Positions 1 to 64,000 of a DNA stretch of 64,000 bases are shown here, piece by piece. Both the position numbers and the translations under genes were made by a program. Source of the stretch: Aureococcus anophagefferens (lineage: Eukaryota; Sar; Pelagophyceae; Pelagomonadales; Pelagomonadaceae); contig NW_008705566.1 of assembly GCF_000186865.1 (NCBI RefSeq), positions 2,287,699 through 2,351,698 of the forward strand, written 5' to 3'. Position 1 is the first letter of the stretch, and each line of letters opens with the position of its first letter. Under the pieces are notes generated by a model that saw only the letters and a program-made list of their open reading frames with translations, made no database searches and was not told the DNA's origin.

Positions 1-2069
1 TCGTCGGCGTCGTGCGGCGGCGGCGGCGTCGACGCCGTGTCGTCGTCCCTCGCGGCCGCCGGCGCGGGCGGCTCCGCGCGGTCGGGCTCCGGCGCGACGG
101 CCGCCGAGGGCTCGGGGCCCGCGTCGGGCTCCGGGCGCGCCGGCGGCTCCGCCGGCTCCTCCGCCTCGGACGACTCCTCGTCCTCCTCCTGCACGCGCGC
201 GGCCTCGACGGGTCTCTTTCGGAGCTCCGCGGGCTCGCGCGTGCTCATGAATTTGTGCGTGTTCCGCGCGAGGAAGAGGTCCGACGCGCGGACCGGCGCC
301 GCGGGCTCGTCGGCCTCCGGCTCCGGCTCCGCCGCGGCGGCCGCCTCGGCCTCGAGACGCGCCGCGTCCTCCTCGGCCTCGAGACGCGCGGCCTCCTTCT
401 CGGCCTCGAGACGCGCCGCGTCCTCCTCGGCCTCGAGACGCGCCGCCTCCTCCTCGGCCTCGAGACGCGCGGCCTCCTCCTCGGCCTCGAGACGCGCGGC
501 CGCCTCCTCGGCCTTGAGACGCGCCGCCTCCTCCTCGGCCTCGAGACGCGCGGCCTCCGCTTCGCGCGCGGCCTGCGCCTCCTCTTCGACCCGCGCGGCC
601 TCCGCCTCCGCCTCGACGCGCGCCGTTTCCGCCAGCTCGGCTTCCGCCCGCGCGATTTCCGCCTCGGCTTCGACCCGCATGGCCTCCGCCTCGGCTTCGA
701 CCCGCGTGGCCTCCGCCTCTGCTTCGACCCGCGCGGCCTCCGCCTCGGCCTCGGCCCGCGCGGCCTCCGCCTCGGCTTCTAAGCGCGCGGCCTCCGCCTC
801 GGCCTCGGCCCGCGCCGCCTCCGCCTCGGCTTCGACCCGCGCCGCCTCCTCCTTCTCGGCTTCCAGACGGGCGGCCTCCCGCTCCGCGGCGTCGGCGCCC
901 GCGTCGGCCTCGAAATCTTCGTCGTAGAATTCGTCGTCGTCGTACGTCGGCGACGGCTCCTCCGGCGCGGCGACCGCGGGCTCGACCAGGGGCGCCGGCA
1001 CGGGCGCGCGCAGCAGGGCGCTCGCGCGGCGCGCCGCGGCGCCGCGGAAGCTCGCCTGGAGCCGCGCGGCGGACGCCGTTTGCTCGCGCGCCTCCAACGC
1101 GGACTTGCGCGCCGCGCGGCCCCGGACCGCGGCCTGGACGCCGACGACGGTGTCGCTCGCGAGGTTCGGCGTCCGCGCGGCGCGGGGCGTCGAGAGGATG
1201 GGCGTCGCGGGCGACTCCGCGGGCCACGACGCCGCCGCGTCGTCGCCGGCGCCGGGCGTCCTCGCGCCGCGCGGCGTCGCCGCGTCGACGCCCACGGGGC
1301 TCAGGAAGTCGTCGCCGTAGGGGTCGTCGTCGAAGTCGTCGCCGAGCCCCGCGTAGGGGTCGTCGTCGTCGTCGTCGTCGAAGACGGGCGCGCGCGGCGG
1401 CGCCGCGGCGGCGATCGCCGGCGGCGCGGCGGCGCCGCCGGTTTGCGGCGACGCGCGCAGGATCGCCGCGGCCGCGTGGGACATGGCGGCCTCGCGCACG
1501 GCGGCGGAGGCGTGGACCTGGAGCGCCGACTCCATGGTCCGCGCGAGCTCCGCGGCGCGGTGGCGCTCGAGGTCGAGCTCGCTCCGGAGCCGGTCCCGCT
1601 CGTCGGCCGCGCCGCGCTCGTCGGCCTCGAGCGCCGCCCGCAGCCGGTCGATGGCCGCCGCCGCGGCGTCGCGGCGCTGGCGGGACGCCTTCGAGCCGGC
1701 GTGCGCCGACGCCGGCCGCGTGCGCCGGCCGCGGCGCTTCGGCGACGGCGCGGCCGCGGCGGCCGCCGCCGCGCCGTTCGACCGCGGCGGCTCGTCGCGG
1801 CGCGCGGCGCCCGCGGACTGCGGCCGCTTCTTCTTGCCCGCGGGCCGGCTCGGCAGGTAGGGCCGCCCGCGCGACTTCTTCGGCGACCGCCGGCCGGCGG
1901 ACGCGCCGCTGCCCGGCGCCGGCGCCTCGAGCGGCCGCGCGACGTCGACGACGAGCGTCGGCAGGCAGTCGTGGCTCGTCGAGCCGGCCATCCACTCGTC
2001 GAAGCGCGCCCGGGCCAGCGGCACGCCATTGATGAAGACGTGGCCCGCCGCCATGTCTTCCAGGCGCAT
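1..2069 (-). CDS. IQ-motif protein with long charged helical repeats (3' end beyond window)
   Basis: The frame is open from the ATG at 2069 to the window edge, about 689 codons, with an in-frame TGA just upstream of the ATG. Order from the N-terminus: a short segment beginning MRLEDMAAGHVFINGVPLAR; a Lys/Arg/Pro-rich stretch; a helical segment; Asp-rich patches; two IQ-like motifs, VQAAVRGRAARK and LQASFRGAAARR (roughly residues 310-345, region 1020-1130); and then about 18 copies of a 9-residue unit of the type EEEAARLEA (region 345-890). IQ motifs bind calmodulin or myosin light chains, so a cytoskeletal or calmodulin-linked scaffold is the natural inference. No enzymatic domain is visible. 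The start shares a 133-bp divergent upstream region with the gene at 2203. The C-terminus is missing, so the family cannot be fixed. Confidence 0.7.
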   Translation of the reverse strand, partial: MRLEDMAAGHVFINGVPLARARFDEWMAGSTSHDCLPTLVVDVARPLEAPAPGSGASAGRRSPKKSRGRPYLPSRPAGKKKRPQSAGAARRDEPPRSNGAAAAAAAAPSPKRRGRRTRPASAHAGSKASRQRRDAAAAAIDRLRAALEADERGAADERDRLRSELDLERHRAAELARTMESALQVHASAAVREAAMSHAAAAILRASPQTGGAAAPPAIAAAAPPRAPVFDDDDDDDPYAGLGDDFDDDPYGDDFLSPVGVDAATPRGARTPGAGDDAAASWPAESPATPILSTPRAARTPNLASDTVVGVQAAVRGRAARKSALEAREQTASAARLQASFRGAAARRASALLRAPVPAPLVEPAVAAPEEPSPTYDDDEFYDEDFEADAGADAAEREAARLEAEKEEAARVEAEAEAARAEAEAEAARLEAEAEAARAEAEAEAARVEAEAEATRVEAEAEAMRVEAEAEIARAEAELAETARVEAEAEAARVEEEAQAAREAEAARLEAEEEAARLKAEEAAARLEAEEEAARLEAEEEAARLEAEEDAARLEAEKEAARLEAEEDAARLEAEAAAAAEPEPEADEPAAPVRASDLFLARNTHKFMSTREPAELRKRPVEAARVQEEDEESSEAEEPAEPPARPEPDAGPEPSAAVAPEPDRAEPPAPAAARDDDTASTPPPPHDAD

Positions 2070-2202
2070 GGGCTGCTTACGGAGCTCGAGCCATCGTGAA
2101 ACAGGCTCGTTTCATTCACAAAGGCACCATGAAAAAGCGGGTATGAGCTTCCCCTTGGTTGTCCCACGCGTGACGATGATCGACGCTCAGAGATAAAATG
2201 CC

Positions 2203-5200
2203 ATGATCGCGCGTGTCGCTCTCCTCGTCGCCGTGCTGGCGCCGTGCCTCGGCGGCGCGACGAAGACGACACCCGAGGGCTCGGCGGCCATCGTCGAGCT
2301 GCGCGACCACGCGCGCCTCGCGGCCGTCGTCGCGCAGGCGCGGACGGCGCTCCCGCTCGACTGGATCGTGCACGTCTTCCACGGCCCGCGCAACGGCGAC
2401 GTCGTGGCGTCGCACGGCCCGCTCCGCGCCGCGCTGCGGGCCGGCACCGTCGTCCAGCACAAGCTCGCGAAGGCGTCGCGCGACGGCGGCTCCTCGAAAG
2501 ACCACTACGGCTACTCGAACGCCAAGGACTACGCCGCGCGCACGGGCTGGTACAACCGGCTCCTCGGGTCGCCGTCCTTCTGGCGGCGCTTCGCGTCGGA
2601 GTACGTCCTGATCTTCGAGCTCGACGCCGCGTTCTGCGACCGGCCGTCGGCGCCGCTCGCGTCGTTCCTCGGCTACGCCTACGTCGGCGCGCCCTGGAAG
2701 GACTGCGACGCCAGGGCGCGCCCGTCGGCGAAGTGCGTCGGCAACTCGGGGCTGTCGCTCTGGCGCGCGGCGCCCGCCGTCGAGCTCGCGGCGCGCGCGC
2801 CGCCGCGGGGCCGCGAGCACGTCGACCGCTGGGCGTCGCGCGGGTTCCGGGGCCGCAACGCGTCGGCCGTCGCGCCGGAGGTCCTGGCGGCGAGGTTCAG
2901 CGTCGAGACGACCTACGCCGGGGGCTACACGCCCTTTGGCGTCCACGCCGCGGACCGCTTCCTGTCCGGATCGAATCGCGACGAGCTTTTAAAGCGATGC
3001 CCCGCGGCGTGCGACCTCTTCGCGTTCCGCGGGGTGCCGGCGCCGAAGGCCTGCGCGCGACGAACAGCGTCCACGGACTTCTTCCTGCTGCACCCGATGA
3101 AGTGCGGCGGCTCCGCGCTGTGCGCGGCCGCGTGCGCCGCGCGCGACGAGCCCTACGACCGCCATCGCAACTGCCGGCCCGACGGCGAGGCCGCGCCGGC
3201 CTGCGGCGTCACGGCGCTCGAGGTCTTCGACGCCAAGGGCCGCTTCCCCGCGGCGGGGCTGCTGGCGGCGGCGCTCGGCGGCGCGAAGACGACGGTTTTG
3301 CTCGCGCGCGATCCCGTCGTCCGCTTCCTGAGCCACGCGCGCATGGCCTGGTTCTCGAAGCTCGACGTCAAGAAGAAGGGCTGGCTCGACAAACTACTGG
3401 ACACGCCGGGCGACACGCTCGCGACCATGCACCTGCGCAATTTCCAGACGCGGCACCTCGTCGGCGGCTTCGGGACGCCCGTGCCGGGCCTCGCGTGCGA
3501 CGAGGCGGCGACGGACCGCGCGACGCGCGTCGTCGACCGCTTCGACGTCGTGTTGAACCCGGCGGATCGGCCCGAGGCGTCGGCGGCGGTGGCCCGGGAC
3601 CGGCTCGGCGTGTCGCTGGACGTGTCCGAGGACGCGCGGCGCGGCGGCGCGCGAAAAGCGCGGACGACAGCCGAGGCCTACGCCGAGGACCACGGCATCG
3701 TCGTCTCAACGCGGGCCCTCGCGCGGCTCCGGGAGGCGAACCTGTGCGACGTCGCCGTCGTCGACCGCGTCAACGCGCGCCTCGACGGCCGCCGCCGGCT
3801 CCTCAAGAAGGCGAAGAAGCGGATCCCGCCCGTCGGCGTCCACGAGCGGATCCCGCCCGTCGGCGTCCACCGCGGCCCCTACAAGAAGCCCCCGAAGGAC
3901 CCCGCCGTCGTCCAGGCTCTGGCGGCGCGCACGATGATGACGTCCGACGCGCCGAAGTCGCACGCGCCCATGCACCGCGCGCACGCGGCGGAGTCCGCCG
4001 CCGCGAAGGCGCCCCCGGCCGCGGCGAACGCGGCGAACGCGTCCCTCCCGACCTACGCGCCGTCGCCGGCGGCCGCGACCTACGCGCCGACGGCCTCGAC
4101 CTTCTCCGACGCCTGCGGCGCCGTCGAGGCGGCCGGCGGCGTCGAGGTCTGCTCGCGGCCCGACTGGGCCGCGCGCGTCCCCGGCCCCGCGGTCTTCGCG
4201 CGCGGGTCCCCCACGGGCCCCGTCTACCTCTTCGTCATCAGCGACGGGTCCTCGGCGTCGACGCCCGTGCTCATGCTCCTGGCGCAGTCCATCCGCGTGC
4301 GGACCCTGTGCGTGCTGGGCGTCTGGGCCTGCGAGGGCGAGAAGGCGCTCGTCCGCGAGGGCATCATGACGATGGCGCAGCGCGACGCGCTCCACGGCGG
4401 CAACTACAGCGCCTTCGCGCCCGGCGACGTCGACTGGCCCGCGGCCTTCGCCGAGTTCGACAAGGGCTGGGCCGCCGCGCGCGAGGCGCAGCTGAAATCG
4501 ATCCTCGACGTCCCCGAGGACGAGCGGCCGAAACTGCCCTCCTCGAAAGACTCCGTCTTCGTCGACAAGTCGCCGGCCTTCGCGGGCTGCGCGGCGAACA
4601 TCGCGGACGAGGCCGCGCGGCGGAACCGGCGCGTCGCGTTCCTTTTTTTGACGCGCTTTGTCTGCGACGCCGGCCCTCCCAAGGCCGACGGCCGCGGCGG
4701 CGCGCTCTGGGCCCGCGAGCTCCAGCGTCTGGCGAACGACCGGCGCGCCGTCGAGGCCCGCGGCCACCCGACGCTATCCGTGCGCTACGAGGACCTCGCG
4801 CGGCGGCCGCGGGACGTCGCGGACCGGCTCCGCGCGTGGCTGCCGAGCCTCGGCGCGATCAACCCGGCGAAGATGGCGAACCGACAGTTCGTCTTCGGCC
4901 AGGGCAAGGCCCGGTCCCACGCGCGCGGCAAGCAGTGGCTGGAGCGGTTGAACGCCATCGAGACGCACTTTGGCGCGCGGCCGCCGACGACCCGGGAGGT
5001 CTGCACGAGGGTGTCGGCGGCCGTCGCGCGCGACGCGGCCATGTTCGGCTACACAAAGAAAGGGGCGCCCGCGCCGACGCCCGCGCCGACGCCCGCGCCG
5101 CCGCGGCCCGCGGCCGCGCCGCCGAACGCCGCCGGAGTCTTTTTTGGCGCGATCTACGCCGCGGGCGCGGTTCTTGTTGCGTGGATCGCGAGCCGCCGCG

Positions 5201-5223
5201 TCCAACAGGCGGAGTTAACTTAG
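2203..5223 (+). CDS. DUF5672 / sulfotransferase-like multidomain membrane protein, 1006 aa
   Basis: One uninterrupted frame. A signal sequence or anchor (MIARVALLVAVLAPCLGGA) is followed by a segment at about 30-230 with the DUF5672 hallmarks: an aspartate-containing LIFELDAAF, then YVGAPWKDC and CVGNSGLSLWRA. DUF5672 is a glycosyltransferase-like family. At about 292 a second module starts with FLLHPMKCGGSALC and carries LLARDPVVRFLSHAR, resembling the PAPS-binding parts of Golgi sulfotransferases. A third module (about 675-900) reads LFVISDGSSASTPVLML and ends in SVRYEDLARRPRDVADRL, also sulfotransferase-like. RIPPVGVH occurs twice in tandem in the linker near 540. A C-terminal hydrophobic helix lies at about 975-996. 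I infer a Golgi or ER enzyme modifying surface glycans. The stop overlaps the stop of the convergent gene at 5220. Confidence 0.75.
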   Translation: MIARVALLVAVLAPCLGGATKTTPEGSAAIVELRDHARLAAVVAQARTALPLDWIVHVFHGPRNGDVVASHGPLRAALRAGTVVQHKLAKASRDGGSSKDHYGYSNAKDYAARTGWYNRLLGSPSFWRRFASEYVLIFELDAAFCDRPSAPLASFLGYAYVGAPWKDCDARARPSAKCVGNSGLSLWRAAPAVELAARAPPRGREHVDRWASRGFRGRNASAVAPEVLAARFSVETTYAGGYTPFGVHAADRFLSGSNRDELLKRCPAACDLFAFRGVPAPKACARRTASTDFFLLHPMKCGGSALCAAACAARDEPYDRHRNCRPDGEAAPACGVTALEVFDAKGRFPAAGLLAAALGGAKTTVLLARDPVVRFLSHARMAWFSKLDVKKKGWLDKLLDTPGDTLATMHLRNFQTRHLVGGFGTPVPGLACDEAATDRATRVVDRFDVVLNPADRPEASAAVARDRLGVSLDVSEDARRGGARKARTTAEAYAEDHGIVVSTRALARLREANLCDVAVVDRVNARLDGRRRLLKKAKKRIPPVGVHERIPPVGVHRGPYKKPPKDPAVVQALAARTMMTSDAPKSHAPMHRAHAAESAAAKAPPAAANAANASLPTYAPSPAAATYAPTASTFSDACGAVEAAGGVEVCSRPDWAARVPGPAVFARGSPTGPVYLFVISDGSSASTPVLMLLAQSIRVRTLCVLGVWACEGEKALVREGIMTMAQRDALHGGNYSAFAPGDVDWPAAFAEFDKGWAAAREAQLKSILDVPEDERPKLPSSKDSVFVDKSPAFAGCAANIADEAARRNRRVAFLFLTRFVCDAGPPKADGRGGALWARELQRLANDRRAVEARGHPTLSVRYEDLARRPRDVADRLRAWLPSLGAINPAKMANRQFVFGQGKARSHARGKQWLERLNAIETHFGARPPTTREVCTRVSAAVARDAAMFGYTKKGAPAPTPAPTPAPPRPAAAPPNAAGVFFGAIYAAGAVLVAWIASRRVQQAELT

Positions 5224-6152
5224 TCGCACGCGTATCTCTCCTCGAAGTCGAGGAGCTCGTCGAAGCCTACGACCCTCTTGACCTCGTCGAAGGGCGCGAG
5301 GTCGCTCGCGGCGCCGGTTGCGAGGAGGCTTTTCGCCGTCGACTGGAGGGTCGCGATGTATGCCTGCAGCGCGGTCACGCCCACGAGCGAGAGGTCGAAG
5401 CCGAGGTTCGCGACGTCGTCGGGCGAGAGCGACGGAGCGTCGCCCCGCTGGAGCTGGGCGAGCATGAGATGGGTGGATGAGACTCTCAAGCTCAGCTCCG
5501 CATACTCCTCCTTGTCCTGGAGATTCTCGGCGTAGACGACGTCGGCGCCGAGCGCCGCGAAGGCCTCGCAGCGCGCAATGGCCTCCTCCAAGCCCAGCGC
5601 CGCGCGGCAATCGGTCCGCGCGATGACGAGGATGTCGCGCCCCGCTTCCCGCGACTCGTCGCGCGCCTTGAGCGCCGTCCGCACGCGCGCGACCGCCGCG
5701 TCGCGGTCGACGACGCGCACGCCGGAGCCCGCCTGGAAAGTGCAACGTTTCGGGAACTGTTGGTCCTCGATGCTGACGGCCGCCGCGCCGGCGGCCGCGA
5801 AGCCGTGGACGGTGCGCCGCAGGTTCGACGCGCCGCCGAAGCCCGTGTCGCCGTCCACGATCAACGGCACGCCGCCGGCCGCGGCGACGCACTGCCGCGC
5901 GACCTCCTCCATTTCGACGCGCGTGAGGATGCCGGCGTCGGGCTCGCCGCGGCACGCGGAGACTCCGAAGCCGCTCAGGAAGAGCACATTGGCGCCCGCT
6001 TCCGCGAAGACGCGCGTCGACAGCGCGTCGTGCACGCCTGGGCACAGGACGGCGCCGGGCGCTTGCAGGACGGCGCGCAGCTTTGCAGCGGCGCTCAGAG
6101 CGCTGATCGTGCTCAATTGCATGGCTCCGGCGATGATTGTAGCGAGCCGCAT
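5220..6152 (-). CDS. Phosphoenolpyruvate mutase / isocitrate lyase superfamily enzyme, 310 aa
   Basis: The protein shows the superfamily signatures in order: LCPGVHDALSTRVFAEAGA near 36-54, the metal-binding DGDTGFGG at about 100-107, SIEDQQFPKRC at about 127-137 and VIARTDCRA further on. The family cleaves or rearranges C-C or P-C bonds of 2-oxo or phosphonate acids, for example methylisocitrate, dimethylmalate or carboxyphosphonoenolpyruvate. In the lyases the catalytic loop reads K-K/R-C-G-H. Here KRC is kept but GH is replaced by TF, so the substrate is uncertain. The length fits the family. The N-terminus (MRLATIIAGAMQLSTISA) is somewhat hydrophobic and could be a targeting peptide. The gene converges on the upstream + gene with stop codons sharing bases 5220-5223. 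Confidence 0.85.
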   Translation of the reverse strand: MRLATIIAGAMQLSTISALSAAAKLRAVLQAPGAVLCPGVHDALSTRVFAEAGANVLFLSGFGVSACRGEPDAGILTRVEMEEVARQCVAAAGGVPLIVDGDTGFGGASNLRRTVHGFAAAGAAAVSIEDQQFPKRCTFQAGSGVRVVDRDAAVARVRTALKARDESREAGRDILVIARTDCRAALGLEEAIARCEAFAALGADVVYAENLQDKEEYAELSLRVSSTHLMLAQLQRGDAPSLSPDDVANLGFDLSLVGVTALQAYIATLQSTAKSLLATGAASDLAPFDEVKRVVGFDELLDFEERYACD

Positions 6153-6364
6153 GCTGTTTTGTGAGTTGTTGCGAGGGCGTTGATGTCGTGCGACCGTCGT
6201 GCGCGCGCAGCGACGACGCAGTGGACGAGCTCAGAGGAGCGGGCAGCCCAGTTTGCTTGAGTGCTCTTTGCCGTAATTTTGCAGTGGCAAATCTTCGGCG
6301 AGCGCGCGAGCATGATCTGGCCAGCTTCCTGCGCAATGAAATGCGTCTCTACTTGCTGATTCTC

Positions 6365-7246
6365 ATGAGCAGCACTGCGACAAACGTCACGGTCCTCGTC
6401 GAGGTCGAAGACACAACGCTGCGCCGCGCCAAGTGCGTCGCCGCCGTCGCTGCGAACGCCACCTCCGACGAACGTGACGCTACGGTGCGCGCCGCAGCGC
6501 TGCGCGCCGCCGGCGTCGACGACGGCGCCTGCGAGCTCATGTGGCGGCGCCGAGACGTGGCGAGCGCGACGGTGTCGGCGCGCAACAACAAACAACTCGC
6601 GCTCCCCGGCCGCGCGTTCGCCGCGCTCGAGGCGCTGGACGTCGGCGGCCGACCGCTGCCGCTGCCGACGGCGGCGGCCGTCGGCGGCGGCCACGCGGCG
6701 GCGACGGCGGCGACGACCTGGGACGGGTCCGTCGCGCTCGCCATGTTCCTCGCGCGCGCGCCCGAGCTCGTCGAGGGGAAGCGCGTCGTCGAGCTCGGCA
6801 GCGGGACCGCGGCGCTGCCGGGCCTCGCGGCGGCGCTCCTCGGCGCGGCGTCCGTCGAGCTCACGGACCAGGCGACGGCGCTGCCCGAGCTCGCGGCCCG
6901 CGCGGCGGCGCTCGCGCCCGGCGTCGCGACCGTCGCCGAGGTCGACTGGACGCGGGGGCTGCCGGACGCCGTCGCGGCGGCGGGCGTCGACGTCGTCCTC
7001 GCGTCGGACACGGTCTGGCTCGACCACCTCGTCGCGCCCTTCGCCGACTGCGTCGCCGCGCTGCTGCGGCGCCCGGGAGGACACGCGGTGCTCTACCTCG
7101 CGCACCAGACGCGGTCCGCGGCCGTCGACGAGCTCCTCTTCGCGGCGTTCCGGGCGCGCGGCCTCCGCTGGGCGACGCTGCCGCGGTCGGCCTTCCACCC
7201 CGACTTCGAGCCAGGCCACATCGCTATTTTCCGGGTCGAACGTTAA
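6365..7246 (+). CDS. FAM86/METTL21-type protein methyltransferase, 293 aa
   Basis: A class I SAM-dependent methyltransferase fold is readable: TTWDGSVALAMFL precedes motif I, VVELGSGTAALPG, then VELTDQATALPEL, and later VVLASDTVWLDHLVAPF. This order is typical of the METTL21/FAM86 lysine methyltransferases, which act on chaperones or translation elongation factors. In-frame ATGs are at 6341 and 6365; I chose 6365 (MSSTATNVTVLVEVEDTTL), because the 24 bases before it encode only hydrophobic filler. It is divergent from the gene ending its 5' side at 6152. Substrate unknown. Confidence 0.75.
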   Translation: MSSTATNVTVLVEVEDTTLRRAKCVAAVAANATSDERDATVRAAALRAAGVDDGACELMWRRRDVASATVSARNNKQLALPGRAFAALEALDVGGRPLPLPTAAAVGGGHAAATAATTWDGSVALAMFLARAPELVEGKRVVELGSGTAALPGLAAALLGAASVELTDQATALPELAARAAALAPGVATVAEVDWTRGLPDAVAAAGVDVVLASDTVWLDHLVAPFADCVAALLRRPGGHAVLYLAHQTRSAAVDELLFAAFRARGLRWATLPRSAFHPDFEPGHIAIFRVER

Positions 7247-7309
7247 TTTAATTGTGCGCGAACTGGGCGACTCTCGGCCTCGCGCCCGAGGTCGACGAAC
7301 ACCCCTAAG

Positions 7310-8990
7310 CTACGGCGACGAGTTAGCGATGGCCTGGAGCGCGGCGAGCTTCGGGCAGCAGGTGGGGAAGCACGTCCTCAGGACCGCCCGCGCGAGGGCG
7401 CGGTTGCCCGTGCGATTGTAGGACACCGCTTCGAACGGCTGCTTCACGGAGAGCGCCGTGTGCGACTTCTGGTAGACGACGAAGGTGGTCCCGAACGTCG
7501 CGTTCAAATCCTCGCTGATCACGTCGAGGAAAGGCTCGTAGCTCTGGACGATGTTGAACGAGAGGTCCGCTTTCGCGCTCGCGTCCCCCGATAGGAAGCC
7601 GCCGAAGGTCTTGGCGAGGTCGTCGGCGACGATGCGGCCATGCTGGTCGAGGTACCTGTGATTGTCGAATTTCCTGGGCGCCACGCGGTTTGGAAGTTTG
7701 ACGCTGTTCGACATACCGGCGCCGCGCGCGGAGTTCGGAGTGGGTCTGTTGACCCGCCTCGGTCTTCACTCGCGCAAAGTCGGCAGCCAGATTGAGGCGC
7801 GCGTCGACCCATCGCTGCGGAACGCCCGATCCCCCCGGTTCCCCGCGGAACAGGCCCGCTTTCTCGACCGCCGCCAGCAGGAGCGTCAGCTCTTGCTTGG
7901 GCCAGAAGTATGGCTCGAGATGCCGGATCCAATCAAGTCGATATGGTAATTTCACCATCACGAGCTGGGCCTCCCGGCTTTCATAACCCGCAATATCACT
8001 TTTCTGCGTACAGAGAACTGCATGGGTACCAAACATCGCCGCTATCTTGGCGAGCATCGCCACTGAACCTGGCGTCCGAGCTTGTTTCAGGTCTGCCGTG
8101 AACGTGTAGCGTTTTCCGCGCATCACGAAACAAGTCCCGAGATCCGATGCAGCCATGGCGCCGAGCCAGGGGTCCGTCAATTCACCAGAGTATGCAAACG
8201 ACGACGGGATCCGAGTCCGAACTCCTTCGTTCCGCCCCACGTAGGTGTGCACGAGGGAGCCGCAGACGGCGAGGGACGCGAGGCGCTCGCGGTCGCGCTC
8301 CTGGATGTCGCCCATGAAGACCGGCACGACGACCTTGCGGGTGGCCGTCGCCACGAGCTGCGGCACGAGCACGCATCCGCGGGGGTCGTAGACGGCCAGT
8401 TTTGTGCCGGGGGCGACGATCACGACCTTGGTCGGCTTCTCCTGCGTGAGGAACTTGCCGACGGCCTCGCCGGTGAGGCCGACGCGCCGCTCGAACCACT
8501 GGACGACCTTGGCTTTGAAGGCCGCGGGGTCCTTGGGGTAGTTCTCCTCGCCGAGGAAGGCGTCGAAGTCGAGCGTGAAGGTGATCTGCACGGTCGTCTG
8601 CGCGACGGGCGCGCGGCGCTGCACAGCAGCGGGCGGGCTGGGACGCGGCGCGCCGTCGGGCTGCTGCGCCTTGGCGAGCCACGTGTTCATGTTCGTCGCC
8701 ACGCCCGCGCCCTCCGATCGCGGTCGCTTCGGCGCGCTCTCGGCCGCGTCGTCGTCGTCGTCGTCGTCGTCGCGCGCGGGCTGCGGCTCGGCGTTCGCGG
8801 CCGTCTCCGACAGCACCCGGCAGGACGGGGTCACGTGGAGGCGCGGTGGCTGGCCGAAATTTTCCAAGTGATGCTTGAGGTCGGCGACCGCTGCGACGAC
8901 GTCGACGAGAACGCCGTCTTCGATATGAAAACCCACAGCCAGATCGCGCAAGTCATCGCAAAGGCCCTCAATAGCAGGATTCACCTGCAT
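7310..8990 (-). CDS. Unknown protein, two exons with a 43-nt intron (545 aa)
   Basis: Exon 1 runs from the ATG at 8990 to 7717 and exon 2 from 7673 to the stop at 7310. The two frames differ. A GTATG...CCCAG intron at 7674-7716 joins them exactly in phase, giving ...RARR-R-KFDNHRYLDQHGR.... The N-terminus has an acidic Asp run (about residues 75-82) and a basic patch KRPR. The remainder, including TTVQITFTLDFDAFLGEENY and TKVVIVAPGTKLAVYDPRGC, matches no family I recognise. GC content falls visibly in the 3' half (below about 8150) compared with the 5' half. A frameshift instead of a 43-nt intron is the alternative. The gene starts close to the assembly gap. Confidence 0.6.
7674..7716 (-). 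other. Candidate 43-nt intron
   Basis: On the minus strand the segment begins GTATG and ends CCCAG. Removing it restores one reading frame (phase 2) between two long coding stretches that otherwise sit in different frames. It is very short for an intron, but similar lengths occur at 41549-41594 and 41814-41859 in this window. An RNA read spanning the junction would settle it. Confidence 0.5.
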
Positions 8991-9131
8991 GGCGTCGTCC
9001 GCGTGCTTCGTCCGCGTGCTGATCTTCGGGATGCGAAGTCAAAATCGAGAGCACGCGAGTCGCAAGCCGCTCCGGCCGTTCAAGCACGGCATGTATCTTG
9101 CATGTTGATGCTTGAGCGCGGCGCGCGACGA

Positions 9132-9156
9132 CACTGGTTGCGAGTTGCAGTGGATA
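9132..9156 (+). repeat. Left arm of a 25-bp inverted repeat
   Basis: This segment (core CACTGGTTGCGAGTTGCAGT) is the reverse complement of 9657-9681 with one mismatch in 25 positions. The arms lie about 500 bp apart in the assembly and bracket the N gap. They could be ends of a mobile element or an assembly artefact. Confidence 0.6.
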
Positions 9157-9316
9157 CCCCGTCGGGCTAGATGATGGAATCTCCACCTTAGAGGGGCCCG
9201 CGCTCCTCGAATATGCAGCGACGTGCAACGATCCCAGTGGCTTTGAGGTCCGCAAACATGTGGGTGAGGCACATGAAAAGACGCGACATCCGGACGATTG
9301 CGAGGCGACGCAAACG

Positions 9317-9366
9317 NNNNNNNNNNNNNNNNNNNNNNNNNNNNNNNNNNNNNNNNNNNNNNNNNN
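9317..9366. other. Assembly gap (50 N)
   Basis: Exactly fifty N bases. The round number suggests a placeholder, so the true size of the missing sequence is unknown. Open frames drawn across it are not meaningful. Confidence 0.95.
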
Positions 9367-9656
9367 CGAAGTTGGTCGCACATACGGGACCTCAGCACTA
9401 ATGCGAGCCCCTCGTCGGTCGCCCCCCACCGATAACCGCCGTTCTCGTCGTCCACGGGCTGCCCCGACGCGAACTAAGTTGCTCCCCATCGACCGATGGT
9501 CTTTCCCGAGCGACTCGCAGCCGGGCCCAAGGCGCGACATGGTCCACAGACCGAGCGCCGCGCCAAGTCCTGGAACCGCTGCATCGCGTGCCCAACCTGG
9601 GCGAGGCAGCTCGGAGTCAACCAAGTGATGTCACGCCGAGCGTCAACATGGCAGAG

Positions 9657-9681
9657 TATCGACTGCAACTCGCAACCAGTG
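9657..9681 (-). repeat. Right arm of a 25-bp inverted repeat
   Basis: Core ACTGCAACTCGCAACCAGTG, the inverted partner of 9132-9156, with 24 of 25 positions matching. Similarity does not extend far on either side. Confidence 0.6.
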
Positions 9682-10178
9682 CGATGTGAGGCTGCCTCGA
9701 TGGGGGGGTCGCTCGGCGAGCTAAACCTCGTCGTCTAGCTCGACGACGTCGCGAAGCCGCCCGCGCGGCGCCACCCGGCCCTCGACGAGGCCGTCGCGCT
9801 CCTGCGGCGCCGGCTCGAGCCGACGGCCGAGGTCCGCCGCCTGGCACTGCGCGGCGGCCTGGTCCGACGACGCCGGGACCGCCGGCTGCGAGGCCTGGCG
9901 GCGCTGGTACGCCTGCGCCGCCGCGGAGATCTACTGCGGCCTCGGCGAGGCCGAGGGCTCCGGACCGCTCGCGATCGCGCGCTTCGGCTCGTCCGGCGCC
10001 GCGATGCGCATCGGCGGCGACGTCGCCGTGTGCGCCCTCGACGGGCTGGCCAAGGCCTGGCGCGCCGCGGGCCAGGACCGGTCCGCGGCGCGCTTCGAGG
10101 CGGAGCGCGACGACCTGGCTACGTGGCGCGGAAGGATCTGCTGGGCAACGTGCGCAAGTCGGCAACGTTACCCGCAGC

Positions 10179-10262
10179 TTAGGCGGCTTTCTTGTCGTCG
10201 ACGAAGGTGCCCGACGCCGTGCCGGCCTTGACCTCGGCGACCATGTAGGCGTGGCGCGCGTA
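10179..10262 (-). other. Possible terminal coding fragment
   Basis: The minus strand reads MYARHAYMVAEVK followed by AGTASGTFVDDKKAA and a stop. The frame stays open upstream to about 10619, but only through Pro/Arg/Ala low-complexity sequence and without an ATG. This looks like the last exon or remnant of a gene. No family is recognised and no splice partner could be identified. Confidence 0.25.
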
Positions 10263-10781
10263 CATGGACGGCGGCCGCCGCCGCCGAGACGCCGGCGGCG
10301 GCCGTCGACCCGCGGAGCCCCGGCGCGCCGCGTCGAAGAGCCGCGGAAGCGACGGCCGCCCCGGGCCTCGCCGGGCCGCGAGGCCGACGAAGCGGCCCGG
10401 GGCAGACGCCTCCCCGGGGGCCGCGGCGGCGCGCCGGCGTCCGGCCGCGCGCGCGCGCCGTTGACGCGGGCGCGCTCCGGGGACCTGCTCTTCTCCTAAA
10501 CGTCGGGCGCGTGGGAGCGGTCGCGCCGACGTCGGCGGCGTCGTCGGCGGCGTCGGCGGCGTCGTCGGCGCCGCGTCGCCGTTTGCGTCGTCGCCGATGG
10601 CGGAGAATCGTTGCGGCACTTGGAAACTTAATCTATGAGCGAACCCGACTTCAGTGCAAACTTAATTCATGGGCAGGATTGTGGTTCCTTTCGTATCGGT
10701 CTTCGTTTCCTGCCCTGGAGACGGGTAAACTGCCTCTCGCAAAACTGCTCCTGCATTCCACTCGTCCAAGGCGTGTGCACA

Positions 10782-13700
10782 ATGCCCTCCTTCGTCGTCG
10801 CCGCGGCCCTCCTCGTCGGCGCCGCCGAGGCGGCGACCTTCTCGGCGGCCTACCAGCACAATACGTGCGACGACTACGGGACGAACTACGACGACGTCTA
10901 CACGGGGGCTGCCCTGGGCTTCGAGTTCGATTCCCTCGCGTCCACGTGCTGCTACATCTACGACGCCAACGCCTGCTCCCACACGCCGACGGGCGTCCCG
11001 TCGCCGATGCCCTCGAGCACGCCGACGTCGGCGCCGACGCCGCTGCCGACGATCTCCTTCGTGCCGACCTTCATGCCGACGTCCGTCCCGACGACCGACC
11101 CGACGTCGACGCCGACGAGCTCGCCCACGAACATCCCGACGCCCGTGCCCACGGGCGTCCCGACGTCCGTGCCCACGAGCGGCCCCACGAACATCCCGAC
11201 GATGCTCCCGACGACGATCCCGACGTCGCTGCCCACGTCCACGCCCACGATCTCGCCCACGGTCGCGCCCACCGTGTCTCCGTCGCTCAAGCCCACCGAC
11301 GGTCCCACGGTGTCGCCGTCGCCCGCGCCGACGCCCGCGCCCTCGACGGTGCCGACGCCGGCGCCCTCGCCGGCCCCGTCGCCCGCGCCGTCGCCGATGC
11401 CCTCGACGCCGCCGACGCCCGCGCCGTCCGCGACGCCGACGCCCGCGCCGACGCCGATGCCGTCCGCGACGCCGACGCCCGCCCCGACGCCGTCGCCCTC
11501 GACGCCGCCGACGCCCGCGCCGTACGGTCTCGCCGACGCCGTCCCCGTCCGTGTCGCCCACCGTCTCGCCGACGCCGTCCCCGACGCCCGGCCCGACCAT
11601 CGGCGACTGCAAGTCCATCATCACCGACATCTGCGGCTGCACCTACGTGCTCGACCACCTCTCGTGGACGTCGCCGCCGACGCCGTCGCCTACGATCCCC
11701 CCGACGCCCCAGCCGACGACGCCCGCGCCGACGGCGACCCCGACGCCCGCGCCGACGCCCAAGCCCAGTCTGACGCCCTTCCCGTCCGGCACGCCCACGG
11801 GCGCGCCCTCGGGCACGCCGTCGACGCCGCCGAGCCCGCACCCGACGACGCCGCCGAGCCCGGCGCCCACGGAGATCCCGACGGTCCGCCCGACGCCCGT
11901 GCCGACGACGCCGCCGTCGCCCATCCCCACGGTACCGCCCACGGGCATGCCGACGCCCGTGCCGACGTCCAACCCTACATCGACGCCCACGAACACGCCG
12001 ACGGCCATGCCAACGCCCGTGCCCACGGGCGTGCCGACGCCGGCGCCCACGACCACGCCGACCGCCGAGCCCTCGTCCGTGCCCACCGCCGTGCCGACCG
12101 CACTCCCGACGGGCTGCCCCTCCTCGGAGCCCTCGCCCGCGCCGACGGGCGTCCCGACCTCGGAGCCGTCGCTGAACCCGACCTACGACACGCCGGAGCC
12201 GTCCGGCGTCCCGACCTCGGACCCGACGTTCACGCCGTCGTCCGAGCCCACGTCCAACCCGACGTCGGTGCCGACGGGCATGCCGACGACGCCGCCGTCC
12301 CCGGAGCCCTCGTCCATCCCGACGTCCGAGCCCACGTACATGACGGAGCACCCGTCCGGCGTGCCGACGTCCGTGCCGACGGGCGTGCCGACGTCCAGTC
12401 CGTCCTTCGCCCCGTCGTTCCCGCCGACCTCCGTGCCGACCTCGGTCCCGACGGCGCCGCCCTCGTCCCTGCCCACGGTCCCGCCGACGTCCGCGCCGAC
12501 GTCGCGCCCGACGGGCATGCCGACCTCGGTCCCGACGTCCGCGCCGTCCATGATCTGCCCGAGCCTCGCGTGGCTCAGCGGCGAGTCCGACGCCGACAAC
12601 ATCAAGAACTCCGGCAACTTGGACGTGCGCGACGTGTACATCGACGCGTGCTGCCGCTTCAAGGTGACCCCGTGCCCGTCGCCCGTGCCGACGCCCGTGC
12701 CGACGACGCCGCCGTCCGCGGCGCCCTCGGAGACCCCGACGGGCGTGCCGACGTCGGTGCCCACGAGCATGCCGACGGTGACGCCGACGTCCCAGCCGTC
12801 GACGCCGCCGTCGCCGGCGCCGTCCGGCGTGCCGACGGGCGACCCGACGCCCGTGCCGTCCGGCTCCCCCGAGCCGACGGCCTCGCCGACCATCGCCCCG
12901 ACGCCGTCGCCCTCGACGGTGCCGACGCCCGCGCCCTCGGCGACGCCGACCCCGGCGCCCACGCCTGCGCCGTCCGCATCCCCCACGCCCGCGCCGACGC
13001 CCGCGCCGTCGCCGAGCCCGACCGCGTGCCGGTGCACGATGGACTACGGCTACGCGCAGAACTACGGCAACTTCTACTACAACCCCGACGGCCACATCTC
13101 CGGCAGCCTGCCCGCGCTGAACATCGACACGAACACGCTCTCGGACGGGTTCACGTGGTCCGAGTACCTCGCGGCCAAGACCTACACGGACGGCCTCTAC
13201 ATCAGCGGCATGTCCTACGACGGCCACTGCGTCTACAAGGAGCAGCCGGACCCGACGGCGGCGCCGACGGGCGTGCCGATCCCGGCGCCGTCGCCGAGGC
13301 CAACGACGGCTCCGGTCAACCTGCCGCCCGGCGAGACGGCCAAGCCGTCCCCGAAGCCGTCGCCCATGCCGACGGAGTACGACACGTCGGTGACCGTGGC
13401 GTCGGCCGTCGTCATGAACGGCCTCGACCCGGACGACTTCAACGCCAAGACGGACATGAAGACCGCCTTCCGGAAGACGATCGCGAGCATCATCCAGTCC
13501 GACGAGATATGCCCCGGCGGCGCGGCGGACTACGAGACGTGCATCGGCGAGCCCGTGGCGACCCTCGTGCGCCGCCGGCGGCGTCTGCTCTCGGTGTCGG
13601 CAACGGTCGACTTCGACATGTACGCGTCCGTCGAGGGCTCCACGGGCGCGGTGACGGCCGGCGACGACATCCTCGCGGACGTGACGACCGCGCTCTCGAC

Positions 13701-14076
13701 GTCCGTGTCGGACGGTTCTTTCTCGAGCACGCTGACCGCGGAGGCCGCGGCCACGGGCGGCGACGCGAGCACGGGCTTCGCGTCCGCGGCGATCGACGTC
13801 ACGGCGTCGACGACGGCCATCTCCGCCTCGACGGTCGCGATTGTCGTCGACACGCCGCTGCCCACGCCGAACCCGACGGCGGCGCCGTCGATCTCCCCGG
13901 CGCCGACGCTGTCGACGCCGGCGGGGTCCAAGTCGAGCGACGACGACGACGGCGGCGCCGTGGTCATCATCATCGTCGTGGTGGTCCTCGTCGTCGTGCT
14001 CGCGGCGGGCGCCGGCGCGTTCTTCATGATGAAGAAGGGCGGCGGCGCGGGCGTGAAACCGGCCGGCTCCTACTGA
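10782..14076 (+). CDS. Mucin-like Pro/Thr-repeat cell-surface protein with TM anchor; one frameshift
   Basis: Starts MPSFVVAAALLVGAAEA, a clear signal peptide. Cys-containing modules follow, including one with STCCYIYDANAC, one with CKSIITDICGCTYV, one with DVYIDACCRFKVTPC and one starting CRCTMDYGYAQNYG. They are separated by very long tracts of four-residue P-T/S-x-x repeats (PTPVPTGVPTSVPTS and similar). Near the C-terminus is a non-repeat domain (YDTSVTVASAVVMNG... RRRRRLLSVSATVDFDMYA), then a transmembrane helix (VVIIIVVVVLVVVLAAGAG) and a short tail. The frame changes at about 11523: repeats read in one frame before GCGCCGTACGG and in the +1 frame after it. A small indel, sequencing error or mutation, best explains this. 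The product is probably a heavily O-glycosylated extracellular or wall protein. Confidence 0.75.
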
Positions 14077-14315
14077 TCCCTCTTTCCCTACCCGAGTGCC
14101 TTTGCGTTCTTGCGCGGGCGTTTCCCTCACTAAATTTGCCCCCGATGACATGAGGGGTCCGTTGGTTGAATTGATTGTTGAAGTGTTGCAGTCAAAAACC
14201 TCTCTCGCTTGCCAAGAGAGCTGCTCGCGCCGTCGTCCGTGCTCGTGAGAGCGCTCTCTCGCTGCGCCAAGAGCTGCCTCGCGCTGTCGTCCGCACACAG
14301 CCGCACACAGCCATC

Positions 14316-14750
14316 ATGCGCGTCACCTGGTTCGTGGCGTTCCTGCCGTGGGCGGCGAGCCTCGCCGCGGCGCAGTGGACGGAGATCAGCGGGCTGAAGA
14401 CGAAGAAGATGACCGTGGCGGCGGCGCCCGACGGCGCGCCCCTCGTCGCCAAGGGCGACACGGTCACGGTGCACGCCACGGGCATCGTCCAGGAGACGGA
14501 CAAGAAGTTCTGGAGCACGAAGGACCCGGGGCAGAAACCGTTCACGTACCAGGCCGGCGTCGGCGGCGTCATCACGGGCTGGGACCAGGGCCTCCTCGGC
14601 GCGGCGCTGGGCGAGACGCGCAAGCTCGACATCCCCGCGCCGGAGGGCTACGGCGCGCGCGGCTTCCCCGCGTGGGGCATCCCGCCGAACGGCGGCCTCT
14701 TCTTCGAGATCGAGGTCCTCTCGATCAAGGGCAAGGGGCCCGAGCTCTAG
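14316..14750 (+). CDS. Secretory-pathway FKBP-type peptidyl-prolyl isomerase, 144 aa
   Basis: Starts at the ATG at 14316 with a signal peptide ([20 protein letters not shown]), followed by one complete FKBP domain. Visible signatures are [30 protein letters not shown] with the conserved Trp, [18 protein letters not shown] and the closing strand [12 protein letters not shown]. FKBPs catalyse cis-trans isomerisation of Xaa-Pro bonds; the leader suggests ER, lumenal or plastid-lumen folding duty. No ER retention signal is present at the C-terminus (GKGPEL). It lies 240 bp downstream of the mucin-like gene on the same strand, with its own 5' region. Confidence 0.9.
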
Positions 14751-15024
14751 AGGTAGGGCCGCTTTAGGCAGGTCGCTCGAATCGAAGGGGAGCGTTGGTG
14801 GAAGTTGGCCCGTCTTCGCGGCGCTCGCGACGCGCGACGGTCGCGCCGCGTCGTCGCGAGACTGCACGCCGAAAGACAGGATTATTCGCCTCTGCCCCCA
14901 TCTCCGCCTGAGGCCTACGCAGGCGACGAGGCCTCGCGCGTGCGACGGGCTCAGCTCACGCGCGCACGCGCGCGTCGAGGCACAGAAATTGCCAACTTCA
15001 AAGGGGCGAGCTGCTCGGAGAAGC

Positions 15025-16206
15025 ATGAGCTATCGTGGCGCCTGCTTGCTCGCGGTGGCCTCCCTGGCCGGGGGCTTGCCGCCGACGAAGCTGCGCGCGT
15101 CGCGGAGCCACGACAAGCGCGGCACGCTGCCCGTCGACGGCGATTTGAGCGAGGCGCCCCCCGTGGAGGAACTGTACGAACAGGCCGAGGTCGCCGTGCC
15201 CTCCGCGTGGAACGGGACGGCCCGGAGCGAGGAGCTGCCCTGGTTCTGCGCGCGCGACAGCAGCCGCTTCACGCTCTTCCCGATCAAGGACGCGGGGCTC
15301 TGGGCCATGTACAAGCGCGCGGAGGCGTCGTTCTGGACGGCCGAGGAGGTGGACCTCGGCCAGGACAAGCAGCACTGGGAGCAGCTGGACGAGGGCGAGC
15401 GCTACTTCCTGAGCCGCGTGCTCGCCTTCTTCGCCGCGTCCGACGGCATCGTCCTCGAGAACCTCGTGGAGCGGTTCGCGCAGGAGGTGACGCTGCCCGA
15501 GGCGCGGTTCTTCTACGCGTTTCAAGGCGCCATCGAGGGCGTGCACCAGGAGATGTACTCGCTCCTGTTGGAGACCTACGTCGAGGACCCGGGCGAGCGC
15601 GAGGCGCTGACGCGGGCCCACGACCTCATGCCCTGCGTCAAGGCCAAGGCGGACTGGGCGATGAAGTGGACGGCGTCGGACGCGCCCTACGCGGCGCGCC
15701 TGCTCGCCTTCGCCGCCGTCGAGGGCGTCTTCTTCAGCGGGTCCTTCTGCGCCATCTTCTGGCTGCGGAAGCGCGGCATCCTGCCGGGCCTCGGCTTCGC
15801 GAACGAGCTCATCTCGCGCGACGAGGGCCTCCACTGCGACTTCGCGTGCGCGCTCTACTCGCGCCTGCCGGGCCACCTGCGCCTGAGCGACGCCGAGGCG
15901 ACGGCGATCATCAGCGAGGCCGTCGACACCGAGGTGGACTTCGTGACGGACGCGCTGCCCGTGAGCCTCGTCGGCATGAACGCGAAGCTCATGACGGACT
16001 ACGTCAAGTTCGTCGCGGACCGGCTCCTGGCGTCCCTCGGCCACCCCAAGATCTACGGCGCGGCGAACCCCTTCGACTTCATGGAGCTCATCTCCATGCA
16101 GGGCAAGACGAACTTCTTCGAGAAGCGCGTCGCCGAGTACCAGAAGGCCAACGTCGCCGGCGACGCCACGGCCGACTTCGTCTTCGACGCCGACGCGGAC
16201 GTGTAA
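15025..16206 (+). CDS. RNR2: Ribonucleoside-diphosphate reductase small subunit R2, 393 aa
   Basis: Class Ia R2 subunit, which builds the diiron-tyrosyl radical used to reduce ribonucleotides. All ligands are visible: Asp110 (FWTAEEVD), Glu171 and His174 (IEGVHQEMY), Glu233 ([10 protein letters not shown]), Glu267 and His270 (SRDEGLH). The radical tyrosine is Tyr178. [17 protein letters not shown] is the classic eukaryotic R2 signature. The C-terminus ends FVFDADADV, similar to the acidic/aromatic tail that docks on R1. The ATG at 15025 gives [20 protein letters not shown], a hydrophobic leader unusual for a cytosolic R2. The next in-frame ATG lies within the fold, so the leader appears to be part of the gene model. 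Confidence 0.93.
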
Positions 16207-16323
16207 GGCCGGCGAGGTGCGCACCCGGGGATCGCGACGGCGTAGGCAACGTGCCTTCAACATGCGCTCTTCAAATCGCGAGCTCAGCTATGGCGCCGAG
16301 TGTCCACTAAGCACGCGCGCATC

Positions 16324-18798
16324 ATGAGAGACATGGCCGACCTGGCCGCTGAGCTCCGCCCGGACGCCGAGGTCGTCCACGACATGAAGCGCCTCGCGTC
16401 GTCCATCATCGGCGTCGCCGAGGCGCCGACGGCCGCCGTGGCGCTCTGCCTGCGCGTGCTCGGGTCGACGCTGGCGACGTCGTCGTCGACGACGCGCCTG
16501 CGGGCGCGCGAGGGCCTCGACGCGGCCGGCGACGGCTTCGGCGACCGCGCGCGCCTGCGGCACCGCGTCGAGGCCGCGCGGGGCGCCGGCGCGGGCGTCG
16601 CCTTCGAGGAGGCCGCGGTCGCGGTCGCGGGCGCGTCGGCGCTCTCCGCCGGCGGCGGCGCGCGCGTCGTCGAGCTGCTCGGGTCCCTCGCGCGCTTCGG
16701 CCCGCGGGGCGGCGGCGGCGCGTCGCGCCTCGCGACGGTATCCGGCGGCTTCTCGCGCGCCGCGGGCGTGCTCGACGACGCGTCGAAGCCGCACGCGAAG
16801 ATCGACGGCGTCGCGCCGGAGCGGCCGCCGTCGCCGCCGCGCCTCCCCGGCCGCCGCGGCCCGCCGCCCCGGGGCACGGGCCTGGGCGTCGCGGGCGACG
16901 AGACCTTGTTATTACGAGACGCGCTCTACGCCTTGCAGGGCATCGAGGGCCGCTACGTGCGCAAGGAGCCGCGGCGCGAGACCTACGCGGCGTCGCGGGA
17001 CCTCGCGCGCAAGCTCTCGACGCTCGACGGCGTCCGCGAGCTCTGCGAGGTCGGCTGGCTCTACGAGCGCTGCCGCGCGTTCGCGGAGCGGACCGACGCC
17101 CGCGGCCAGTGCGTCGCGGCGCTCCGCGCGGCCTTCGCCGACGAGCTCGCGGACTACTACCGCCTCCTGGCCGTCCTCGAGGCCCAGCTCAAGGGCCGCG
17201 GCCCCGCGCCCGAGGACGCGGGCGACGGGTCGTCGCTGCGGCGGCTGCTCGTGTGGCTCGTGGAACCGCTCGAGCGGCTGAAGACGCTCGCGAACGTCGC
17301 GGACGCGTGCTCGGCGGAGGCGGCGCGCGGCGGGGCGCTCGTGAGCTGCTTGCTGCAGCTCGGGCGCCACGGCGACGGCGACGTCGCCACGTTGGTCGGG
17401 ACGCTGTCGGCCAAGGCCGCGGCGCCGATCCTCGCGGCGACGCGGCGGTGGATCGGCTCGGGCCAGCTCCTGCCGGACGCGGCGTGCGAGTTCTTCGTCG
17501 CCGAGGCGCCGCGCGACGACGGCGCCGACGAGGTCCTGGCCGGCAGCGACTTCTGGCGCGAGCGCTACGTGCTCCGGCGGACCGTGATCCCGTCGTTCGT
17601 CACCGCGGAGACCGCGGAGAAGATCCTCGTCGTCGGCAAGTCCATCAACTTCCTGCGGCGCTGCTGCGGCGACGACGGGCCCATGCTCGCCGGGGCCGGC
17701 GTCGACGGCAAGGTCTGGGCCGAGGCGTTCCGCGCGGCGCCCGCCGCGGACGCGGAGGACCGCGGCGCGCTCGCGGACGTCGTCGCCGCGGCCTACGACC
17801 GCGTGAACCGGCGCCTCCTGTCGTCGCTGACGGACACCTTCGGGCTGCTGGACCACCTGCTGGCGCTGCGCTGCTGCGTGCTATTGACGCAGGGCGACTT
17901 CGCGGGGCGCCTCGTCGGCGAGGTCTCGCGTCTAGGTCGGAACGGCCCATCGGCCTTCGGGGGATCGCGCGACGCCGTCGCGGCCTTCGAGGCGGCCCTG
18001 CGGTCGTCGAACGCGGAGCGGCTCGCGCCCGCGGCGCTCGAGCGGCTCCGCGTCGACGTCGTCGACGCCGACGGCGACACGGGCGTCGGCTTCGGTCTAT
18101 CCTACGACGCGACGCCGCCGCTGGACGCGGTCCTCGATCCGGCGGCTTTAGCGGCCTACGGCACGGCGCACCGCTCGCTCGCGCGGCGGAAGCGCGTCGA
18201 GCTGCTGCTGAGCGGCTGCTGGCGGAGTTTGGTGACCGCGTCGAAGCGGGGGCGCAAGTCGCTGTCGGGCCCCGCGCGCAAGGCGCTCCACGACGCGGGC
18301 CTCAAGCGCCACGAGATGGCGGCGCTCTGCGCGACGGTCGCGGCGCACTGCGCGGACGAGTTCGGCGCCGCGTGGGCCGGCCTCGTCGCCGCCGTCCGGG
18401 GCGCGAAGAACCTCGACGACGTCCGCGGCGCCCACGAGCGCTATCTGGACGCCGTCTTCGCGGACGTGTTGCTGCTGCCGCGCGCGGGCGGCGACTCCGC
18501 GCTCGGCGGCGGCGCCGTCGCGGCGCACCTCGACGCGACGCTCGACGCGGCCGCGCGGTTCTGCGCTTTGGTCGACGCCTACGTCGCCGACGCCCTCGCC
18601 GGCAGCGCGACGGCCGAGGGGCTCGCGGGGCGCCTGCGGGACGCGATCGCGTCCTACGACGCCGCGGCGGGCCGGTTCACGCGCCTCCTGGCCGTGGCCG
18701 CGAACGACGAGCCCACGGCGACGAAGCTCGCCTTCCGGCTCCAGGTCGACGTCCAGGAGGTCCGCAAGCTCCGGGACCTGGACCTCGCGCCCGCCTAG
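16324..18798 (+). CDS. Gamma-tubulin complex component 3 (GCP3/Spc98 family), 824 aa
   Basis: The GRIP1/GRIP2 architecture of gamma-tubulin complex proteins is clear: LLLRDALYALQGIEGRYV, LCEVGWLYERCRAF, ADELADYYRLLAVLEAQLKG, SLRRLLVWLVEPLERLK, GGALVSCLLQLGRHGDGDV, CEFFVAEAPRD, then ERYVLRRTVIPSFV and KILVVGKSINFLRRCC. The ordering and the LLRDxLYxLQGIxG signature favour GCP3 over GCP2. It nucleates microtubules at the spindle pole or basal body. The C-terminal half, which binds gamma-tubulin, extends to about residue 800. The ATG at 16324 is the first in frame. The gene lies 117 bp after the R2 stop. Confidence 0.88.
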   Translation: MRDMADLAAELRPDAEVVHDMKRLASSIIGVAEAPTAAVALCLRVLGSTLATSSSTTRLRAREGLDAAGDGFGDRARLRHRVEAARGAGAGVAFEEAAVAVAGASALSAGGGARVVELLGSLARFGPRGGGGASRLATVSGGFSRAAGVLDDASKPHAKIDGVAPERPPSPPRLPGRRGPPPRGTGLGVAGDETLLLRDALYALQGIEGRYVRKEPRRETYAASRDLARKLSTLDGVRELCEVGWLYERCRAFAERTDARGQCVAALRAAFADELADYYRLLAVLEAQLKGRGPAPEDAGDGSSLRRLLVWLVEPLERLKTLANVADACSAEAARGGALVSCLLQLGRHGDGDVATLVGTLSAKAAAPILAATRRWIGSGQLLPDAACEFFVAEAPRDDGADEVLAGSDFWRERYVLRRTVIPSFVTAETAEKILVVGKSINFLRRCCGDDGPMLAGAGVDGKVWAEAFRAAPAADAEDRGALADVVAAAYDRVNRRLLSSLTDTFGLLDHLLALRCCVLLTQGDFAGRLVGEVSRLGRNGPSAFGGSRDAVAAFEAALRSSNAERLAPAALERLRVDVVDADGDTGVGFGLSYDATPPLDAVLDPAALAAYGTAHRSLARRKRVELLLSGCWRSLVTASKRGRKSLSGPARKALHDAGLKRHEMAALCATVAAHCADEFGAAWAGLVAAVRGAKNLDDVRGAHERYLDAVFADVLLLPRAGGDSALGGGAVAAHLDATLDAAARFCALVDAYVADALAGSATAEGLAGRLRDAIASYDAAAGRFTRLLAVAANDEPTATKLAFRLQVDVQEVRKLRDLDLAPA

Positions 18799-18816
18799 GT
18801 TTACAAAGACGGGCCG

Positions 18817-19395
18817 TTACGCCTCCGCGTACGCTCGTTCTAGGACGGCGTCGACGGGGTCCTCGACTAGCTTTCCGACGTAGTGGTACTTGTCGTGCGT
18901 GTCGTACATCTCCGTCCACCGGTCGATCTCGCGGAGCTCCGACTCGCTGAGGCCCGTCAAGTCGTCGCTGACGCACTCGGGCTCGGTGCAGCCGAGCGCG
19001 AACGCGCGCGACGCGTCCGTGCCCACGAAGGCGTGGTAGCTCTTGCCCACGCCGTAGAACGTGGCCGCCGACGCCGACACGTCGTAGACGCGGCCTTTGA
19101 TGGACAGGTAGTGCGGCGCGCCGTCGAGGCCGGTCGCGTCCTCGAGCTCGGACCACGTCACCGTCGCGTCGTTCTCCGCCTCCGCGAGGGGCACGGGTGC
19201 CTCCATGTTGAACATCATGGGCATGAGCGCGTAGCGGTTGCCGTAGCGCCGCCGCCGCGCCTTGGCGCGCGCGACGTCGCGGAAGAAGCGGCCCAGGCCC
19301 ATGACCATCTTCGCCTTCACCGTCGGCTGCGAGAGGAACGCGACGCCGGCGCCGCCGAGCGCGGCGACGGCGAACAAGAGGCGCACGACCGGCAT
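18817..19395 (-). CDS. Cytochrome b5-like heme/steroid-binding (MAPR-type) membrane protein, 192 aa
   Basis: Begins MPVVRLLFAVAALGGAGVAFL, a signal anchor. After a basic region it has a cytochrome-b5-like fold of the MAPR class: VTWSELEDATGLDG, HYLSIKGRVYDVSASAATFYG, GKSYHAFVGTDASRAFALG. As in MAPR proteins, the region after VYDVS carries Tyr residues (FYG, SYHAF) rather than the two axial His of cytochrome b5. The C-terminus carries TEMYDTHDKYHYVGKLV, typical of PGRMC/neudesin proteins. The likely role is heme-linked support of P450s or sterol biosynthesis at the ER. Its stop lies 18 bp from the stop of the convergent GCP3 gene. Confidence 0.85.
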   Translation of the reverse strand: MPVVRLLFAVAALGGAGVAFLSQPTVKAKMVMGLGRFFRDVARAKARRRRYGNRYALMPMMFNMEAPVPLAEAENDATVTWSELEDATGLDGAPHYLSIKGRVYDVSASAATFYGVGKSYHAFVGTDASRAFALGCTEPECVSDDLTGLSESELREIDRWTEMYDTHDKYHYVGKLVEDPVDAVLERAYAEA

Positions 19396-19603
19396 TGCTT
19401 TTGTTTGCTCTGTGTCTTGCGAAGCGCGGTTGCAGCGCGCGTCGAGCAGAATGCTGCAATGAGGGATTTTGCTGGGAAGACGATCCAGTCTGATCTGCGG
19501 CGCCGCTCGAAGCCTGCTCGAGCTCGCCGCCGCGCCGGGCGCCGGCCGGCCCGGGGTCCCCGCACGTCCCGCCGCGGACGGCTGCGACACGTACAAACAG
19601 GAC

Positions 19604-21576
19604 TTAGGCGCTCTCGACGCCTGGCGACGACGTGCCGTCGTCGTCGTCGTCGTCGAGGCCGTCCGCGCCGTCGTCGTCGAAACCGCCGGCGGCGTCTTCC
19701 GCGTCGTCGTCGTCGTCCAGGCCGCCGTCGACGTCGTCGTCCAGGCCGTCGTCGGCCTCGCCGTCGCTCTCGCCGCCGTCGACGTCGTCGAGGTCGCCGC
19801 CGTCGAGCTCGTCGAGCTCGTCGTCGTCGAGGCCGCCGCCGTCGGAGTCGTCGGAGTCGTCCGCGAGCGAGAGCCGGCCCTCGCGGACGAGGTGCGCGAC
19901 GAACGACGCCGGGAGCACGACGGACCGCGCCGCGCCCGTCGCCGGGTCGTTGACGCTGATGCGGACCATGTCGTCGTCCGAGTCGTCGCCGTCGGCCGTC
20001 GGCGCGGCCGGCGGCTCGCCCGCGCCGCCCGCCGCCTTCGGGTCGACGAGGGCCAGGAAGTCGAGCTTGGGCACGGGCCGGATGCCGCCGAAGCGGTGCA
20101 TCGTCACGCCGCCGACGACGACGCCGCCCGCGAGCGCGGCGGCGGCGACGTTCGGGAAGGACGCGGGGCTGCCGACCTCGGCCACGGCGCCCCACTCGAG
20201 CGTGCGGAGGTTCAGCTTGAGCACGCGCTCCGCGCGCGGCACGCAGCCGCCGTCGTCGTGGCCGCCGTAGACGAGCAGGTGGAGCCCGTAGCGCTCCGCG
20301 CCGAAGCGCAGCCGCGCGGCTTGAATGTGCTCGCCCTTCAGCAGCGAGGGGCCGCGGCGCCAGACGAACCACCGTAGGTCCAAACAGTGCGCGGCCATCT
20401 CCGGCACGGGCGGCCCACTCGTAAACACCGCCGTGTGCTCCTCCGTGCCGCCCAGGACCGCGAGGCGCTCCGAGCCGTCGGCGAGCGCCGCGTGGCTGCA
20501 GGCGACGTGCAGCGACCGCCACGTCGGCACGTCGCCGGACGTCGCGCGCCGCGTCCAGGTCGGCGGCGACGCCGCGAGGTCGAGGACGTAGACGAAGGCG
20601 CAGTGTCTCCGGTCCTCGCGGAACTCCGGGTCCGACGGCGGCACGTCGCCGCCGAAGACGACGACCTTGGAGCCCTTGTCGAAGGCGTCGCACGCGTGGT
20701 GCCAGATGCCCGCGGGCGCGGGGCCCAGCGCCTCGACGCGGCGCCAGACGACGCGGCTCCCGTCCGGCGCGCCGAGCGCGAGGAACCAGAGCGTCCGCAG
20801 CCCGCCCCCCGACGGCTGGCGCGTGACGTCGCAGTAGCCGCCGAGGACGAGCGCGCACTTGTCGACGTTCGCGGGGAACAAGCCCCGGGGCGGCGTCACG
20901 ACGCAGCTCGCGTGGCGCAGGCGGCGGCCCGGGAAGCCGTCGGGCGCCTCCTGGTCGGGCGAGAAGACGGCGACGGGCCCCGGCGCGAGGCGCACGGTCG
21001 TCACGTGGCACCAGCCGCGCTCGTCCTGCTGGCGCCTACGAAGTGCGTCGGTCACGATTTGTTTTCAAAAGCTCTCAAAAATCGTCAACAGGACGCCGGC
21101 CGGCGCCAGCCGCCGACCTGCAGCACGACGCCGCCGAGCGCGACGGCCGTGTGGCCGGTGGAGCACACGAGCAGCGCGAGCGACCGGTCGGCCTCGGCCG
21201 CCGGCCGCGCCGCCGCGCCGCCGATGGGCGTGACGGCGCAGGTCTGGCGCAGGTCCGTCTCGTAGCGGAACGCCGCGCATTTCAGCGCCGCGTCGAAGAG
21301 GCGGCGGTAGAACGCCGCCGTCGCCTCGGCCTCGCGCCAGGCGTCCTTGTGCAGCGCGACGCGCGCCTCGCCGAGCAGCGACACGCAGAGCTCGCGCCAG
21401 AGGTGCGCGCAGTTTCCGACGCGGGACTCGAAGCCCCGGCTGCACATGCCCGCTGAGGCGAGGTCGCGGCCCGGGAGGTAGCAGCAGAGTTCGCGGAGCA
21501 CGTCGTCGCTCAACGCCTCGAGCACGCCGCTCCGCGCTTCCGTCATCGCGTGCTTGTGCTCCTCGAGCTCGGCCAT
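19604..21576 (-). CDS. F-box/kelch-repeat protein, at least two exons
   Basis: The N-terminal exon starts at the ATG at 21576 (MAELEEHKHAMTEARSG). It has an F-box (LEALSDDVLRELCCYLPGRD, then HLWRELC) followed by the start of a kelch propeller (GHTAVALGGVVLQVGGW), and then meets a TGA. The second stretch, 21055 down to 19604, has no ATG of its own near its start. It continues the propeller (CALVLGGYCD, SKVVVFGGDV, RLAVLGGTEEHT, HLLVYGGHDD) and ends in a long Asp/Gly acidic tail. The two are therefore exons of one gene or are split by an indel. A phase-0 intron at about 21026-21117 (92 nt, GT...CAG) restores the frame but removes the first kelch GG pair, so the exact junction is uncertain. Such proteins are SCF ubiquitin-ligase substrate receptors. 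Confidence 0.65.
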
Positions 21577-21663
21577 TGTGCGTTGCAGCCGGACGACGCC
21601 GTGGCAGCACTGCGCTGGTTTGGAGAAGAATCGCAAGGCGTATCGCATGGAGAGCTGCAACAT

Positions 21664-22203
21664 GGTTCAACATAGCATGTTTACGCACGGCGCGCGAACT
21701 TCGCGCGGCGCACGCCGCCCGGCGAACGCGCTGCGGGCCGCCCGCAGCCGCACCCGAAGGAGGTGTGGCTGTCGCTGGGGGCTACGGCGAGCCGAGACCT
21801 CGTTGGGCAGCTCGCTTGCTCGCCAGCGACGACGTTTTGGAAGCGGCGAGCGCTGCACATGCCGGGTGTCGCAAGGCCCGGGCGGCCGACAGACTCGAAT
21901 GTTGTTGCCGTTCCAGAGTTGTAGGACTCTTGCAACAGAACGCAAAACCTGAGGCTCCAAGAACGCCTCCAAGAGCCGGGGGTCCCAACGGAGCCCCGGC
22001 CGGGCTTGCAGTCCGGACGGCCGAGGTACACGTACTACTGACAAGCTATGGGCATCGCGAATAGCGGCCTGTAACTCCGACGGCCCCGCTTTCCGTGCCC
22101 CGCGCGATTCACGAAATCGAGCGCCGATTGTGGAAGACGGAACGCGCAAAGTTTTCGACGAAAAAAGACGCGCCGCCTGCGCGCCGTAAGCGATAAGAAC
22201 GCA
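21664..22203. other. Intergenic region between divergent F-box/kelch and MYB genes
   Basis: About 540 bp with no supported gene. Short open frames on both strands lack recognisable motifs. It presumably holds both 5' regions. The sequence just upstream of the MYB start is locally AT-richer (AAAGTTTTCGACGAAAAAAG near 22150). Confidence 0.4.
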
Positions 22204-23358
22204 ATGGAGGAGCCGCCCGAGGACGCCCCCCAGCAGGCGTCGAGCAGCGGCGAGAAGACCGGGCGGTGGACGGACGAGGAGCACACGCGGTTCCTGCACG
22301 GGCTGGAGCTCTTCGGGAAGAAGTGGACCAAGGTCGCGGACGTCGTCGGCTCGCGGACGACGGTGCAGGTCCGGTCGCACGCGCAAAAGTACTTCCAGAA
22401 GCTGGAGAAGGACCGCGCCGCCCCCAGCGGCGGCGGCGGGTCCGCGGCGGGCCGGAGCGCGCGCCCCGGCGGCTTCGGCGCCGCGGGCCGGTCGGGCTTC
22501 GACTTCGACGACGACGGCGAGCGCGGCGGCCAGGCCATCGCGGTCCCGCCGGCCCTGCGGCGCTTCCTGCCCCCGGCCGTCGCGGCGAACGGCCGCGCGG
22601 GCGCCGCGGACGTGGCCCAGGGCCTCTTCAAGTTCCTGAGCCCCCTGTCGCTGCCCGGCGGCGCGTCGCATTCCGGGTCATCGACGAAGGTCAACGAGAT
22701 GGCGCGCCGCATCTTCGACGACGACCCGAGCCGGCCGCCACCCGAGGGCGCCCGGTCACGGCCCGCGCCGCCGCCCGCCGTGCCCGAGTGGTACCGCCGC
22801 GGCGGCAAGATCGACGAGCTGCTCGGCGACGCGGCGCAGATCCGCTGGGAGGACGACGACGGCGGCGCGCCGCTCCGCGACGAGCCCCGGGGGAGCGACG
22901 CGCCGCCGGGCGACGCGCGGCGCAAGCCGAACCCGGGGCCCAAGGGCGGCGCGTCCAAGCCCCTGGCCTTCGGGGGCGACGGCGCGCGCGGCGGCGGCGA
23001 CCGCGGGTCGTGGACGGGCGGCGGCGCGATCGCGGGGCCCTCCGCGGAGGCGCTCCGCATGGCGCGGTCGACGTCGGCCCAGTGGGGCCACCTGCCCCTG
23101 TCGACGACGAAACGACGGCGCGAGGGGGAGGAAGGCGAGGGCCCGCCCCACGAGGCGCTCGGCGCGGACCGCGGCGACGGCGCGCTCCCGCGCTTCTCGT
23201 CCTTCGACGCGCTCTACAGCGCCTCGCTCCTCGTCGACAAGATCGAGCCGAAGCGGCCCCGCACGGCGTCCCAGGGCAGCGAGAAGGACGGCACCTTCGA
23301 GGCGGGCGTCTTCTACGACGACCCGGGCCTCAGCTTCGACGACGCGCCCGCGTTCTAA
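22204..23358 (+). CDS. SHAQKYF-class MYB-related transcription factor, 384 aa
   Basis: A single MYB repeat near the N-terminus (about residues 19-68) reads GRWTDEEHTRFLHGLELFGK and KWTKVADVVGSRTTVQVRSH, followed by the diagnostic AQKYFQKL. This makes it the single-repeat SHAQKYF class, related to plant CCA1/LHY and REVEILLE regulators. The rest is disordered, Gly/Arg/Asp-rich, with basic stretches such as TTKRRREGEEGEG that could act in nuclear import. It likely binds an I-box or evening-element-like motif; the target is unknown. The last residues (FDDDPGLSFDDAPAF-type, acidic/aromatic) could be a transactivation tail. Confidence 0.88.
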   Translation: MEEPPEDAPQQASSSGEKTGRWTDEEHTRFLHGLELFGKKWTKVADVVGSRTTVQVRSHAQKYFQKLEKDRAAPSGGGGSAAGRSARPGGFGAAGRSGFDFDDDGERGGQAIAVPPALRRFLPPAVAANGRAGAADVAQGLFKFLSPLSLPGGASHSGSSTKVNEMARRIFDDDPSRPPPEGARSRPAPPPAVPEWYRRGGKIDELLGDAAQIRWEDDDGGAPLRDEPRGSDAPPGDARRKPNPGPKGGASKPLAFGGDGARGGGDRGSWTGGGAIAGPSAEALRMARSTSAQWGHLPLSTTKRRREGEEGEGPPHEALGADRGDGALPRFSSFDALYSASLLVDKIEPKRPRTASQGSEKDGTFEAGVFYDDPGLSFDDAPAF

Positions 23359-23657
23359 CGCGGCCTCGCCCGTAACCCGTTCGCCACTGTGAGTAAGCAT
23401 TCCACACGCAGCTCAGCTTCGTTGGCGCGCGCATCGCTGGTCGGACGAGAGAGGAACTTGTAGTATTTGCGGGCGGACTTCGGAAGCGCGCGCCGCGTGC
23501 GCACGCGCCGCGCTCCTGCAGCTGCCTGGACTGGACCCGCGGCCGTCGTAGCTGCTTATCGTGGGTGCGCGGAGAATGGCGCGGGTAGGGCGAGTCCGCC
23601 AGTGGGGAAACATACGGTAAACATGCATTCAACCTAAAAGACCCCACCCCCACGTGC
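23359..23657. other. Intergenic region
   Basis: About 300 bp between the MYB gene and the unknown gene at 23658, same strand. No gene or element recognised. Confidence 0.4.
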
Positions 23658-24476
23658 ATGATCCGCGTGCGACTCGAGGGGCAGACGAACAGCGAATTCA
23701 GCGTGACACGCGCGGATGTAGCGCGCCGCGACCCCGCCGGTGAAACCGTCATCGGCGCGATGATCGCGCGCTGGTCGGGCGACGACGCGGGCGACAAGAC
23801 CATCGATTTGAATCCCGGCGCCGCGCTGGGCGACAAGTGGGACGAGGCCGTGGCCCCGGCGATCAAGGCGTGGTACGAGCACGTCGACGGCGCGCTTGAG
23901 CTCCCGGGGGCGGAGCTCGAGCTCGAGTACGTCCTCCGCGCGTTCGCTTTCTTCGGGCTGCGCGTCGATCCGGCCTCGGTCGAGCTCATCGACGCGTCTG
24001 CCGCGGCGAAGGTGCGCGCCACGGTGTATGTCAAGGCCATGGAGGCGATCCCGAAGGCTGTCGCCTGTATTCTCCATGAGTTCGAAGTTCATCCGTCGCT
24101 GGTGAAAACGTATGTCGAATACGAGATTGGCGACAATCTGTCGGACATGAGCAAGGCGCACGGGAGCCAGCTGCTGCACATGGGATATCGGGGTCGGTAC
24201 TCGGATCCTGAAGCGGAAATCTACGGTAAACTACAAGACCACAAGAACTGGATGGCGGATGACTTTTTCCAAAAACACGCGGTCGACGCGCTCAAAGATC
24301 ACGGCTTCGTGGCTAAATGGCAGCAGGGCTACCTCCAGACTCGCGGCCCTGAAGAGTATGGGGCGGGCGGCGACGAGCGCATCGTGCACAACCACCGCTG
24401 GATGTGCAAGGTCACCGTCCCCTCGGCCGCGGCGTCCGTGAAGAAGCACCGCGAGAAGCGCCAGCGCACCGGCTAG
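23658..24476 (+). CDS. Hypothetical protein, 272 aa
   Basis: Complete frame from the ATG at 23658. I do not recognise the family. The N-terminal part (MIRVRLEGQTNSEFSVTRAD, then GETVIGAMIARWSGDDA and KTIDLNP) has some flavour of BTB/T1-like adaptor folds but is not diagnostic. It is followed by helical stretches (LELEYVLRAFAFFGLRVDP), a Tyr/His-rich region (YVEYEIGDNLSDMSKAHGS) and a basic tail (KKHREKRQRTG). Base composition is slightly less GC-rich than its neighbours. It reads like a genuine soluble protein rather than a composition artefact. Confidence 0.55.
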   Translation: MIRVRLEGQTNSEFSVTRADVARRDPAGETVIGAMIARWSGDDAGDKTIDLNPGAALGDKWDEAVAPAIKAWYEHVDGALELPGAELELEYVLRAFAFFGLRVDPASVELIDASAAAKVRATVYVKAMEAIPKAVACILHEFEVHPSLVKTYVEYEIGDNLSDMSKAHGSQLLHMGYRGRYSDPEAEIYGKLQDHKNWMADDFFQKHAVDALKDHGFVAKWQQGYLQTRGPEEYGAGGDERIVHNHRWMCKVTVPSAAASVKKHREKRQRTG

Positions 24477-24527
24477 AGCCCGGCGATCATCCGGAGACGT
24501 GTGCGTCTAGCGCGCGAGCTTGCAAAG

Positions 24528-26414
24528 TTAAAATCCGCGCTCCGCCCAGAACGACGGCGCGCTGCCCGGCGACGCGTCGGAGTCGCGGAGGCACCGCGCG
24601 GCCTCGCCCGGCAGCGCGGGATCGCGGAGGTCGCGGGACAGCTTCGGCGCGAAGGCCACCGCGGCCTTGGCGTTGCCCTCGAGCGCCAGGAGCGCGCCGT
24701 GCGCGGCGAAGGCGTCGAGCGCCCGCGCGCGGTCGTCGGCCGGGTCCGGCCCGCGCGCGATGGGCGCCAGCAGCTTCCGCGTCGTCGGCGTCACCGTCGC
24801 GACGCGCGGGGCGTCGTCGTGGGGCTCGAGGCCCAGGAGCTCCGCGTCGGGGATGCGCCGCGGCGCGAGGTCGTCCAGGAGCCGGGCCATGTCGTGGCGC
24901 GGGAGCGGCGGCAGGTCGTAGACCTTCTCGGGCGCGTTCTCGACGCGCTCCGCGCCGCCGTGGAGCGCCTCGCCCGAGCAGAGCACCGACAGCCCGGGCA
25001 CGTTCTCCAGCAAATGCGAAATCATGCGCACGAGGCCCCGGATCTCCGGCGACGCGCCGCGGACGACGACGAGCACGCTCCCGCCCGCGAGGGCCGCCAG
25101 ATCCGCGAAGGCGCGCGCGCAGCTGTCCGGCGTGAGCTCGTCGTCCGCCGACGGCCGCCGCGACCCGCCGCCGCGCCCCTCGCACGCGCGCCGCGCCGCC
25201 GCCGCCGCCTCGAGGAAGCGCTCGACGACGCGCGGGTAGGGCTGGCGCGTCTCGTCGACGACATAGGAGAGGAAGGCCGACAGCGGCGCCTTGGGCAGGT
25301 CGTCGACGTGCGCGACGGCGGCGAAGTGGCGGCGGTCCGCGAGGAACTGGGCCGCCGCGCGCGCGACGGCGGCCTTGCCCGAGCCCCTCGCCCCGGCGAC
25401 GGTCACGCAGCGCCGCCCCTCGTAGCCCGCGAGCCGCACGACCTCGGCGACGGCCGCCGCGCGCCCGAAGAGCGGCGCGGGCGGCGCGGGGCAGCTCGAC
25501 GCCGCGGCGGGCCGCGACTCGTCCCGGAGCGCGCCCGGCCGCGCCGTCGCCAGGGCGACGTCGCCGGCGACGAGCGACGCGTCGTCGCCGCGCACCAAGG
25601 GCACGTCGTGGTCGCCGTCCTCCGGGAGCAGCAGGTACGCGGCGCCCGCGGCGCCGACCGCGGCCACGCCGATGTCGAACGCCTCGCGCACGGTCCGCCC
25701 CCGGAGGATCGCCGCGTAGAACTGCTCGGCCATGTCGCGCGCCGCGCGGTCGCCGAGGCGCGCGTCGACGCGGACGCAGATCACGTGCGGCACGTGGCGC
25801 GCGAACGCGCGGCCCGCGAACTCCGACTTGCACGCGGCCGCGAAGACGAGGCGCGCGCGGTGCCCGCCGGCGGCGAACAGGGCCTCCAGGCGGTCGTGGC
25901 CCACCATGGTCAGCTCCGCGCGGCCCTCTAATTCGAAACTCAGCGACCGGGGCAGCCCGTGGCCGCTGAAGTGCAGCGCGTCGCAGCCCACGGTCAGCAG
26001 GGACCGCAGCTCCGTCACCGTGGCGACGGCGCTGCGGAAGCGCACGGCCGTCTCGCTCCGCGCGAGCACGGCTTTGAGCAGCGACACCTCGCCGTCGCGC
26101 CGGCTCTGCACCGGGGGCAGCGCGCCGAAGGACCCGTCGGGCTTCCGGTAGACGAGCGGCTCGGCGCAGAGGTAGCCGAGGCGGAAGGGCTGCCCGTCGA
26201 AGGGCGAGGTCGGCGTGCCGCAGGTCTCCGTGCTGATGGACCGCGTCGGCGTCCCCGCGGGCGCCACGACGAGGGTCTTCATCGTCGGGACGACCTTGCT
26301 CGTCTTCTTGCTCCGGCGCCGCATCCACAGCTTGCTCATGAGCCCGCTCGTCGCGCTGCGGAACCGGCCCCTGGGCCGCGGCGCCTCCGCGGCGGGGCCC
26401 ACCTCCGCCGGCAT
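24528..26414 (-). CDS. CHAT-domain protease fused to a STAND/NB-ARC-like NTPase, 628 aa
   Basis: After a basic N-terminus, residues about 75-275 form a CHAT (caspase-HetF-associated) domain. DALHFSGHGLPRSLSFEL supplies the catalytic His (about H152). LVFAAACKSEFAGRAF supplies the catalytic Cys (about C195), followed by VPHVICVRVDARLGDRAA and FYAAILRGRTVREAFD. A linker leads to PLFGRAAAVAEVVRL and a Walker A motif GARGSGKAA (about 341-349), as in NB-ARC/STAND NTPases. The Walker B position (SVLVVVRGAS) lacks the usual acidic pair. LSVLCSGEALH and YDLPPLPRHDMARLLDDLAP match later NB-ARC elements. No C-terminal TPR, WD40 or LRR sensor follows. By analogy with bacterial and fungal homologues this is a candidate cell-death or immune-type signalling protease. 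Confidence 0.8.
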   Translation of the reverse strand: MPAEVGPAAEAPRPRGRFRSATSGLMSKLWMRRRSKKTSKVVPTMKTLVVAPAGTPTRSISTETCGTPTSPFDGQPFRLGYLCAEPLVYRKPDGSFGALPPVQSRRDGEVSLLKAVLARSETAVRFRSAVATVTELRSLLTVGCDALHFSGHGLPRSLSFELEGRAELTMVGHDRLEALFAAGGHRARLVFAAACKSEFAGRAFARHVPHVICVRVDARLGDRAARDMAEQFYAAILRGRTVREAFDIGVAAVGAAGAAYLLLPEDGDHDVPLVRGDDASLVAGDVALATARPGALRDESRPAAASSCPAPPAPLFGRAAAVAEVVRLAGYEGRRCVTVAGARGSGKAAVARAAAQFLADRRHFAAVAHVDDLPKAPLSAFLSYVVDETRQPYPRVVERFLEAAAAARRACEGRGGGSRRPSADDELTPDSCARAFADLAALAGGSVLVVVRGASPEIRGLVRMISHLLENVPGLSVLCSGEALHGGAERVENAPEKVYDLPPLPRHDMARLLDDLAPRRIPDAELLGLEPHDDAPRVATVTPTTRKLLAPIARGPDPADDRARALDAFAAHGALLALEGNAKAAVAFAPKLSRDLRDPALPGEAARCLRDSDASPGSAPSFWAERGF

Positions 26415-26668
26415 AGGGCTAGAGACGCGTCGTAGAGCACGTCCGCGGCGACGAGCAGGTCGAAGCCCGCGGGCAGCGGCTCCGGTAGCGACGACACAGC
26501 GCGTCGAGGTTGGGACGCGAAAGGTCGGGGAACCCGTCGCCTCGAATCCGTTTCGGATTTCTGTCTAACTTGAAGTTATAGTTACGGTTTTGGAGCATCT
26601 CTGCGCACTGCTCGAAAGAACGCCTGAAAGATCGTTTTACGTTGCCGCATGGACTCTTAAAAACGCGC

Positions 26669-28003
26669 CTACGTCCGCCCCGGCCGCGGCCGCGAGTGCG
26701 CGGACGCCGCCAAGTTCGCGAGCTCGAGGCCGAGCACGGCGGCGGCGGCGACGGCGCCCGGCGCGAGGCCGTCGCCGCGGAGCAGGCCCGCGAGCGGCGA
26801 CGCGCCGTCCGCGTCCACGGCGAGGCCGTCGAGCGTCGCGGCGACGTGGACGTCGCGCCCGCGGTTCACGGCCTCGACGGCCGCGCGGACCGCGGGCGCG
26901 CCGCCGCCGCCGCCGCCGCCGCGCGCGGCGCCGTCGATCGCGCGGACGAGTCGCCGCGCGTCGTCGGCGTGGCAGGAGGCCCAGGGCGCGAGCGCGTCGC
27001 CGGCGCGGGGCCCCGCGCGCGCGAGGTGGTGCCGCGCGGCGAGCTCGCGCCGCGCGAAGGCCGCGCAGAGGTCGTGGACGGAGCAGCCGAGCACCTTGAG
27101 GAGCACGGGCCCCGGCACCGTCGCCTCCGCCGTGACGGAAATCGTCGCCGGCGCCCGCGGCTCCGGCGCGGCGACGGCCGGGCCGACGTAGGCGCCGCGC
27201 GCGGCCTCGCAGACCGCCGCGCCGACGCCCAAAGCGAGCGCCTTGGCTTCCGCGTCGTCCGACGGTAGAAGAAGAGATAGCGTCACGTAGCAGCAGCGCC
27301 CCAGGGCCTGCGCGTCGCGGATCACCGCCCGGGGCCGCTGCGCGTTGCGCAACGCCTTGCCCCGCGCGAGCGCGGCCGCGGCGTCCGCGCCCGCGAGCGT
27401 CGGGCAGACGACGCAGACCGACGCGCAGCCGTACGTCGGTTCCGCCGCCTCCCCCGCGTCCGCGCGGGACGTCGCGCCGCCGCTCAGGCGCAGCGCCCGC
27501 GCGCCGGCGTCGACGCGCTCCCGGAGCCGATCGTCCGCGCCCGCGAGCGGCGCGAGCGTCTCGCGGCCGTCGACGCGGACCGGCCCCGCGAGTCGCACGG
27601 GGATCTTGACCTCGAGCGCCGCCGCGTCGCCCCCGGCGCGGGCCAGCGCCGCGGCGCAGCGCACCCGGTCCTCGCCGCGCACGCCCCGCAGGCCGTCCGC
27701 GTCCTCGGCCCGCTCGTTGGGGCTCCTCTCCTCGGCGGCCCGCGCGGCCGCGGCCGCCGAGAGCGCGCGCGGCGTCGTCGCCGACGCCGCGGCGCCGCCG
27801 CGCGCGTCGGTCTCCTCGCGGAGCGTCGGCAGGGCGCCCCCGCCGGGGGAGAACTCCCGGGGGGCGTCGGCCCCGGCCTCGTCGGCCCGCGCCTCGCGCC
27901 GCACCGTGAGGTCGAGCACCTCGAACGCGTCGTCGACGCCCGCGAAGAGGTCCTCGTCCTTGTCCACGAAGGAGATGCCGAAGAACCCGAAGAAGTAGGC
28001 CAT
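26669..28003 (-). CDS. Unknown protein, 444 aa
   Basis: The start is the ATG at 28003 (MAYFFGFFGISFVDKDEDLF), aromatic-rich and possibly membrane-associated. The rest is Ala/Arg/Asp-rich with a moderately ordered second half: GCASVCVVCPTLAGADAAAA, GRCCYVTLSLLLPSDD and VLLKVLGCSVHDLCAAFAR. No domain is recognised. It is a complete frame with plausible sequence, but the strong GC bias means the true extent or introns could differ. Its 5' end lies only 17 bp from the stop of the small membrane protein at 28021. Confidence 0.45.
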   Translation of the reverse strand: MAYFFGFFGISFVDKDEDLFAGVDDAFEVLDLTVRREARADEAGADAPREFSPGGGALPTLREETDARGGAAASATTPRALSAAAAARAAEERSPNERAEDADGLRGVRGEDRVRCAAALARAGGDAAALEVKIPVRLAGPVRVDGRETLAPLAGADDRLRERVDAGARALRLSGGATSRADAGEAAEPTYGCASVCVVCPTLAGADAAAALARGKALRNAQRPRAVIRDAQALGRCCYVTLSLLLPSDDAEAKALALGVGAAVCEAARGAYVGPAVAAPEPRAPATISVTAEATVPGPVLLKVLGCSVHDLCAAFARRELAARHHLARAGPRAGDALAPWASCHADDARRLVRAIDGAARGGGGGGGAPAVRAAVEAVNRGRDVHVAATLDGLAVDADGASPLAGLLRGDGLAPGAVAAAAVLGLELANLAASAHSRPRPGRT

Positions 28004-28020
28004 GCAGCAGCTCCAGACCG

Positions 28021-28302
28021 TCAGCATGGGCAGCAGGGACCTACGGCGTTTCGTTTCTCTTCGTTTCTATTCGAACGCGCGGCGGCCGCGCGCGCGCGGT
28101 AACGGACGCCGGGGGCGCGCGTCGCGTCGCGCCGCAGGCCGAAGGAGGTCCGCGACACGTGGAGCCCGACGGACCCGAGGAAGATGGCCATGACGACGTA
28201 GTTGAGCGCGTGCATGAGCCACCATTTCGGCTGCGGTTTACCCTGGAGAACGTCGTCGTGGTTCGGCGCGAGCGGGGACGGCGCCCGCCGGTTTTCGGCC
28301 AT
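28021..28302 (-). CDS. Small single-pass membrane protein, 93 aa
   Basis: From the ATG at 28302 (MAENRRAPSPLAPNHDDVLQ), a soluble N-terminus leads to WWLMHALNYVVMAIFLGSVG, a good transmembrane helix. A basic stretch follows (HVSRTSFGLRRDATRAPG). The last 20 or so residues are low-complexity and may not be genuine. No family is recognised. The positive-inside pattern would put the C-terminus in the cytosol. A longer open frame upstream of 28302 has no supporting motif. Confidence 0.4.
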   Translation of the reverse strand: MAENRRAPSPLAPNHDDVLQGKPQPKWWLMHALNYVVMAIFLGSVGLHVSRTSFGLRRDATRAPGVRYRARAAAARSNRNEEKRNAVGPCCPC

Positions 28303-28563
28303 CGGCTTCGCTTCGCGGTTGTCGTTGTGGCAGAGGCCAGGCGGTCTCGTCGTTTTGGGCGGCGTCGGCAGCCAAAAATGCGCGCGCCGCTCGAGCTTTG
28401 TGGTCAGCGTCGACGCAGTCGGTCGACGCCGTGATCTTCGTGAAGTACGGACTGAAGTAGCTTGAAGTCTGTTGATGCTCGAGCTCCAAGTCGGTGCGGC
28501 AAGTGGTGCCGCGATCATGGGGCCCGGAACACACCTTGAAACACCACCGTGACCTGTCTTACC

Positions 28564-29667
28564 CTACCTATACGCGTCGACGGGCGTCGCCTCCTTCATG
28601 AGGGCGGTCGCCAGGGCGAGGCGCTCGCCGCGGGAGAGCTCGATGCCGCTCCCCGCCTGGGAGAAGTCGAGGAGGCCCATGACGACGGCGAAGCCGCCGG
28701 GCTGGCGCGCCGCGTCCGCGAGGCGCGGCACGACGAGCCCCTCGACGGCGAGCGCGCGCACGAGCGCGGCGCGGCGCGCGTCCTCGGCCTCCATCGCCTC
28801 GCGCTCCGGCAGCGCGCGGCGCACGAACGCGTCGAGCTGCGCTTCCTCGGGCGTCCGCGCGCGCGGCGCGTCGACGACGCCGTCGTGGTCGTCGTCCTTG
28901 CCCGCGAGCGCGCCCTGCTCCGCCGCCGCGCGGAGCGCCGCGTCGTTGCGCTCGACGTCGGCGCGGACGCGGCCGCTCCAGAAGAGCCAGGGCGCCGTGA
29001 CGGCGTGCCAGCCCCACATCGCGCGCGGGAACGCGCGCGCGTAGCTGTAGGTGAAGAGGAAATGGAACGCCGCGTAGACGAGGGGCACGGCGAACGTGCA
29101 GAGCCACTTGGGCCAGAACGCGAAGTAGATTTGGGACGCGATCACGATCATGCCGAGCCAGAGCAGGAGCGGGAAGTAGACGCCGAGCATGCAGGCGCCG
29201 ATGAGGGTCTGCGAGTGGACGAGCGCGCGGTAGATCGCCGACGGGCTGTGCCCGTGGCAGTACACGAGGAAGAGCATGTACGTGGAAAACATGACGACGC
29301 AGATCTGCGTCGCGACGGACACGAAGGCGAGCACGTTGAAGAGGCTGCCCAGGAACCGCTTGTTCGAGGGCAGCGCTTCGACGACGAGCGGCGCCGTCGC
29401 GAGCGACGCGATCGCCGAGAGGACCAGGCCGCTCATGACGTTGATCGTCGACACGAACGCAACAAGACGATCAAAAACCTCGGACTTGGGCGCGCAGCAG
29501 AGGCCGCGCGCCTCGCTGCCCAGCATGCCCAGCGGGTTGATTTTTGGTTTGTGGAAGAGGGGGTCCATGAGCTGCTGCAGCAGCGCGTCGTCTTTCTCGC
29601 TCCAGACGCCGTCCGCCGGCGGCGGCGCGTAGGGCCCCACCTTCGTCCCCTTTGGAGGCCGCTTCAT
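28564..29667 (-). CDS. Multi-pass membrane protein of unknown family, 367 aa
   Basis: Starts MKRPPKGTKVGPYAPPPADG. Four or five hydrophobic helices follow, around AFVSTINVMSGLVLSAIASL, LGSLFNVLAFVSVATQICVV, LIGACMLGVYFPLLLWLGMI and ICTFAV-like segments near WLCTFAVPLVYAAFHFLFTY. A cytosolic, charged C-terminal domain begins near residue 245 (RADVERNDAALRAAAEQGAL) and is mostly helical. It ends in LSRGERLALATALMKEATPV. No transporter signature is visible. Complete frame; the ATG at 29667 is the first. Confidence 0.6.
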   Translation of the reverse strand: MKRPPKGTKVGPYAPPPADGVWSEKDDALLQQLMDPLFHKPKINPLGMLGSEARGLCCAPKSEVFDRLVAFVSTINVMSGLVLSAIASLATAPLVVEALPSNKRFLGSLFNVLAFVSVATQICVVMFSTYMLFLVYCHGHSPSAIYRALVHSQTLIGACMLGVYFPLLLWLGMIVIASQIYFAFWPKWLCTFAVPLVYAAFHFLFTYSYARAFPRAMWGWHAVTAPWLFWSGRVRADVERNDAALRAAAEQGALAGKDDDHDGVVDAPRARTPEEAQLDAFVRRALPEREAMEAEDARRAALVRALAVEGLVVPRLADAARQPGGFAVVMGLLDFSQAGSGIELSRGERLALATALMKEATPVDAYR

Positions 29668-29972
29668 TGTGGACGACTGCGTTATTCCATCGTGCGGGGC
29701 TGCGTAGCCTCTGCGTCGTCAAGGCTTCAACCGTACTGCAACCCGCGATGTTGAAGTCATGGAAGGGGAGGCGCACCCGGCGCCCGGCGACCGAGGGCTG
29801 GGAGAAGCGCCGTTGAGGAGCATTATCGCACTGGCTAATCGCCGACCTTCCGTCGGGACGCGCTCTTACTCCGCGCCGCCCGCGCGCGCGTCGCGGCCGC
29901 CGCGCGCGCGCGGCCGCCGCGCCGTCGTGGCCGCGCCGCCGCCGACCGCGCCGACCGCACCGCCGTCGCCGC
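29668..29972. other. Intergenic region
   Basis: About 305 bp between the start of the multi-pass protein gene and the stop of the light-harvesting gene, both on the minus strand. Nothing recognisable is seen. It should contain the promoter of the former and the 3' end of the latter. Confidence 0.4.
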
Positions 29973-30801
29973 TTAGGCGAAGGGGTTGAAGTTGAGCGCG
30001 AGGAGCTGCTCGGAGAGCGTCTCGCCGGTCTGGCCCTCGGCGAGCATCGCGCCGGCGACGCCGAGCATGGCGAGGCGGCCGTTGGCCATCTCGGCGTTGA
30101 GCTTCTGGAGCTTCTCCTCGCCCTCGTACTTGGCGCCGAAGAAGCCGACGCCGTAGTCGCCGGAGTAGTTGGACGCGGGCCACCACGCGAGCTCGACGAG
30201 GCCGAAGAAGAGGAGGATCTGGAGGAGGCCCGCGGAGGGGACCTTGGAGAGGCCGTAGATGCCGTTGGGGATGTCGGAAAACTTGAGGCCCTGGGACTTG
30301 GAGAGGTAGCCGGGGAACTCGATGTTCGCGTTGTGGACGAGGATGCCGACGAACGCGACCATGGTCACGCGGCCGTGCTTGCGCTCGACGGCGCGGCGGC
30401 GCACGAAGGACTCGGGCTGGTCCTCGCAGTAGTTGAGCGGGTCGAAGAAGCCCGCCGGGGGCTGCACGCCGATCTCGAACTCCTCGACGGCCTTGAGCGA
30501 GGACCTGCGCGCGCGGTTTCGTCGGGCGCGGCGCGCGCGCGCGGGTCGGGCGGGTTCCGAGGCGCTCGCGCGGGGCTTTATGTGCCGCGGCGGCGGGCTC
30601 CGGGGCGCCACGCCGCGCGGGGCCCGCCCGCGCGATCGCCGTCGCTTTCGACCGCCGATCGGCGAATCGAGCCATTTTGGGAGCCCACGGCGCGTTTCCC
30701 GTCATTTCGACGCCGGTTTTCTACGTGGCGCGGGCCGCCGGCATGGCCGACTGGAACGCGACGGCGCTCGAGGCGCAGAGGGCGACGATAAGCTTGAACA
30801 T
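29973..30801 (-). CDS. Fucoxanthin-chlorophyll a/c type light-harvesting protein, two exons, 202 aa
   Basis: Exon 1 (30801-30725) encodes MFKLIVALCASSAVAFQSAM and a few more residues, a signal peptide with an AVAFQ site like the heterokont ASAFAP cleavage motif. Exon 2 (30504-29973) gives SSLKAVEEFEIGVQPPAGFF onward. The splice joins GCGCCAC-GT...GCAG-GTCC in phase 2. Chlorophyll-binding helices are visible: helix 1 ERKHGRVTMVAFVGILV and helix 3 EMANGRLAMLGVAGAMLAEG. A middle helix is at LLQILLFFGLVELAWW. The product is imported across the four-membrane plastid envelope and inserted into thylakoids for light harvesting. The mature length of about 180 aa fits FCP proteins. Confidence 0.92.
30505..30724 (-). 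other. Intron of the light-harvesting gene (220 nt)
   Basis: On the minus strand it begins GTAGAAAACC and ends GCGCGCGCAG, separating the plastid-targeting leader from the mature protein. The phase (2) is preserved exactly. No target-site duplication flanks it, so it is not of the introner type found at 60685-60895. Confidence 0.85.
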
Positions 30802-31277
30802 CGTTGATTGATGGAAGGTCTTGAGCTTGCGGCTGAGATGCTCGAAGTGTTGGATCGGCGACCCCCGGCGGCGCCAGGCTTCCTCGGCGCGTCGTCCTCG
30901 ACGCGGCTGGGAGCCACGCGCCGCGAAATTCCGCACGTCCGCATCACTCTTGGGTCCGCGCACCACCGTGGCTGCTCCGCGTCGGAGCGAGCCGGTGTCG
31001 GCGACTCGGAGCCGCGCTCGCGCGCGACGAACACGAACCTTGAGGGTTGCGACGCGTCCTGGACCGGGCCGCCGCTCGACCGCCACGAACCGCCGCACAT
31101 CTACGGCCGATGCCGCCTAGCAGCCGCAAAATAGGCCGCCTCAGACTCGTCCGGAGGCGCTGCACGCCGTCCATCGAGGAAGGACTCGTCGTCCATCGCG
31201 AAGTGGTGAAAGAGGCGCCAACAGCTCGAGCACTGCCCTGTTGCGCGCGCGCGCGCTGCACGCGCGACGCTCGAAAG
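30802..31277. promoter_or_regulatory. Divergent intergenic region of LHC and CPAP-like genes
   Basis: About 476 bp between two start codons on opposite strands. It must carry the promoters of both. No TATA box or other element can be named with confidence. Confidence 0.4.
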
Positions 31278-32744
31278 ATGTCCTGGGACGACGACGCGGA
31301 GTCGAGCGCCGATGAGCTCACGCACACGACGCTGACGCGCGCCTTCCGGTCGTCGCGCGCGGCGGAGAAGGCGGCCCTGGACGAGTTCGTCGCCGTCGAG
31401 CGCGCCGTGCTCGGCGACGAGGTGCAGGCGTCGTCGCCGCGGCGGAGCGCGCAGCGGCCGCCGCGCGACGACGCGGCGCTCGCGGCCATGTACGGCGCGG
31501 ACGGCGCGGACGACGGCGCCGCGTCCGACGACGACGACGCCGCGGCGGTTTCGGCCGCGGCGGCCGCGCGGCCCGCGCGCAACGGCGCCGCCCGGCGCAA
31601 CGGCGCCGCGCGGCGCAACGGCGCCGAGGCGCCGCCGTCGCGCCAGCCCGCGGCGCGGCCCGCGGCCGCGCCGAGGCCCGCGCGGAACGGCGCGGCGCCG
31701 CCGCGAAATTCCGCGGCCGCGGCGCCGCGAACGTCCGAGAGCCGAAGTACGCTGCGGCTCGCGCTGGCCCAGTGCCAGGAGGATCTCGCCAAGAGCGCGG
31801 AGACGACGCGGCGCCTCGAGCGGTCGCTCGCGGACATCGAGCGGCGCGTCGCGGAGGCGGACGCGCGCGCGGACGACGAGGACGCGGCGCTCGACGCCTT
31901 CGAGGCGCAGCAGAAGGCGTCGATCGCCAAGGAGAAGCGGGGCGTCGAGCGCGAGCGGTCCAAGCCCGAGGAGGGCGCCGCGGGCGACGAGGCCGCGCTC
32001 GACGCCGAGGTCGAGGCGATGTCGGCGACGATCGCGCGCCTGAAGCTCCAGGGCGACCGGCGCCGGCAGAAGTTCCTCGCGCGCGAGGCGTCCCTGCAGG
32101 AGGCCTACGACGCGAAGATGGCGTCCGTGCGGGACGCCGAGGCCGCCGTCGCCGCCGAGGAGGCGCGCGCCATGGCGCCGCCGGACCGGTCGTCCAAAAA
32201 ACCGGCGCACAAGCGGCCGCCGCCCGTGCGGACGACGCCCGCGCCGGCGGACGCCGCGCCCGCGCCGTCGTCGGCGCCCGCGGACCGGCCCCAGCGGCCC
32301 GCGACGTCCGAGCGGCCGAAGCGCGACGACGCTCCGCCGCGCGCGACGGCGCCGGCCGAGCCGCCGTGGCGGCCCGTCAAGGGCCGCGAGGGCATCCGCG
32401 AGCGCACGTTCCCCGACGGGAAGAAGGAGGTCGAGTACAAGAACGGCACGCGCAAGGCCGTGTCGCCCGACGGCGCCGTCGAGGTTCGCTTCGCGAACGG
32501 CGACGTCAAGAGCGCGGACGCGGCGACGGGCCGCGTCGTCTACTACTACGCGTCGGCCCAGACGACGCACACGTCGGACCCGAAGCGCAACATCGAGATC
32601 TTCGAGTTCCCCAACGGCCAGGTCGAGAAGCACAACCAGGACGGCTCCAAGGACATCACGTTCCCCGACGGCACGAAGAAGTTCGTCCACGCCAACGGCT
32701 CCTCCCGGACGCGCTTCCCGGATGGAGTCGTGGTCGAGTCGTAA
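31278..32744 (+). CDS. CPAP/SAS-4-like centriole protein with TCP10 C-terminal (G-box) domain, 488 aa
   Basis: The C-terminal about 115 residues match the TCP10/CENPJ domain strikingly: RERTFPDGKKEVEYKNGTRK, SPDGAVEVRFANGDVKSAD, RVVYYYASAQTTHTS, IEIFEFPNGQVEKHNQDGSK and DITFPDGTKKFVHANG. This repeated beta-hairpin sheet binds STIL/Ana2 in centriole assembly. Upstream is a coiled coil (about 165-300; QCQEDLAKSAETTRRLERSL and following) and low-complexity Ala/Pro/Arg segments containing ARRNGA repeats. The start MSWDDDAESSADELTHTTLT is the first ATG of the domain-containing frame. It builds centrioles or basal bodies, with GCP3 at 16324 acting in the same cell structure. Confidence 0.88.
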   Translation: MSWDDDAESSADELTHTTLTRAFRSSRAAEKAALDEFVAVERAVLGDEVQASSPRRSAQRPPRDDAALAAMYGADGADDGAASDDDDAAAVSAAAAARPARNGAARRNGAARRNGAEAPPSRQPAARPAAAPRPARNGAAPPRNSAAAAPRTSESRSTLRLALAQCQEDLAKSAETTRRLERSLADIERRVAEADARADDEDAALDAFEAQQKASIAKEKRGVERERSKPEEGAAGDEAALDAEVEAMSATIARLKLQGDRRRQKFLAREASLQEAYDAKMASVRDAEAAVAAEEARAMAPPDRSSKKPAHKRPPPVRTTPAPADAAPAPSSAPADRPQRPATSERPKRDDAPPRATAPAEPPWRPVKGREGIRERTFPDGKKEVEYKNGTRKAVSPDGAVEVRFANGDVKSADAATGRVVYYYASAQTTHTSDPKRNIEIFEFPNGQVEKHNQDGSKDITFPDGTKKFVHANGSSRTRFPDGVVVES

Positions 32745-32980
32745 CACGGCGGCCGCGTTCGGCGTTTCGGGCGGCGCGAGGCGCGTTCGCCGGTCGCCGG
32801 CCGAGTCGGGCGCCAAGCGGGCGCCGTCATCTCGACCGACCTCGCCTACTCGCGCCCGACGACGAGGCGTGGGCAGGTCGACGCCTTTCGCCGCCGACGC
32901 GAACGGATCCCGACGTCGCATAGCTCAAAAAACTCCATCGACGCTCGTCGCCGCCGCATAGCTCCGCGAAAGACACACCC

Positions 32981-34345
32981 ATGAGCCACCTCGACAGCAT
33001 CCACCGGCGCGAGCGCGCGGTCGAGCTCTGCGAGCAGGCGCAGAACCTGGCGAACATGGGCTACCTGCCCGAGTGCCTCGCGAAGATCGAGGAGGGCCTC
33101 GAGTGCCACGCGCAGTGCAAGGAGCTGCTGGCGCTCAAGGCGGAGGTCGAGCCCCGCCTCGCGGCACTCGAGGAGGCGCTCGAGAAGGCCGCGCTCCGCG
33201 CGGCGAAGCGGCGGCACCTCAAGGACAAGAAGCGCGAGGACATGAAGCTCGCGGACGCGGCGCGCGTGCTCGGCGTCGCGCCGGACTGCCGCGACGAGGC
33301 CGTCTTGAAGCGCGCGTTCAAGAAGGAGTCGCTCCGGCACCACCCCGACCGGAACCGCGGCGACGCGGACGCGACGCGGCGGTTCCAGCTCGTCAACGAC
33401 GCCTACGAGAAGTTCTGCGCCGCCATCGCCGAGGGCGGCGGCGTTGAGGCCCAGGCGCCCTACGACGGCGACGCCGCGCGGAAGGCGTTCCAGGCGCACC
33501 TCGAGTCGCTCGAGGTCGGCTCCTGGGAGGTCTTCGCCGACGTCTACCGGCGGGTCCAGTACGACGCGCCCACGGAGGCCGTCAAGAACCAGGGCGAGCG
33601 GAAGCAGGCCTTCGCGGAGTACCAGAACGCGCGATTGAAGGTCGAGAAGGCGAAGGAGCGCGCGGACGCGGCGAAGCTCGAGCAAAAGCACAAGCAGGCC
33701 TTCCTGGGGCTCCTCGCGGAGCACGCCTTCGTCGACGGCAGCGCGACGTGGCGCGAGGCCGGCCCGAAACTGCGGGAGCACTGCCGCGCGCACAAGGACG
33801 CGCGCTTCGGGTTGTTGGAGGACGACGTCAAGCAGCGGGCCTTCGAGGACTTCGTGCGCGAGCTCGCGGCGACGGAGAAGGCCGCCAAGGAGGCGCGGTC
33901 GCGCAAGCGCGGCGCCGACTTCGCCGCCTACCTCGGCGAGGTCGAGGCGACGCTGCTCGGGGCCGCGCCCGCCGACGCGGCGTCCGAGCTCGCCAAGTGG
34001 GAGGCGCTCCGCTGGTCCAAGGTCGACGACGCGCTCCGCGCCGTGCGGGACCCGCGCTACGCGTGCCTGAGCAGCGACGGGCGCCGGCGCGAGTTCGACG
34101 CGTTCCGGCGGGGCAGGGTCGAGGGCCTCGGCGGCGTCTTCAAGGAGGAGAAGAAGCGGTCCAAGAGCCGCGACGGGCGGTCCCGCGACGAGTCCAGGGG
34201 CCGCTCGTCGCGCGACCGGAGCCGCCGCGACGACTCGCGCGACCGGAGCCGCCGCGACCGGAGCCGGGACCGGAGCCGCCGCGACCGGTCGCGGTCCCGG
34301 GACCGGAGCCGCCGCGACCGGAGCCGGGACCGGGGCCGCCGCTAA
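32981..34345 (+). CDS. J-domain protein with FF-like region and RS-rich tail, 454 aa
   Basis: A TPR-like helical N-terminus (ELCEQAQNLANMGYLPECLA) precedes a J domain at about 90-145 with the HPD motif at about 121-123 (LRHHPDRNRGD). A helical region at about 225-300 (FLGLLAEHAFVDGSATWREA, then LLEDDVKQRAFEDFVRELAA) resembles FF domains of PRP40-type splicing proteins. The last 70 residues are an RS domain made of RDRSRRD-type repeats from a GACCGGAGCC-based DNA repeat (34195-34340). J proteins stimulate Hsp70; the FF and RS parts point to spliceosome or transcription complexes, so a nuclear co-chaperone is inferred. Its stop lies 7 bp from the convergent gene at 34353. Confidence 0.8.
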   Translation: MSHLDSIHRRERAVELCEQAQNLANMGYLPECLAKIEEGLECHAQCKELLALKAEVEPRLAALEEALEKAALRAAKRRHLKDKKREDMKLADAARVLGVAPDCRDEAVLKRAFKKESLRHHPDRNRGDADATRRFQLVNDAYEKFCAAIAEGGGVEAQAPYDGDAARKAFQAHLESLEVGSWEVFADVYRRVQYDAPTEAVKNQGERKQAFAEYQNARLKVEKAKERADAAKLEQKHKQAFLGLLAEHAFVDGSATWREAGPKLREHCRAHKDARFGLLEDDVKQRAFEDFVRELAATEKAAKEARSRKRGADFAAYLGEVEATLLGAAPADAASELAKWEALRWSKVDDALRAVRDPRYACLSSDGRRREFDAFRRGRVEGLGGVFKEEKKRSKSRDGRSRDESRGRSSRDRSRRDDSRDRSRRDRSRDRSRRDRSRSRDRSRRDRSRDRGRR

Positions 34346-34352
34346 GGGGCCC

Positions 34353-35811
34353 TTAGCCGATGAGGGGCCGCTTCGGGTCCGGCGGGAAGGCGAGCGCGTG
34401 GAGCTCGTGGTCGCGGCTCGCGCGGATGGCGAAGCCCGTCTCCGCGTAGCGCGCCGCGCGCGGCGGCGGCCGCGGCTCGCGGCCGCGGTCCTCCTCCGGG
34501 TGGAGGCGCCACTTGTCGTCGAGCGTGCGGAGCACGTAGTCGACGCGGGACACGGCGCGGTGGTGGCGGAGCACGTGCGCGAGGCCGTTCGCGGCGATGC
34601 GCGCGGCCTCGCGCGGCCGCTCGAGGTAGTAGGCGAGCTTGCGCCGCAGGTCGCCCTTGTCGTGCGTGTCGTAGACGACGCAGTGGACGCCGTCGACGAG
34701 CGCGTAGGGCTGGGGCGTGTGGAGCTCGTCCGTGAAGACGAGCGCGCCCGAGCTCAGCGCCTCGAAGAGGCGGAAGTCGCCGTCCCAGTGCGAGGGGTTG
34801 CAGGTCACGACGATCTGCGCCGACCGCATCCAGCCAAAGTAGGACGCGTCCACGGTCTTCCGGTGGCCCCCCGTGTCCCCGACGACGGCGTCCTCGCCCG
34901 GCGCCAGCCCGAACTCGCCGAAGAGGATCTCCCTGAGGAACCCGACGACGCGCGTCCGCGCGGGCTGCTTCTCCGCGTGCGTGCGCACCGTGCAGACGAC
35001 GCGCACGTCCCGCGGCGCGCCCAGGACCATGCCCGACGTGTAGTTGTCCCAGACGCTGTAGGGGAAGGGCACGAAGTACTGGCCGAGCGCGGGCCTGTCG
35101 CGGTTCTTCCACGCGCGCGACCCGTGGTACGCGCAGTGGTCGCCGTCGCCCTCGCAGACGGCCTTGGACGCCTTCTTCGCGATGACGTCGCCGGGCGCGT
35201 CGCCGCCGTCGTGGTGCGTGCCGTTGCGCTTGTGGACCTGCCGGCGCGCGGGTTCCCCCGGATCGCGCGGAACAAAAACGGACGCCGCGCGTCGCACCCA
35301 GGAGCGCTTAAAGTAGACGCCGAGGTGGTGCTTGTTGACCTGGGGCCAGTTGCCCGGCGCGTCGCTCTCGTCGAGCACCGCGAGCTTCGCGAGATCGCCC
35401 GGCCGGAGCGCGTACTTCTCCACGCGGAACTCGTGGGCGCAGGTCGGGATCCAGACGAGGGCGTCGGCCGCCGCCGGGTTGGCCTCGTCGACGAGGTGCG
35501 GGTGGGCGTCGAAGCCGCCCTTCATCAGATTCTTGAACCGCCAGCCGCGCTCGCCCTTGCCCTCGTCCGCGGGCACGACCCAGACGCGCCAGGGCCGCCG
35601 GATCTGCAGGTAGGGCGCCACGCAGACCTCGCCGCCCTCGTCGGCGAAGCCGCCGACGCAGAGCGCGCCCGGCGCGCGGGCCCGCGACGCGACGCCGACG
35701 GCCTCGAGGCTCTCCCACTGGCCCCGCTCGCCCGCGGCCCACTCGCGCACGGCGGCCCCGAGCGGCGGCACGACGAAGGGCGGCGGCGGCGGCGGCCGCG
35801 CGGCGACGGCG

Positions 35812-35897
<86 letters not shown>

Positions 35898-36062
35898 GAG
35901 GCTGCTGTGCGTGCCAAAGGCGTGCAGGTTGCCCGGCCCGTGCGCCGCCGACGAGCTCAGCGACGACGCCCGGTGCAGGAGGCGGTTGCACAGGAGCAGC
36001 GCGAACGACAGCGCGACGACGAAGACGCGCTGCCGCGTCACGCGGACGCGCTCGTAGAGCAT
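34353..36062 (-). CDS. Exostosin-like type II membrane glycosyltransferase, 569 aa
   Basis: The first ATG of the frame is at 36062: MLYERVRVTRQRVFVVALSF, then ALLLCNRLL, a cytosolic tail plus signal anchor. A long poly-Pro stem follows, encoded by a (GGC)n run at about 35812-35897. The catalytic part (about 130-560) has the exostosin/GT47 pattern: YLQIRRPWRVWVVPADEG, ALVWIPTCAHEF, HCAYHGSRAWKN, QYFVPFPYSVWDNYTSG, VRVVCTVRTHAEKQPAR. It closes with SAQIVVTCNPSHWDGDFRLF and EALSSGALVFTDEL, the typical nucleotide-sugar region. It probably builds cell-wall or extracellular polysaccharide in the Golgi. A longer open frame upstream of 36062 lacks an ATG. Confidence 0.75.
35812..35897. repeat. (GGC)n trinucleotide microsatellite
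   Basis: About 28 uninterrupted GGC units on the + strand encode the poly-proline stem of the glycosyltransferase on the minus strand. The length is likely to vary between strains. Confidence 0.9.
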
Positions 36063-36308
36063 CGCGGTGTTCACGACGATGGGGGCAGCATAATCGTACG
36101 GGGCTCCAAAACGGTTCAATAACAGATCTTGCACCGGCGCCCAAAAAGCTGATGCATGCGCCACGCGTATCGTATGAGTCTAGCATGCGGCGAATAGAAT
36201 CCGATTCGCGCGCATCCCCGGAGGTCGCTGTCGTAGTTTCCAAATCGCAGTTACAAGGCCCGCTGCACGCGCGCGGCGCGGAGCGGAGGCGCGGCGAAGG
36301 TCGCCCGC

Positions 36309-37724
36309 CTAGATGAGCGCGGTCTGCATCTGGCAGCGGTCGCCCATGTAGCCCTCGAAGCACTCGCACTCGCCCGTGGAGTAGTCGCACTTGCCGCGGC
36401 GGCCGCACTCGTAGGAGTTGTAGTCCGCCGTGACCTGCTCCTTGACGAAGGAGAAGATGTCGGGCATGGACGTGACGTTGCCCTTGTACTGGAGGAACGG
36501 GGCCGTGCCCATCTTCTGGGTGTTGCCGCCGATGACGCCGCCCGTGATATTCGCGCGCGAGTGCGACTTGAGCGAGACGGGGTTCTCGAGCTTGGGCGTG
36601 CAGCCGTCGAGGCACTCGTCGGTCTCGACCTCGAGGAGGTACTGGGGGCCCATGACCGTGTCGCCCGTGAAGGCGATGAGGCAGGAGAGGGCCGGGTAGA
36701 GCGACGTCAGGTTCTGGTGCACGTACTGGAGCGAGCAGTCGACGTCGACGTCGTCGATGACGTAGTTCGGGAGCTCGACGAGCGCCTTGCGGACGTCGAA
36801 GGAGAAGGCCTTGGAGATGTTGAAGACGTTCGTCTCGTTGAGGACGAGGGGCTTGGTCGTGTAGGACTGGTTCATCTTCGACGTGAAGGTGAGCGCGAAG
36901 GACTTGTTGAGGAAGTCCTTGAAGCAGTCCGGGTCCCAGTTGTCGCTGTTCTGGCCGTTGAAGCCGGCGATGGACGTGGCGCCCCGGGCCCAGTTGTTGG
37001 ACTCGTACTTGCCGTACCAGCCGCCGTTGGTGCTGTCGCCGAAGCCGCCGTTGCAGACCTCGCCGGAGGGGTTGTAGGTGATGCCGTCGCCCGTCTCGCC
37101 CGCGGCGATGAGCGTCACGTTCTGGACCTGGTACTTGAGGGCCGTGACGAGGTTGAGGCGCTCGTCGAGGACGTCGTTGCCCTTGGGGCACATGCGGCGC
37201 GAGCAGTCGATGTCCGTGTAGCCCGGCTCGCAGACGCACAGTTTGACCTTGCCCGAGTCCCACGCGGGCGCCTGCGCGAGCGTGACCGGCTCCGTGCCGA
37301 GGCCCGTGAGGGAGTTGGACTTGGCCGTGTAGTAGTCGCCCCAGACCGTGCCGAAGGGCGCGTCCTCGGCGTAGGTGCAGGCGCCGTGGCCGGAGCAGTC
37401 GTTCGGGCACGTCTGGATGCCGCAGCCCTTGCCCGTGTAGCCCTCGAAGCACTCGCAGTCGCCCGTGGAGCGGTCGCAGATGCCGACGCCGGCGCACTCG
37501 GCGTAGGTGTGGATGTTGCCGTCGCGGTCCGGGGACGCGGACCAGGCGACCTGGTAGGGGCACTTGCGGTCCGAGCAGTCGCCGCCCTCCTGGTCGCCCA
37601 TGACCCAGTCCTGGTAGCAGGTGCAGGTGTCGTCGCTGCCGCAGGTGCCGTGGCCGGAGCAGGAGTTGGGGCACGAGGCCGCCGCGAGCCCGAGGGCGAG
37701 CGCGAGGGAGAGGAGGCGCATCAT
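36309..37724 (-). CDS. Secreted EGF-like Cys-rich glycoprotein, 471 aa
   Basis: Signal peptide [16 protein letters not shown], then EGF/tenascin-type Cys clusters: [71 protein letters not shown] central non-EGF domain of about 230 residues carries several N-glycosylation sites (NVT, NKS, NQS, NET, NIS, NLT), and a last EGF unit ([18 protein letters not shown]) closes the protein. There is no C-terminal membrane helix. Extracellular, presumably adhesive or surface-associated. The start at 37724 is supported by the leader. The 5' region, shared with the + gene at 37909, contains an AT-rich ATATATATTTT at about 37801-37812. Confidence 0.8.
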
Positions 37725-37908
37725 GTCTTTGGGCAGTGTGTCTGGTGATCACTGGCTCTAGGATGCGTTGATCGTACTGGCTCTCTCGATGGGCAGCCTG
37801 GATATATATTTTCATTGATTTTGTTTTCAGCTTCGGCGAGTTTACCACAAGGCTCTCGAGCGTGTGCTCGAGCCGAAGTCGTCCGCAGCTCGTCGCTGCC
37901 GCAGCACC

Positions 37909-38481
37909 ATGTGGGAGCCCTACGAGGACGGCTGCGCGGCGCAGGCGTCGACCTCCGGTGCGCCGGGCGGCGGCGCCGTGCTCAGCTTCGAGCTCGAGGC
38001 CGTCTTCGACGAGCAGTCGTTCACCAAAGCGAAGCGGGCGCTGCGCGCGCGGCTGCGCGGCGGCGTCGTCGCGCTCGACGCGACGCTCGCGCACGACGAC
38101 GACGAGAACGCCGACGACGCCTTCGCGGTCGTCCGCGCGGCGCTGCGCGACGACGAGGCGTGCTTCGTGCTCTTCCGCACGGCGACGTGGGCGCTCTGGA
38201 CCTGGGCGCCCGCGGGCGCGGCCGACGGCGACGCCTACGTCGCGGCGGCCGCGGCGCTGCGCGCGGATCTGGGCGGCGACGTGCGCATCCCCTACGAGGC
38301 CAAGTGGCGGTCGCCGGACGACGTCGCGCTCGACCGCCGCGTCGTCCAGGCGCTGCCGCTGGGCTACGACCGCCTCGTCGAGGTCGAGGGCGGCCGCGGA
38401 AGCCGGGACCGGAACGCGCCCGAGGTCTCGCCCGAGCCGCGCGAGGTGCCCGAGCCGCGCGAGGTGCGCTACGCGCTTTAG
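37909..38481 (+). CDS. Small ADF-H-like (cofilin/twinfilin-type) protein, 190 aa
   Basis: Start MWEPYEDGCAAQASTSGAPG. Downstream, ACFVLFRTATWALWTWAPAG, AYVAAAAALRADLGGDV and IPYEAKWRSPDDVALDRRVV resemble the central strands, long helix and C-terminal helix of ADF-H domains in the order expected. The identification rests on pattern only and is moderate at best. If correct, it would bind actin. The C-terminus (EVSPEPREVPEPREV) is a short duplicated acidic/Pro stretch. An upstream in-frame ATG at 37864 would add 15 residues. Confidence 0.45.
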   Translation: MWEPYEDGCAAQASTSGAPGGGAVLSFELEAVFDEQSFTKAKRALRARLRGGVVALDATLAHDDDENADDAFAVVRAALRDDEACFVLFRTATWALWTWAPAGAADGDAYVAAAAALRADLGGDVRIPYEAKWRSPDDVALDRRVVQALPLGYDRLVEVEGGRGSRDRNAPEVSPEPREVPEPREVRYAL

Positions 38482-39405
38482 AGCGACGCTTAATACCAGG
38501 GGACATGGGAGAGCATGCTTCGGAATGACCGCCCAGTGCGCTATAAGCCGAGTATCCATAGCGTAATGGTAGAAGATTGTTTTGTTGCTGGGCACATCAT
38601 CCTCCCGGTTGCCGTCCCACCCGCCCCGCTGATACCAAGTGGCAGCAAAAAACTCCACATCCGTAACGACGCCCCTGACCTGGTCGGTATGCAGGCACCT
38701 TTGGAACTCGAGCGTGAGGCCAAGTTCGAAACGCCAGGGGCGCAGCGATGGATCAACCCGAAGGGTTTTCTCGTGCCACATGCACAGGAACGAGAAGGGC
38801 TGGTCCGGGTCACTCGATCCGTCTCGGTCCTTTATGTGACGGTCGCGGAAGGTGACAAGCCGTGCGACGCGTCCATCGGGCCGCTCCAGTAGCCAACTCG
38901 TTTCCAGGGGCTCCAGCGGACATGGAGGAGACTCACCGCGCGCGGGCAAAGCAGGAAATATGTCTATGATCTCTGGTTCCACCGCGGGCTCGAAGCCACC
39001 TTGGTACAGGCCCGAGGTAAGCATGCCGGCTTGGTGATCCTCTTCATCGTCATCTACCACCGTCGGCGCGAACGGGTACCGCGCCAGGAAAACGACGGCG
39101 TCGCCGGACGTCACGGTGACGACGCACGTCAGCGGCTCGGTCACGTCGGGAGGCGCAGCACGATCGCGCTCGAGCAGAGTCGCGCGGCGGAAGCGCTCCC
39201 GGCCGGGGGGCTGTGAATTCAGCACACTCCAGTGCTTGGGCGCTTTGCGCGCAGCGAACGCGTTCCACAGTCCGTCGCGACGAAGTACCGCGCTGAGTAA
39301 GCGCGAGGTGAGCGACGGAAACCAAGTCTCGCACGGAGCGAGACAGAGGAAGACCTCTGTCCACAGGTCCTCGCTCATGCGCATGGACCCAGGGCTCTCG
39401 CACAT
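38482..39405 (-). CDS. F-box-like protein, 3' end unresolved
   Basis: From the ATG at 39405 (or 39384): MRMSEDLWTEVFLCLAPCET, WFPSLTSRLLSAVLRRDGLW, NAFAARKAPKHWSVLNSQ. This resembles an F-box/cyclin-F helix set. A beta-rich domain follows (LTCVVTVTSGDAVVFLARYP, TSWLLERPDGRVARLVTFRD, LRPWRFELGLTLEFQRCL, EFFAATWYQRGGW). The frame reads convincingly to about 38500 and then continues only as antisense of the + gene ending at 38481. The true stop may lie in a spliced exon or close to this point. GC content is lower than in neighbouring genes, and the sequence looks like a lineage-expanded F-box family. Confidence 0.55.
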
Positions 39406-39475
39406 CGTCTCCCGAGCCGTGCGAGCGCGGCAGCCCCGCGTCAACGAGAGCCTCAACCAAAACGTCCTACCTCCC

Positions 39476-41314
39476 CTACAGCGTCGTTATCTGGGCCCGC
39501 GTGCGCGCCATCTCGCCGCGCAGCGGTGCGGCGTCGGGCGCGTCGGCGTGGGCCGCGGCGAGGTGGACGCCGCGGCGCGCGTGGCCCGGGCTGAACTCGA
39601 GGGACCGAGCGGCGTGCGCCGCGTTCGGCGAGAAGGGCCCCTTCTGCCTGCGGCCCGACGCGCGCGAGAGGCGGATGTCCGTCGAGTGGGAGGAGTGGGA
39701 GTCGTAGGAGCCCGCGTCGTCGAAGAAGCCCTCGAGGAACGACTCCGGGTCCATGTCGGGCCGCGGCCCCGCGGCGTTGCGGCCCGGGACGGACGGCGCG
39801 TCCGGCGCGAAGCCCAGGTGCCGGTTCTCGTCGAAGTCGGCCTTGGGCAGGCGCACGCGGCGCCGCTTGAACCACTCGACGGCGGCGTCGTGGCGCCGCA
39901 ACTGCGCCTTGTGCACGGGCCGCTCGCCGCGCGAGTTCTCGGCGTTGATCGTGACGCCGCGGGCCCGGAGCACCCGCAGCGCGCCGACGTTGCCGTGGTA
40001 GGCCGCGACGTGGGCCACCGTGTCGCCCTTGGGCGTCGCCGTCTCGAGCGCGACGCCCAGCGTCGCCAGCGGCAGCAGCATCGCGCCGCCGTTGACCGTC
40101 GCCGCGACGTGCGCGAGCGTCCAGCCCGCGGCGACGCGCAAATCCCGCAAAAAATCGGGGCCGTAGCGCTCCTTGAGCCGCGCCAGCACCTCCACGTTCG
40201 ACTCGTGGACGGCCTTGAGCGCCAGCGCGGGCACGTAGTGGCGGCCGCGGTTCGCGTCGGCGGGGCCGCCGCCGTCGACGAGCAGCGTCCCGCCGTGGCC
40301 CACGCCCGCCTTGGGCTGGGCGTCGTGGGCCGCGCGCCCGCTCCGCCCGACGAACTCGATCGCGGGCAGCCGCGGCCGCTCGAAGGGCGTGTCGAGGCGC
40401 ACGTCGCCGCAGATCTGGCGGCTCCGCGACGGCGCGCGGTCGTCGCCGCCGGCCTCGTCGTCGAGCTCCTCGGCGTCCTCGTCGGCGTCGACGTCCGCGG
40501 GGATGGGCCACTCGTGGAAGTTGATGCCGACGACGCCGAAGCCCAGGAGCAGGCTGCCGACGCCGACGCACCGCTCCGCGGAGTGGAGGTAGAGCGGCGC
40601 GATGCCGAGCTTCGCCCGCTGGTTCCGAGGCAGCTCCTCGACCTCCTCCGTGACGACGCCGACCCACTGGCCCGCGTAGAAGACGGGCGACCCGTGGCAC
40701 TGCACGGGCGCGGGATCGCGGAGGAAGAGCCGGTCGCTCCGGACGTCGTACTCGTCGAGGTGGAGCACGTGCTCCGTCTTCGTGACGCCGTGGACGTGGG
40801 AGTAGGTCGTCAGCGTCGGCCCCGCGCCGACCTCGCCCATGGTCGCCGCCAGGCCCGACATGACCTCCGGCGACGGCACGAGCGGCCAGATCCGCGGCCC
40901 CCGGAGCGGCTCGCCGTCGACGCCGACGACCACCAGGCCGTGCTCCGGGATCTCGCGCCAGAGCGCCCGCGGCAGCAGCCGCGCCTTCGCCGTCGGCTCC
41001 GCGCTGCCGTCGCAGTAGAAGTCCGCGGACGCGTGGTCCGCGTCGACCATGGACATGCACCGCTTGCCGTCGTGGTCGCCGCCGCCCACGAGCACCGCGC
41101 AGCTCCCGTTGACCATGAGCAGCGTCCCCGTGCGCGCGAAGCGGCCCGGCGAGTTCACCAGGCACACGGCCCGCTGCCACTGCGTCTGCGCGTTGCGGAA
41201 GTCGTGGACCTGGCGCGGCGACAGGACGCTAAAGTCGTCGTTCGACATGCCCGGGGCGTGGGACCCGCCCCGGCCCAGCGTCGCGCGGCTCCCGCCGATG
41301 CGCTGCGTGTCCAT
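39476..41314 (-). CDS. Degenerate trypsin-like peptidase domain plus ankyrin repeats, 612 aa
   Basis: Residues about 45-270 look like a chymotrypsin-fold domain: AVCLVNSPGRFARTGTLLMV, EHGLVVVGVDGEPLRGPRIW, DRLFLRDPAPVQCHGSPVFY, AGQWVGVVTEE. The GxSGSP nucleophile motif reads QCHGSP, with His where Ser is expected, and no TAAH-type catalytic His motif is evident, so it may be inactive. Ankyrin repeats follow (about 390-510): AGWTLAHVAATVNGG, KGDTVAHVAAYHGNVGALRV, GERPVHKAQLRRHDAAVEWF. The C-terminus is Ser/His-rich and disordered. A scaffold role is inferred. The gene ends about 70 bp before the start of the next minus gene at 39405. Confidence 0.65.
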   Translation of the reverse strand: MDTQRIGGSRATLGRGGSHAPGMSNDDFSVLSPRQVHDFRNAQTQWQRAVCLVNSPGRFARTGTLLMVNGSCAVLVGGGDHDGKRCMSMVDADHASADFYCDGSAEPTAKARLLPRALWREIPEHGLVVVGVDGEPLRGPRIWPLVPSPEVMSGLAATMGEVGAGPTLTTYSHVHGVTKTEHVLHLDEYDVRSDRLFLRDPAPVQCHGSPVFYAGQWVGVVTEEVEELPRNQRAKLGIAPLYLHSAERCVGVGSLLLGFGVVGINFHEWPIPADVDADEDAEELDDEAGGDDRAPSRSRQICGDVRLDTPFERPRLPAIEFVGRSGRAAHDAQPKAGVGHGGTLLVDGGGPADANRGRHYVPALALKAVHESNVEVLARLKERYGPDFLRDLRVAAGWTLAHVAATVNGGAMLLPLATLGVALETATPKGDTVAHVAAYHGNVGALRVLRARGVTINAENSRGERPVHKAQLRRHDAAVEWFKRRRVRLPKADFDENRHLGFAPDAPSVPGRNAAGPRPDMDPESFLEGFFDDAGSYDSHSSHSTDIRLSRASGRRQKGPFSPNAAHAARSLEFSPGHARRGVHLAAAHADAPDAAPLRGEMARTRAQITTL

Positions 41315-41476
41315 CGTCGAGGGAGGGGGCTTAGGTTCCTCTTCGGGAGCTCTCCATCACTAACGCAGGCAGCCCTAGAGGGGTAACATGGTGTGCTTTA
41401 CAAGTACAACTAAAGTTGTGGCAAATCGACGCCGCTCGACAAGAGCTCGACGACGCCGCGCGATCGCAGCCGAACC

Positions 41477-42095
41477 ATGTCGGAGCACGCGGCGAAGCGG
41501 CAGCGCACGTCGTCGCAGGACGCGGCGCCGTCCTACGCGGACTGGCAGGTGCGAAAAAAACGCAGCTTTTTGCCGTCGAACGCGCACACCACAGGGGGCG
41601 CGCGACGAGTCGACCGGCAAGACCTACTACTACAACACGAAGACGAACGCGACGCGCGGCACCCGCGCCGCGACCCGCGCGCCGCGCCGCTCGACGCGCC
41701 CATGCGCAGGACCTGGGACTGGCCGCCGCCGCTCGACGACGACGGCGGCGCCGCGGCGTCGTCGCCGGCCGAGGACTTCGTCGCGAGCGATACGTTCCGC
41801 GGCTACCGCCAAGGTGCGTCGCCGCCTCTGGCGCGTCGCGCCGCCACGCGCCCTCGCAGGCATGGTCTTCAAGCGCGGCGACAAGGGCCAGGGCTACTAC
41901 GTCGACGAGCCGTCGCGCGCGAGCGACCGCGAGTTCGCGGGGGAGCTGTCCTTCTACCCGGCGAAGACGTTCTGCGGCTACCGCAAGGGCATGGTCTTCC
42001 GCAAGGGCGACCGGGGCCTCGGCTACTACAGGGACAACCCCTTCGGCGGCGCCGCGATCGGCGCGCCGTGCGCGCGGCCGCAGCGGAACGCGTAA
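41477..42095 (+). CDS. WW-domain protein with duplicated GYRxGMVF motif, four exons, 156 aa
   Basis: Exons 41477-41548, 41595-41653, 41710-41813 and 41860-42095 join into one frame. The protein starts MSEHAAKRQRTSSQDAAPSY, then ADWQ-GARDESTGKTYYYNTKTNA and TTWDWPPPLDDD, a good WW domain that reads correctly only across the splices. Two copies of a motif follow: FRGYRQGMVFKRGDKGQGYY and FCGYRKGMVFRKGDRGLGYY, each then D-x-P. Introns 1 and 3 are GT-AG (46 nt each). Intron 2 (56 nt) needs a GC donor. WW domains bind proline-rich partners; the protein may be a splicing or transcription adaptor. The C-terminus is Gly/Ala/Arg-rich. Confidence 0.75.
41549..41594 (+). other. Intron 1 of WW gene (46 nt, GT-AG)
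   Basis: CAG-GTGCGAAAAAA at the donor and CACCACAG-GGGGCG at the acceptor, phase 0. It is A-rich in contrast to the flanking exons. Confidence 0.75.
41654..41709 (+). other. Intron 2 of WW gene (56 nt, apparent GC-AG)
   Basis: The WW domain needs ...TNA-T-TWDWPP across this segment. The only in-frame solution I find splices GCGAC to GACCTGG with donor GCGCGG and acceptor GCGCAG, phase 2. The donor is GC rather than GT. Confidence 0.55.
41814..41859 (+). other. Intron 3 of WW gene (46 nt, GT-AG)
   Basis: CAAG-GTGCGTCGCC at the donor and CCTCGCAG-GCATGG at the acceptor, phase 1. It joins GYRQ to GMVFKRGD, making the second motif copy a match for the first. Confidence 0.8.
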
Positions 42096-42153
42096 CGAGT
42101 CGACGCGTCTCGGCGAAGCTCTTATGTACACCCCGGGCCTTCTGCCCGGGGGT

Positions 42154-44106
42154 TCAGGACGCCTCCTCGGCGACGGGCGGCGCGGCCGCGGCGGCGAAGG
42201 ACGGCCTCGGCGGCGGCGACGCGGCGCGCGGCGACCGCGGCGCGGGCAGCGTCGCGGCGCGCTTGAGCGGCGGCTCGCCGTCCGGCGGCGCGAGGGGCGC
42301 GGAGTTGGCCCGCTTGAGGGAGCCGGGCGCGTCCGCGTCGCCCGCGTCGTCGCGGAAGAGCACGAGGACGACGGAGATGTTGTCCGCGGACTGGGGCCCG
42401 CCGTAGCGGTCGGACCAGCGCTTGAGCGCGAGGTCCGCGAGGCGCTCGGCGACGCGCTTCGCGCGGCCGCCGGCGACGGCGAGGCTCGACGCGCGCCGCG
42501 TCTTCCGGTTCGACGTGCTCGTCGCGTCGACGACGCGGAGCTCGTCGGCGACGAACTGGACGGCCTCGGCGTCGCTGACGACGCCGGAGACGCCGTCGGA
42601 GTAGAGCACGAGGAAGGCGTCGTCGGGCCCGAGGACGACGCGGCCGACGTCGGGCCGCGGCGACACGAGGAGCTCGCGCGTCGCCGGGTGGCGGCTCCAG
42701 CAGTCGCCGAGCGCGCGCGACATGTTGAGGAAGGGCAGGTCGACGACGACGTCGTCGGCCGGGCGCGGCGCGCCCGGCGGCGACCGGGGCGGGTTCGGGT
42801 GGAGCGTCCGCCGCTTCGGCGCGGTCAGCTTGAGCGCGTCGCTCTTCCACCGGGGGAGGCCGACGCGCGAGTCGACGCAGCCGCCGGCGCGGCCCGCGCC
42901 GTAGAGGTAGACCGTGCCGCCCGCGGCCTCGATGCGCTGCCGCTCGGCCTCGTCGTGGGCCTTGTGGTCCTTCGTGAGGCCCCGCGCCGCGACGGCGCGG
43001 CCGAGGTCCGGCGGCGTGAGGCTCACGGCGCTCGGCGAGCTCCGCGACGCGCGCGGCGCTTCGCCGACGCAGCCGAGGACGGCGCGCGAGTCGCCGACGT
43101 GGGCGACGTCGAGGACGTTCCCCGACTCCCGGAGCACGCAGAGCACGGCCGTCGTGCCCGCCGTCGAGTCGCTCCGGAGCGTCGCGTTCTTCGGCCACGT
43201 GCCCACGCAGGCCTCCATCTCGCGGTGCGTCTCCTCGAAGCCCGCGACGAGGGCCGCGCCCGCGGCGCTGGCGTCGTCGCCGCCGAGGCGGAGCACGTTG
43301 CCCCAGAGCCGCTCCGTCGCGTGCTCCGCGGCCTCCTGGCCGCCGTGGCCGTCGAAGACGCCGACGACGAGGCCCACGCCGGGCTCGCGCCGCACGAGCA
43401 CGCGGTCCTGCTGCTCCGCGCGCCCGCCCTGGCGCACGGCGGACCCGACGGACTCGACGCAGCGGCCGGGCCGCGTCCTCGGCGCGGGCGCCGGCGGCGG
43501 GCTCGGCAGGCTCGGCTCGTCGTCGGACAGCGCGCGCGGCGACGCCTCGTCCTCGGACGCCGACGGCGCGACGAAGACGAGCGCGCCGGGGGACCCGGGG
43601 GACGACGGGGCCTTCGGCGACGCCTCCGCCGGCGCGTCGAGCGCGACGGGCGACGCCGGTTCCGCCGCGCGCGACGCCGCGGCCGCCTCCTTCTCCGTGA
43701 ACGTGCACGGCTCCTCGGACTTGCGCCCCTCCGCGCCGCCGTCGTGCGGGGGCGCGTCGCCCGCCGGCGCCGGCTCGGACGGCGCGGCCGGTTCCGCCGG
43801 CGGTTCAGACGGTTCCGCCGCGGGCGCCGGTTCGCGCGCCGCGGCCTCGGCGGCGTCCGGCGCCGCCACCGGCGCGGCGGGCGCCTCCGCGGCGTCCTCG
43901 ACGACGGCGGCGGCCGGCGCGGCCTCCGCGGGCGCGTCTGCACTTGCCGCGGCGTCGACGTTCTCAGCGACCTCTACGGTCGCCGAATGCTCCGCAACCG
44001 GCGCGTCGCTCGTCGTTGCAGGCGCATCGCTGCTTGGTGGTGCGTCGTCCTGCGGTGGTTTGTTATCGTTCATGGCGCTCGCAGGAGGCGCCGGTGCCTC
44101 GGTCAT
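42154..44106 (-). CDS. PP2C-type Ser/Thr protein phosphatase, 650 aa
   Basis: A long Ala/Pro/Glu-rich, probably disordered N-terminus (about 215 residues) precedes a complete PPM/PP2C domain: GGRAEQQDRVLVRREPGVGL, VVGVFDGHGGQEAAEHATER, STAGTTAVLCVLRESGNVLD, VAHVGDSRAVLG, LTKDHKAHDEAERQRIEAAG, FLNMSRALGDCWS, FLVLYSDGVSGVVSDAEAV and SADNISVVLVLF. The metal-binding aspartates (FDGHGG, SDGVSG, ADN) are present, so it should be active. There is no membrane segment. The first ATG is at 44106, with another at 44073. It converges on the WW gene with a 58-bp gap. Confidence 0.9.
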   Translation of the reverse strand: MTEAPAPPASAMNDNKPPQDDAPPSSDAPATTSDAPVAEHSATVEVAENVDAAASADAPAEAAPAAAVVEDAAEAPAAPVAAPDAAEAAAREPAPAAEPSEPPAEPAAPSEPAPAGDAPPHDGGAEGRKSEEPCTFTEKEAAAASRAAEPASPVALDAPAEASPKAPSSPGSPGALVFVAPSASEDEASPRALSDDEPSLPSPPPAPAPRTRPGRCVESVGSAVRQGGRAEQQDRVLVRREPGVGLVVGVFDGHGGQEAAEHATERLWGNVLRLGGDDASAAGAALVAGFEETHREMEACVGTWPKNATLRSDSTAGTTAVLCVLRESGNVLDVAHVGDSRAVLGCVGEAPRASRSSPSAVSLTPPDLGRAVAARGLTKDHKAHDEAERQRIEAAGGTVYLYGAGRAGGCVDSRVGLPRWKSDALKLTAPKRRTLHPNPPRSPPGAPRPADDVVVDLPFLNMSRALGDCWSRHPATRELLVSPRPDVGRVVLGPDDAFLVLYSDGVSGVVSDAEAVQFVADELRVVDATSTSNRKTRRASSLAVAGGRAKRVAERLADLALKRWSDRYGGPQSADNISVVLVLFRDDAGDADAPGSLKRANSAPLAPPDGEPPLKRAATLPAPRSPRAASPPPRPSFAAAAAPPVAEEAS

Positions 44107-44208
44107 GCGGCCACGAGCACGGACGAGTGCCCTGCGCGCGTTCAAAGTCCGAGCAGGTTCCGGCTCGTCCGACGCTGGACCCTGGCCGGGGGTAAATCAG
44201 TGTGGCGA

Positions 44209-45186
44209 TTACGCCTCCGCCTCGACGTAGACCCCCCCGCGCCGCCGGCAGGCCGCGTCGACGAGGCCCAGCATCTTCTCGACGTGCTCGACGTGGGGGT
44301 CGTAGGCGCCCGGCGGCGTCGGCGGCGCCGCGGGGATCGCCTTCCGCGTCTTGTCGACCGCGGTCGTGTCGACCGCGCGGCCCTCGGCGAGGACGGCGAC
44401 GAGCGCGTCGTCGAGGCCCGGGTGGAGCGCCGGGCCGAGGCGCGACGCCCAGGCCCCGCGGTGCGCCCCCGGGTCCGTGGCCACGGCGAAGGGCGCGCAG
44501 ACCACGAAGCGCGGGTCCACGAGCGCGAGCTCCGACGCGAGCGCCGCGGCCGAGTTCCCGAGCACCGCGGCCTCCTCGGGCCAGGGCGGGAACTCCCCGA
44601 GCCGGTGCACGCTCGTCGACACGAGCGTCTCCCGCGCGCCGCGCAGCACGACGAGCACGCGCAGGTCCGCGCCCGCGGCCTCGGCCATCGTCGCCAGCGT
44701 CTGCATGTCCGGGTGGTGCAGCACCTTGTCCGGCGGCCCAAAGTTCGGGTAGGACATCATGCCCGCGTCGGGGATCGTCGCGCCGTCGGCGTTGACGTTG
44801 AGGAGGTACAGCACGGGCGCGCCGCGGTCCCGCGGCGCGTCCCGGAGGTGCTGGAGCCGCGCGAAGAACCGCTTCCGCAGCGCCGCGATGTCCGCCGCCG
44901 CCTGGCGGCCGTAGACGAAGATGCCCGTCGGGTGGCTCCGGTTCCCGTGGAGCAGCTGGCCGAGCTCGCGGTCGTGGCGGCAGAGCACGCGCCGCCGCAC
45001 GCACATGGCGAACATGTTGCTCAAGCTGTGGTGGCCGCTGCCCTCGAGGCCCGCGATGAAGAGGAACCGCGCCGGGGCGTCGACCGTCTTCTTCACGTAG
45101 TGCGGGCAGGTGGTGCAGGGCTCCGGCTGGGCGAAGCATCGGAAGAGAGAGCACAGCGCGATGATGCAAATATGCCGGTTGACCAT
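44209..45186 (-). CDS. Sulfotransferase-like P-loop secretory protein, 325 aa
   Basis: Signal sequence MVNRHICIIALCSLFRCFAQ, then a Cys-rich spacer (CTTCPHYV). FLFIAGLEGSGHHSLSNMF follows, the position and style of the 5'-PSB loop of PAPS-dependent sulfotransferases. RVLVVLRGARETLVSTSVHR fits the 3'-PB motif with Arg and Ser. The rest is helical. Its leader suggests the Golgi lumen, where it would sulfate glycans or tyrosines. It is related in style, not closely in sequence, to the modules in the gene at 2203. Confidence 0.65.
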   Translation of the reverse strand: MVNRHICIIALCSLFRCFAQPEPCTTCPHYVKKTVDAPARFLFIAGLEGSGHHSLSNMFAMCVRRRVLCRHDRELGQLLHGNRSHPTGIFVYGRQAAADIAALRKRFFARLQHLRDAPRDRGAPVLYLLNVNADGATIPDAGMMSYPNFGPPDKVLHHPDMQTLATMAEAAGADLRVLVVLRGARETLVSTSVHRLGEFPPWPEEAAVLGNSAAALASELALVDPRFVVCAPFAVATDPGAHRGAWASRLGPALHPGLDDALVAVLAEGRAVDTTAVDKTRKAIPAAPPTPPGAYDPHVEHVEKMLGLVDAACRRRGGVYVEAEA

Positions 45187-45420
45187 CGTTTGGACCGGGC
45201 AGCGTCTTGCTTGACTTCTAGGCTAGGTACTTCAAGCGACGGAGGGCCACCGATGGTCCGGGAGGATCGGCGAAAACTGTGAAGGTGCCGTGCTTGTGTC
45301 GAGCACTCCCGCGCAGTGGGCGGTCCCACACTGCGAGGAGGAAACTTTCGTAGGCACGAAAGCATTAGGTGGGAATTCAAGTGAAGCTCAACAAAGGGCT
45401 CGCTTAAAAACTCCACTGCG

Positions 45421-46236
45421 ATGTCGCCTCCGGAGCCAGCACCTGCCGAGGCCGCGCCGCCCACCGAGGCCGCGCCGCTGACTAAAAAACAGCAAAAAGC
45501 CGAAGCCTACAAACAAAAACGAAAAGAGCAGCAAAAGGAGCGGCAAAAGGAGAAGCGCGCGGCGGCCAAGGCGTCCAAGGCCGCCGACGCGGCGGCGGCG
45601 GCGGCGCCGAGGTCGCCGCGGACGGCGCCCACGGACGAGGCCATCGACGCCGCCATCCTCGCGGCGCTCGCGCTCGACGACGACGGCGGCGACGCGGCGC
45701 CGCCGCCGAAACCCGACAAGAAGAAGAAGGCGCCGAAGAAGCCGAGCGACGAACCGCAGCCGCCGCGCGAGGAGAAGAAGAAGAAGGCGCCGAAGAAGAA
45801 GAAGGACGACGTGCTCGCGCGCGTCGCGGACAACATCGCGACCTTCAAGACCGAGGCCGAGGCGCCGCCGCCGCCGGCCCCGCCGGCCCCGGCGCCGCCG
45901 CCGCCGGCGCCGCGGCCCGAGGAGCGGCTCAAGGGCATGGCGCCGCGCGTCGTGTCGCTGACGCCCGCGGACCCCGAGGAGGAGGCGCGGAAGAAGCTCG
46001 AGGCCGCGCTCGCGTCCGTCGGCGCCGGGCCGGCGCCCGAGGCCAAGGAGGACGCGCCGGAGTGGACCGACGACGAGCAGCAGCGCCTCGACGGCGCGCT
46101 CGCGGAGGTGCCCGCGGACCTGCCGAAGAAGGAGCGATGGAAGCGCATCGCCGCGCTCGTCGGCAAGGCGCCGTCGGAGTGCGCGAAGCGGTACCTCGAG
46201 GTCCGGCGCGCGCTCCTCCGCCAGCAGGACTCGTAA
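45421..46236 (+). CDS. Lys-rich protein with C-terminal SANT/Myb domain, 271 aa
   Basis: The N-terminal 190 residues are highly charged and low-complexity (KKQQKAEAYKQKRKEQQKER, KKKKAPKKPS repeats, Pro-rich spacer). The C-terminus holds one SANT/Myb repeat: PEWTDDEQQRLDGALAEVPA, then KERWKRIAALVGKAPSECAK and RYLEVRRALL. This matches the second SANT of zuotin/DNAJC2-type proteins, but no J domain is present. Likely nuclear or ribosome-associated. The ATG at 45421 begins the frame; 234 bp separate it from the divergent gene at 45186. Confidence 0.65.
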   Translation: MSPPEPAPAEAAPPTEAAPLTKKQQKAEAYKQKRKEQQKERQKEKRAAAKASKAADAAAAAAPRSPRTAPTDEAIDAAILAALALDDDGGDAAPPPKPDKKKKAPKKPSDEPQPPREEKKKKAPKKKKDDVLARVADNIATFKTEAEAPPPPAPPAPAPPPPAPRPEERLKGMAPRVVSLTPADPEEEARKKLEAALASVGAGPAPEAKEDAPEWTDDEQQRLDGALAEVPADLPKKERWKRIAALVGKAPSECAKRYLEVRRALLRQQDS

Positions 46237-46404
46237 CGCCTGCGCGCCTATTCGCACGCTGGCCGAGTTCGTGACGCAGAGGCGCGCGGGTTCCTTCCAG
46301 TCGCGCGGGTGAGCACGCAATGATTCCGCGAGGTGCAAGGTATCCACTTCAAGCTAAGACGCTGCCCATTTATTCGAGGACGCGACGCTATAGGCGGCGC
46401 CGCC

Positions 46405-48582
46405 ATGGACGCGCCGTCCAGGGAGATCCCGGACATCTGGGTGCGGACGCGGCGGCGCGGCCTCTTCGGGCTGGCGGTGGTCGCGGCCGCGGCCGTGGCG
46501 GCCTGGGCGGGCCGGGGCACGAGCCGCGTCGTGCGGCCCTTCGAGTTCGAGGAAGACGACGAGCACGTCTTCGGGCTGGCGAACGCGTCGGCGAGCCGGC
46601 TCGGCAACGCGACGGTGAGCGGCCTGCGGGACGACGACACGGACGTCGACGGCCTCTGCCTCGACTACTGCCCGAACACGACGTCCGCGAACGACGCCGC
46701 GTGCCGTCTCTGCGACCTCCAAAAGGTCGTGCGGTTCCACAACGAGTACGAGGACGCGTCGGGCATCCCCATCGGCGAGGGCTACTATCCGTACATGTAC
46801 CTCGTGGAGATGTGGAAGCCGACGACGGCGGAGCTCAACGCCTTCGAGCTCGGCGACGAGGCCGTGAGCCGCGTGCGCCGCGTCGACTGGTCCGGCGACG
46901 ACGTCGGCCACGCGGTCGGCAGCCGCGTGACCATGATCTTCGAGACCCACGGCACGCGCAACGTCACCGTGTCCATGCGCGTCGCGACGACGCGGGGCGA
47001 GGAGCTCGGGTTCCACGTGGAGCTCGCGGTCACGGTCCGCTACGTGCGCCACGAGATCAGATCGCTGTCCGTGGACGACCGGTCGCGGTTTCTCGACGCC
47101 CTGTCCGCGGTCTACGCCACGGGCGACGACCTGGGCAAGAGCGTCTACGGCGACAAGTTCCGCAGCTCCCACTACCTCGTCCGGAAGCACCTGTTGGGCG
47201 GCGGCGGCAAGGAGTGCGACCACTGGCACGACGACGCGGGCATCGTCACGCACCACATCGCCTTCACGCTGGAATTGGAGCAGTCGCTCCAGTCCGTCGA
47301 CGCGTCCGTCAGCGTCCCCTACTGGGACTACAGCTACGACGCGTACTACTACAACGCGTCGAAGCAGACGTGCGGCGCCGACTGCATCGGCGGCGACTGG
47401 ACCGAGTCGATCATCTGGGACGACGACTGGTTCGGCCCCATCCCCAACGCGTCGTCGAACTACGTCGTCGACGGCGGCGGGCGCTTCTCCTACCTGCCGG
47501 TGATGACCGCGTCGCAGGGCGCGCGCGACTACTCGACGATCACGAACTCCTACGGCATGCTCCGGAGCCCCTGGAACCAGAACCCCGTGCCCTACCTCTC
47601 GCGGTCCCGCGCCATTTTCGGGGTCGACGACACGACGTCCCTGCCGGACTGCAGCGCCTTCTACTGGGCCTTCAACGACACGACGACGATCGGGAGGCTC
47701 TTCGAGCAGTTCAACGGCCAGCTCCACGGGCCCGTCCACATCCTCACGGGCGGCATCTGGGGCTTCGACGCCCAGTTCGAGACGTCGATCCAGAAGTGGA
47801 TGGCCAACGCCGACGGCGCCATCGCGAAGCAGTCGCTCCAGTCGATCCTGTCGTCGAAGTGGCTCTGGCGCCAGGGCTACTTGCGGTGCCCCGACTCGTG
47901 CGCGGCCGACGCGACGGAGTCGTGCACCTGCTCCTGCCCCGAGGAGCTCCGGAGCCACTGGACCGTCGAGGAGTTCTGGAACGCGACGGGCCTCGACGCC
48001 GTCGCGGGCGCGGACCTCGCGTCGTGGCCGCGCGAGACGCTGTTGGACGCGATCTGCCACGTGGGCCACGTCGGCGACTCCTGGACGTCGGCGGCGCCGC
48101 TGGATCCCATCTTCTGGGTGCTGCACGGGTTGAGCGAGCGCTTCGTGGGGTTCAAGCGGATCCTCGCGCACGAGGGCTACACGCACCTGGACGAGACGTG
48201 GAAGTACCACCACTCCATGGACGTGCCCTCGGACACGCACTACGTCTGCGACTGGTCCGGCGTCGGCGACTCCATGGAGCTGCCCACGTGCACGCCGGGC
48301 ACGTGCGCGGGCCACAAGGAGGACGACCTCCTGCCCTTTGGCGACTTCCTGGGCGTCGGAGACACGTACACGAACCGCCAGTTCTGGGACTTTATTTCTC
48401 CGTACAACACGGAGCTTCCGTATACCTACGACTCCTTCACGAACTGGCCCGCATGCGACGCCATGGGCCTCCACTTTAGCGACTTCGCCGACGGCTGGGG
48501 GCCGACCACGGCGCCCACGGCCGCGGCGACGCCCATGCCCACCTGGCCCCACGCCGACGACGACGCGCCCGCGGCGAACTAA
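46405..48582 (+). CDS. Tyrosinase (type 3 copper oxidase), membrane-anchored, 725 aa
   Basis: Start [20 protein letters not shown], with a signal anchor [18 protein letters not shown]. CuA site: [31 protein letters not shown] and [10 protein letters not shown]. CuB site: [15 protein letters not shown] and, further on, [16 protein letters not shown]. These are the His clusters that bind the dicopper centre oxidising phenols to quinones. Several Cys pairs ([18 protein letters not shown], [17 protein letters not shown]) and N-glycosylation sites indicate an extracellular or lumenal enzyme. The C-terminal tail is Pro/Thr-rich. Tyrosinase families are expanded in pelagophytes. An in-frame GTG at 46333 is not a start. 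Confidence 0.85.
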
Positions 48583-48780
48583 CACTCTATTCGTAGTTTC
48601 GCGACGATCCGCGGAGACGTATCATCTCGTGGACTTAAATCTTTTGAATTACAGGTCCCGGCGCGCGTCGGCGGCGGTCCGTCGTGCGCGCGCGCGCCGC
48701 GCCCGCGGCGGCGCGGCGCGCGGGCGTGGACCGTCGGCGGCGGGCGGGACGGAGAACATGCTTGTGCACACACGGCGGGC

Positions 48781-49197
48781 CTAGCTCGAGCGCAGCCAGC
48801 GGGCTCGCAGGAGCGTCAGCTCCTCGAGCTCTTCGAGCGACGTGCAGCTCGCGTCGCGCGGCAGCATCGGAGGCGTCGCGCTGCTCGTCGGCGACGTGTC
48901 GCCGTCGAGGTCGCCGCTCGCGCAGATCTGCCGCCGTCGCTTGTCCAAGCGCGGACAGTTCTTGCGCTGCGCATCCGAGTCCTGCGTCGGCGTCGTGCAG
49001 CGGATCCGATCCGTCAGATTCGGTGGCAGAGCGGTGGACAGCCTCGCGTCGTCGACGTCACTGTCGTCGAAATCGATGGGTTGGAATGCGAGCGGCGCTT
49101 CCATCTGCCGCTTCTGCGCCGACGATCGTCCCAGATGCCTTCCCTCGGCCTCCGGCGACACGAGGGCAATCGTGGGCTGCCCTTGGGGGCGTGCCAT
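48781..49197 (-). CDS. Hypothetical acidic protein, 138 aa
   Basis: Frame from the ATG at 49197 (MARPQGQPTIALVSPEAEGR) to the stop at 48781. It contains MEAPLAFQPIDFDDSDVDDA and ends SCTSLEELEELTLLRARWLR, a plausible amphipathic helix. No family is recognised. Amino-acid use looks protein-like compared with the + strand frames here, but the evidence is weak. Confidence 0.35.
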   Translation of the reverse strand: MARPQGQPTIALVSPEAEGRHLGRSSAQKRQMEAPLAFQPIDFDDSDVDDARLSTALPPNLTDRIRCTTPTQDSDAQRKNCPRLDKRRRQICASGDLDGDTSPTSSATPPMLPRDASCTSLEELEELTLLRARWLRSS

Positions 49198-49375
49198 CAC
49201 GGTGTCTTCGCAGAAGATCTGGACAGCTGCCTCTCCGGAGAGCGCGTACGTTGCAACCGACCTTCGTACGCCCCTTTTTTAGTCCCTTTGCACTCGTATT
49301 GAATGTTCAATGTTTGCGCGTATTGAACTTCGCTTTTGGTTTTTGAAAGTAGAACACAAGTAAACCAATGCGACC
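49198..49375. other. AT-richer intergenic stretch
   Basis: Between two minus-strand genes. It contains a short TATTGAATGTTCAATGTTTG with the near-palindrome TTGAA/TTCAA, and T-rich runs (CTTTTGGTTTTTGAAAG). Probably the promoter of the small gene and the 3' region of the next. Confidence 0.3.
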
Positions 49376-51211
49376 TTAGACGAGCTCAAGCTGGCGCTGC
49401 GCCGGCGGCGGTCGCGGGCGGCCCGGGTCGGGCGCGTCGGCGTCGAGTTCCTCGAGGAGGGGCCCCATGCCGAGCGGCGCGCCGTGCGTGAGCATCCAGA
49501 GCCGCGGCGCGCCCCGGGACGCGAGCGCGTCGGCGACGGCGGAAGCGTCGTAGCTCGCGTGCGTCGGGATGAGCTTGTCGAGGAGCGCGCGCGCGTTCGC
49601 GGCCGCGTCGAGGGGCACCCAGCGCGGGTCCTGCGCCGCGAACGCGCCGGCCTTCGCGGCCGCGACGTCGGCACCGGCGTCGGCGACGGCGAGGACCTCG
49701 TGGCCGCGGCGCAGCGTGCCGACGACCTTGGCGTCGAGGCGCGGGCCGTCGCGGACGTGCGCGCAAGACGCGACGACGGCGAAGAGCCGCGCGGCGCCCG
49801 CCTTCGCCGCGTCCCGCCGGAGCCTCGCGTGCGTCGCCTCCGCCGTCGGGAGCCGCGGGTCGCCGTCGCCGAGCGCGAGGTCCCGCACGTGGCAGGGGTT
49901 GTCGCCGGGCGCGCCGTAGGCGAGGACCTCGGACGCGTCCGGCGCGAGCGGCCCGCCGCCGCCGTAGACCTGGAAGCCCAGGTCGTCGGACTTGGGCCGC
50001 GGCCGCGGCCGGAACGCGCCCGGCACGGCGCCCGCGACGCGCCAGGGCGCGTCGTCGTCGTCGTCGGCGCGCCAGGCGCGGCCCCGGCCGAGGAAGTTGT
50101 CGTCGGACGTCTCGCGGACCCACGCGTTCGCCGACGACCGGCCGCTCGAGCCGTGGTTGTTCAGCTGCGCCGCGACGCCGCCCGGCGAGAGCACGGCGTC
50201 GCGGCATCGCACGAGATCCTTGTCGGGCACGGCCGCGTCGATGTTCGCGAAGAACGTGCACCGCCCGAAGGCGCCCGGCCACAGCAGCGCGGCCTCGCGG
50301 AGCGCGCCCATGGACGAGAAGACGTGGACCGGCGCGCCGACGAAATTGGCGAACTCCTGGAGCGCCGCCTCCGTCCGCGGCGCCAGCTTGTTGCGCGCGT
50401 AGCACGTGTCGACGACGCACGCGGACCGCAACTCGAAGCCGTCGCGGATCAACGCCCCGAGCACCTCCGCGTCGCTGAGCAGCAGGCCCGAGCCGATGGA
50501 CGCGTAGCGCAGGACGCCCCCGCGGTCGAGCGCACCCGGCGCGCTCCCGAGCCGCTCGCAGCAGAGGTCGCGCGCCAAATCGCGAAACTGCGCGCGGCAC
50601 CGCGGCCGCGACGGCCGGTAGCAGCTGCAGCTCGAGTCCGCGCACTCGCCGAGCTGGCTTAGCGGGCAGGCGACGCGCGTGAAGCCGCCGGGCTCGTCGA
50701 GGTGCGCCGGCAGCGCCACGTAGCCGTCGCGGTCCGACGGCTGGACGCGCGGCGCGAGGCCAACGCACCATCGCGCGAGCGCGTCGCGCGCGCCGTCGGC
50801 GCCGAGGTAGGCCTCGGCCCAGGCGTCGCGGGCCGGCGCGACGAAGTGGTACTCGCTCGCCGTGAGGAAGACGCCGCCGAAGCCGCCCGCGCCCGCGCAC
50901 CGCTCCTGCGCGTCCCAGCGCGATTTCGACAGCGCGGCCGGCTCGCCGACGGTGAAACCGAGGCCGCCGCCGTCGCGGCCGTGCTTGGTCCGCTTCGCCT
51001 GGCTCGACCAGCGGCCGACGACCTTGGCGCTCACCCAGCCGTCGACGGGGAACGCGACGTGCAAGCGCGCGACGCCGCAGGCCGATGAAGACGCTTCGAC
51101 GACGTAGACCGTCTCGCCCTTGGGGACGTCGACGAGGCGCTCGCTGTCGAGCTCGACGCCGGCGCGGCAGACGGCGCCCTTCTTGCCCGTCACGACGAAG
51201 AGGCAAGCCAT
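49376..51211 (-). CDS. Protein with SH3-like domains at both ends and unknown core, 611 aa
   Basis: Start MACLFVVTGKKGAVCRAGVE at 51211, followed by DSERLVDVPKGETVYVVEAS and HVAFPVDGWVSAKVVGRW, an SH3-like barrel. Near residues 520-580 a second one reads RLFAVVASCAHVRDGPRLDA, KVVGTLRRGHEVLAV, DPRWVPLD. The core contains a His/Cys-rich part (CADSSCSCYRPSRPRCRAQF) and an alpha/beta part (LRYASIGSGLLLSDAEVLGA, LRSACVVDTCYARNK, CTFFANIDAAVPDKDLVRC, VAAQLNNHGSSGRSS). The family is unknown. An upstream in-frame extension to 51475 has no ATG nearby. A 24-bp element shared with the divergent gene lies 60 bp before the start. Confidence 0.6.
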   Translation of the reverse strand: MACLFVVTGKKGAVCRAGVELDSERLVDVPKGETVYVVEASSSACGVARLHVAFPVDGWVSAKVVGRWSSQAKRTKHGRDGGGLGFTVGEPAALSKSRWDAQERCAGAGGFGGVFLTASEYHFVAPARDAWAEAYLGADGARDALARWCVGLAPRVQPSDRDGYVALPAHLDEPGGFTRVACPLSQLGECADSSCSCYRPSRPRCRAQFRDLARDLCCERLGSAPGALDRGGVLRYASIGSGLLLSDAEVLGALIRDGFELRSACVVDTCYARNKLAPRTEAALQEFANFVGAPVHVFSSMGALREAALLWPGAFGRCTFFANIDAAVPDKDLVRCRDAVLSPGGVAAQLNNHGSSGRSSANAWVRETSDDNFLGRGRAWRADDDDDAPWRVAGAVPGAFRPRPRPKSDDLGFQVYGGGGPLAPDASEVLAYGAPGDNPCHVRDLALGDGDPRLPTAEATHARLRRDAAKAGAARLFAVVASCAHVRDGPRLDAKVVGTLRRGHEVLAVADAGADVAAAKAGAFAAQDPRWVPLDAAANARALLDKLIPTHASYDASAVADALASRGAPRLWMLTHGAPLGMGPLLEELDADAPDPGRPRPPPAQRQLELV

Positions 51212-51270
51212 CTTTTTGCACGCGGGGGCTCCCTGTCCACCATCACATCGCGTCGGGCTAAACGCGGCAG

Positions 51271-51294
51271 ATTGAACTTTTACCCTGCCCACGC
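51271..51294 (-). repeat. 24-bp inverted repeat, left arm
   Basis: Read on the minus strand it is GCGTGGGCAGGGTAAAAGTT plus CAAT, ending 59 bp before the ATG of the minus-strand gene at 51211. Confidence 0.8.
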
Positions 51295-52304
51295 GGTCGA
51301 ACTTGCCCTTTGGGAGCCGAGGCGCTCGGCTCGGAGAGCGGCCGCCGCGACAGCGCGTGCGCCGCGCCGCCGGGGAGTGGGGCCGCGGGCTCCCGCACGT
51401 GCCTCGGGACCGTCCGTGGCCAGGCCACTGCGAAGACGCCGCGCGCGAAACGGTCCGGGCGTCGTCGAAACGCAACGGCCTCGTCGGAGCGTCCTCTCGA
51501 GACGGCTGGCGCGTGTTGGACGTGTTCTGGACCTCGAATGCCTGGTTTCTCCGGGGGAGCTGCGGGGAGGGTTGCTACGAAGAACATGTCTCGCGAAACC
51601 AGGCATTCGCCACCGTCGGACCACCCTACGGCCTCGATTCCTCGATTCTCATCGATTGGCGGCGGTCAAAACGAGCCAGTGTGCGGCGCCGCGACGCCCC
51701 TGGACGTCCAGAGCGGTTCCGATGCCCTCTCACGACCGATCACCGGGGCTCCGCTGGCCCGCGCGTCAGGTGAACGCGGTACTCGACAGCTACAGCTTGG
51801 GCGCCCCCTGCCAGCGCCTCGAAAACGACACCAACACGGTCTACAGCGACGACGCGCCCACGAACGCGGACTGGCGCTGTCGTTGCGTCGAGACATCTTG
51901 TCTCGACTCCAGAAGACGCTCGGCCGTCGAAACGGTGCTCTGCGCGCCTGTTTTCCTGCCGTTGGTGCCTCGCCAGTACACCCTAGCCGTACTAAACCAG
52001 TACAAACGCGTCGTATACGGCCGTATATACTCGCTTCGGCGCCCCGCGCGACCGCCTGGGGACCGGGCGGACTCCCTGGGCTAGCGTGGACGTGCGTGGC
52101 ACCCGCCGCCGTCGGGTGGACACGCGTACGTGGCGCTCGCGCACGCCGGAAATCTCCAAAAACCGACATTTTCGGCCATAACCTGTGCCAATCGATGACC
52201 TAGCATGATCGGCTGCGGTTCCGGAGCCCCAGATAAACGTCCATCACGATGAGACAAGCAGGGGGTCCGCGGTCGAGGTGCCCAAAATCGTCGATTTTCC
52301 AGTG

Positions 52305-52328
52305 GCGTGGGCAGGGTAAAACTTCAAT
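52305..52328 (+). repeat. 24-bp inverted repeat, right arm
   Basis: GCGTGGGCAGGGTAAAACTT plus CAAT, ending 23 bp before the ATG of the + strand gene at 52352. 23 of 24 positions are identical to the inverted left arm. Confidence 0.8.
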
Positions 52329-52351
52329 TTAAGCTCTGCTCGTGGCAAAAC

Positions 52352-53536
52352 ATGATGGCGTCGCGCGTCGCGCGCCGCAGCCTGCACAACTTGAGCAGCT
52401 ACCGGCTCCCATCAACCATCGAAGAGAAGCTCTGCACGCCGGCGCTGATCATCTACGCCGAGCACGTGCGCTGGAACATCGCGCGCGTCGTCGCGGCCTG
52501 CGGGTCGCCGACGCGCTGGCAGCCCCACATCAAGACCGTCAAGTCGAGCTGGGCGCTCGACGCGCTCTGCGACGCCGGCGTGCGCCACTTCAAGTGCGCC
52601 ACGAGCCGCGAGGCCGAGCTCCTCGGGTCGACGCTCGCCGCGCGCGACGGCGCCTTCGAGGTTTTGGTCGCGTTCCCGCACACGGGCCCGACGCTCGCGC
52701 GGCTGGGCCGGACGGCCGCGCGCTACGCGGCGAACGTCGCCTGGTCCGTGCTCGTCGAGGACGCGGCGGGCGCCGAGGGCGCGGTGGACGCGGGTCTGGG
52801 CGTCTACGTGGACGTGAACTGCGGCATGGATCGCACGGGGACCTCGCTCGACGGCGCCGGCGACGTGCTCGCGCGAGTACGCGCCGTGGCGGGAACCGAC
52901 CTCGCGGGCATCCACATGTACGACGGCCACGCGGCGTCGCTCGGCGACACGGCGGACGCGCGGAACGCGGCGCTCTTCCCGCTCTACGACGACCTATTGG
53001 CCCTCGACGGCGCGCTCGACCTCGTCACCGCGGGCACGCCCGCGCTGCTGCCGAGCCTCGCGCACGCGGGGCTCCGGGACTCGGGGCGGCACCGCGTCTC
53101 CGCGGGCACCGTCGTCCTCTCGGACACGCGCGCGGAGGCCCAGTGCCCCCTGGGGCTGCGACCGGCGGCGGTCGTCGCGTCGCGCGTCGTCAGCACGCCG
53201 CTCCCGCGCCGGTTCACGCTCGACGCCGGCGTCAAGGCCCTCGCCGCGGACGCGGGCCACCCCATGTGCGCCGTGCTCGGACACGAGGGCTTCGAGCCGC
53301 TCATCCCGTCCGAGGAGCACCTGCCCGTCGCCGTGCGCGAGCCGTCGGACCGGCCGACCAAGGGCGACGTCTTCTACCTCGTCCCCAAGCACGTCTGCCC
53401 GACGGTGAACCTGGCCGAGTCCGCGCTCCTCGTCGAGGAGGACGGCGCCTTCTCCGAGCTGCCCATCGAGGCGCGCGCGCACCCGCTCTTCCTCGACGAG
53501 GGGCCCGTCGAGCGCGCGGCCCGCGTCGCCGCGTAA
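52352..53536 (+). CDS. D-serine dehydratase / D-threonine aldolase-like PLP enzyme, 394 aa
   Basis: Alanine-racemase-type PLP barrel followed by the D-ser_dehydrat domain. Visible: TPALIIYAEHVRWNIARVV, the PLP lysine in WQPHIKTVKSSWAL, VRHFKCATSREAELL, VYVDVNCGMDRTG, LAGIHMYDGHA, VTAGTPALLP. The C-terminal metal site is KHVCPTVNLAE, whose His and Cys are the zinc ligands in eukaryotic D-serine dehydratases. It converts D-serine (or D-threo-3-hydroxyaspartate) to a keto acid and ammonia, or cleaves D-threonine. The ATG at 52352 is directly followed by a second ATG. The stop lies 3 bp from the stop of the convergent gene. Confidence 0.85.
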   Translation: MMASRVARRSLHNLSSYRLPSTIEEKLCTPALIIYAEHVRWNIARVVAACGSPTRWQPHIKTVKSSWALDALCDAGVRHFKCATSREAELLGSTLAARDGAFEVLVAFPHTGPTLARLGRTAARYAANVAWSVLVEDAAGAEGAVDAGLGVYVDVNCGMDRTGTSLDGAGDVLARVRAVAGTDLAGIHMYDGHAASLGDTADARNAALFPLYDDLLALDGALDLVTAGTPALLPSLAHAGLRDSGRHRVSAGTVVLSDTRAEAQCPLGLRPAAVVASRVVSTPLPRRFTLDAGVKALAADAGHPMCAVLGHEGFEPLIPSEEHLPVAVREPSDRPTKGDVFYLVPKHVCPTVNLAESALLVEEDGAFSELPIEARAHPLFLDEGPVERAARVAA

Positions 53537-53539
53537 CTC

Positions 53540-54655
53540 TTACCGCTCGTCGACGCGGACGGAGATGCGGCCGCCGACGTGCGTGCCGCGGTCGTCGAAG
53601 GCGACGAGGACGCGGTCGCCCGCCTTCGCCTTCGTCACGGCGAGGGGGTCGCCGGCCGCGCCCGCGAGCCGCACGGTCTCCGCCTGCTGGAGGAACACGT
53701 TGCCCTTCTTCCCCCCGCGCTGGAGGTCCACGCGGAGCGTCGGCCGCGGCTCGACCTTGGCGCGGCCGACCTCCGCGGCGCGCGACCCGCGGCCCGACAC
53801 GACGAGGACCCGGTCGCCGGCGCCGACCTCGGACAAATACTTCGTCTTGCCGTCGGCCATGGCCACGTACGAGTGCACGGGCCCCGCGTTGCAGCGAAAC
53901 GGCCGCGGCGGCACGAAGCCGCCCGTCGCCGTCTCCCCGAGCACGAGCGCCAGCGCCTTCGCCGACGACCCCACCAGGCAGCCCTCGTCGTGGGCCATGA
54001 GCGACGTCAGGTCCAGCGCGACGCGGTCCGACACGGAGCCCTCCTCGACGCCGACGACGTCCCAGGCTTCGAGCGTCGGGCCGGCGTCCCGCGCGTCGAC
54101 GTCGCGCGCCAACGCGTCGTCGGCCGCGTCCTCCGCGCGCTGCGCCTTGGCGATCGTCGCCGCCTCCAGCGTCGCGGCGTCGCAGCCGTCTTCCAGCACG
54201 AGCGCGTCGACGCCGCGGCGCAGCGCGAACGCGAGGCCCGGCACGTCCTCGGCCTCGGCGACGGAGCAGGCGACGCGCGTGCCCGAATCCTCCGCGGCGC
54301 CCAACAAATTCTCCGCGACGATCATGGGCTGGCCGGCGAGCGCGTCGACGTGCAACCAGTCGACGCTGCCGACGAGCGCGGTCGCGCGTTTCTGCGTCTC
54401 GCCGCAGGACACGACCGTCGAGCCGCCGGCGATGGCGCCTTTCGAGCGCAGCTTGCAGACGCCGTCGGCTTCTGCGTCGGCGACGAGGCATGCTGCGTTG
54501 CTGAATGCGGCGGCGGTGTCCTCCGTGCAGAGGACGCGGTCGAAGAGGTCGTTGTCGAGCGTTTTTGGACTGCCGCCGCGCCGCGCGTCGAGCCAGACCT
54601 CCATGCGGCCCAGCGATGCGACCATTACTGGGGTTATGAAGAGCAGGCGGCGCAT
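53540..54655 (-). CDS. Archaeal-type 3-dehydroquinate synthase II (DHQS II) family protein, 371 aa
   Basis: Matches the methanogen-type DHQ synthase family along its length: MEVWLDARRGG near the start and CSVAEAEDVPGLAFALRRGV DALVLE in the middle. The C-terminal hallmark region is RCNAGPVHSYVAMADGKTKY, LSEVGAGDRVLVVSGRGSRA, AEVGRAKVEPRPTLRVDLQR, NVFLQQAETVRLAG and VTKAKAGDRVLVAFDD. In archaea it makes dehydroquinate from 2-amino-3,7-dideoxy-D-threo-hept-6-ulosonate by oxidative deamination. Its role in an alga that presumably has an AroB-type enzyme is unclear. The N-terminus (MRRLLFITPVMVASLG) is hydrophobic and may target the protein. The frame is complete. Confidence 0.85.
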   Translation of the reverse strand: MRRLLFITPVMVASLGRMEVWLDARRGGSPKTLDNDLFDRVLCTEDTAAAFSNAACLVADAEADGVCKLRSKGAIAGGSTVVSCGETQKRATALVGSVDWLHVDALAGQPMIVAENLLGAAEDSGTRVACSVAEAEDVPGLAFALRRGVDALVLEDGCDAATLEAATIAKAQRAEDAADDALARDVDARDAGPTLEAWDVVGVEEGSVSDRVALDLTSLMAHDEGCLVGSSAKALALVLGETATGGFVPPRPFRCNAGPVHSYVAMADGKTKYLSEVGAGDRVLVVSGRGSRAAEVGRAKVEPRPTLRVDLQRGGKKGNVFLQQAETVRLAGAAGDPLAVTKAKAGDRVLVAFDDRGTHVGGRISVRVDER

Positions 54656-54856
54656 GTGTCGTTGCGCCTGTGTGTCCGATGCCCGCGGAGATTAGCGTGT
54701 CCGATCAGTGTGTCCGATGCGACGCCGGCAGCGGCGGCGCCGCGGCAGACGCCGAGGTCAGCGGCAACTCGACTGCGCTGAAGCGATGTTGCCGTGATGC
54801 GATCCGCGCACGGTCTCGAAGCACCCGCGAGTCGAACGAAACTAACAGAACAGCCC

Positions 54857-56545
54857 CTAGACCGGCCGCTTGGCGCGCGTCGTGGCCTTGGCCCAGTCGC
54901 GGTAGCCCGGCGCGCGGCGGTTGTCGACGTGCCGGACGAAGTCGACGAAGTCCGCGGGCTTGCGCCACGTGGAGTGCATGCCGTCGGTGTAGTAGCGGAC
55001 GCCGGAGGCCGGGTCGACCTCCTCGGCCCAGGACGACGGCGGCTCCCACTGGGACTCGTCCGTCGCCGAGTTCCAGTAGTAGACCGCGCCCTGGTCGTCC
55101 TTGAGCTCGTACCAGCCGCGCGGCGGCGCGGACTTGGGCTTGGGGAACTTGCGCGGCGCGCGTTTGGGCGCGACGCCGACGCGCTTGTCGGACCGCGAGT
55201 TGAAGAGCGACGGCGGCTTGGAGCCGAAGAGCCGCGCGCCCTGGTCCATGCGCTTCATGAATTCCGACGCCGCGCGCTTGAGCTTCGACGGCGACGCGTC
55301 GAAGGCGTCGTCGTCGTCCTCCGGGTGGACGGCCGCGGCCCTGGGCTTGCGCGGCGGCGGGGAGAAGAGGGCCGTCGTCGCCGGCGCCACCGTCGTGACG
55401 ACGACGACCTCGCGGCTCCAGTCCGACGCCGCGGCGTCGCCGTTCGCGGCGACGCGGACGCGGAACGCGTAGGGCGTGTTCGGCTCCAGGTTCTTCTTGC
55501 GGCAGAGGGCCTGCTGCACGGACGCCGTGACCCAGACGCCCGCGTCGCGCTTGCGCCACTGGAACTCGAAGGACCGGTCCGCCTCCGCGTGCTCCCACGC
55601 GAGGTCGACCGTCGACGCCGTGACGTCCGTCGCCCGCAGCGCGATGGGCGGGCTCGCCGCGCGCCGGCCGTGGCGCTTCTTCGCGGCCATGCCCGCCATC
55701 AAGTCGTCGAACATGGAGCTGTGCTTCGCCGCGCGCCGCGCCGCCTCCTCCCGCAGGCGCGCCGCGGCCTCCTCGGCCTCGCGCTCGAGCCGCTGGGCCC
55801 GCAGCATCGCCTCGGCGCGCGCGCGCTCCGCGTTCAGCTTCGCGCCGCGGGCCAGGCGCTCGGCCCGGCAGCGCTCCGCGTGGGCCGCGCGCTTCCGGTC
55901 GAGCTCCGCCTTCTTTTCCCGCAGCCGCCGGTGCCGCTCGACGGCCGCCGCGGCCGCCTTCGCCTGCCGGAGCTCCGCGCCGCGCTCCTCGGCCCGCTGC
56001 TCGGCGGCGCGGCGGTCCGGCGGCGCGGGCCGCTGCTGGCGGTGCGGCGGCACGAAGTGCGCGCGGCCGCCGCGCGCGACGCCGCCGCCGCCGAAGCCCC
56101 GCTGCCGCGCGTTCGTCCGCTCGAAGCGCGCGGTCGCGCGCTCGCGCCGCGCGTCGGCGCAGGCGGCCTTGCGCTTCTCCCAGGCCTTGGCCGCGGCCTC
56201 GGCGCCGCCGGGCTCGAGGAGCTTGTCGTAGGCCGTTTTTATCGCCTGGAAGAGCGCCGTCGTCTTGTCGTTCTTGTCCGGGTGGTACTTCAGCGCGAGC
56301 TTCCGGTAGGCCTTCTTGATCGCCGACTCGTCGGCGCCGGGCTCGATGCCCAGGGAGCCGTAGGGGTCCGCGACGACGGCCGCGAGGCATTTCTTCAGCA
56401 GGGCGCCGCCCTCGAGCGTGCCGCCGTTGTCGTTGAGTAATGCGTAGGCCGCTTCCCGCGCGGCGTCGCTCGTCTCTCGCTTCGCGAAGAGCAGGTCCGC
56501 GTGCCGCAGCGCGGCGGCGCTCACGGGCAGCGACGGGGCTGCCAT
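54857..56545 (-). CDS. J-domain protein with coiled coil, FN3 and WW domains, 562 aa
   Basis: Start MAAPSLPVSAAALRHADLLF at 56545. J domain at about 58-110 (DPYGSLGIEPGADESAIKKA, YRKLALKYHPDKND) with HPD at about 88-90. Then a long Arg/Glu/Ala helix (about 165-300), an FN3 domain (about 315-400; PPIALRATDVTASTVDLAWE, RSFEFQWRKRDAGVWVTA, LEPNTPYAFRVRVAANGD) and a WW domain near 478-505 (GWYELKDDQGAVYYWNSATD, ESQWEPPSSW). A second, weaker WW-like unit follows (VDPASGVRYYTDGMHSTWRK). The combination suggests an Hsp70 co-chaperone adaptor recruited to Pro-rich partners. The gene is divergent from the + gene at 56705. Confidence 0.8.
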   Translation of the reverse strand: MAAPSLPVSAAALRHADLLFAKRETSDAAREAAYALLNDNGGTLEGGALLKKCLAAVVADPYGSLGIEPGADESAIKKAYRKLALKYHPDKNDKTTALFQAIKTAYDKLLEPGGAEAAAKAWEKRKAACADARRERATARFERTNARQRGFGGGGVARGGRAHFVPPHRQQRPAPPDRRAAEQRAEERGAELRQAKAAAAAVERHRRLREKKAELDRKRAAHAERCRAERLARGAKLNAERARAEAMLRAQRLEREAEEAAARLREEAARRAAKHSSMFDDLMAGMAAKKRHGRRAASPPIALRATDVTASTVDLAWEHAEADRSFEFQWRKRDAGVWVTASVQQALCRKKNLEPNTPYAFRVRVAANGDAAASDWSREVVVVTTVAPATTALFSPPPRKPRAAAVHPEDDDDAFDASPSKLKRAASEFMKRMDQGARLFGSKPPSLFNSRSDKRVGVAPKRAPRKFPKPKSAPPRGWYELKDDQGAVYYWNSATDESQWEPPSSWAEEVDPASGVRYYTDGMHSTWRKPADFVDFVRHVDNRRAPGYRDWAKATTRAKRPV

Positions 56546-56704
56546 GCTCTTATGCCATCGTTTACGCTGCCCCGAGAGCGCGTTTTTGAACGGTGTCAAC
56601 TCCCAGGGGCAACTTGGACATCGAAGGGCATCATCGCCTCAGTCGTTAGAGTTGTGTCGACCACAAAAGTCGAACGGCTCCTCGACCAATCGAACAAAAG
56701 GCAG

Positions 56705-58687
56705 ATGCCACCGCAGCGGGTGCTTACTAGATGCGTTGCGTTGATCGCGACCGCCGACGCTCTCGCAGCGCCGCGGAGCTACCTGCGCAACGAGCTCTCG
56801 CAGTTGCTCCTCCAGCGGGCGCGCACCGGCGCCGCAAACTTTCAAAAAAACAAATCGCCGTCGGCGAGGCAGCTGCCTGCGCGCGCGCCGCTTCGCCCCG
56901 CGGCACATCCCCAGCGACGCGCCAAGCTCGCCGCGCGACATCGCGCGCGACGCGCCGCGACCTCGAACCTCCTTGCTCGAAGAGCCGCGGCCGCGCGATC
57001 GAATCGGAGCCGCGCCGCTCGTAGACCGGCCGCTTCCCTCCCGCAGGCCGTGCAGACGCAGGTCTGCTACCTCGCCGGGTTCCACGATGAGCCCAAGGCG
57101 AAGTGGGTCGCGGCCTTTGGCGAGCCGTCCGTCACGCTCGACGTCGAGCGCGTCTCGGACAAATCCGTCCAGCCGCGGTACCACGGCCTCGACGCGTTCT
57201 GCGAGGAGAGCGGGACGCCGGACGCCGTGGACTACTTCAGCGCGATGATCCGCGCGGCGACCGTGCGCTACTCCGTGCGCTACGAGGTCGGCACCGTCGA
57301 CGACGGCCGCGGGAGCGCCGCGGCGGCGGCGCCCGAGGGCCTCGCGGGGGCGACGTCCGGCGCCGCGGACCTGCTCGGCTCGGCGTGCCAGTTCCCGGAC
57401 GCGAGCCTCGCGCCCAAGTACACGGCCTCGAAGGCCGCGGGCGGCTCGTCGGCGCCGTCCTGGATGGCCGGCGGCGTCGGCGCGGCGGCCGCGAGCCGGC
57501 GGCGGAACCCGTTCCTGCGGCGCGAGCGGACCGCGCCCGCGTGGCGCGCGGCCTGCGACGCGTCGGGCGTCGCGTCCTACGCCGACTTTGGCGTCCGACT
57601 CGGCGCCTCGGCGGCCGGGGCGCCCGCCGGCCGCCGCGTGGCGGCCCCGACGGCCGCCGCGTGGCGCGCGGCCTGCGACGCGTCGGGCGTCGCGTCCTAC
57701 GCGGACTTTGGCATCAAGCTCGCCGCCGCCGGCGTCGTCAGCAAGGCGCCGGCCGCACCGGCGGTCTCCGCGGCCGCCCCCGCCCGGGCCGTCCCCTCGC
57801 TCATGAGCCACTTCGCCGACGCGGCGCCCGCCGCGTCCGCCCGGGCCTCGAGAGCCGCCGGGGCCTCGAGAGCCGCGGACACGTCGTCCGCGCCGCCGTG
57901 GATGGCCGCGGGCCCGGCGCCGCGCGCGTCGCCCGCCGCCAGGGCCGCGGCCGCCCCCGCCGAGGCCGGCCCCTTGGCCTCCAACCCCGCGGCCGCGTGC
58001 CGGCGGCGGAACCCGTTCCTCAAGCGCGAGAAGAAGTACGTCGAGTACGACGAGACCATCGAGCCCAAGCAGATGGCGCAGCTCATCATGCGGACGCGCG
58101 AGCAGCTCGCGGCGGAGATCTCCTACGACCTGCGCGCGCTCGTGCCCGACGCGTCGCCCGCGAGCGTCGCGAACATGGCCGCGCGGCCCGCGGCGTCGAT
58201 GTACGACCACTCGCCGCTCCGCCGCGCGTCCTTCGACCTGTGCGAGCGCCTCGCGACGCGGACGGCGGCGCTCATCGCGATCCAGGAGGTGCCGGCGGCC
58301 TGGGCCCGCTACCTCAAGACGCGCCTCGCGCCCGACGACGTCGACCGGCGACCGCGCGCCGCGGCGCCGCCGGCCGGCGACGACGGCGGCGCGCTCGCGC
58401 GCGAGCTCGCGGACCGCGTCTGCGAGCTGCAGCAGTACCGCGACGCGCTCGGCGACCACTGCGCGGACACGGGCAAGGCCGCGGCCTGGCTCCAGGACCT
58501 GCTGGACACGCCGGCCTTCGAGAGCGCGAGCGGCTCGGCCATCGACCCGCCGGCGATCGCGAACAACATCCTCCGCATCCGCGGCGAGCTCGCGGCGGCC
58601 TGGGCCGAGGCCATCGTCGACGACGTCAAGGGGGAGCACGCGGTGCTCCGCCGGGAGATCCTCGAGCGCTCACTCGTCGCCGAGTGA
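56705..58687 (+). CDS. Unknown protein with internal duplicated segments, about 660 aa
   Basis: The frame is open from the ATG at 56705; the first 115 residues are basic low-complexity and may include an unrecognised intron (a CTCCCGCAG acceptor-like site precedes the ordered region at 57047). From VCYLAGFHDEPKAKWVAAFG the sequence is ordered: FGEPSVTLDVERVSDKSVQP, RYHGLDAFCEESGTPDAVDY, FSAMIRAATVRYSVRYEVG. Two near-identical units follow (AWRAACDASGVASYADFGVR and AWRAACDASGVASYADFGIK), and two RRRNPFLRRE / RRRNPFLKRE motifs. The C-terminus is helical (LIMRTREQLAAEISYDLRAL, LRIRGELAAAWAEAIVDDVK). No family is recognised. A hydrophobic start (CVALIATADALAAPRSYL) hints at plastid targeting. Confidence 0.5.
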   Translation: MPPQRVLTRCVALIATADALAAPRSYLRNELSQLLLQRARTGAANFQKNKSPSARQLPARAPLRPAAHPQRRAKLAARHRARRAATSNLLARRAAAARSNRSRAARRPAASLPQAVQTQVCYLAGFHDEPKAKWVAAFGEPSVTLDVERVSDKSVQPRYHGLDAFCEESGTPDAVDYFSAMIRAATVRYSVRYEVGTVDDGRGSAAAAAPEGLAGATSGAADLLGSACQFPDASLAPKYTASKAAGGSSAPSWMAGGVGAAAASRRRNPFLRRERTAPAWRAACDASGVASYADFGVRLGASAAGAPAGRRVAAPTAAAWRAACDASGVASYADFGIKLAAAGVVSKAPAAPAVSAAAPARAVPSLMSHFADAAPAASARASRAAGASRAADTSSAPPWMAAGPAPRASPAARAAAAPAEAGPLASNPAAACRRRNPFLKREKKYVEYDETIEPKQMAQLIMRTREQLAAEISYDLRALVPDASPASVANMAARPAASMYDHSPLRRASFDLCERLATRTAALIAIQEVPAAWARYLKTRLAPDDVDRRPRAAAPPAGDDGGALARELADRVCELQQYRDALGDHCADTGKAAAWLQDLLDTPAFESASGSAIDPPAIANNILRIRGELAAAWAEAIVDDVKGEHAVLRREILERSLVAE

Positions 58688-58825
58688 ATCGACCCGTAGC
58701 CGGACGCGCGCTCCAACCACGAAGTGCACATAGACCCCCCCCCCCCGCTCGCCCGCGAACTGAACATAGCCGAGGCCCCCGTCGCGGGGCCATCTCGTTA
58801 AACTTAAAGATCCGAGTCCGCGCCG

Positions 58826-59600
58826 TCACGCGACCTCCGCGCCGCCCGCGGTGGAGAGCTCCGTGTCCCGCGGCTCCGGCTCGTCCTCCTCCGGCTGCTT
58901 GAAGCTCTTCACGAGCTTCGTCGCCCCGACGGCCAGGACGCCGATGATGGCGATGACGAGCAAAAGGCCACCGATGGCGTAGAGGAAGCGCAGGCCCAGG
59001 TGTCGCTTGTCGTCGTCGTCGTCGCCGTCGTCGTCGCCGCCGCCGCCGGTCTCCGGCTCGAGCACGTTGCAGCCGTCTTCCGTGCACCTCGAGCACTCCC
59101 AGTCGCCGGTCCAATCGAAAGCGCCGGAGCCTTTGTTGTAGTCGCAGCCTTGGCTCGTGGACGGCGAGTAGCACTCGCCGCGGGCGACGTACTGGCGGCA
59201 GCGGCCGCCGATGTCGTTGTCGTCCCAGTCGGGATTGGGAATGCTACGTAGGGATGGCGAGTTCGGATCGCGTCGCGGATATCCCCGGGGCGACGCGGCG
59301 ATCCGTTGCGTCGCGCGCGCGTCTCTCGTGTCTGCGCGAAGGTTTAGAAACTCACTCGTTGGTGTAGGTCATCAGCAGGCATTCCGTGTATTGCTCCGGC
59401 AAGGTGCTGCAGTCGAAGACGTAGTTGTCCTCCTCGCGCCATTCCTGCTCGTAGGTTGCCTTGTCTTCGACGCCCGTCAGCGAGCTGCAATCGTACTCGC
59501 CGCTCTGAGGCTGGTACATTTTCCAGCCTTCGAAGCATTTGATGGCCAGCGCGCTCGGCGCGAGCAGCAGCAGCAGCCCAGATCGCGATCGGAAGCCCAT
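58826..59600 (-). CDS. Cys-rich type I membrane protein, two exons, 220 aa
   Basis: Exon 1 is 59600-59356 and exon 2 is 59243-58826. The intron (112 nt) has a strong donor GA-GTGAGT and a TACGTAG acceptor, phase 2. The signal peptide MGFRSRSGLLLLLAPSALAI is followed by an ectodomain with about 14 cysteines (KCFEGWKMYQ, DCSSLTG, VFDCSTLPEQYTECLLMTYT; then GGRCRQYVARGECYSPS, GCDYNKGSGAF, WECSRCTEDGCNVLEPE). An Asp/Gly stalk, one TM helix (FLYAIGGLLLVIAIIGVLAV) and an acidic cytosolic tail follow. Function unknown; a small surface receptor or adhesion protein is possible. Without the splice neither part makes sense alone. Confidence 0.75.
59244..59355 (-). other. Intron of the Cys-rich membrane protein gene (112 nt)
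   Basis: GTGAGTTTCTAAACC at the donor and CCCTACGTAG at the acceptor on the minus strand, phase 2. It restores continuity of a secreted Cys-rich ectodomain. Confidence 0.85.
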
Positions 59601-59770
59601 CTAGAACGTTACAAAAATGCACCCAAGTCAATTAAGCGTCGTTGCACTTTTGAGCGCTGGCCCGGCCGGCGGCAGCCCGCGTCGGCGCGCGCGCTGCCCG
59701 CGGCCGCCGCGCCGCCGCAAACACAACAGCCCGCGTCGGCGCTGCCCGCGGCCGCCGCGCCGCCGCAACC

Positions 59771-62700
59771 ATGGACGACCTCGACATGGGCGCGCTCGAC
59801 ATTTTAGGCGCGGGCATCGTGACGACCAACGAGGCGTCCAAGGACCCGGAGGAGGAGGCGCGCAAGGCCGAGGCCGCGCGCCACGAGGCGGCGTCCGACG
59901 CGCTGAGCACGGCCATCAAGACGGAGGCGCTGAGCAAGGGCCTCGCGACGAAGTTCAAGCTGACGCACGCGAACAAGGACGACGCGGGCAAGCGCGTGAA
60001 CCTGCTGCTCGTCGACCAGGTGACGTCGACGTCCGTGCGGCTCCGGTGGACGCGGCCGAAGACGCGCTACCGCCTCGACGGCGTGCGCATCATGATGCGC
60101 GAGTCCTACGGCGGCCAGGGCTTCGGGAGCGGCGCGTTCACGACCGTCGTCGAGCACACGCGCGAGCCGGAGACGCGGAGCCGCGTCGTCACGTCGCTCA
60201 AGTCGGACACGGAGTACGAGTTCCAGCTCGCGGCCGTGCACGACCGCGCCCAGAAGAAGGGCGGCGCCAAGCCCATGATCGTCGACGGCACGAGGGTGAC
60301 GTCGAACCCCATCCGGACGACGAAGGCGACGTACTGCCAGGCGTTCTTCTTCGAGGAGCCGCAGGAGATCGACCGGCTCTGGTCCGTGTTCTTCGGGATC
60401 TTGACCCGGGGCGGCGAGGGCGGCGCCAACGCGCTGGCGTCGGGCGACGACTACGTGCTCGCGCAGAAGCTGACCATCGCCCAGAGCGACCCGAAGCCCG
60501 CCGCGCCGTCGGACGACGACCCGCACCCGCGGCCGTGCTGCCTCACGGGGCGCCAGTGCCTCGTGCTGAACCTGCCCGGCGGCCTCGACGGCGGCTGCTG
60601 CGCGGACATCGAGGTCAAGGAGAGCCGGCGCTACCGCGTCGAGGTCTTTGTGTACCACGACTGCTCCACGGACCGCGAGGAGCTGCCGCACGCTGTGTGG
60701 AATTCAAATCTTCAACCCGACTTCAATGTGCACGTATTCGAATGTTTTGACACAAGCACTTCCGCCGTGCTTCGAGAATTCGACGAGAGCAATCGATTCG
60801 TCCAAAAATCAACCAAATCGGCTTCGATGTGACCGAGCGAGAGAGTTCTCAAGTTTGGCCCCGACGTCCCAGCTCACTGGTTGATTTGCACACAGGCCGC
60901 ACGACTCGGGCTGCGCGCTCGTGGGCTTCGACTACAAGGACCGCTACTCGGAATCGAAGCGGGCGCGCATGGTGCGCCAGTGGGAGAAGCTCGAGGTGGA
61001 GATCATCGGCGCGCCGGGCGACCGCGCGAAGATCGCCGTGCAGGCGACGCGCAGTGTGGAAATCAAATCTTCAACCCGACTTCAATGTGAGCGTACGCGA
61101 CAGTTTCGACGCAACCTTTTTGGCTGCGCTTCGAGAACTCGACGAGAGCAATCGATTCGTCCAAAAATCAGCCGAATCGACGTCGATGTGACCGAGCTAG
61201 AGAGTTCTGAAGTTTGGTCAGGACCACCCAAACCAGCGGTTGAATTCGGCACAGGCGACGCGCATCTACCAGGGCGCGGTGCTTTTGGACGCGTGCCGCG
61301 TCTTCATGCTCGGCCGCGACGAGGTCGGCGACTGCTGCTCCGAGCTCGAGAAGGCCGCGGGCGAGCCGCGGCTCAACGAGACGGGCGTCCTGCGCGTCAC
61401 GGTGCTCGAGGTCATCAACCTGCCGCGCTTCGCGGGCGAGGCGCCGCCGCAGCTGCCCGACAAGGCCTACCCCCTCGCGGAGAAGGACGCGGCGACGATC
61501 CTCGACGACGACGGCCTCGACGACGACGAGCCCAAGGTCGCGCGGCGCGCGACGGTGAACAAGAAGGCGAGCGGCAAGGAGCGGCCGTCGAAGCCGCGGC
61601 TCGTCATCAAGTGGGGCGCGAAGGTCGTCGGCGAGTCGGAGCCCTTCGACCCCATCGAGGAGGAGAAGCACGCGCTGAGCCCCGTCGGCGGCGTCACGCC
61701 CCAGGCCATCGCCGTCGACGCCGCGCGGCCGACGTGGAGGGAGTGCGACACGACGCGCCACGTCCTCAAGGTCAAGGCGTCCGCGAAGCTCGGCGGCATC
61801 GGCGTCACGGACAATATCGCGGGCCAGGTCGCCAAGTCCATGATGCGCGACTCCGTGCTGGAGATCGAGGTCCAGGACACGGCCGTCCGCGGCGTCGCCG
61901 CGCGCGCGCGGCGCCGCAAGTTCGAGCTCGGCTCCGTCGGCGACGCGCAGAAGGCGCGCGAGGGCGCCGCGGGCAAGCGGCGGACGACGATGCGGAGCCT
62001 CGTCAAGCGGCCGGGCACGCCGTCCAAGGGCGCGGGCGACAAGAGCGACGACGAGCAGAAGGCCGAGGACGACGCGGCGGCCCGGGAGGCGGAGCGCGAG
62101 CGCCTCGTCGAGGAGCGGAGGACGCGGGCCGCGGAGGAGAAGGCCCAGCGCGCGCGGCGGCAGGACGCGCTCCTCGCGCGGCGGCAGACCGCCGTCTTCG
62201 GCCTCGCGCCGGCGCAGGCGCGGCCCACGAGCCCCGGGAGCGAGCAGCGCGAGGCGCCGGGCAAGCTCCCGCCGCGGCCGGGCACGCCGGGCACGGACAG
62301 CGAGGACGAGCACCTCCGGGAGCAGATCGTCGACACGTCGAAGACGGAGACGCAGCACGTCGACGCGCTCGCGTCGAACGCGGGCCTGGCCATCGCGGGC
62401 CAGCAGGGCCTCCTCGCCGCGTCGCGCGGCGAGCAGCGCCGCGGCGGCGGCCGCATGACCATGTTCGGCCGCAAGAAGCCCGACGAGGACGACGGCGGCG
62501 GCGCGCCCATCGGGCGCCTGCGGCTGACGACGCGCGAGCTCATGTGCGCGCCGCCGTACCGCGCGTGGTACCGCCTCGAGGACGAGACGGGCCTGACGCA
62601 CATGTGCGTCGCGCTCCTCGTGCGCTTCTGGGACCCCGTGCCCCGCGTGCCCGTCTTCAGCTTCATGGCGCGCGACGTCGCCAAGAAGGAGAAGGAGGCG

Positions 62701-64000
62701 GAGAAGGAGCGCGCGCTCCTGTCGTCGAAGACGAAGCAGTTCCAGGAGGAGAAGCGGAAGCAGCGCGAGATCGCCAAGTCCATCGGGGCCCTGAGCCGCA
62801 AGCTCGCGACGGAGTGCCTCAACCCGAAGCAGCGCAACACCTACTTCGGCAAGCTCCTCTTCATGCTCGGCTGCTCCGCGGGCGCGCGCGTCGCCAAGGC
62901 GGGGTCGTCCAAGTCGAAGAAGGAGGTCAACGACGGCGAGACGAAGAAGAACCTCCAGGGCGCCATCGCGACGATGACCATCGACCGCATGGACCCGACG
63001 GAGGCCCAGCAGCGCATCCCCGTGCCCGAGCTCCTGAAGCGCAAGGCGGAGATGGTCCGCCAGGGCGTCCTCGAGGAGTGCGTCGCGAACCTCTGCAACC
63101 CGCGGACCCAGGAGAGCGCCGCGGCGCTCATCGCGGCCGTCGTCACGTTCCCGCGCGTCCTCATCGTCAACTCGTCCGATATCCACCGCTGCTCCGCGGC
63201 GCTCCAGGGCCTCGTGCGGGGCCTGGGCGTCCTCGACTTCATCGAGGAGGCCTGCGACGTCTACTGCGCGGAGATCCAGGGCGCCGGCGCGTCCGCCAAG
63301 GACGACGACAACGCCATCAGCGACGCGAGCCGCGCCGTCGCGCCCATGTCCGTCGCGGAGAAGGCGTGCGCCGCGGCCTTCGAGGGCGGCCGCTGCGCGC
63401 CCGCGCGGGCGCCGCCGGCGGCGACGGCCGGCGCGCTGCTCGCCGTCGTCTTCGGCGGCGCGCGGACCATGCTCGTCACGGAGATGAGCCAGCGGCCCTG
63501 CCTCTTCCCCGTGCTCGCGCGCGCGGTCCAGGAGAACGTGCCCTGCGCGAAGAAGTGCCTCGAGAACCTCAACTTCGCCATCCAGTTCCCGCCGAAGCTC
63601 GTGCACCAGTACCGGCGCTTCCGCGTGCTCGTGCCCTACCTCCACGACGAGTACTGGCGCTGCCCGTCGCTCGAGATGGAGATGGACGCGAACGAGGAGG
63701 AGATGCAGAACGCGTGCCGCGGCGCGCGGAAGCGCGCGCGCGCCGCGGAGCGGCACCGCCTCGCGACGGGCGCTTTCCCGCGGCGCGTGCGCGTGCCCGT
63801 GCGCGACACGCCCCTCAAGGTCGCCGACGCGTCGTCCGACTTCTCGACCAAGGTCACGGCCGCGGGGAGCCACGCGTTCTTCCTCGAGGACGCCGCGCGG
63901 CCGGACCTCGAGTTCGTCGCCGTCGCCTACGGCGAGATGCGCGAGGGCGCGCTCGAGGACCTGAGCGCGGAGATGGACGCCGCCGTGGGCAGCCCGCGGC
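59771..64000 (+). CDS. Large FN3/C2-like cytosolic protein, three exons seen, 3' end beyond window
   Basis: Exons 59771-60684, 60896-61043 and 61255 to the window edge, if introns are taken to include one copy of each 8-bp duplication; about 1269 residues so far. Start MDDLDMGALDILGAGIVTTN. An FN3 domain lies at about 75-180 (VNLLLVDQVTSTSVRLRWTR, SDTEYEFQLAAVHDR). Exon 3 begins ATRIYQGAVLLDACRVFMLG and soon has GVLRVTVLEVINLPRFAG, which looks like the first strand of a C2 domain. Its later strands (TWRECDTTRHVLKVKASAKL, DSVLEIEVQDTAVRG) come after an insertion. Charged helices (AEERERLVEERRTRAAEEKA type) and an all-helical region follow. No catalytic motif is seen. Possibly a membrane- or cytoskeleton-linked scaffold. 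Confidence 0.7.
60693..60895 (+). mobile_element. Introner element copy 1 (203 bp) acting as an intron
   Basis: The segment runs from CTGTGTGGAATTC to TTGCACACAG, with short terminal inverted repeats (CTGTGTG / CACACAG). It is bordered by the direct 8-bp duplication GCCGCACG (60685-60692 and 60896-60903). It interrupts a coding sequence that resumes in frame after it (ELPH, then PHDSG with one copy removed). Its 203-bp length and about 80% of its sequence are shared with copy 2. The GC content is about 50%, far below the flanking exons. Confidence 0.9.
61052..61254 (+). mobile_element. Introner element copy 2 (203 bp) acting as an intron
   Basis: Begins CAGTGTGGAAATC and ends TTCGGCACAG, bordered by the 8-bp duplication GCGACGCG (61044-61051 and 61255-61262). 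Removing the element plus one duplication copy restores VQATRIYQG. It is the same length as copy 1 and shares long blocks, for example TCTTCAACCCGACTTCAATG and GAGAGCAATCGATTCGTCCA. Confidence 0.9.

Follow-up and report, generated by a model that had tools for sequence, protein, structure and literature searches.

Two introner elements in a fibronectin type III domain gene of Aureococcus anophagefferens and the strand-specific splice-site constraint on their transposon family

The stretch of Aureococcus anophagefferens DNA analyzed here (the window, 64,000 nucleotides) ends within a gene for a fibronectin type III domain protein, which starts with the ATG at 59771 on the forward strand and runs past the window end (59771..64000). 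A profile search places PF00041 at residues 80-159 of its product (32.4 bits, cut-off 25), and 1145 of 1150 aligned residues are identical to those of the deposited A. anophagefferens protein JL721_1709. The coding sequence is interrupted by two 203-bp elements that lie 156 bp apart in the same orientation, all features of this gene described in the following being on the forward strand. Element 1 occupies 60693..60895, with the ends of a terminal inverted repeat at 60693-60707 and 60881-60895, and is flanked by an 8-bp direct duplication, GCCGCACG, whose first copy at 60685..60692 exactly matches the second copy at 60896..60903. Element 2 occupies 61052..61254, with repeat ends at 61052-61066 and 61240-61254, and has a duplication of its own, GCGACGCG, at 61044..61051 with an exact match at 61255..61262. 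In both cases the first copy begins with GC, the putative 5' splice site, while the second copy would stay in the exon. The predicted introns at 60685..60895 (phase 2) and 61044..61254 (phase 0) each comprise 211 nt with GC...AG borders and enclose an exon of 148 nt (60896..61043), which is about nucleosome-sized. When the two elements are aligned, as a pair cut two bases out of register, 164 of 205 columns are identical (80%). Elsewhere in the window, a 120-bp unit is found twice in tandem with 80% matching (57537-57778), and a 27-bp unit that recurs in tandem about 19.5 times (333-853) perhaps corresponds to a repetitive protein segment.

Excision of both elements together with one duplication copy each (211 nt twice) leaves a single open frame of 1269 codons, which extends from the ATG at 59771 to the window end. 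If element 1 is retained, a stop arises at codon 354, and retention of element 2 alone shifts the frame, with no stop as far as 61400. Exact removal at both places also agrees with P0004, a relative of the host protein (66% identity at 99% query coverage) without extra residues at junction 1 or 2, the record of which may be genomic DNA or transcript. The original prediction, which had described two 203-bp insertions of about 80% identity at a distance of 156 bp in one coding sequence, perfect 8-bp duplications at both and restoration of the protein upon their removal, is thus confirmed in these respects. It had further proposed a short terminal inverted repeat, which is indeed present but longer than stated, comprising 15 bp (CTGTGTGGAATTCAA) in an alignment of 38 copies. 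A degenerate form of this repeat, with up to two mismatches, matches the window exactly four times, i. e. at the four element ends, compared with a mean of 0.31 in shuffled windows, none of which reached four matches in 100 shuffles. A third copy of the element was not found within the window.

Across the genome (49.05 Mb on 86 contigs), a 22-mer core of the element has 1505 matches with up to two mismatches, split 758 to 747 between the strands, and one exact form of the inverted repeat occurs in 255 copies; the reversed controls gave no match in either case. Among the 39 other matches listed for each element, relatives of element 1 are 91-95% and relatives of element 2 are 93-96% identical. 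Altogether 108 loci were read, eight of them found via element 1, 30 via element 2, 40 more from both lists and 30 via the internal core alone, the first 78 being skewed towards close relatives of the window's two elements. These loci contain 140 matches, which are reduced to 131 distinct copies when four matches cut by a locus edge and five repeats are subtracted. The 8-bp duplication is perfect in 100 of the distinct copies, matches at seven of eight positions in 22 and at six of eight in five, with fewer matches in the remaining four, and the length is exactly 203 bp in 109. Coding-like flanks are found for 117 of the 131 copies, compared with a share among sites in general of 60% for the window and 69% for the copies' flanks. 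Further genic copies with duplications, which the original prediction had expected, thus exist in large number. In contrast, its description of the double insertion as recent finds no support: the two elements are 80% identical to each other as opposed to 94-96% for relatives elsewhere, and three other database proteins of the gene (one assigned to A. anophagefferens, the other two lacking a source) show the junction residues of these insertions at one or both sites. Among the loci read, L113 (1-261) holds an 88-bp version of the element that has lost internal sequence and is flanked by an exact 8-bp duplication, GCGGCCGT, and in L116 (1-261) the match to the element ends after about 63 bases, after which GC-rich, gene-like sequence resumes.

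The coding strand at each copy was called after excision of the element and one duplication, with the host gene serving as training set for codon usage. From the 117 copies that could be strand-called, two with poorer duplications were dropped to give a set of 115 (63 sense, 52 antisense), which includes the window's own pair and thus two copies lying in the training gene. Read on the coding strand, the first duplication starts with GY in 115 of 115 copies (GC in 73, GT in 42), i. e. in 63/63 sense and 52/52 antisense insertions, while GY occupies the mirror position in only 33/115 (Fisher p 2e-35). The background of GY in coding sequence is 20.6%, which the mirror end slightly exceeds (p 0.04). 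At the opposite border, AG is present at the 3' end of the element in 114/115 copies on the coding strand, with 89/115 for the mirror. The sole copy without terminal AG, L016, has a slipped boundary; its CACAG is found nine bases upstream, an end that gives a duplication match of 3/8. Since it is the gene's strand that this constraint tracks, irrespective of the element's own, it is unlikely to stem from the transposase, whereas selection for splicing can produce it. All 122 well-bounded copies among the 131 could be spliced in at least one orientation, and two poorly bounded copies, in L015 and L091, in neither.

An earlier strand test covered the first 90 copies with seven or eight matching duplication bases, taken from 97 distinct ones. 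Here, splice sites and codon bias pointed to the same strand in 56 of 56 copies that were unambiguous and confidently called (35 sense, 21 antisense), the rest of the set being spliceable either way (24) or without confident call (10). For L021, which falls outside the confident set and has flanks that are far from coding-like, the best-scoring strand contradicts the prediction. A palindromic target preference, at which the first 38 loci had hinted, could be explained away, because the mirror end is barely above background once the coding strand is known; the hint is accounted for by mixed gene orientation.

Conservation of the reading frame was assessed on 103 copies with both flanks coding-like. 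Removal of 211 nt leaves the frame continuous in 100 of these and off by one or two in none, and in the remaining three the two flanks were called as coding on opposite strands. If the copies were retained, an in-frame stop would result in 104 of the 115 strand-called copies, and in 112 the length is not a multiple of three. Intron phases 0, 1 and 2 were observed 45, 27 and 43 times, respectively, compared with 45.7, 29.3 and 40.0 expected from the frequency of GY by codon position (n = 115). Taken together, the strand-specific splice-site constraint and the conserved frame indicate, as far as sequence can do so, that the copies are removed as introns. There was no sign that 5' sites had later changed from GC into GT: of 25 copies whose duplications mismatch at one or two bases, only two differ at position 2, where the exon copy has T and the intron copy C, and position 1 agrees in all.

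The pair in the host gene can hence with great confidence be attributed to a non-autonomous, MITE-like transposon, i. e. an introner element, that inserted twice independently and is spliced out as exact 211-nt introns. A transposase provided from elsewhere would insert the 203-bp element and in doing so duplicate 8 bp of the target. On the coding strand, the upstream copy of this duplication may then serve as 5' splice site, provided that it starts with GC or GT, while the 3' splice site would come from the CACAG that terminates the inverted repeat. Since CACAG is read outwards at both repeat ends, insertion in either orientation would yield a functional element. The spliceosome could then excise exactly 211 nt, with the original coding sequence remaining, and genic insertions without GY at the start of the duplication would be purged by selection.

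Deposited models of the host gene place the 5' splice site differently. They keep 12 extra nucleotides, visible as PHAV+PHD at junction 1 (P0002, P0003) and as ATRS+ATR at junction 2 (P0001, P0002), which consist of the 8-bp duplication plus element positions 1-4; the 5' site of the models is thus the GT at element positions 5-6. The element would then carry both splice sites, and splicing from this GT would add four amino acids per insertion. Not only do the database models P0001-P0003 read in this way at at least one junction, but Fig. 2F of PMC9860276 also gives the same 4+8 bp arithmetic for introners of Aureococcus sp. Moreover, positions 5-6 hold a GT or GC in 114/115 copies, and the 12 retained nucleotides create a stop in none of the 115, although the latter count is 0/115 under either 5' site and hence does not discriminate between the readings. 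However, a duplication that takes no part in splicing should be unconstrained, which is at odds with the 115/115 coding-strand GY versus 33/115 at the mirror, and positions 5-6 are not more conserved than their own mirror (GY in 114 versus 113 of 115). In addition, gene calling restricted to GT would necessarily miss the true site wherever the duplication begins with GC. Carriage of both splice sites by the element is therefore very improbable. The constraint data strongly favor the GY of the duplication as the predicted 5' splice site, and the 12-nt additions in the database gene models are probably spurious. Deposited models of the host gene, and perhaps of many other introner genes, carry four extra residues per affected junction.

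The use of the duplication's GY as 5' splice site also bears on the intron types of this alga. GC is found at 73 of the 115 borrowed 5' sites (63%), and since GC outnumbers GT 3.7-fold in the coding sequence around them, GT is favored only about twofold. Positions 3-8 of the duplication show no strong further consensus by eye. According to PMC3033335, 39.6% of the introns of A. anophagefferens are of the GC-AG type, the origin of which is termed an enigma, and the 5' end of its U1 is canonical. Borrowing from GC-rich coding sequence would provide a simple account of this abundance of GC-AG introns. An altered U1 RNA behind the GC sites was considered and dropped. A search of the genome for U1 gave no match, with the controls being silent too; the canonical 12-base U1 start has one match in the genome, as has its reversed control, and no RNA family was found at the place of this match at E up to 1. 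Conceivably, the four-residue additions of Aureococcus introners in Fig. 2F of PMC9860276 and the models with 12 additional nucleotides are both artefacts of GT calling, and the excess of GC-AG introns represents borrowed coding GC that is handled by a spliceosome needing little beyond GY. For this wider proposal, we regard the case as evenly balanced.

The splice sites and the genic location of the copies could alternatively be ascribed to spread on the RNA level, i. e. to reverse-spliced intron copies as proposed for fungal introners. All 122 well-bounded copies being spliceable in at least one orientation is in line with such a route, as are the coding-like surroundings, which are commoner than chance (117/131 versus 60% in the window and 69% at flank sites). 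Reverse splicing should, however, yield sense copies without duplication, while the copies observed here have 8-bp duplications along with inverted repeats and are inserted in both gene orientations (63 sense, 52 antisense), which renders this route very improbable as well. Local duplication of one element-bearing stretch, in place of two transpositions, would account for equal length, same orientation and the distance of 156 bp, but each element has its own, different 8-bp duplication and the pair is far less similar (80%) than are relatives elsewhere (94-96%), and this origin can practically be dismissed.

Transposase-mediated insertion, as preferred here, raises the question of the enzyme's source. 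Duplications of 8 bp, as found for this family, are typical of the hAT superfamily and are shared by other superfamilies. A search of the genome for hAT transposase (PF05699) gave no match, and no control genome matched either; the search for MULE was likewise without match, with controls matching in 3/14, and that for KDZ gave none in a setting without responding controls. The inverted repeat followed by a non-typical next base, used as a probe for an autonomous partner, led to 17 places, all of which are copies or deletion derivatives of the small element. That neither a transposase nor an autonomous relative turned up counts against the insertion model, although the searches had little power. 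Exact-pattern scans of IMG/VR with the internal core and with the paired ends returned nothing, a result that rules out close copies only and comes from a scan in which records close to the genome of the window may be missing. Viruses are mentioned as possible introner vectors in PMC12768974.

Neighboring copies are separated by 26 gaps, 17 of which remain after dropping poorly bounded or short copies, and 15 of these are below 700 bp. The 15 gaps show a period of 164 bp as the best of periods 120-229, and 2 of 5000 uniform simulations with the same period choice matched its strength, this being a simple null applied to a small sample. Among the dropped gaps, those of 129, 183, 354 and 461 bp fit the period and those of 40 and 63 bp do not, and the 156-bp gap of the window pair falls in the first of several gap clusters. 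The 164-bp period would fit with insertion between nucleosomes.

High copy number, target duplication, terminal inverted repeats, one carried and one co-opted predicted splice site, a coding sequence left unchanged by removal and a nucleosome-like spacing all mark the family as very probable introners of the DNA-transposon type. The strand-asymmetry test indicates, from the genome alone, that the elements persist where they are spliceable, and could be used on other introner families without RNA. Introners of A. anophagefferens were reportedly described by Huff, Zilberman and Roy in 2016 (Nature 538:533) as short DNA transposons with duplication and inverted repeat, for which one splice site is said to be carried and one co-opted, with exact removal, phase bias and nucleosome-sized spacing of nearby insertions. 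Every feature tested here is common to those introners and the window family, the comparison being one of descriptions and not of sequences. Introners are also present in large numbers in Micromonas pusilla, a high-GC alga of a lineage unrelated to Aureococcus, which is likened to the window family by description and not by element sequence.

Further parallels are available from the literature. PMC3033335 gives 22.2% GC-AG introns for M. pusilla, and PMC9481584 a characteristic length of about 210 bp for the introners of A. anophagefferens. PMC10228655 describes introners as co-opting splice sites and as inserting in either orientation, and a preference for nucleosome linkers is given in both PMC9860276 and PMC10228655. 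According to PMC9860276, introners are without sequence homology to each other except within a genus. The introners of Symbiodinium microadriaticum (PMC9860276 Fig. 2B) resemble the window family in their carried 3' site, a 5' site obtained from the duplication and an inverted repeat, but differ in having a 4-bp instead of an 8-bp duplication. Introner family 4 of Aureococcus sp., from a metagenome assembly (PMC9860276 Fig. 2F), shares the 8-bp duplication with the window family, and its 5' site four bases into the element corresponds to the site used by the deposited models of the host gene; the example shown (positions 3289-3365) is stated to add 12 bp to the transcript, whereas the 203-bp elements of the window family would be removed exactly. 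The transposon-borne intron gain put forward in the original prediction is thus supported by sequence, although not as a new example of something rare: the window pair is a textbook case of an already known phenomenon that has been described for A. anophagefferens itself.
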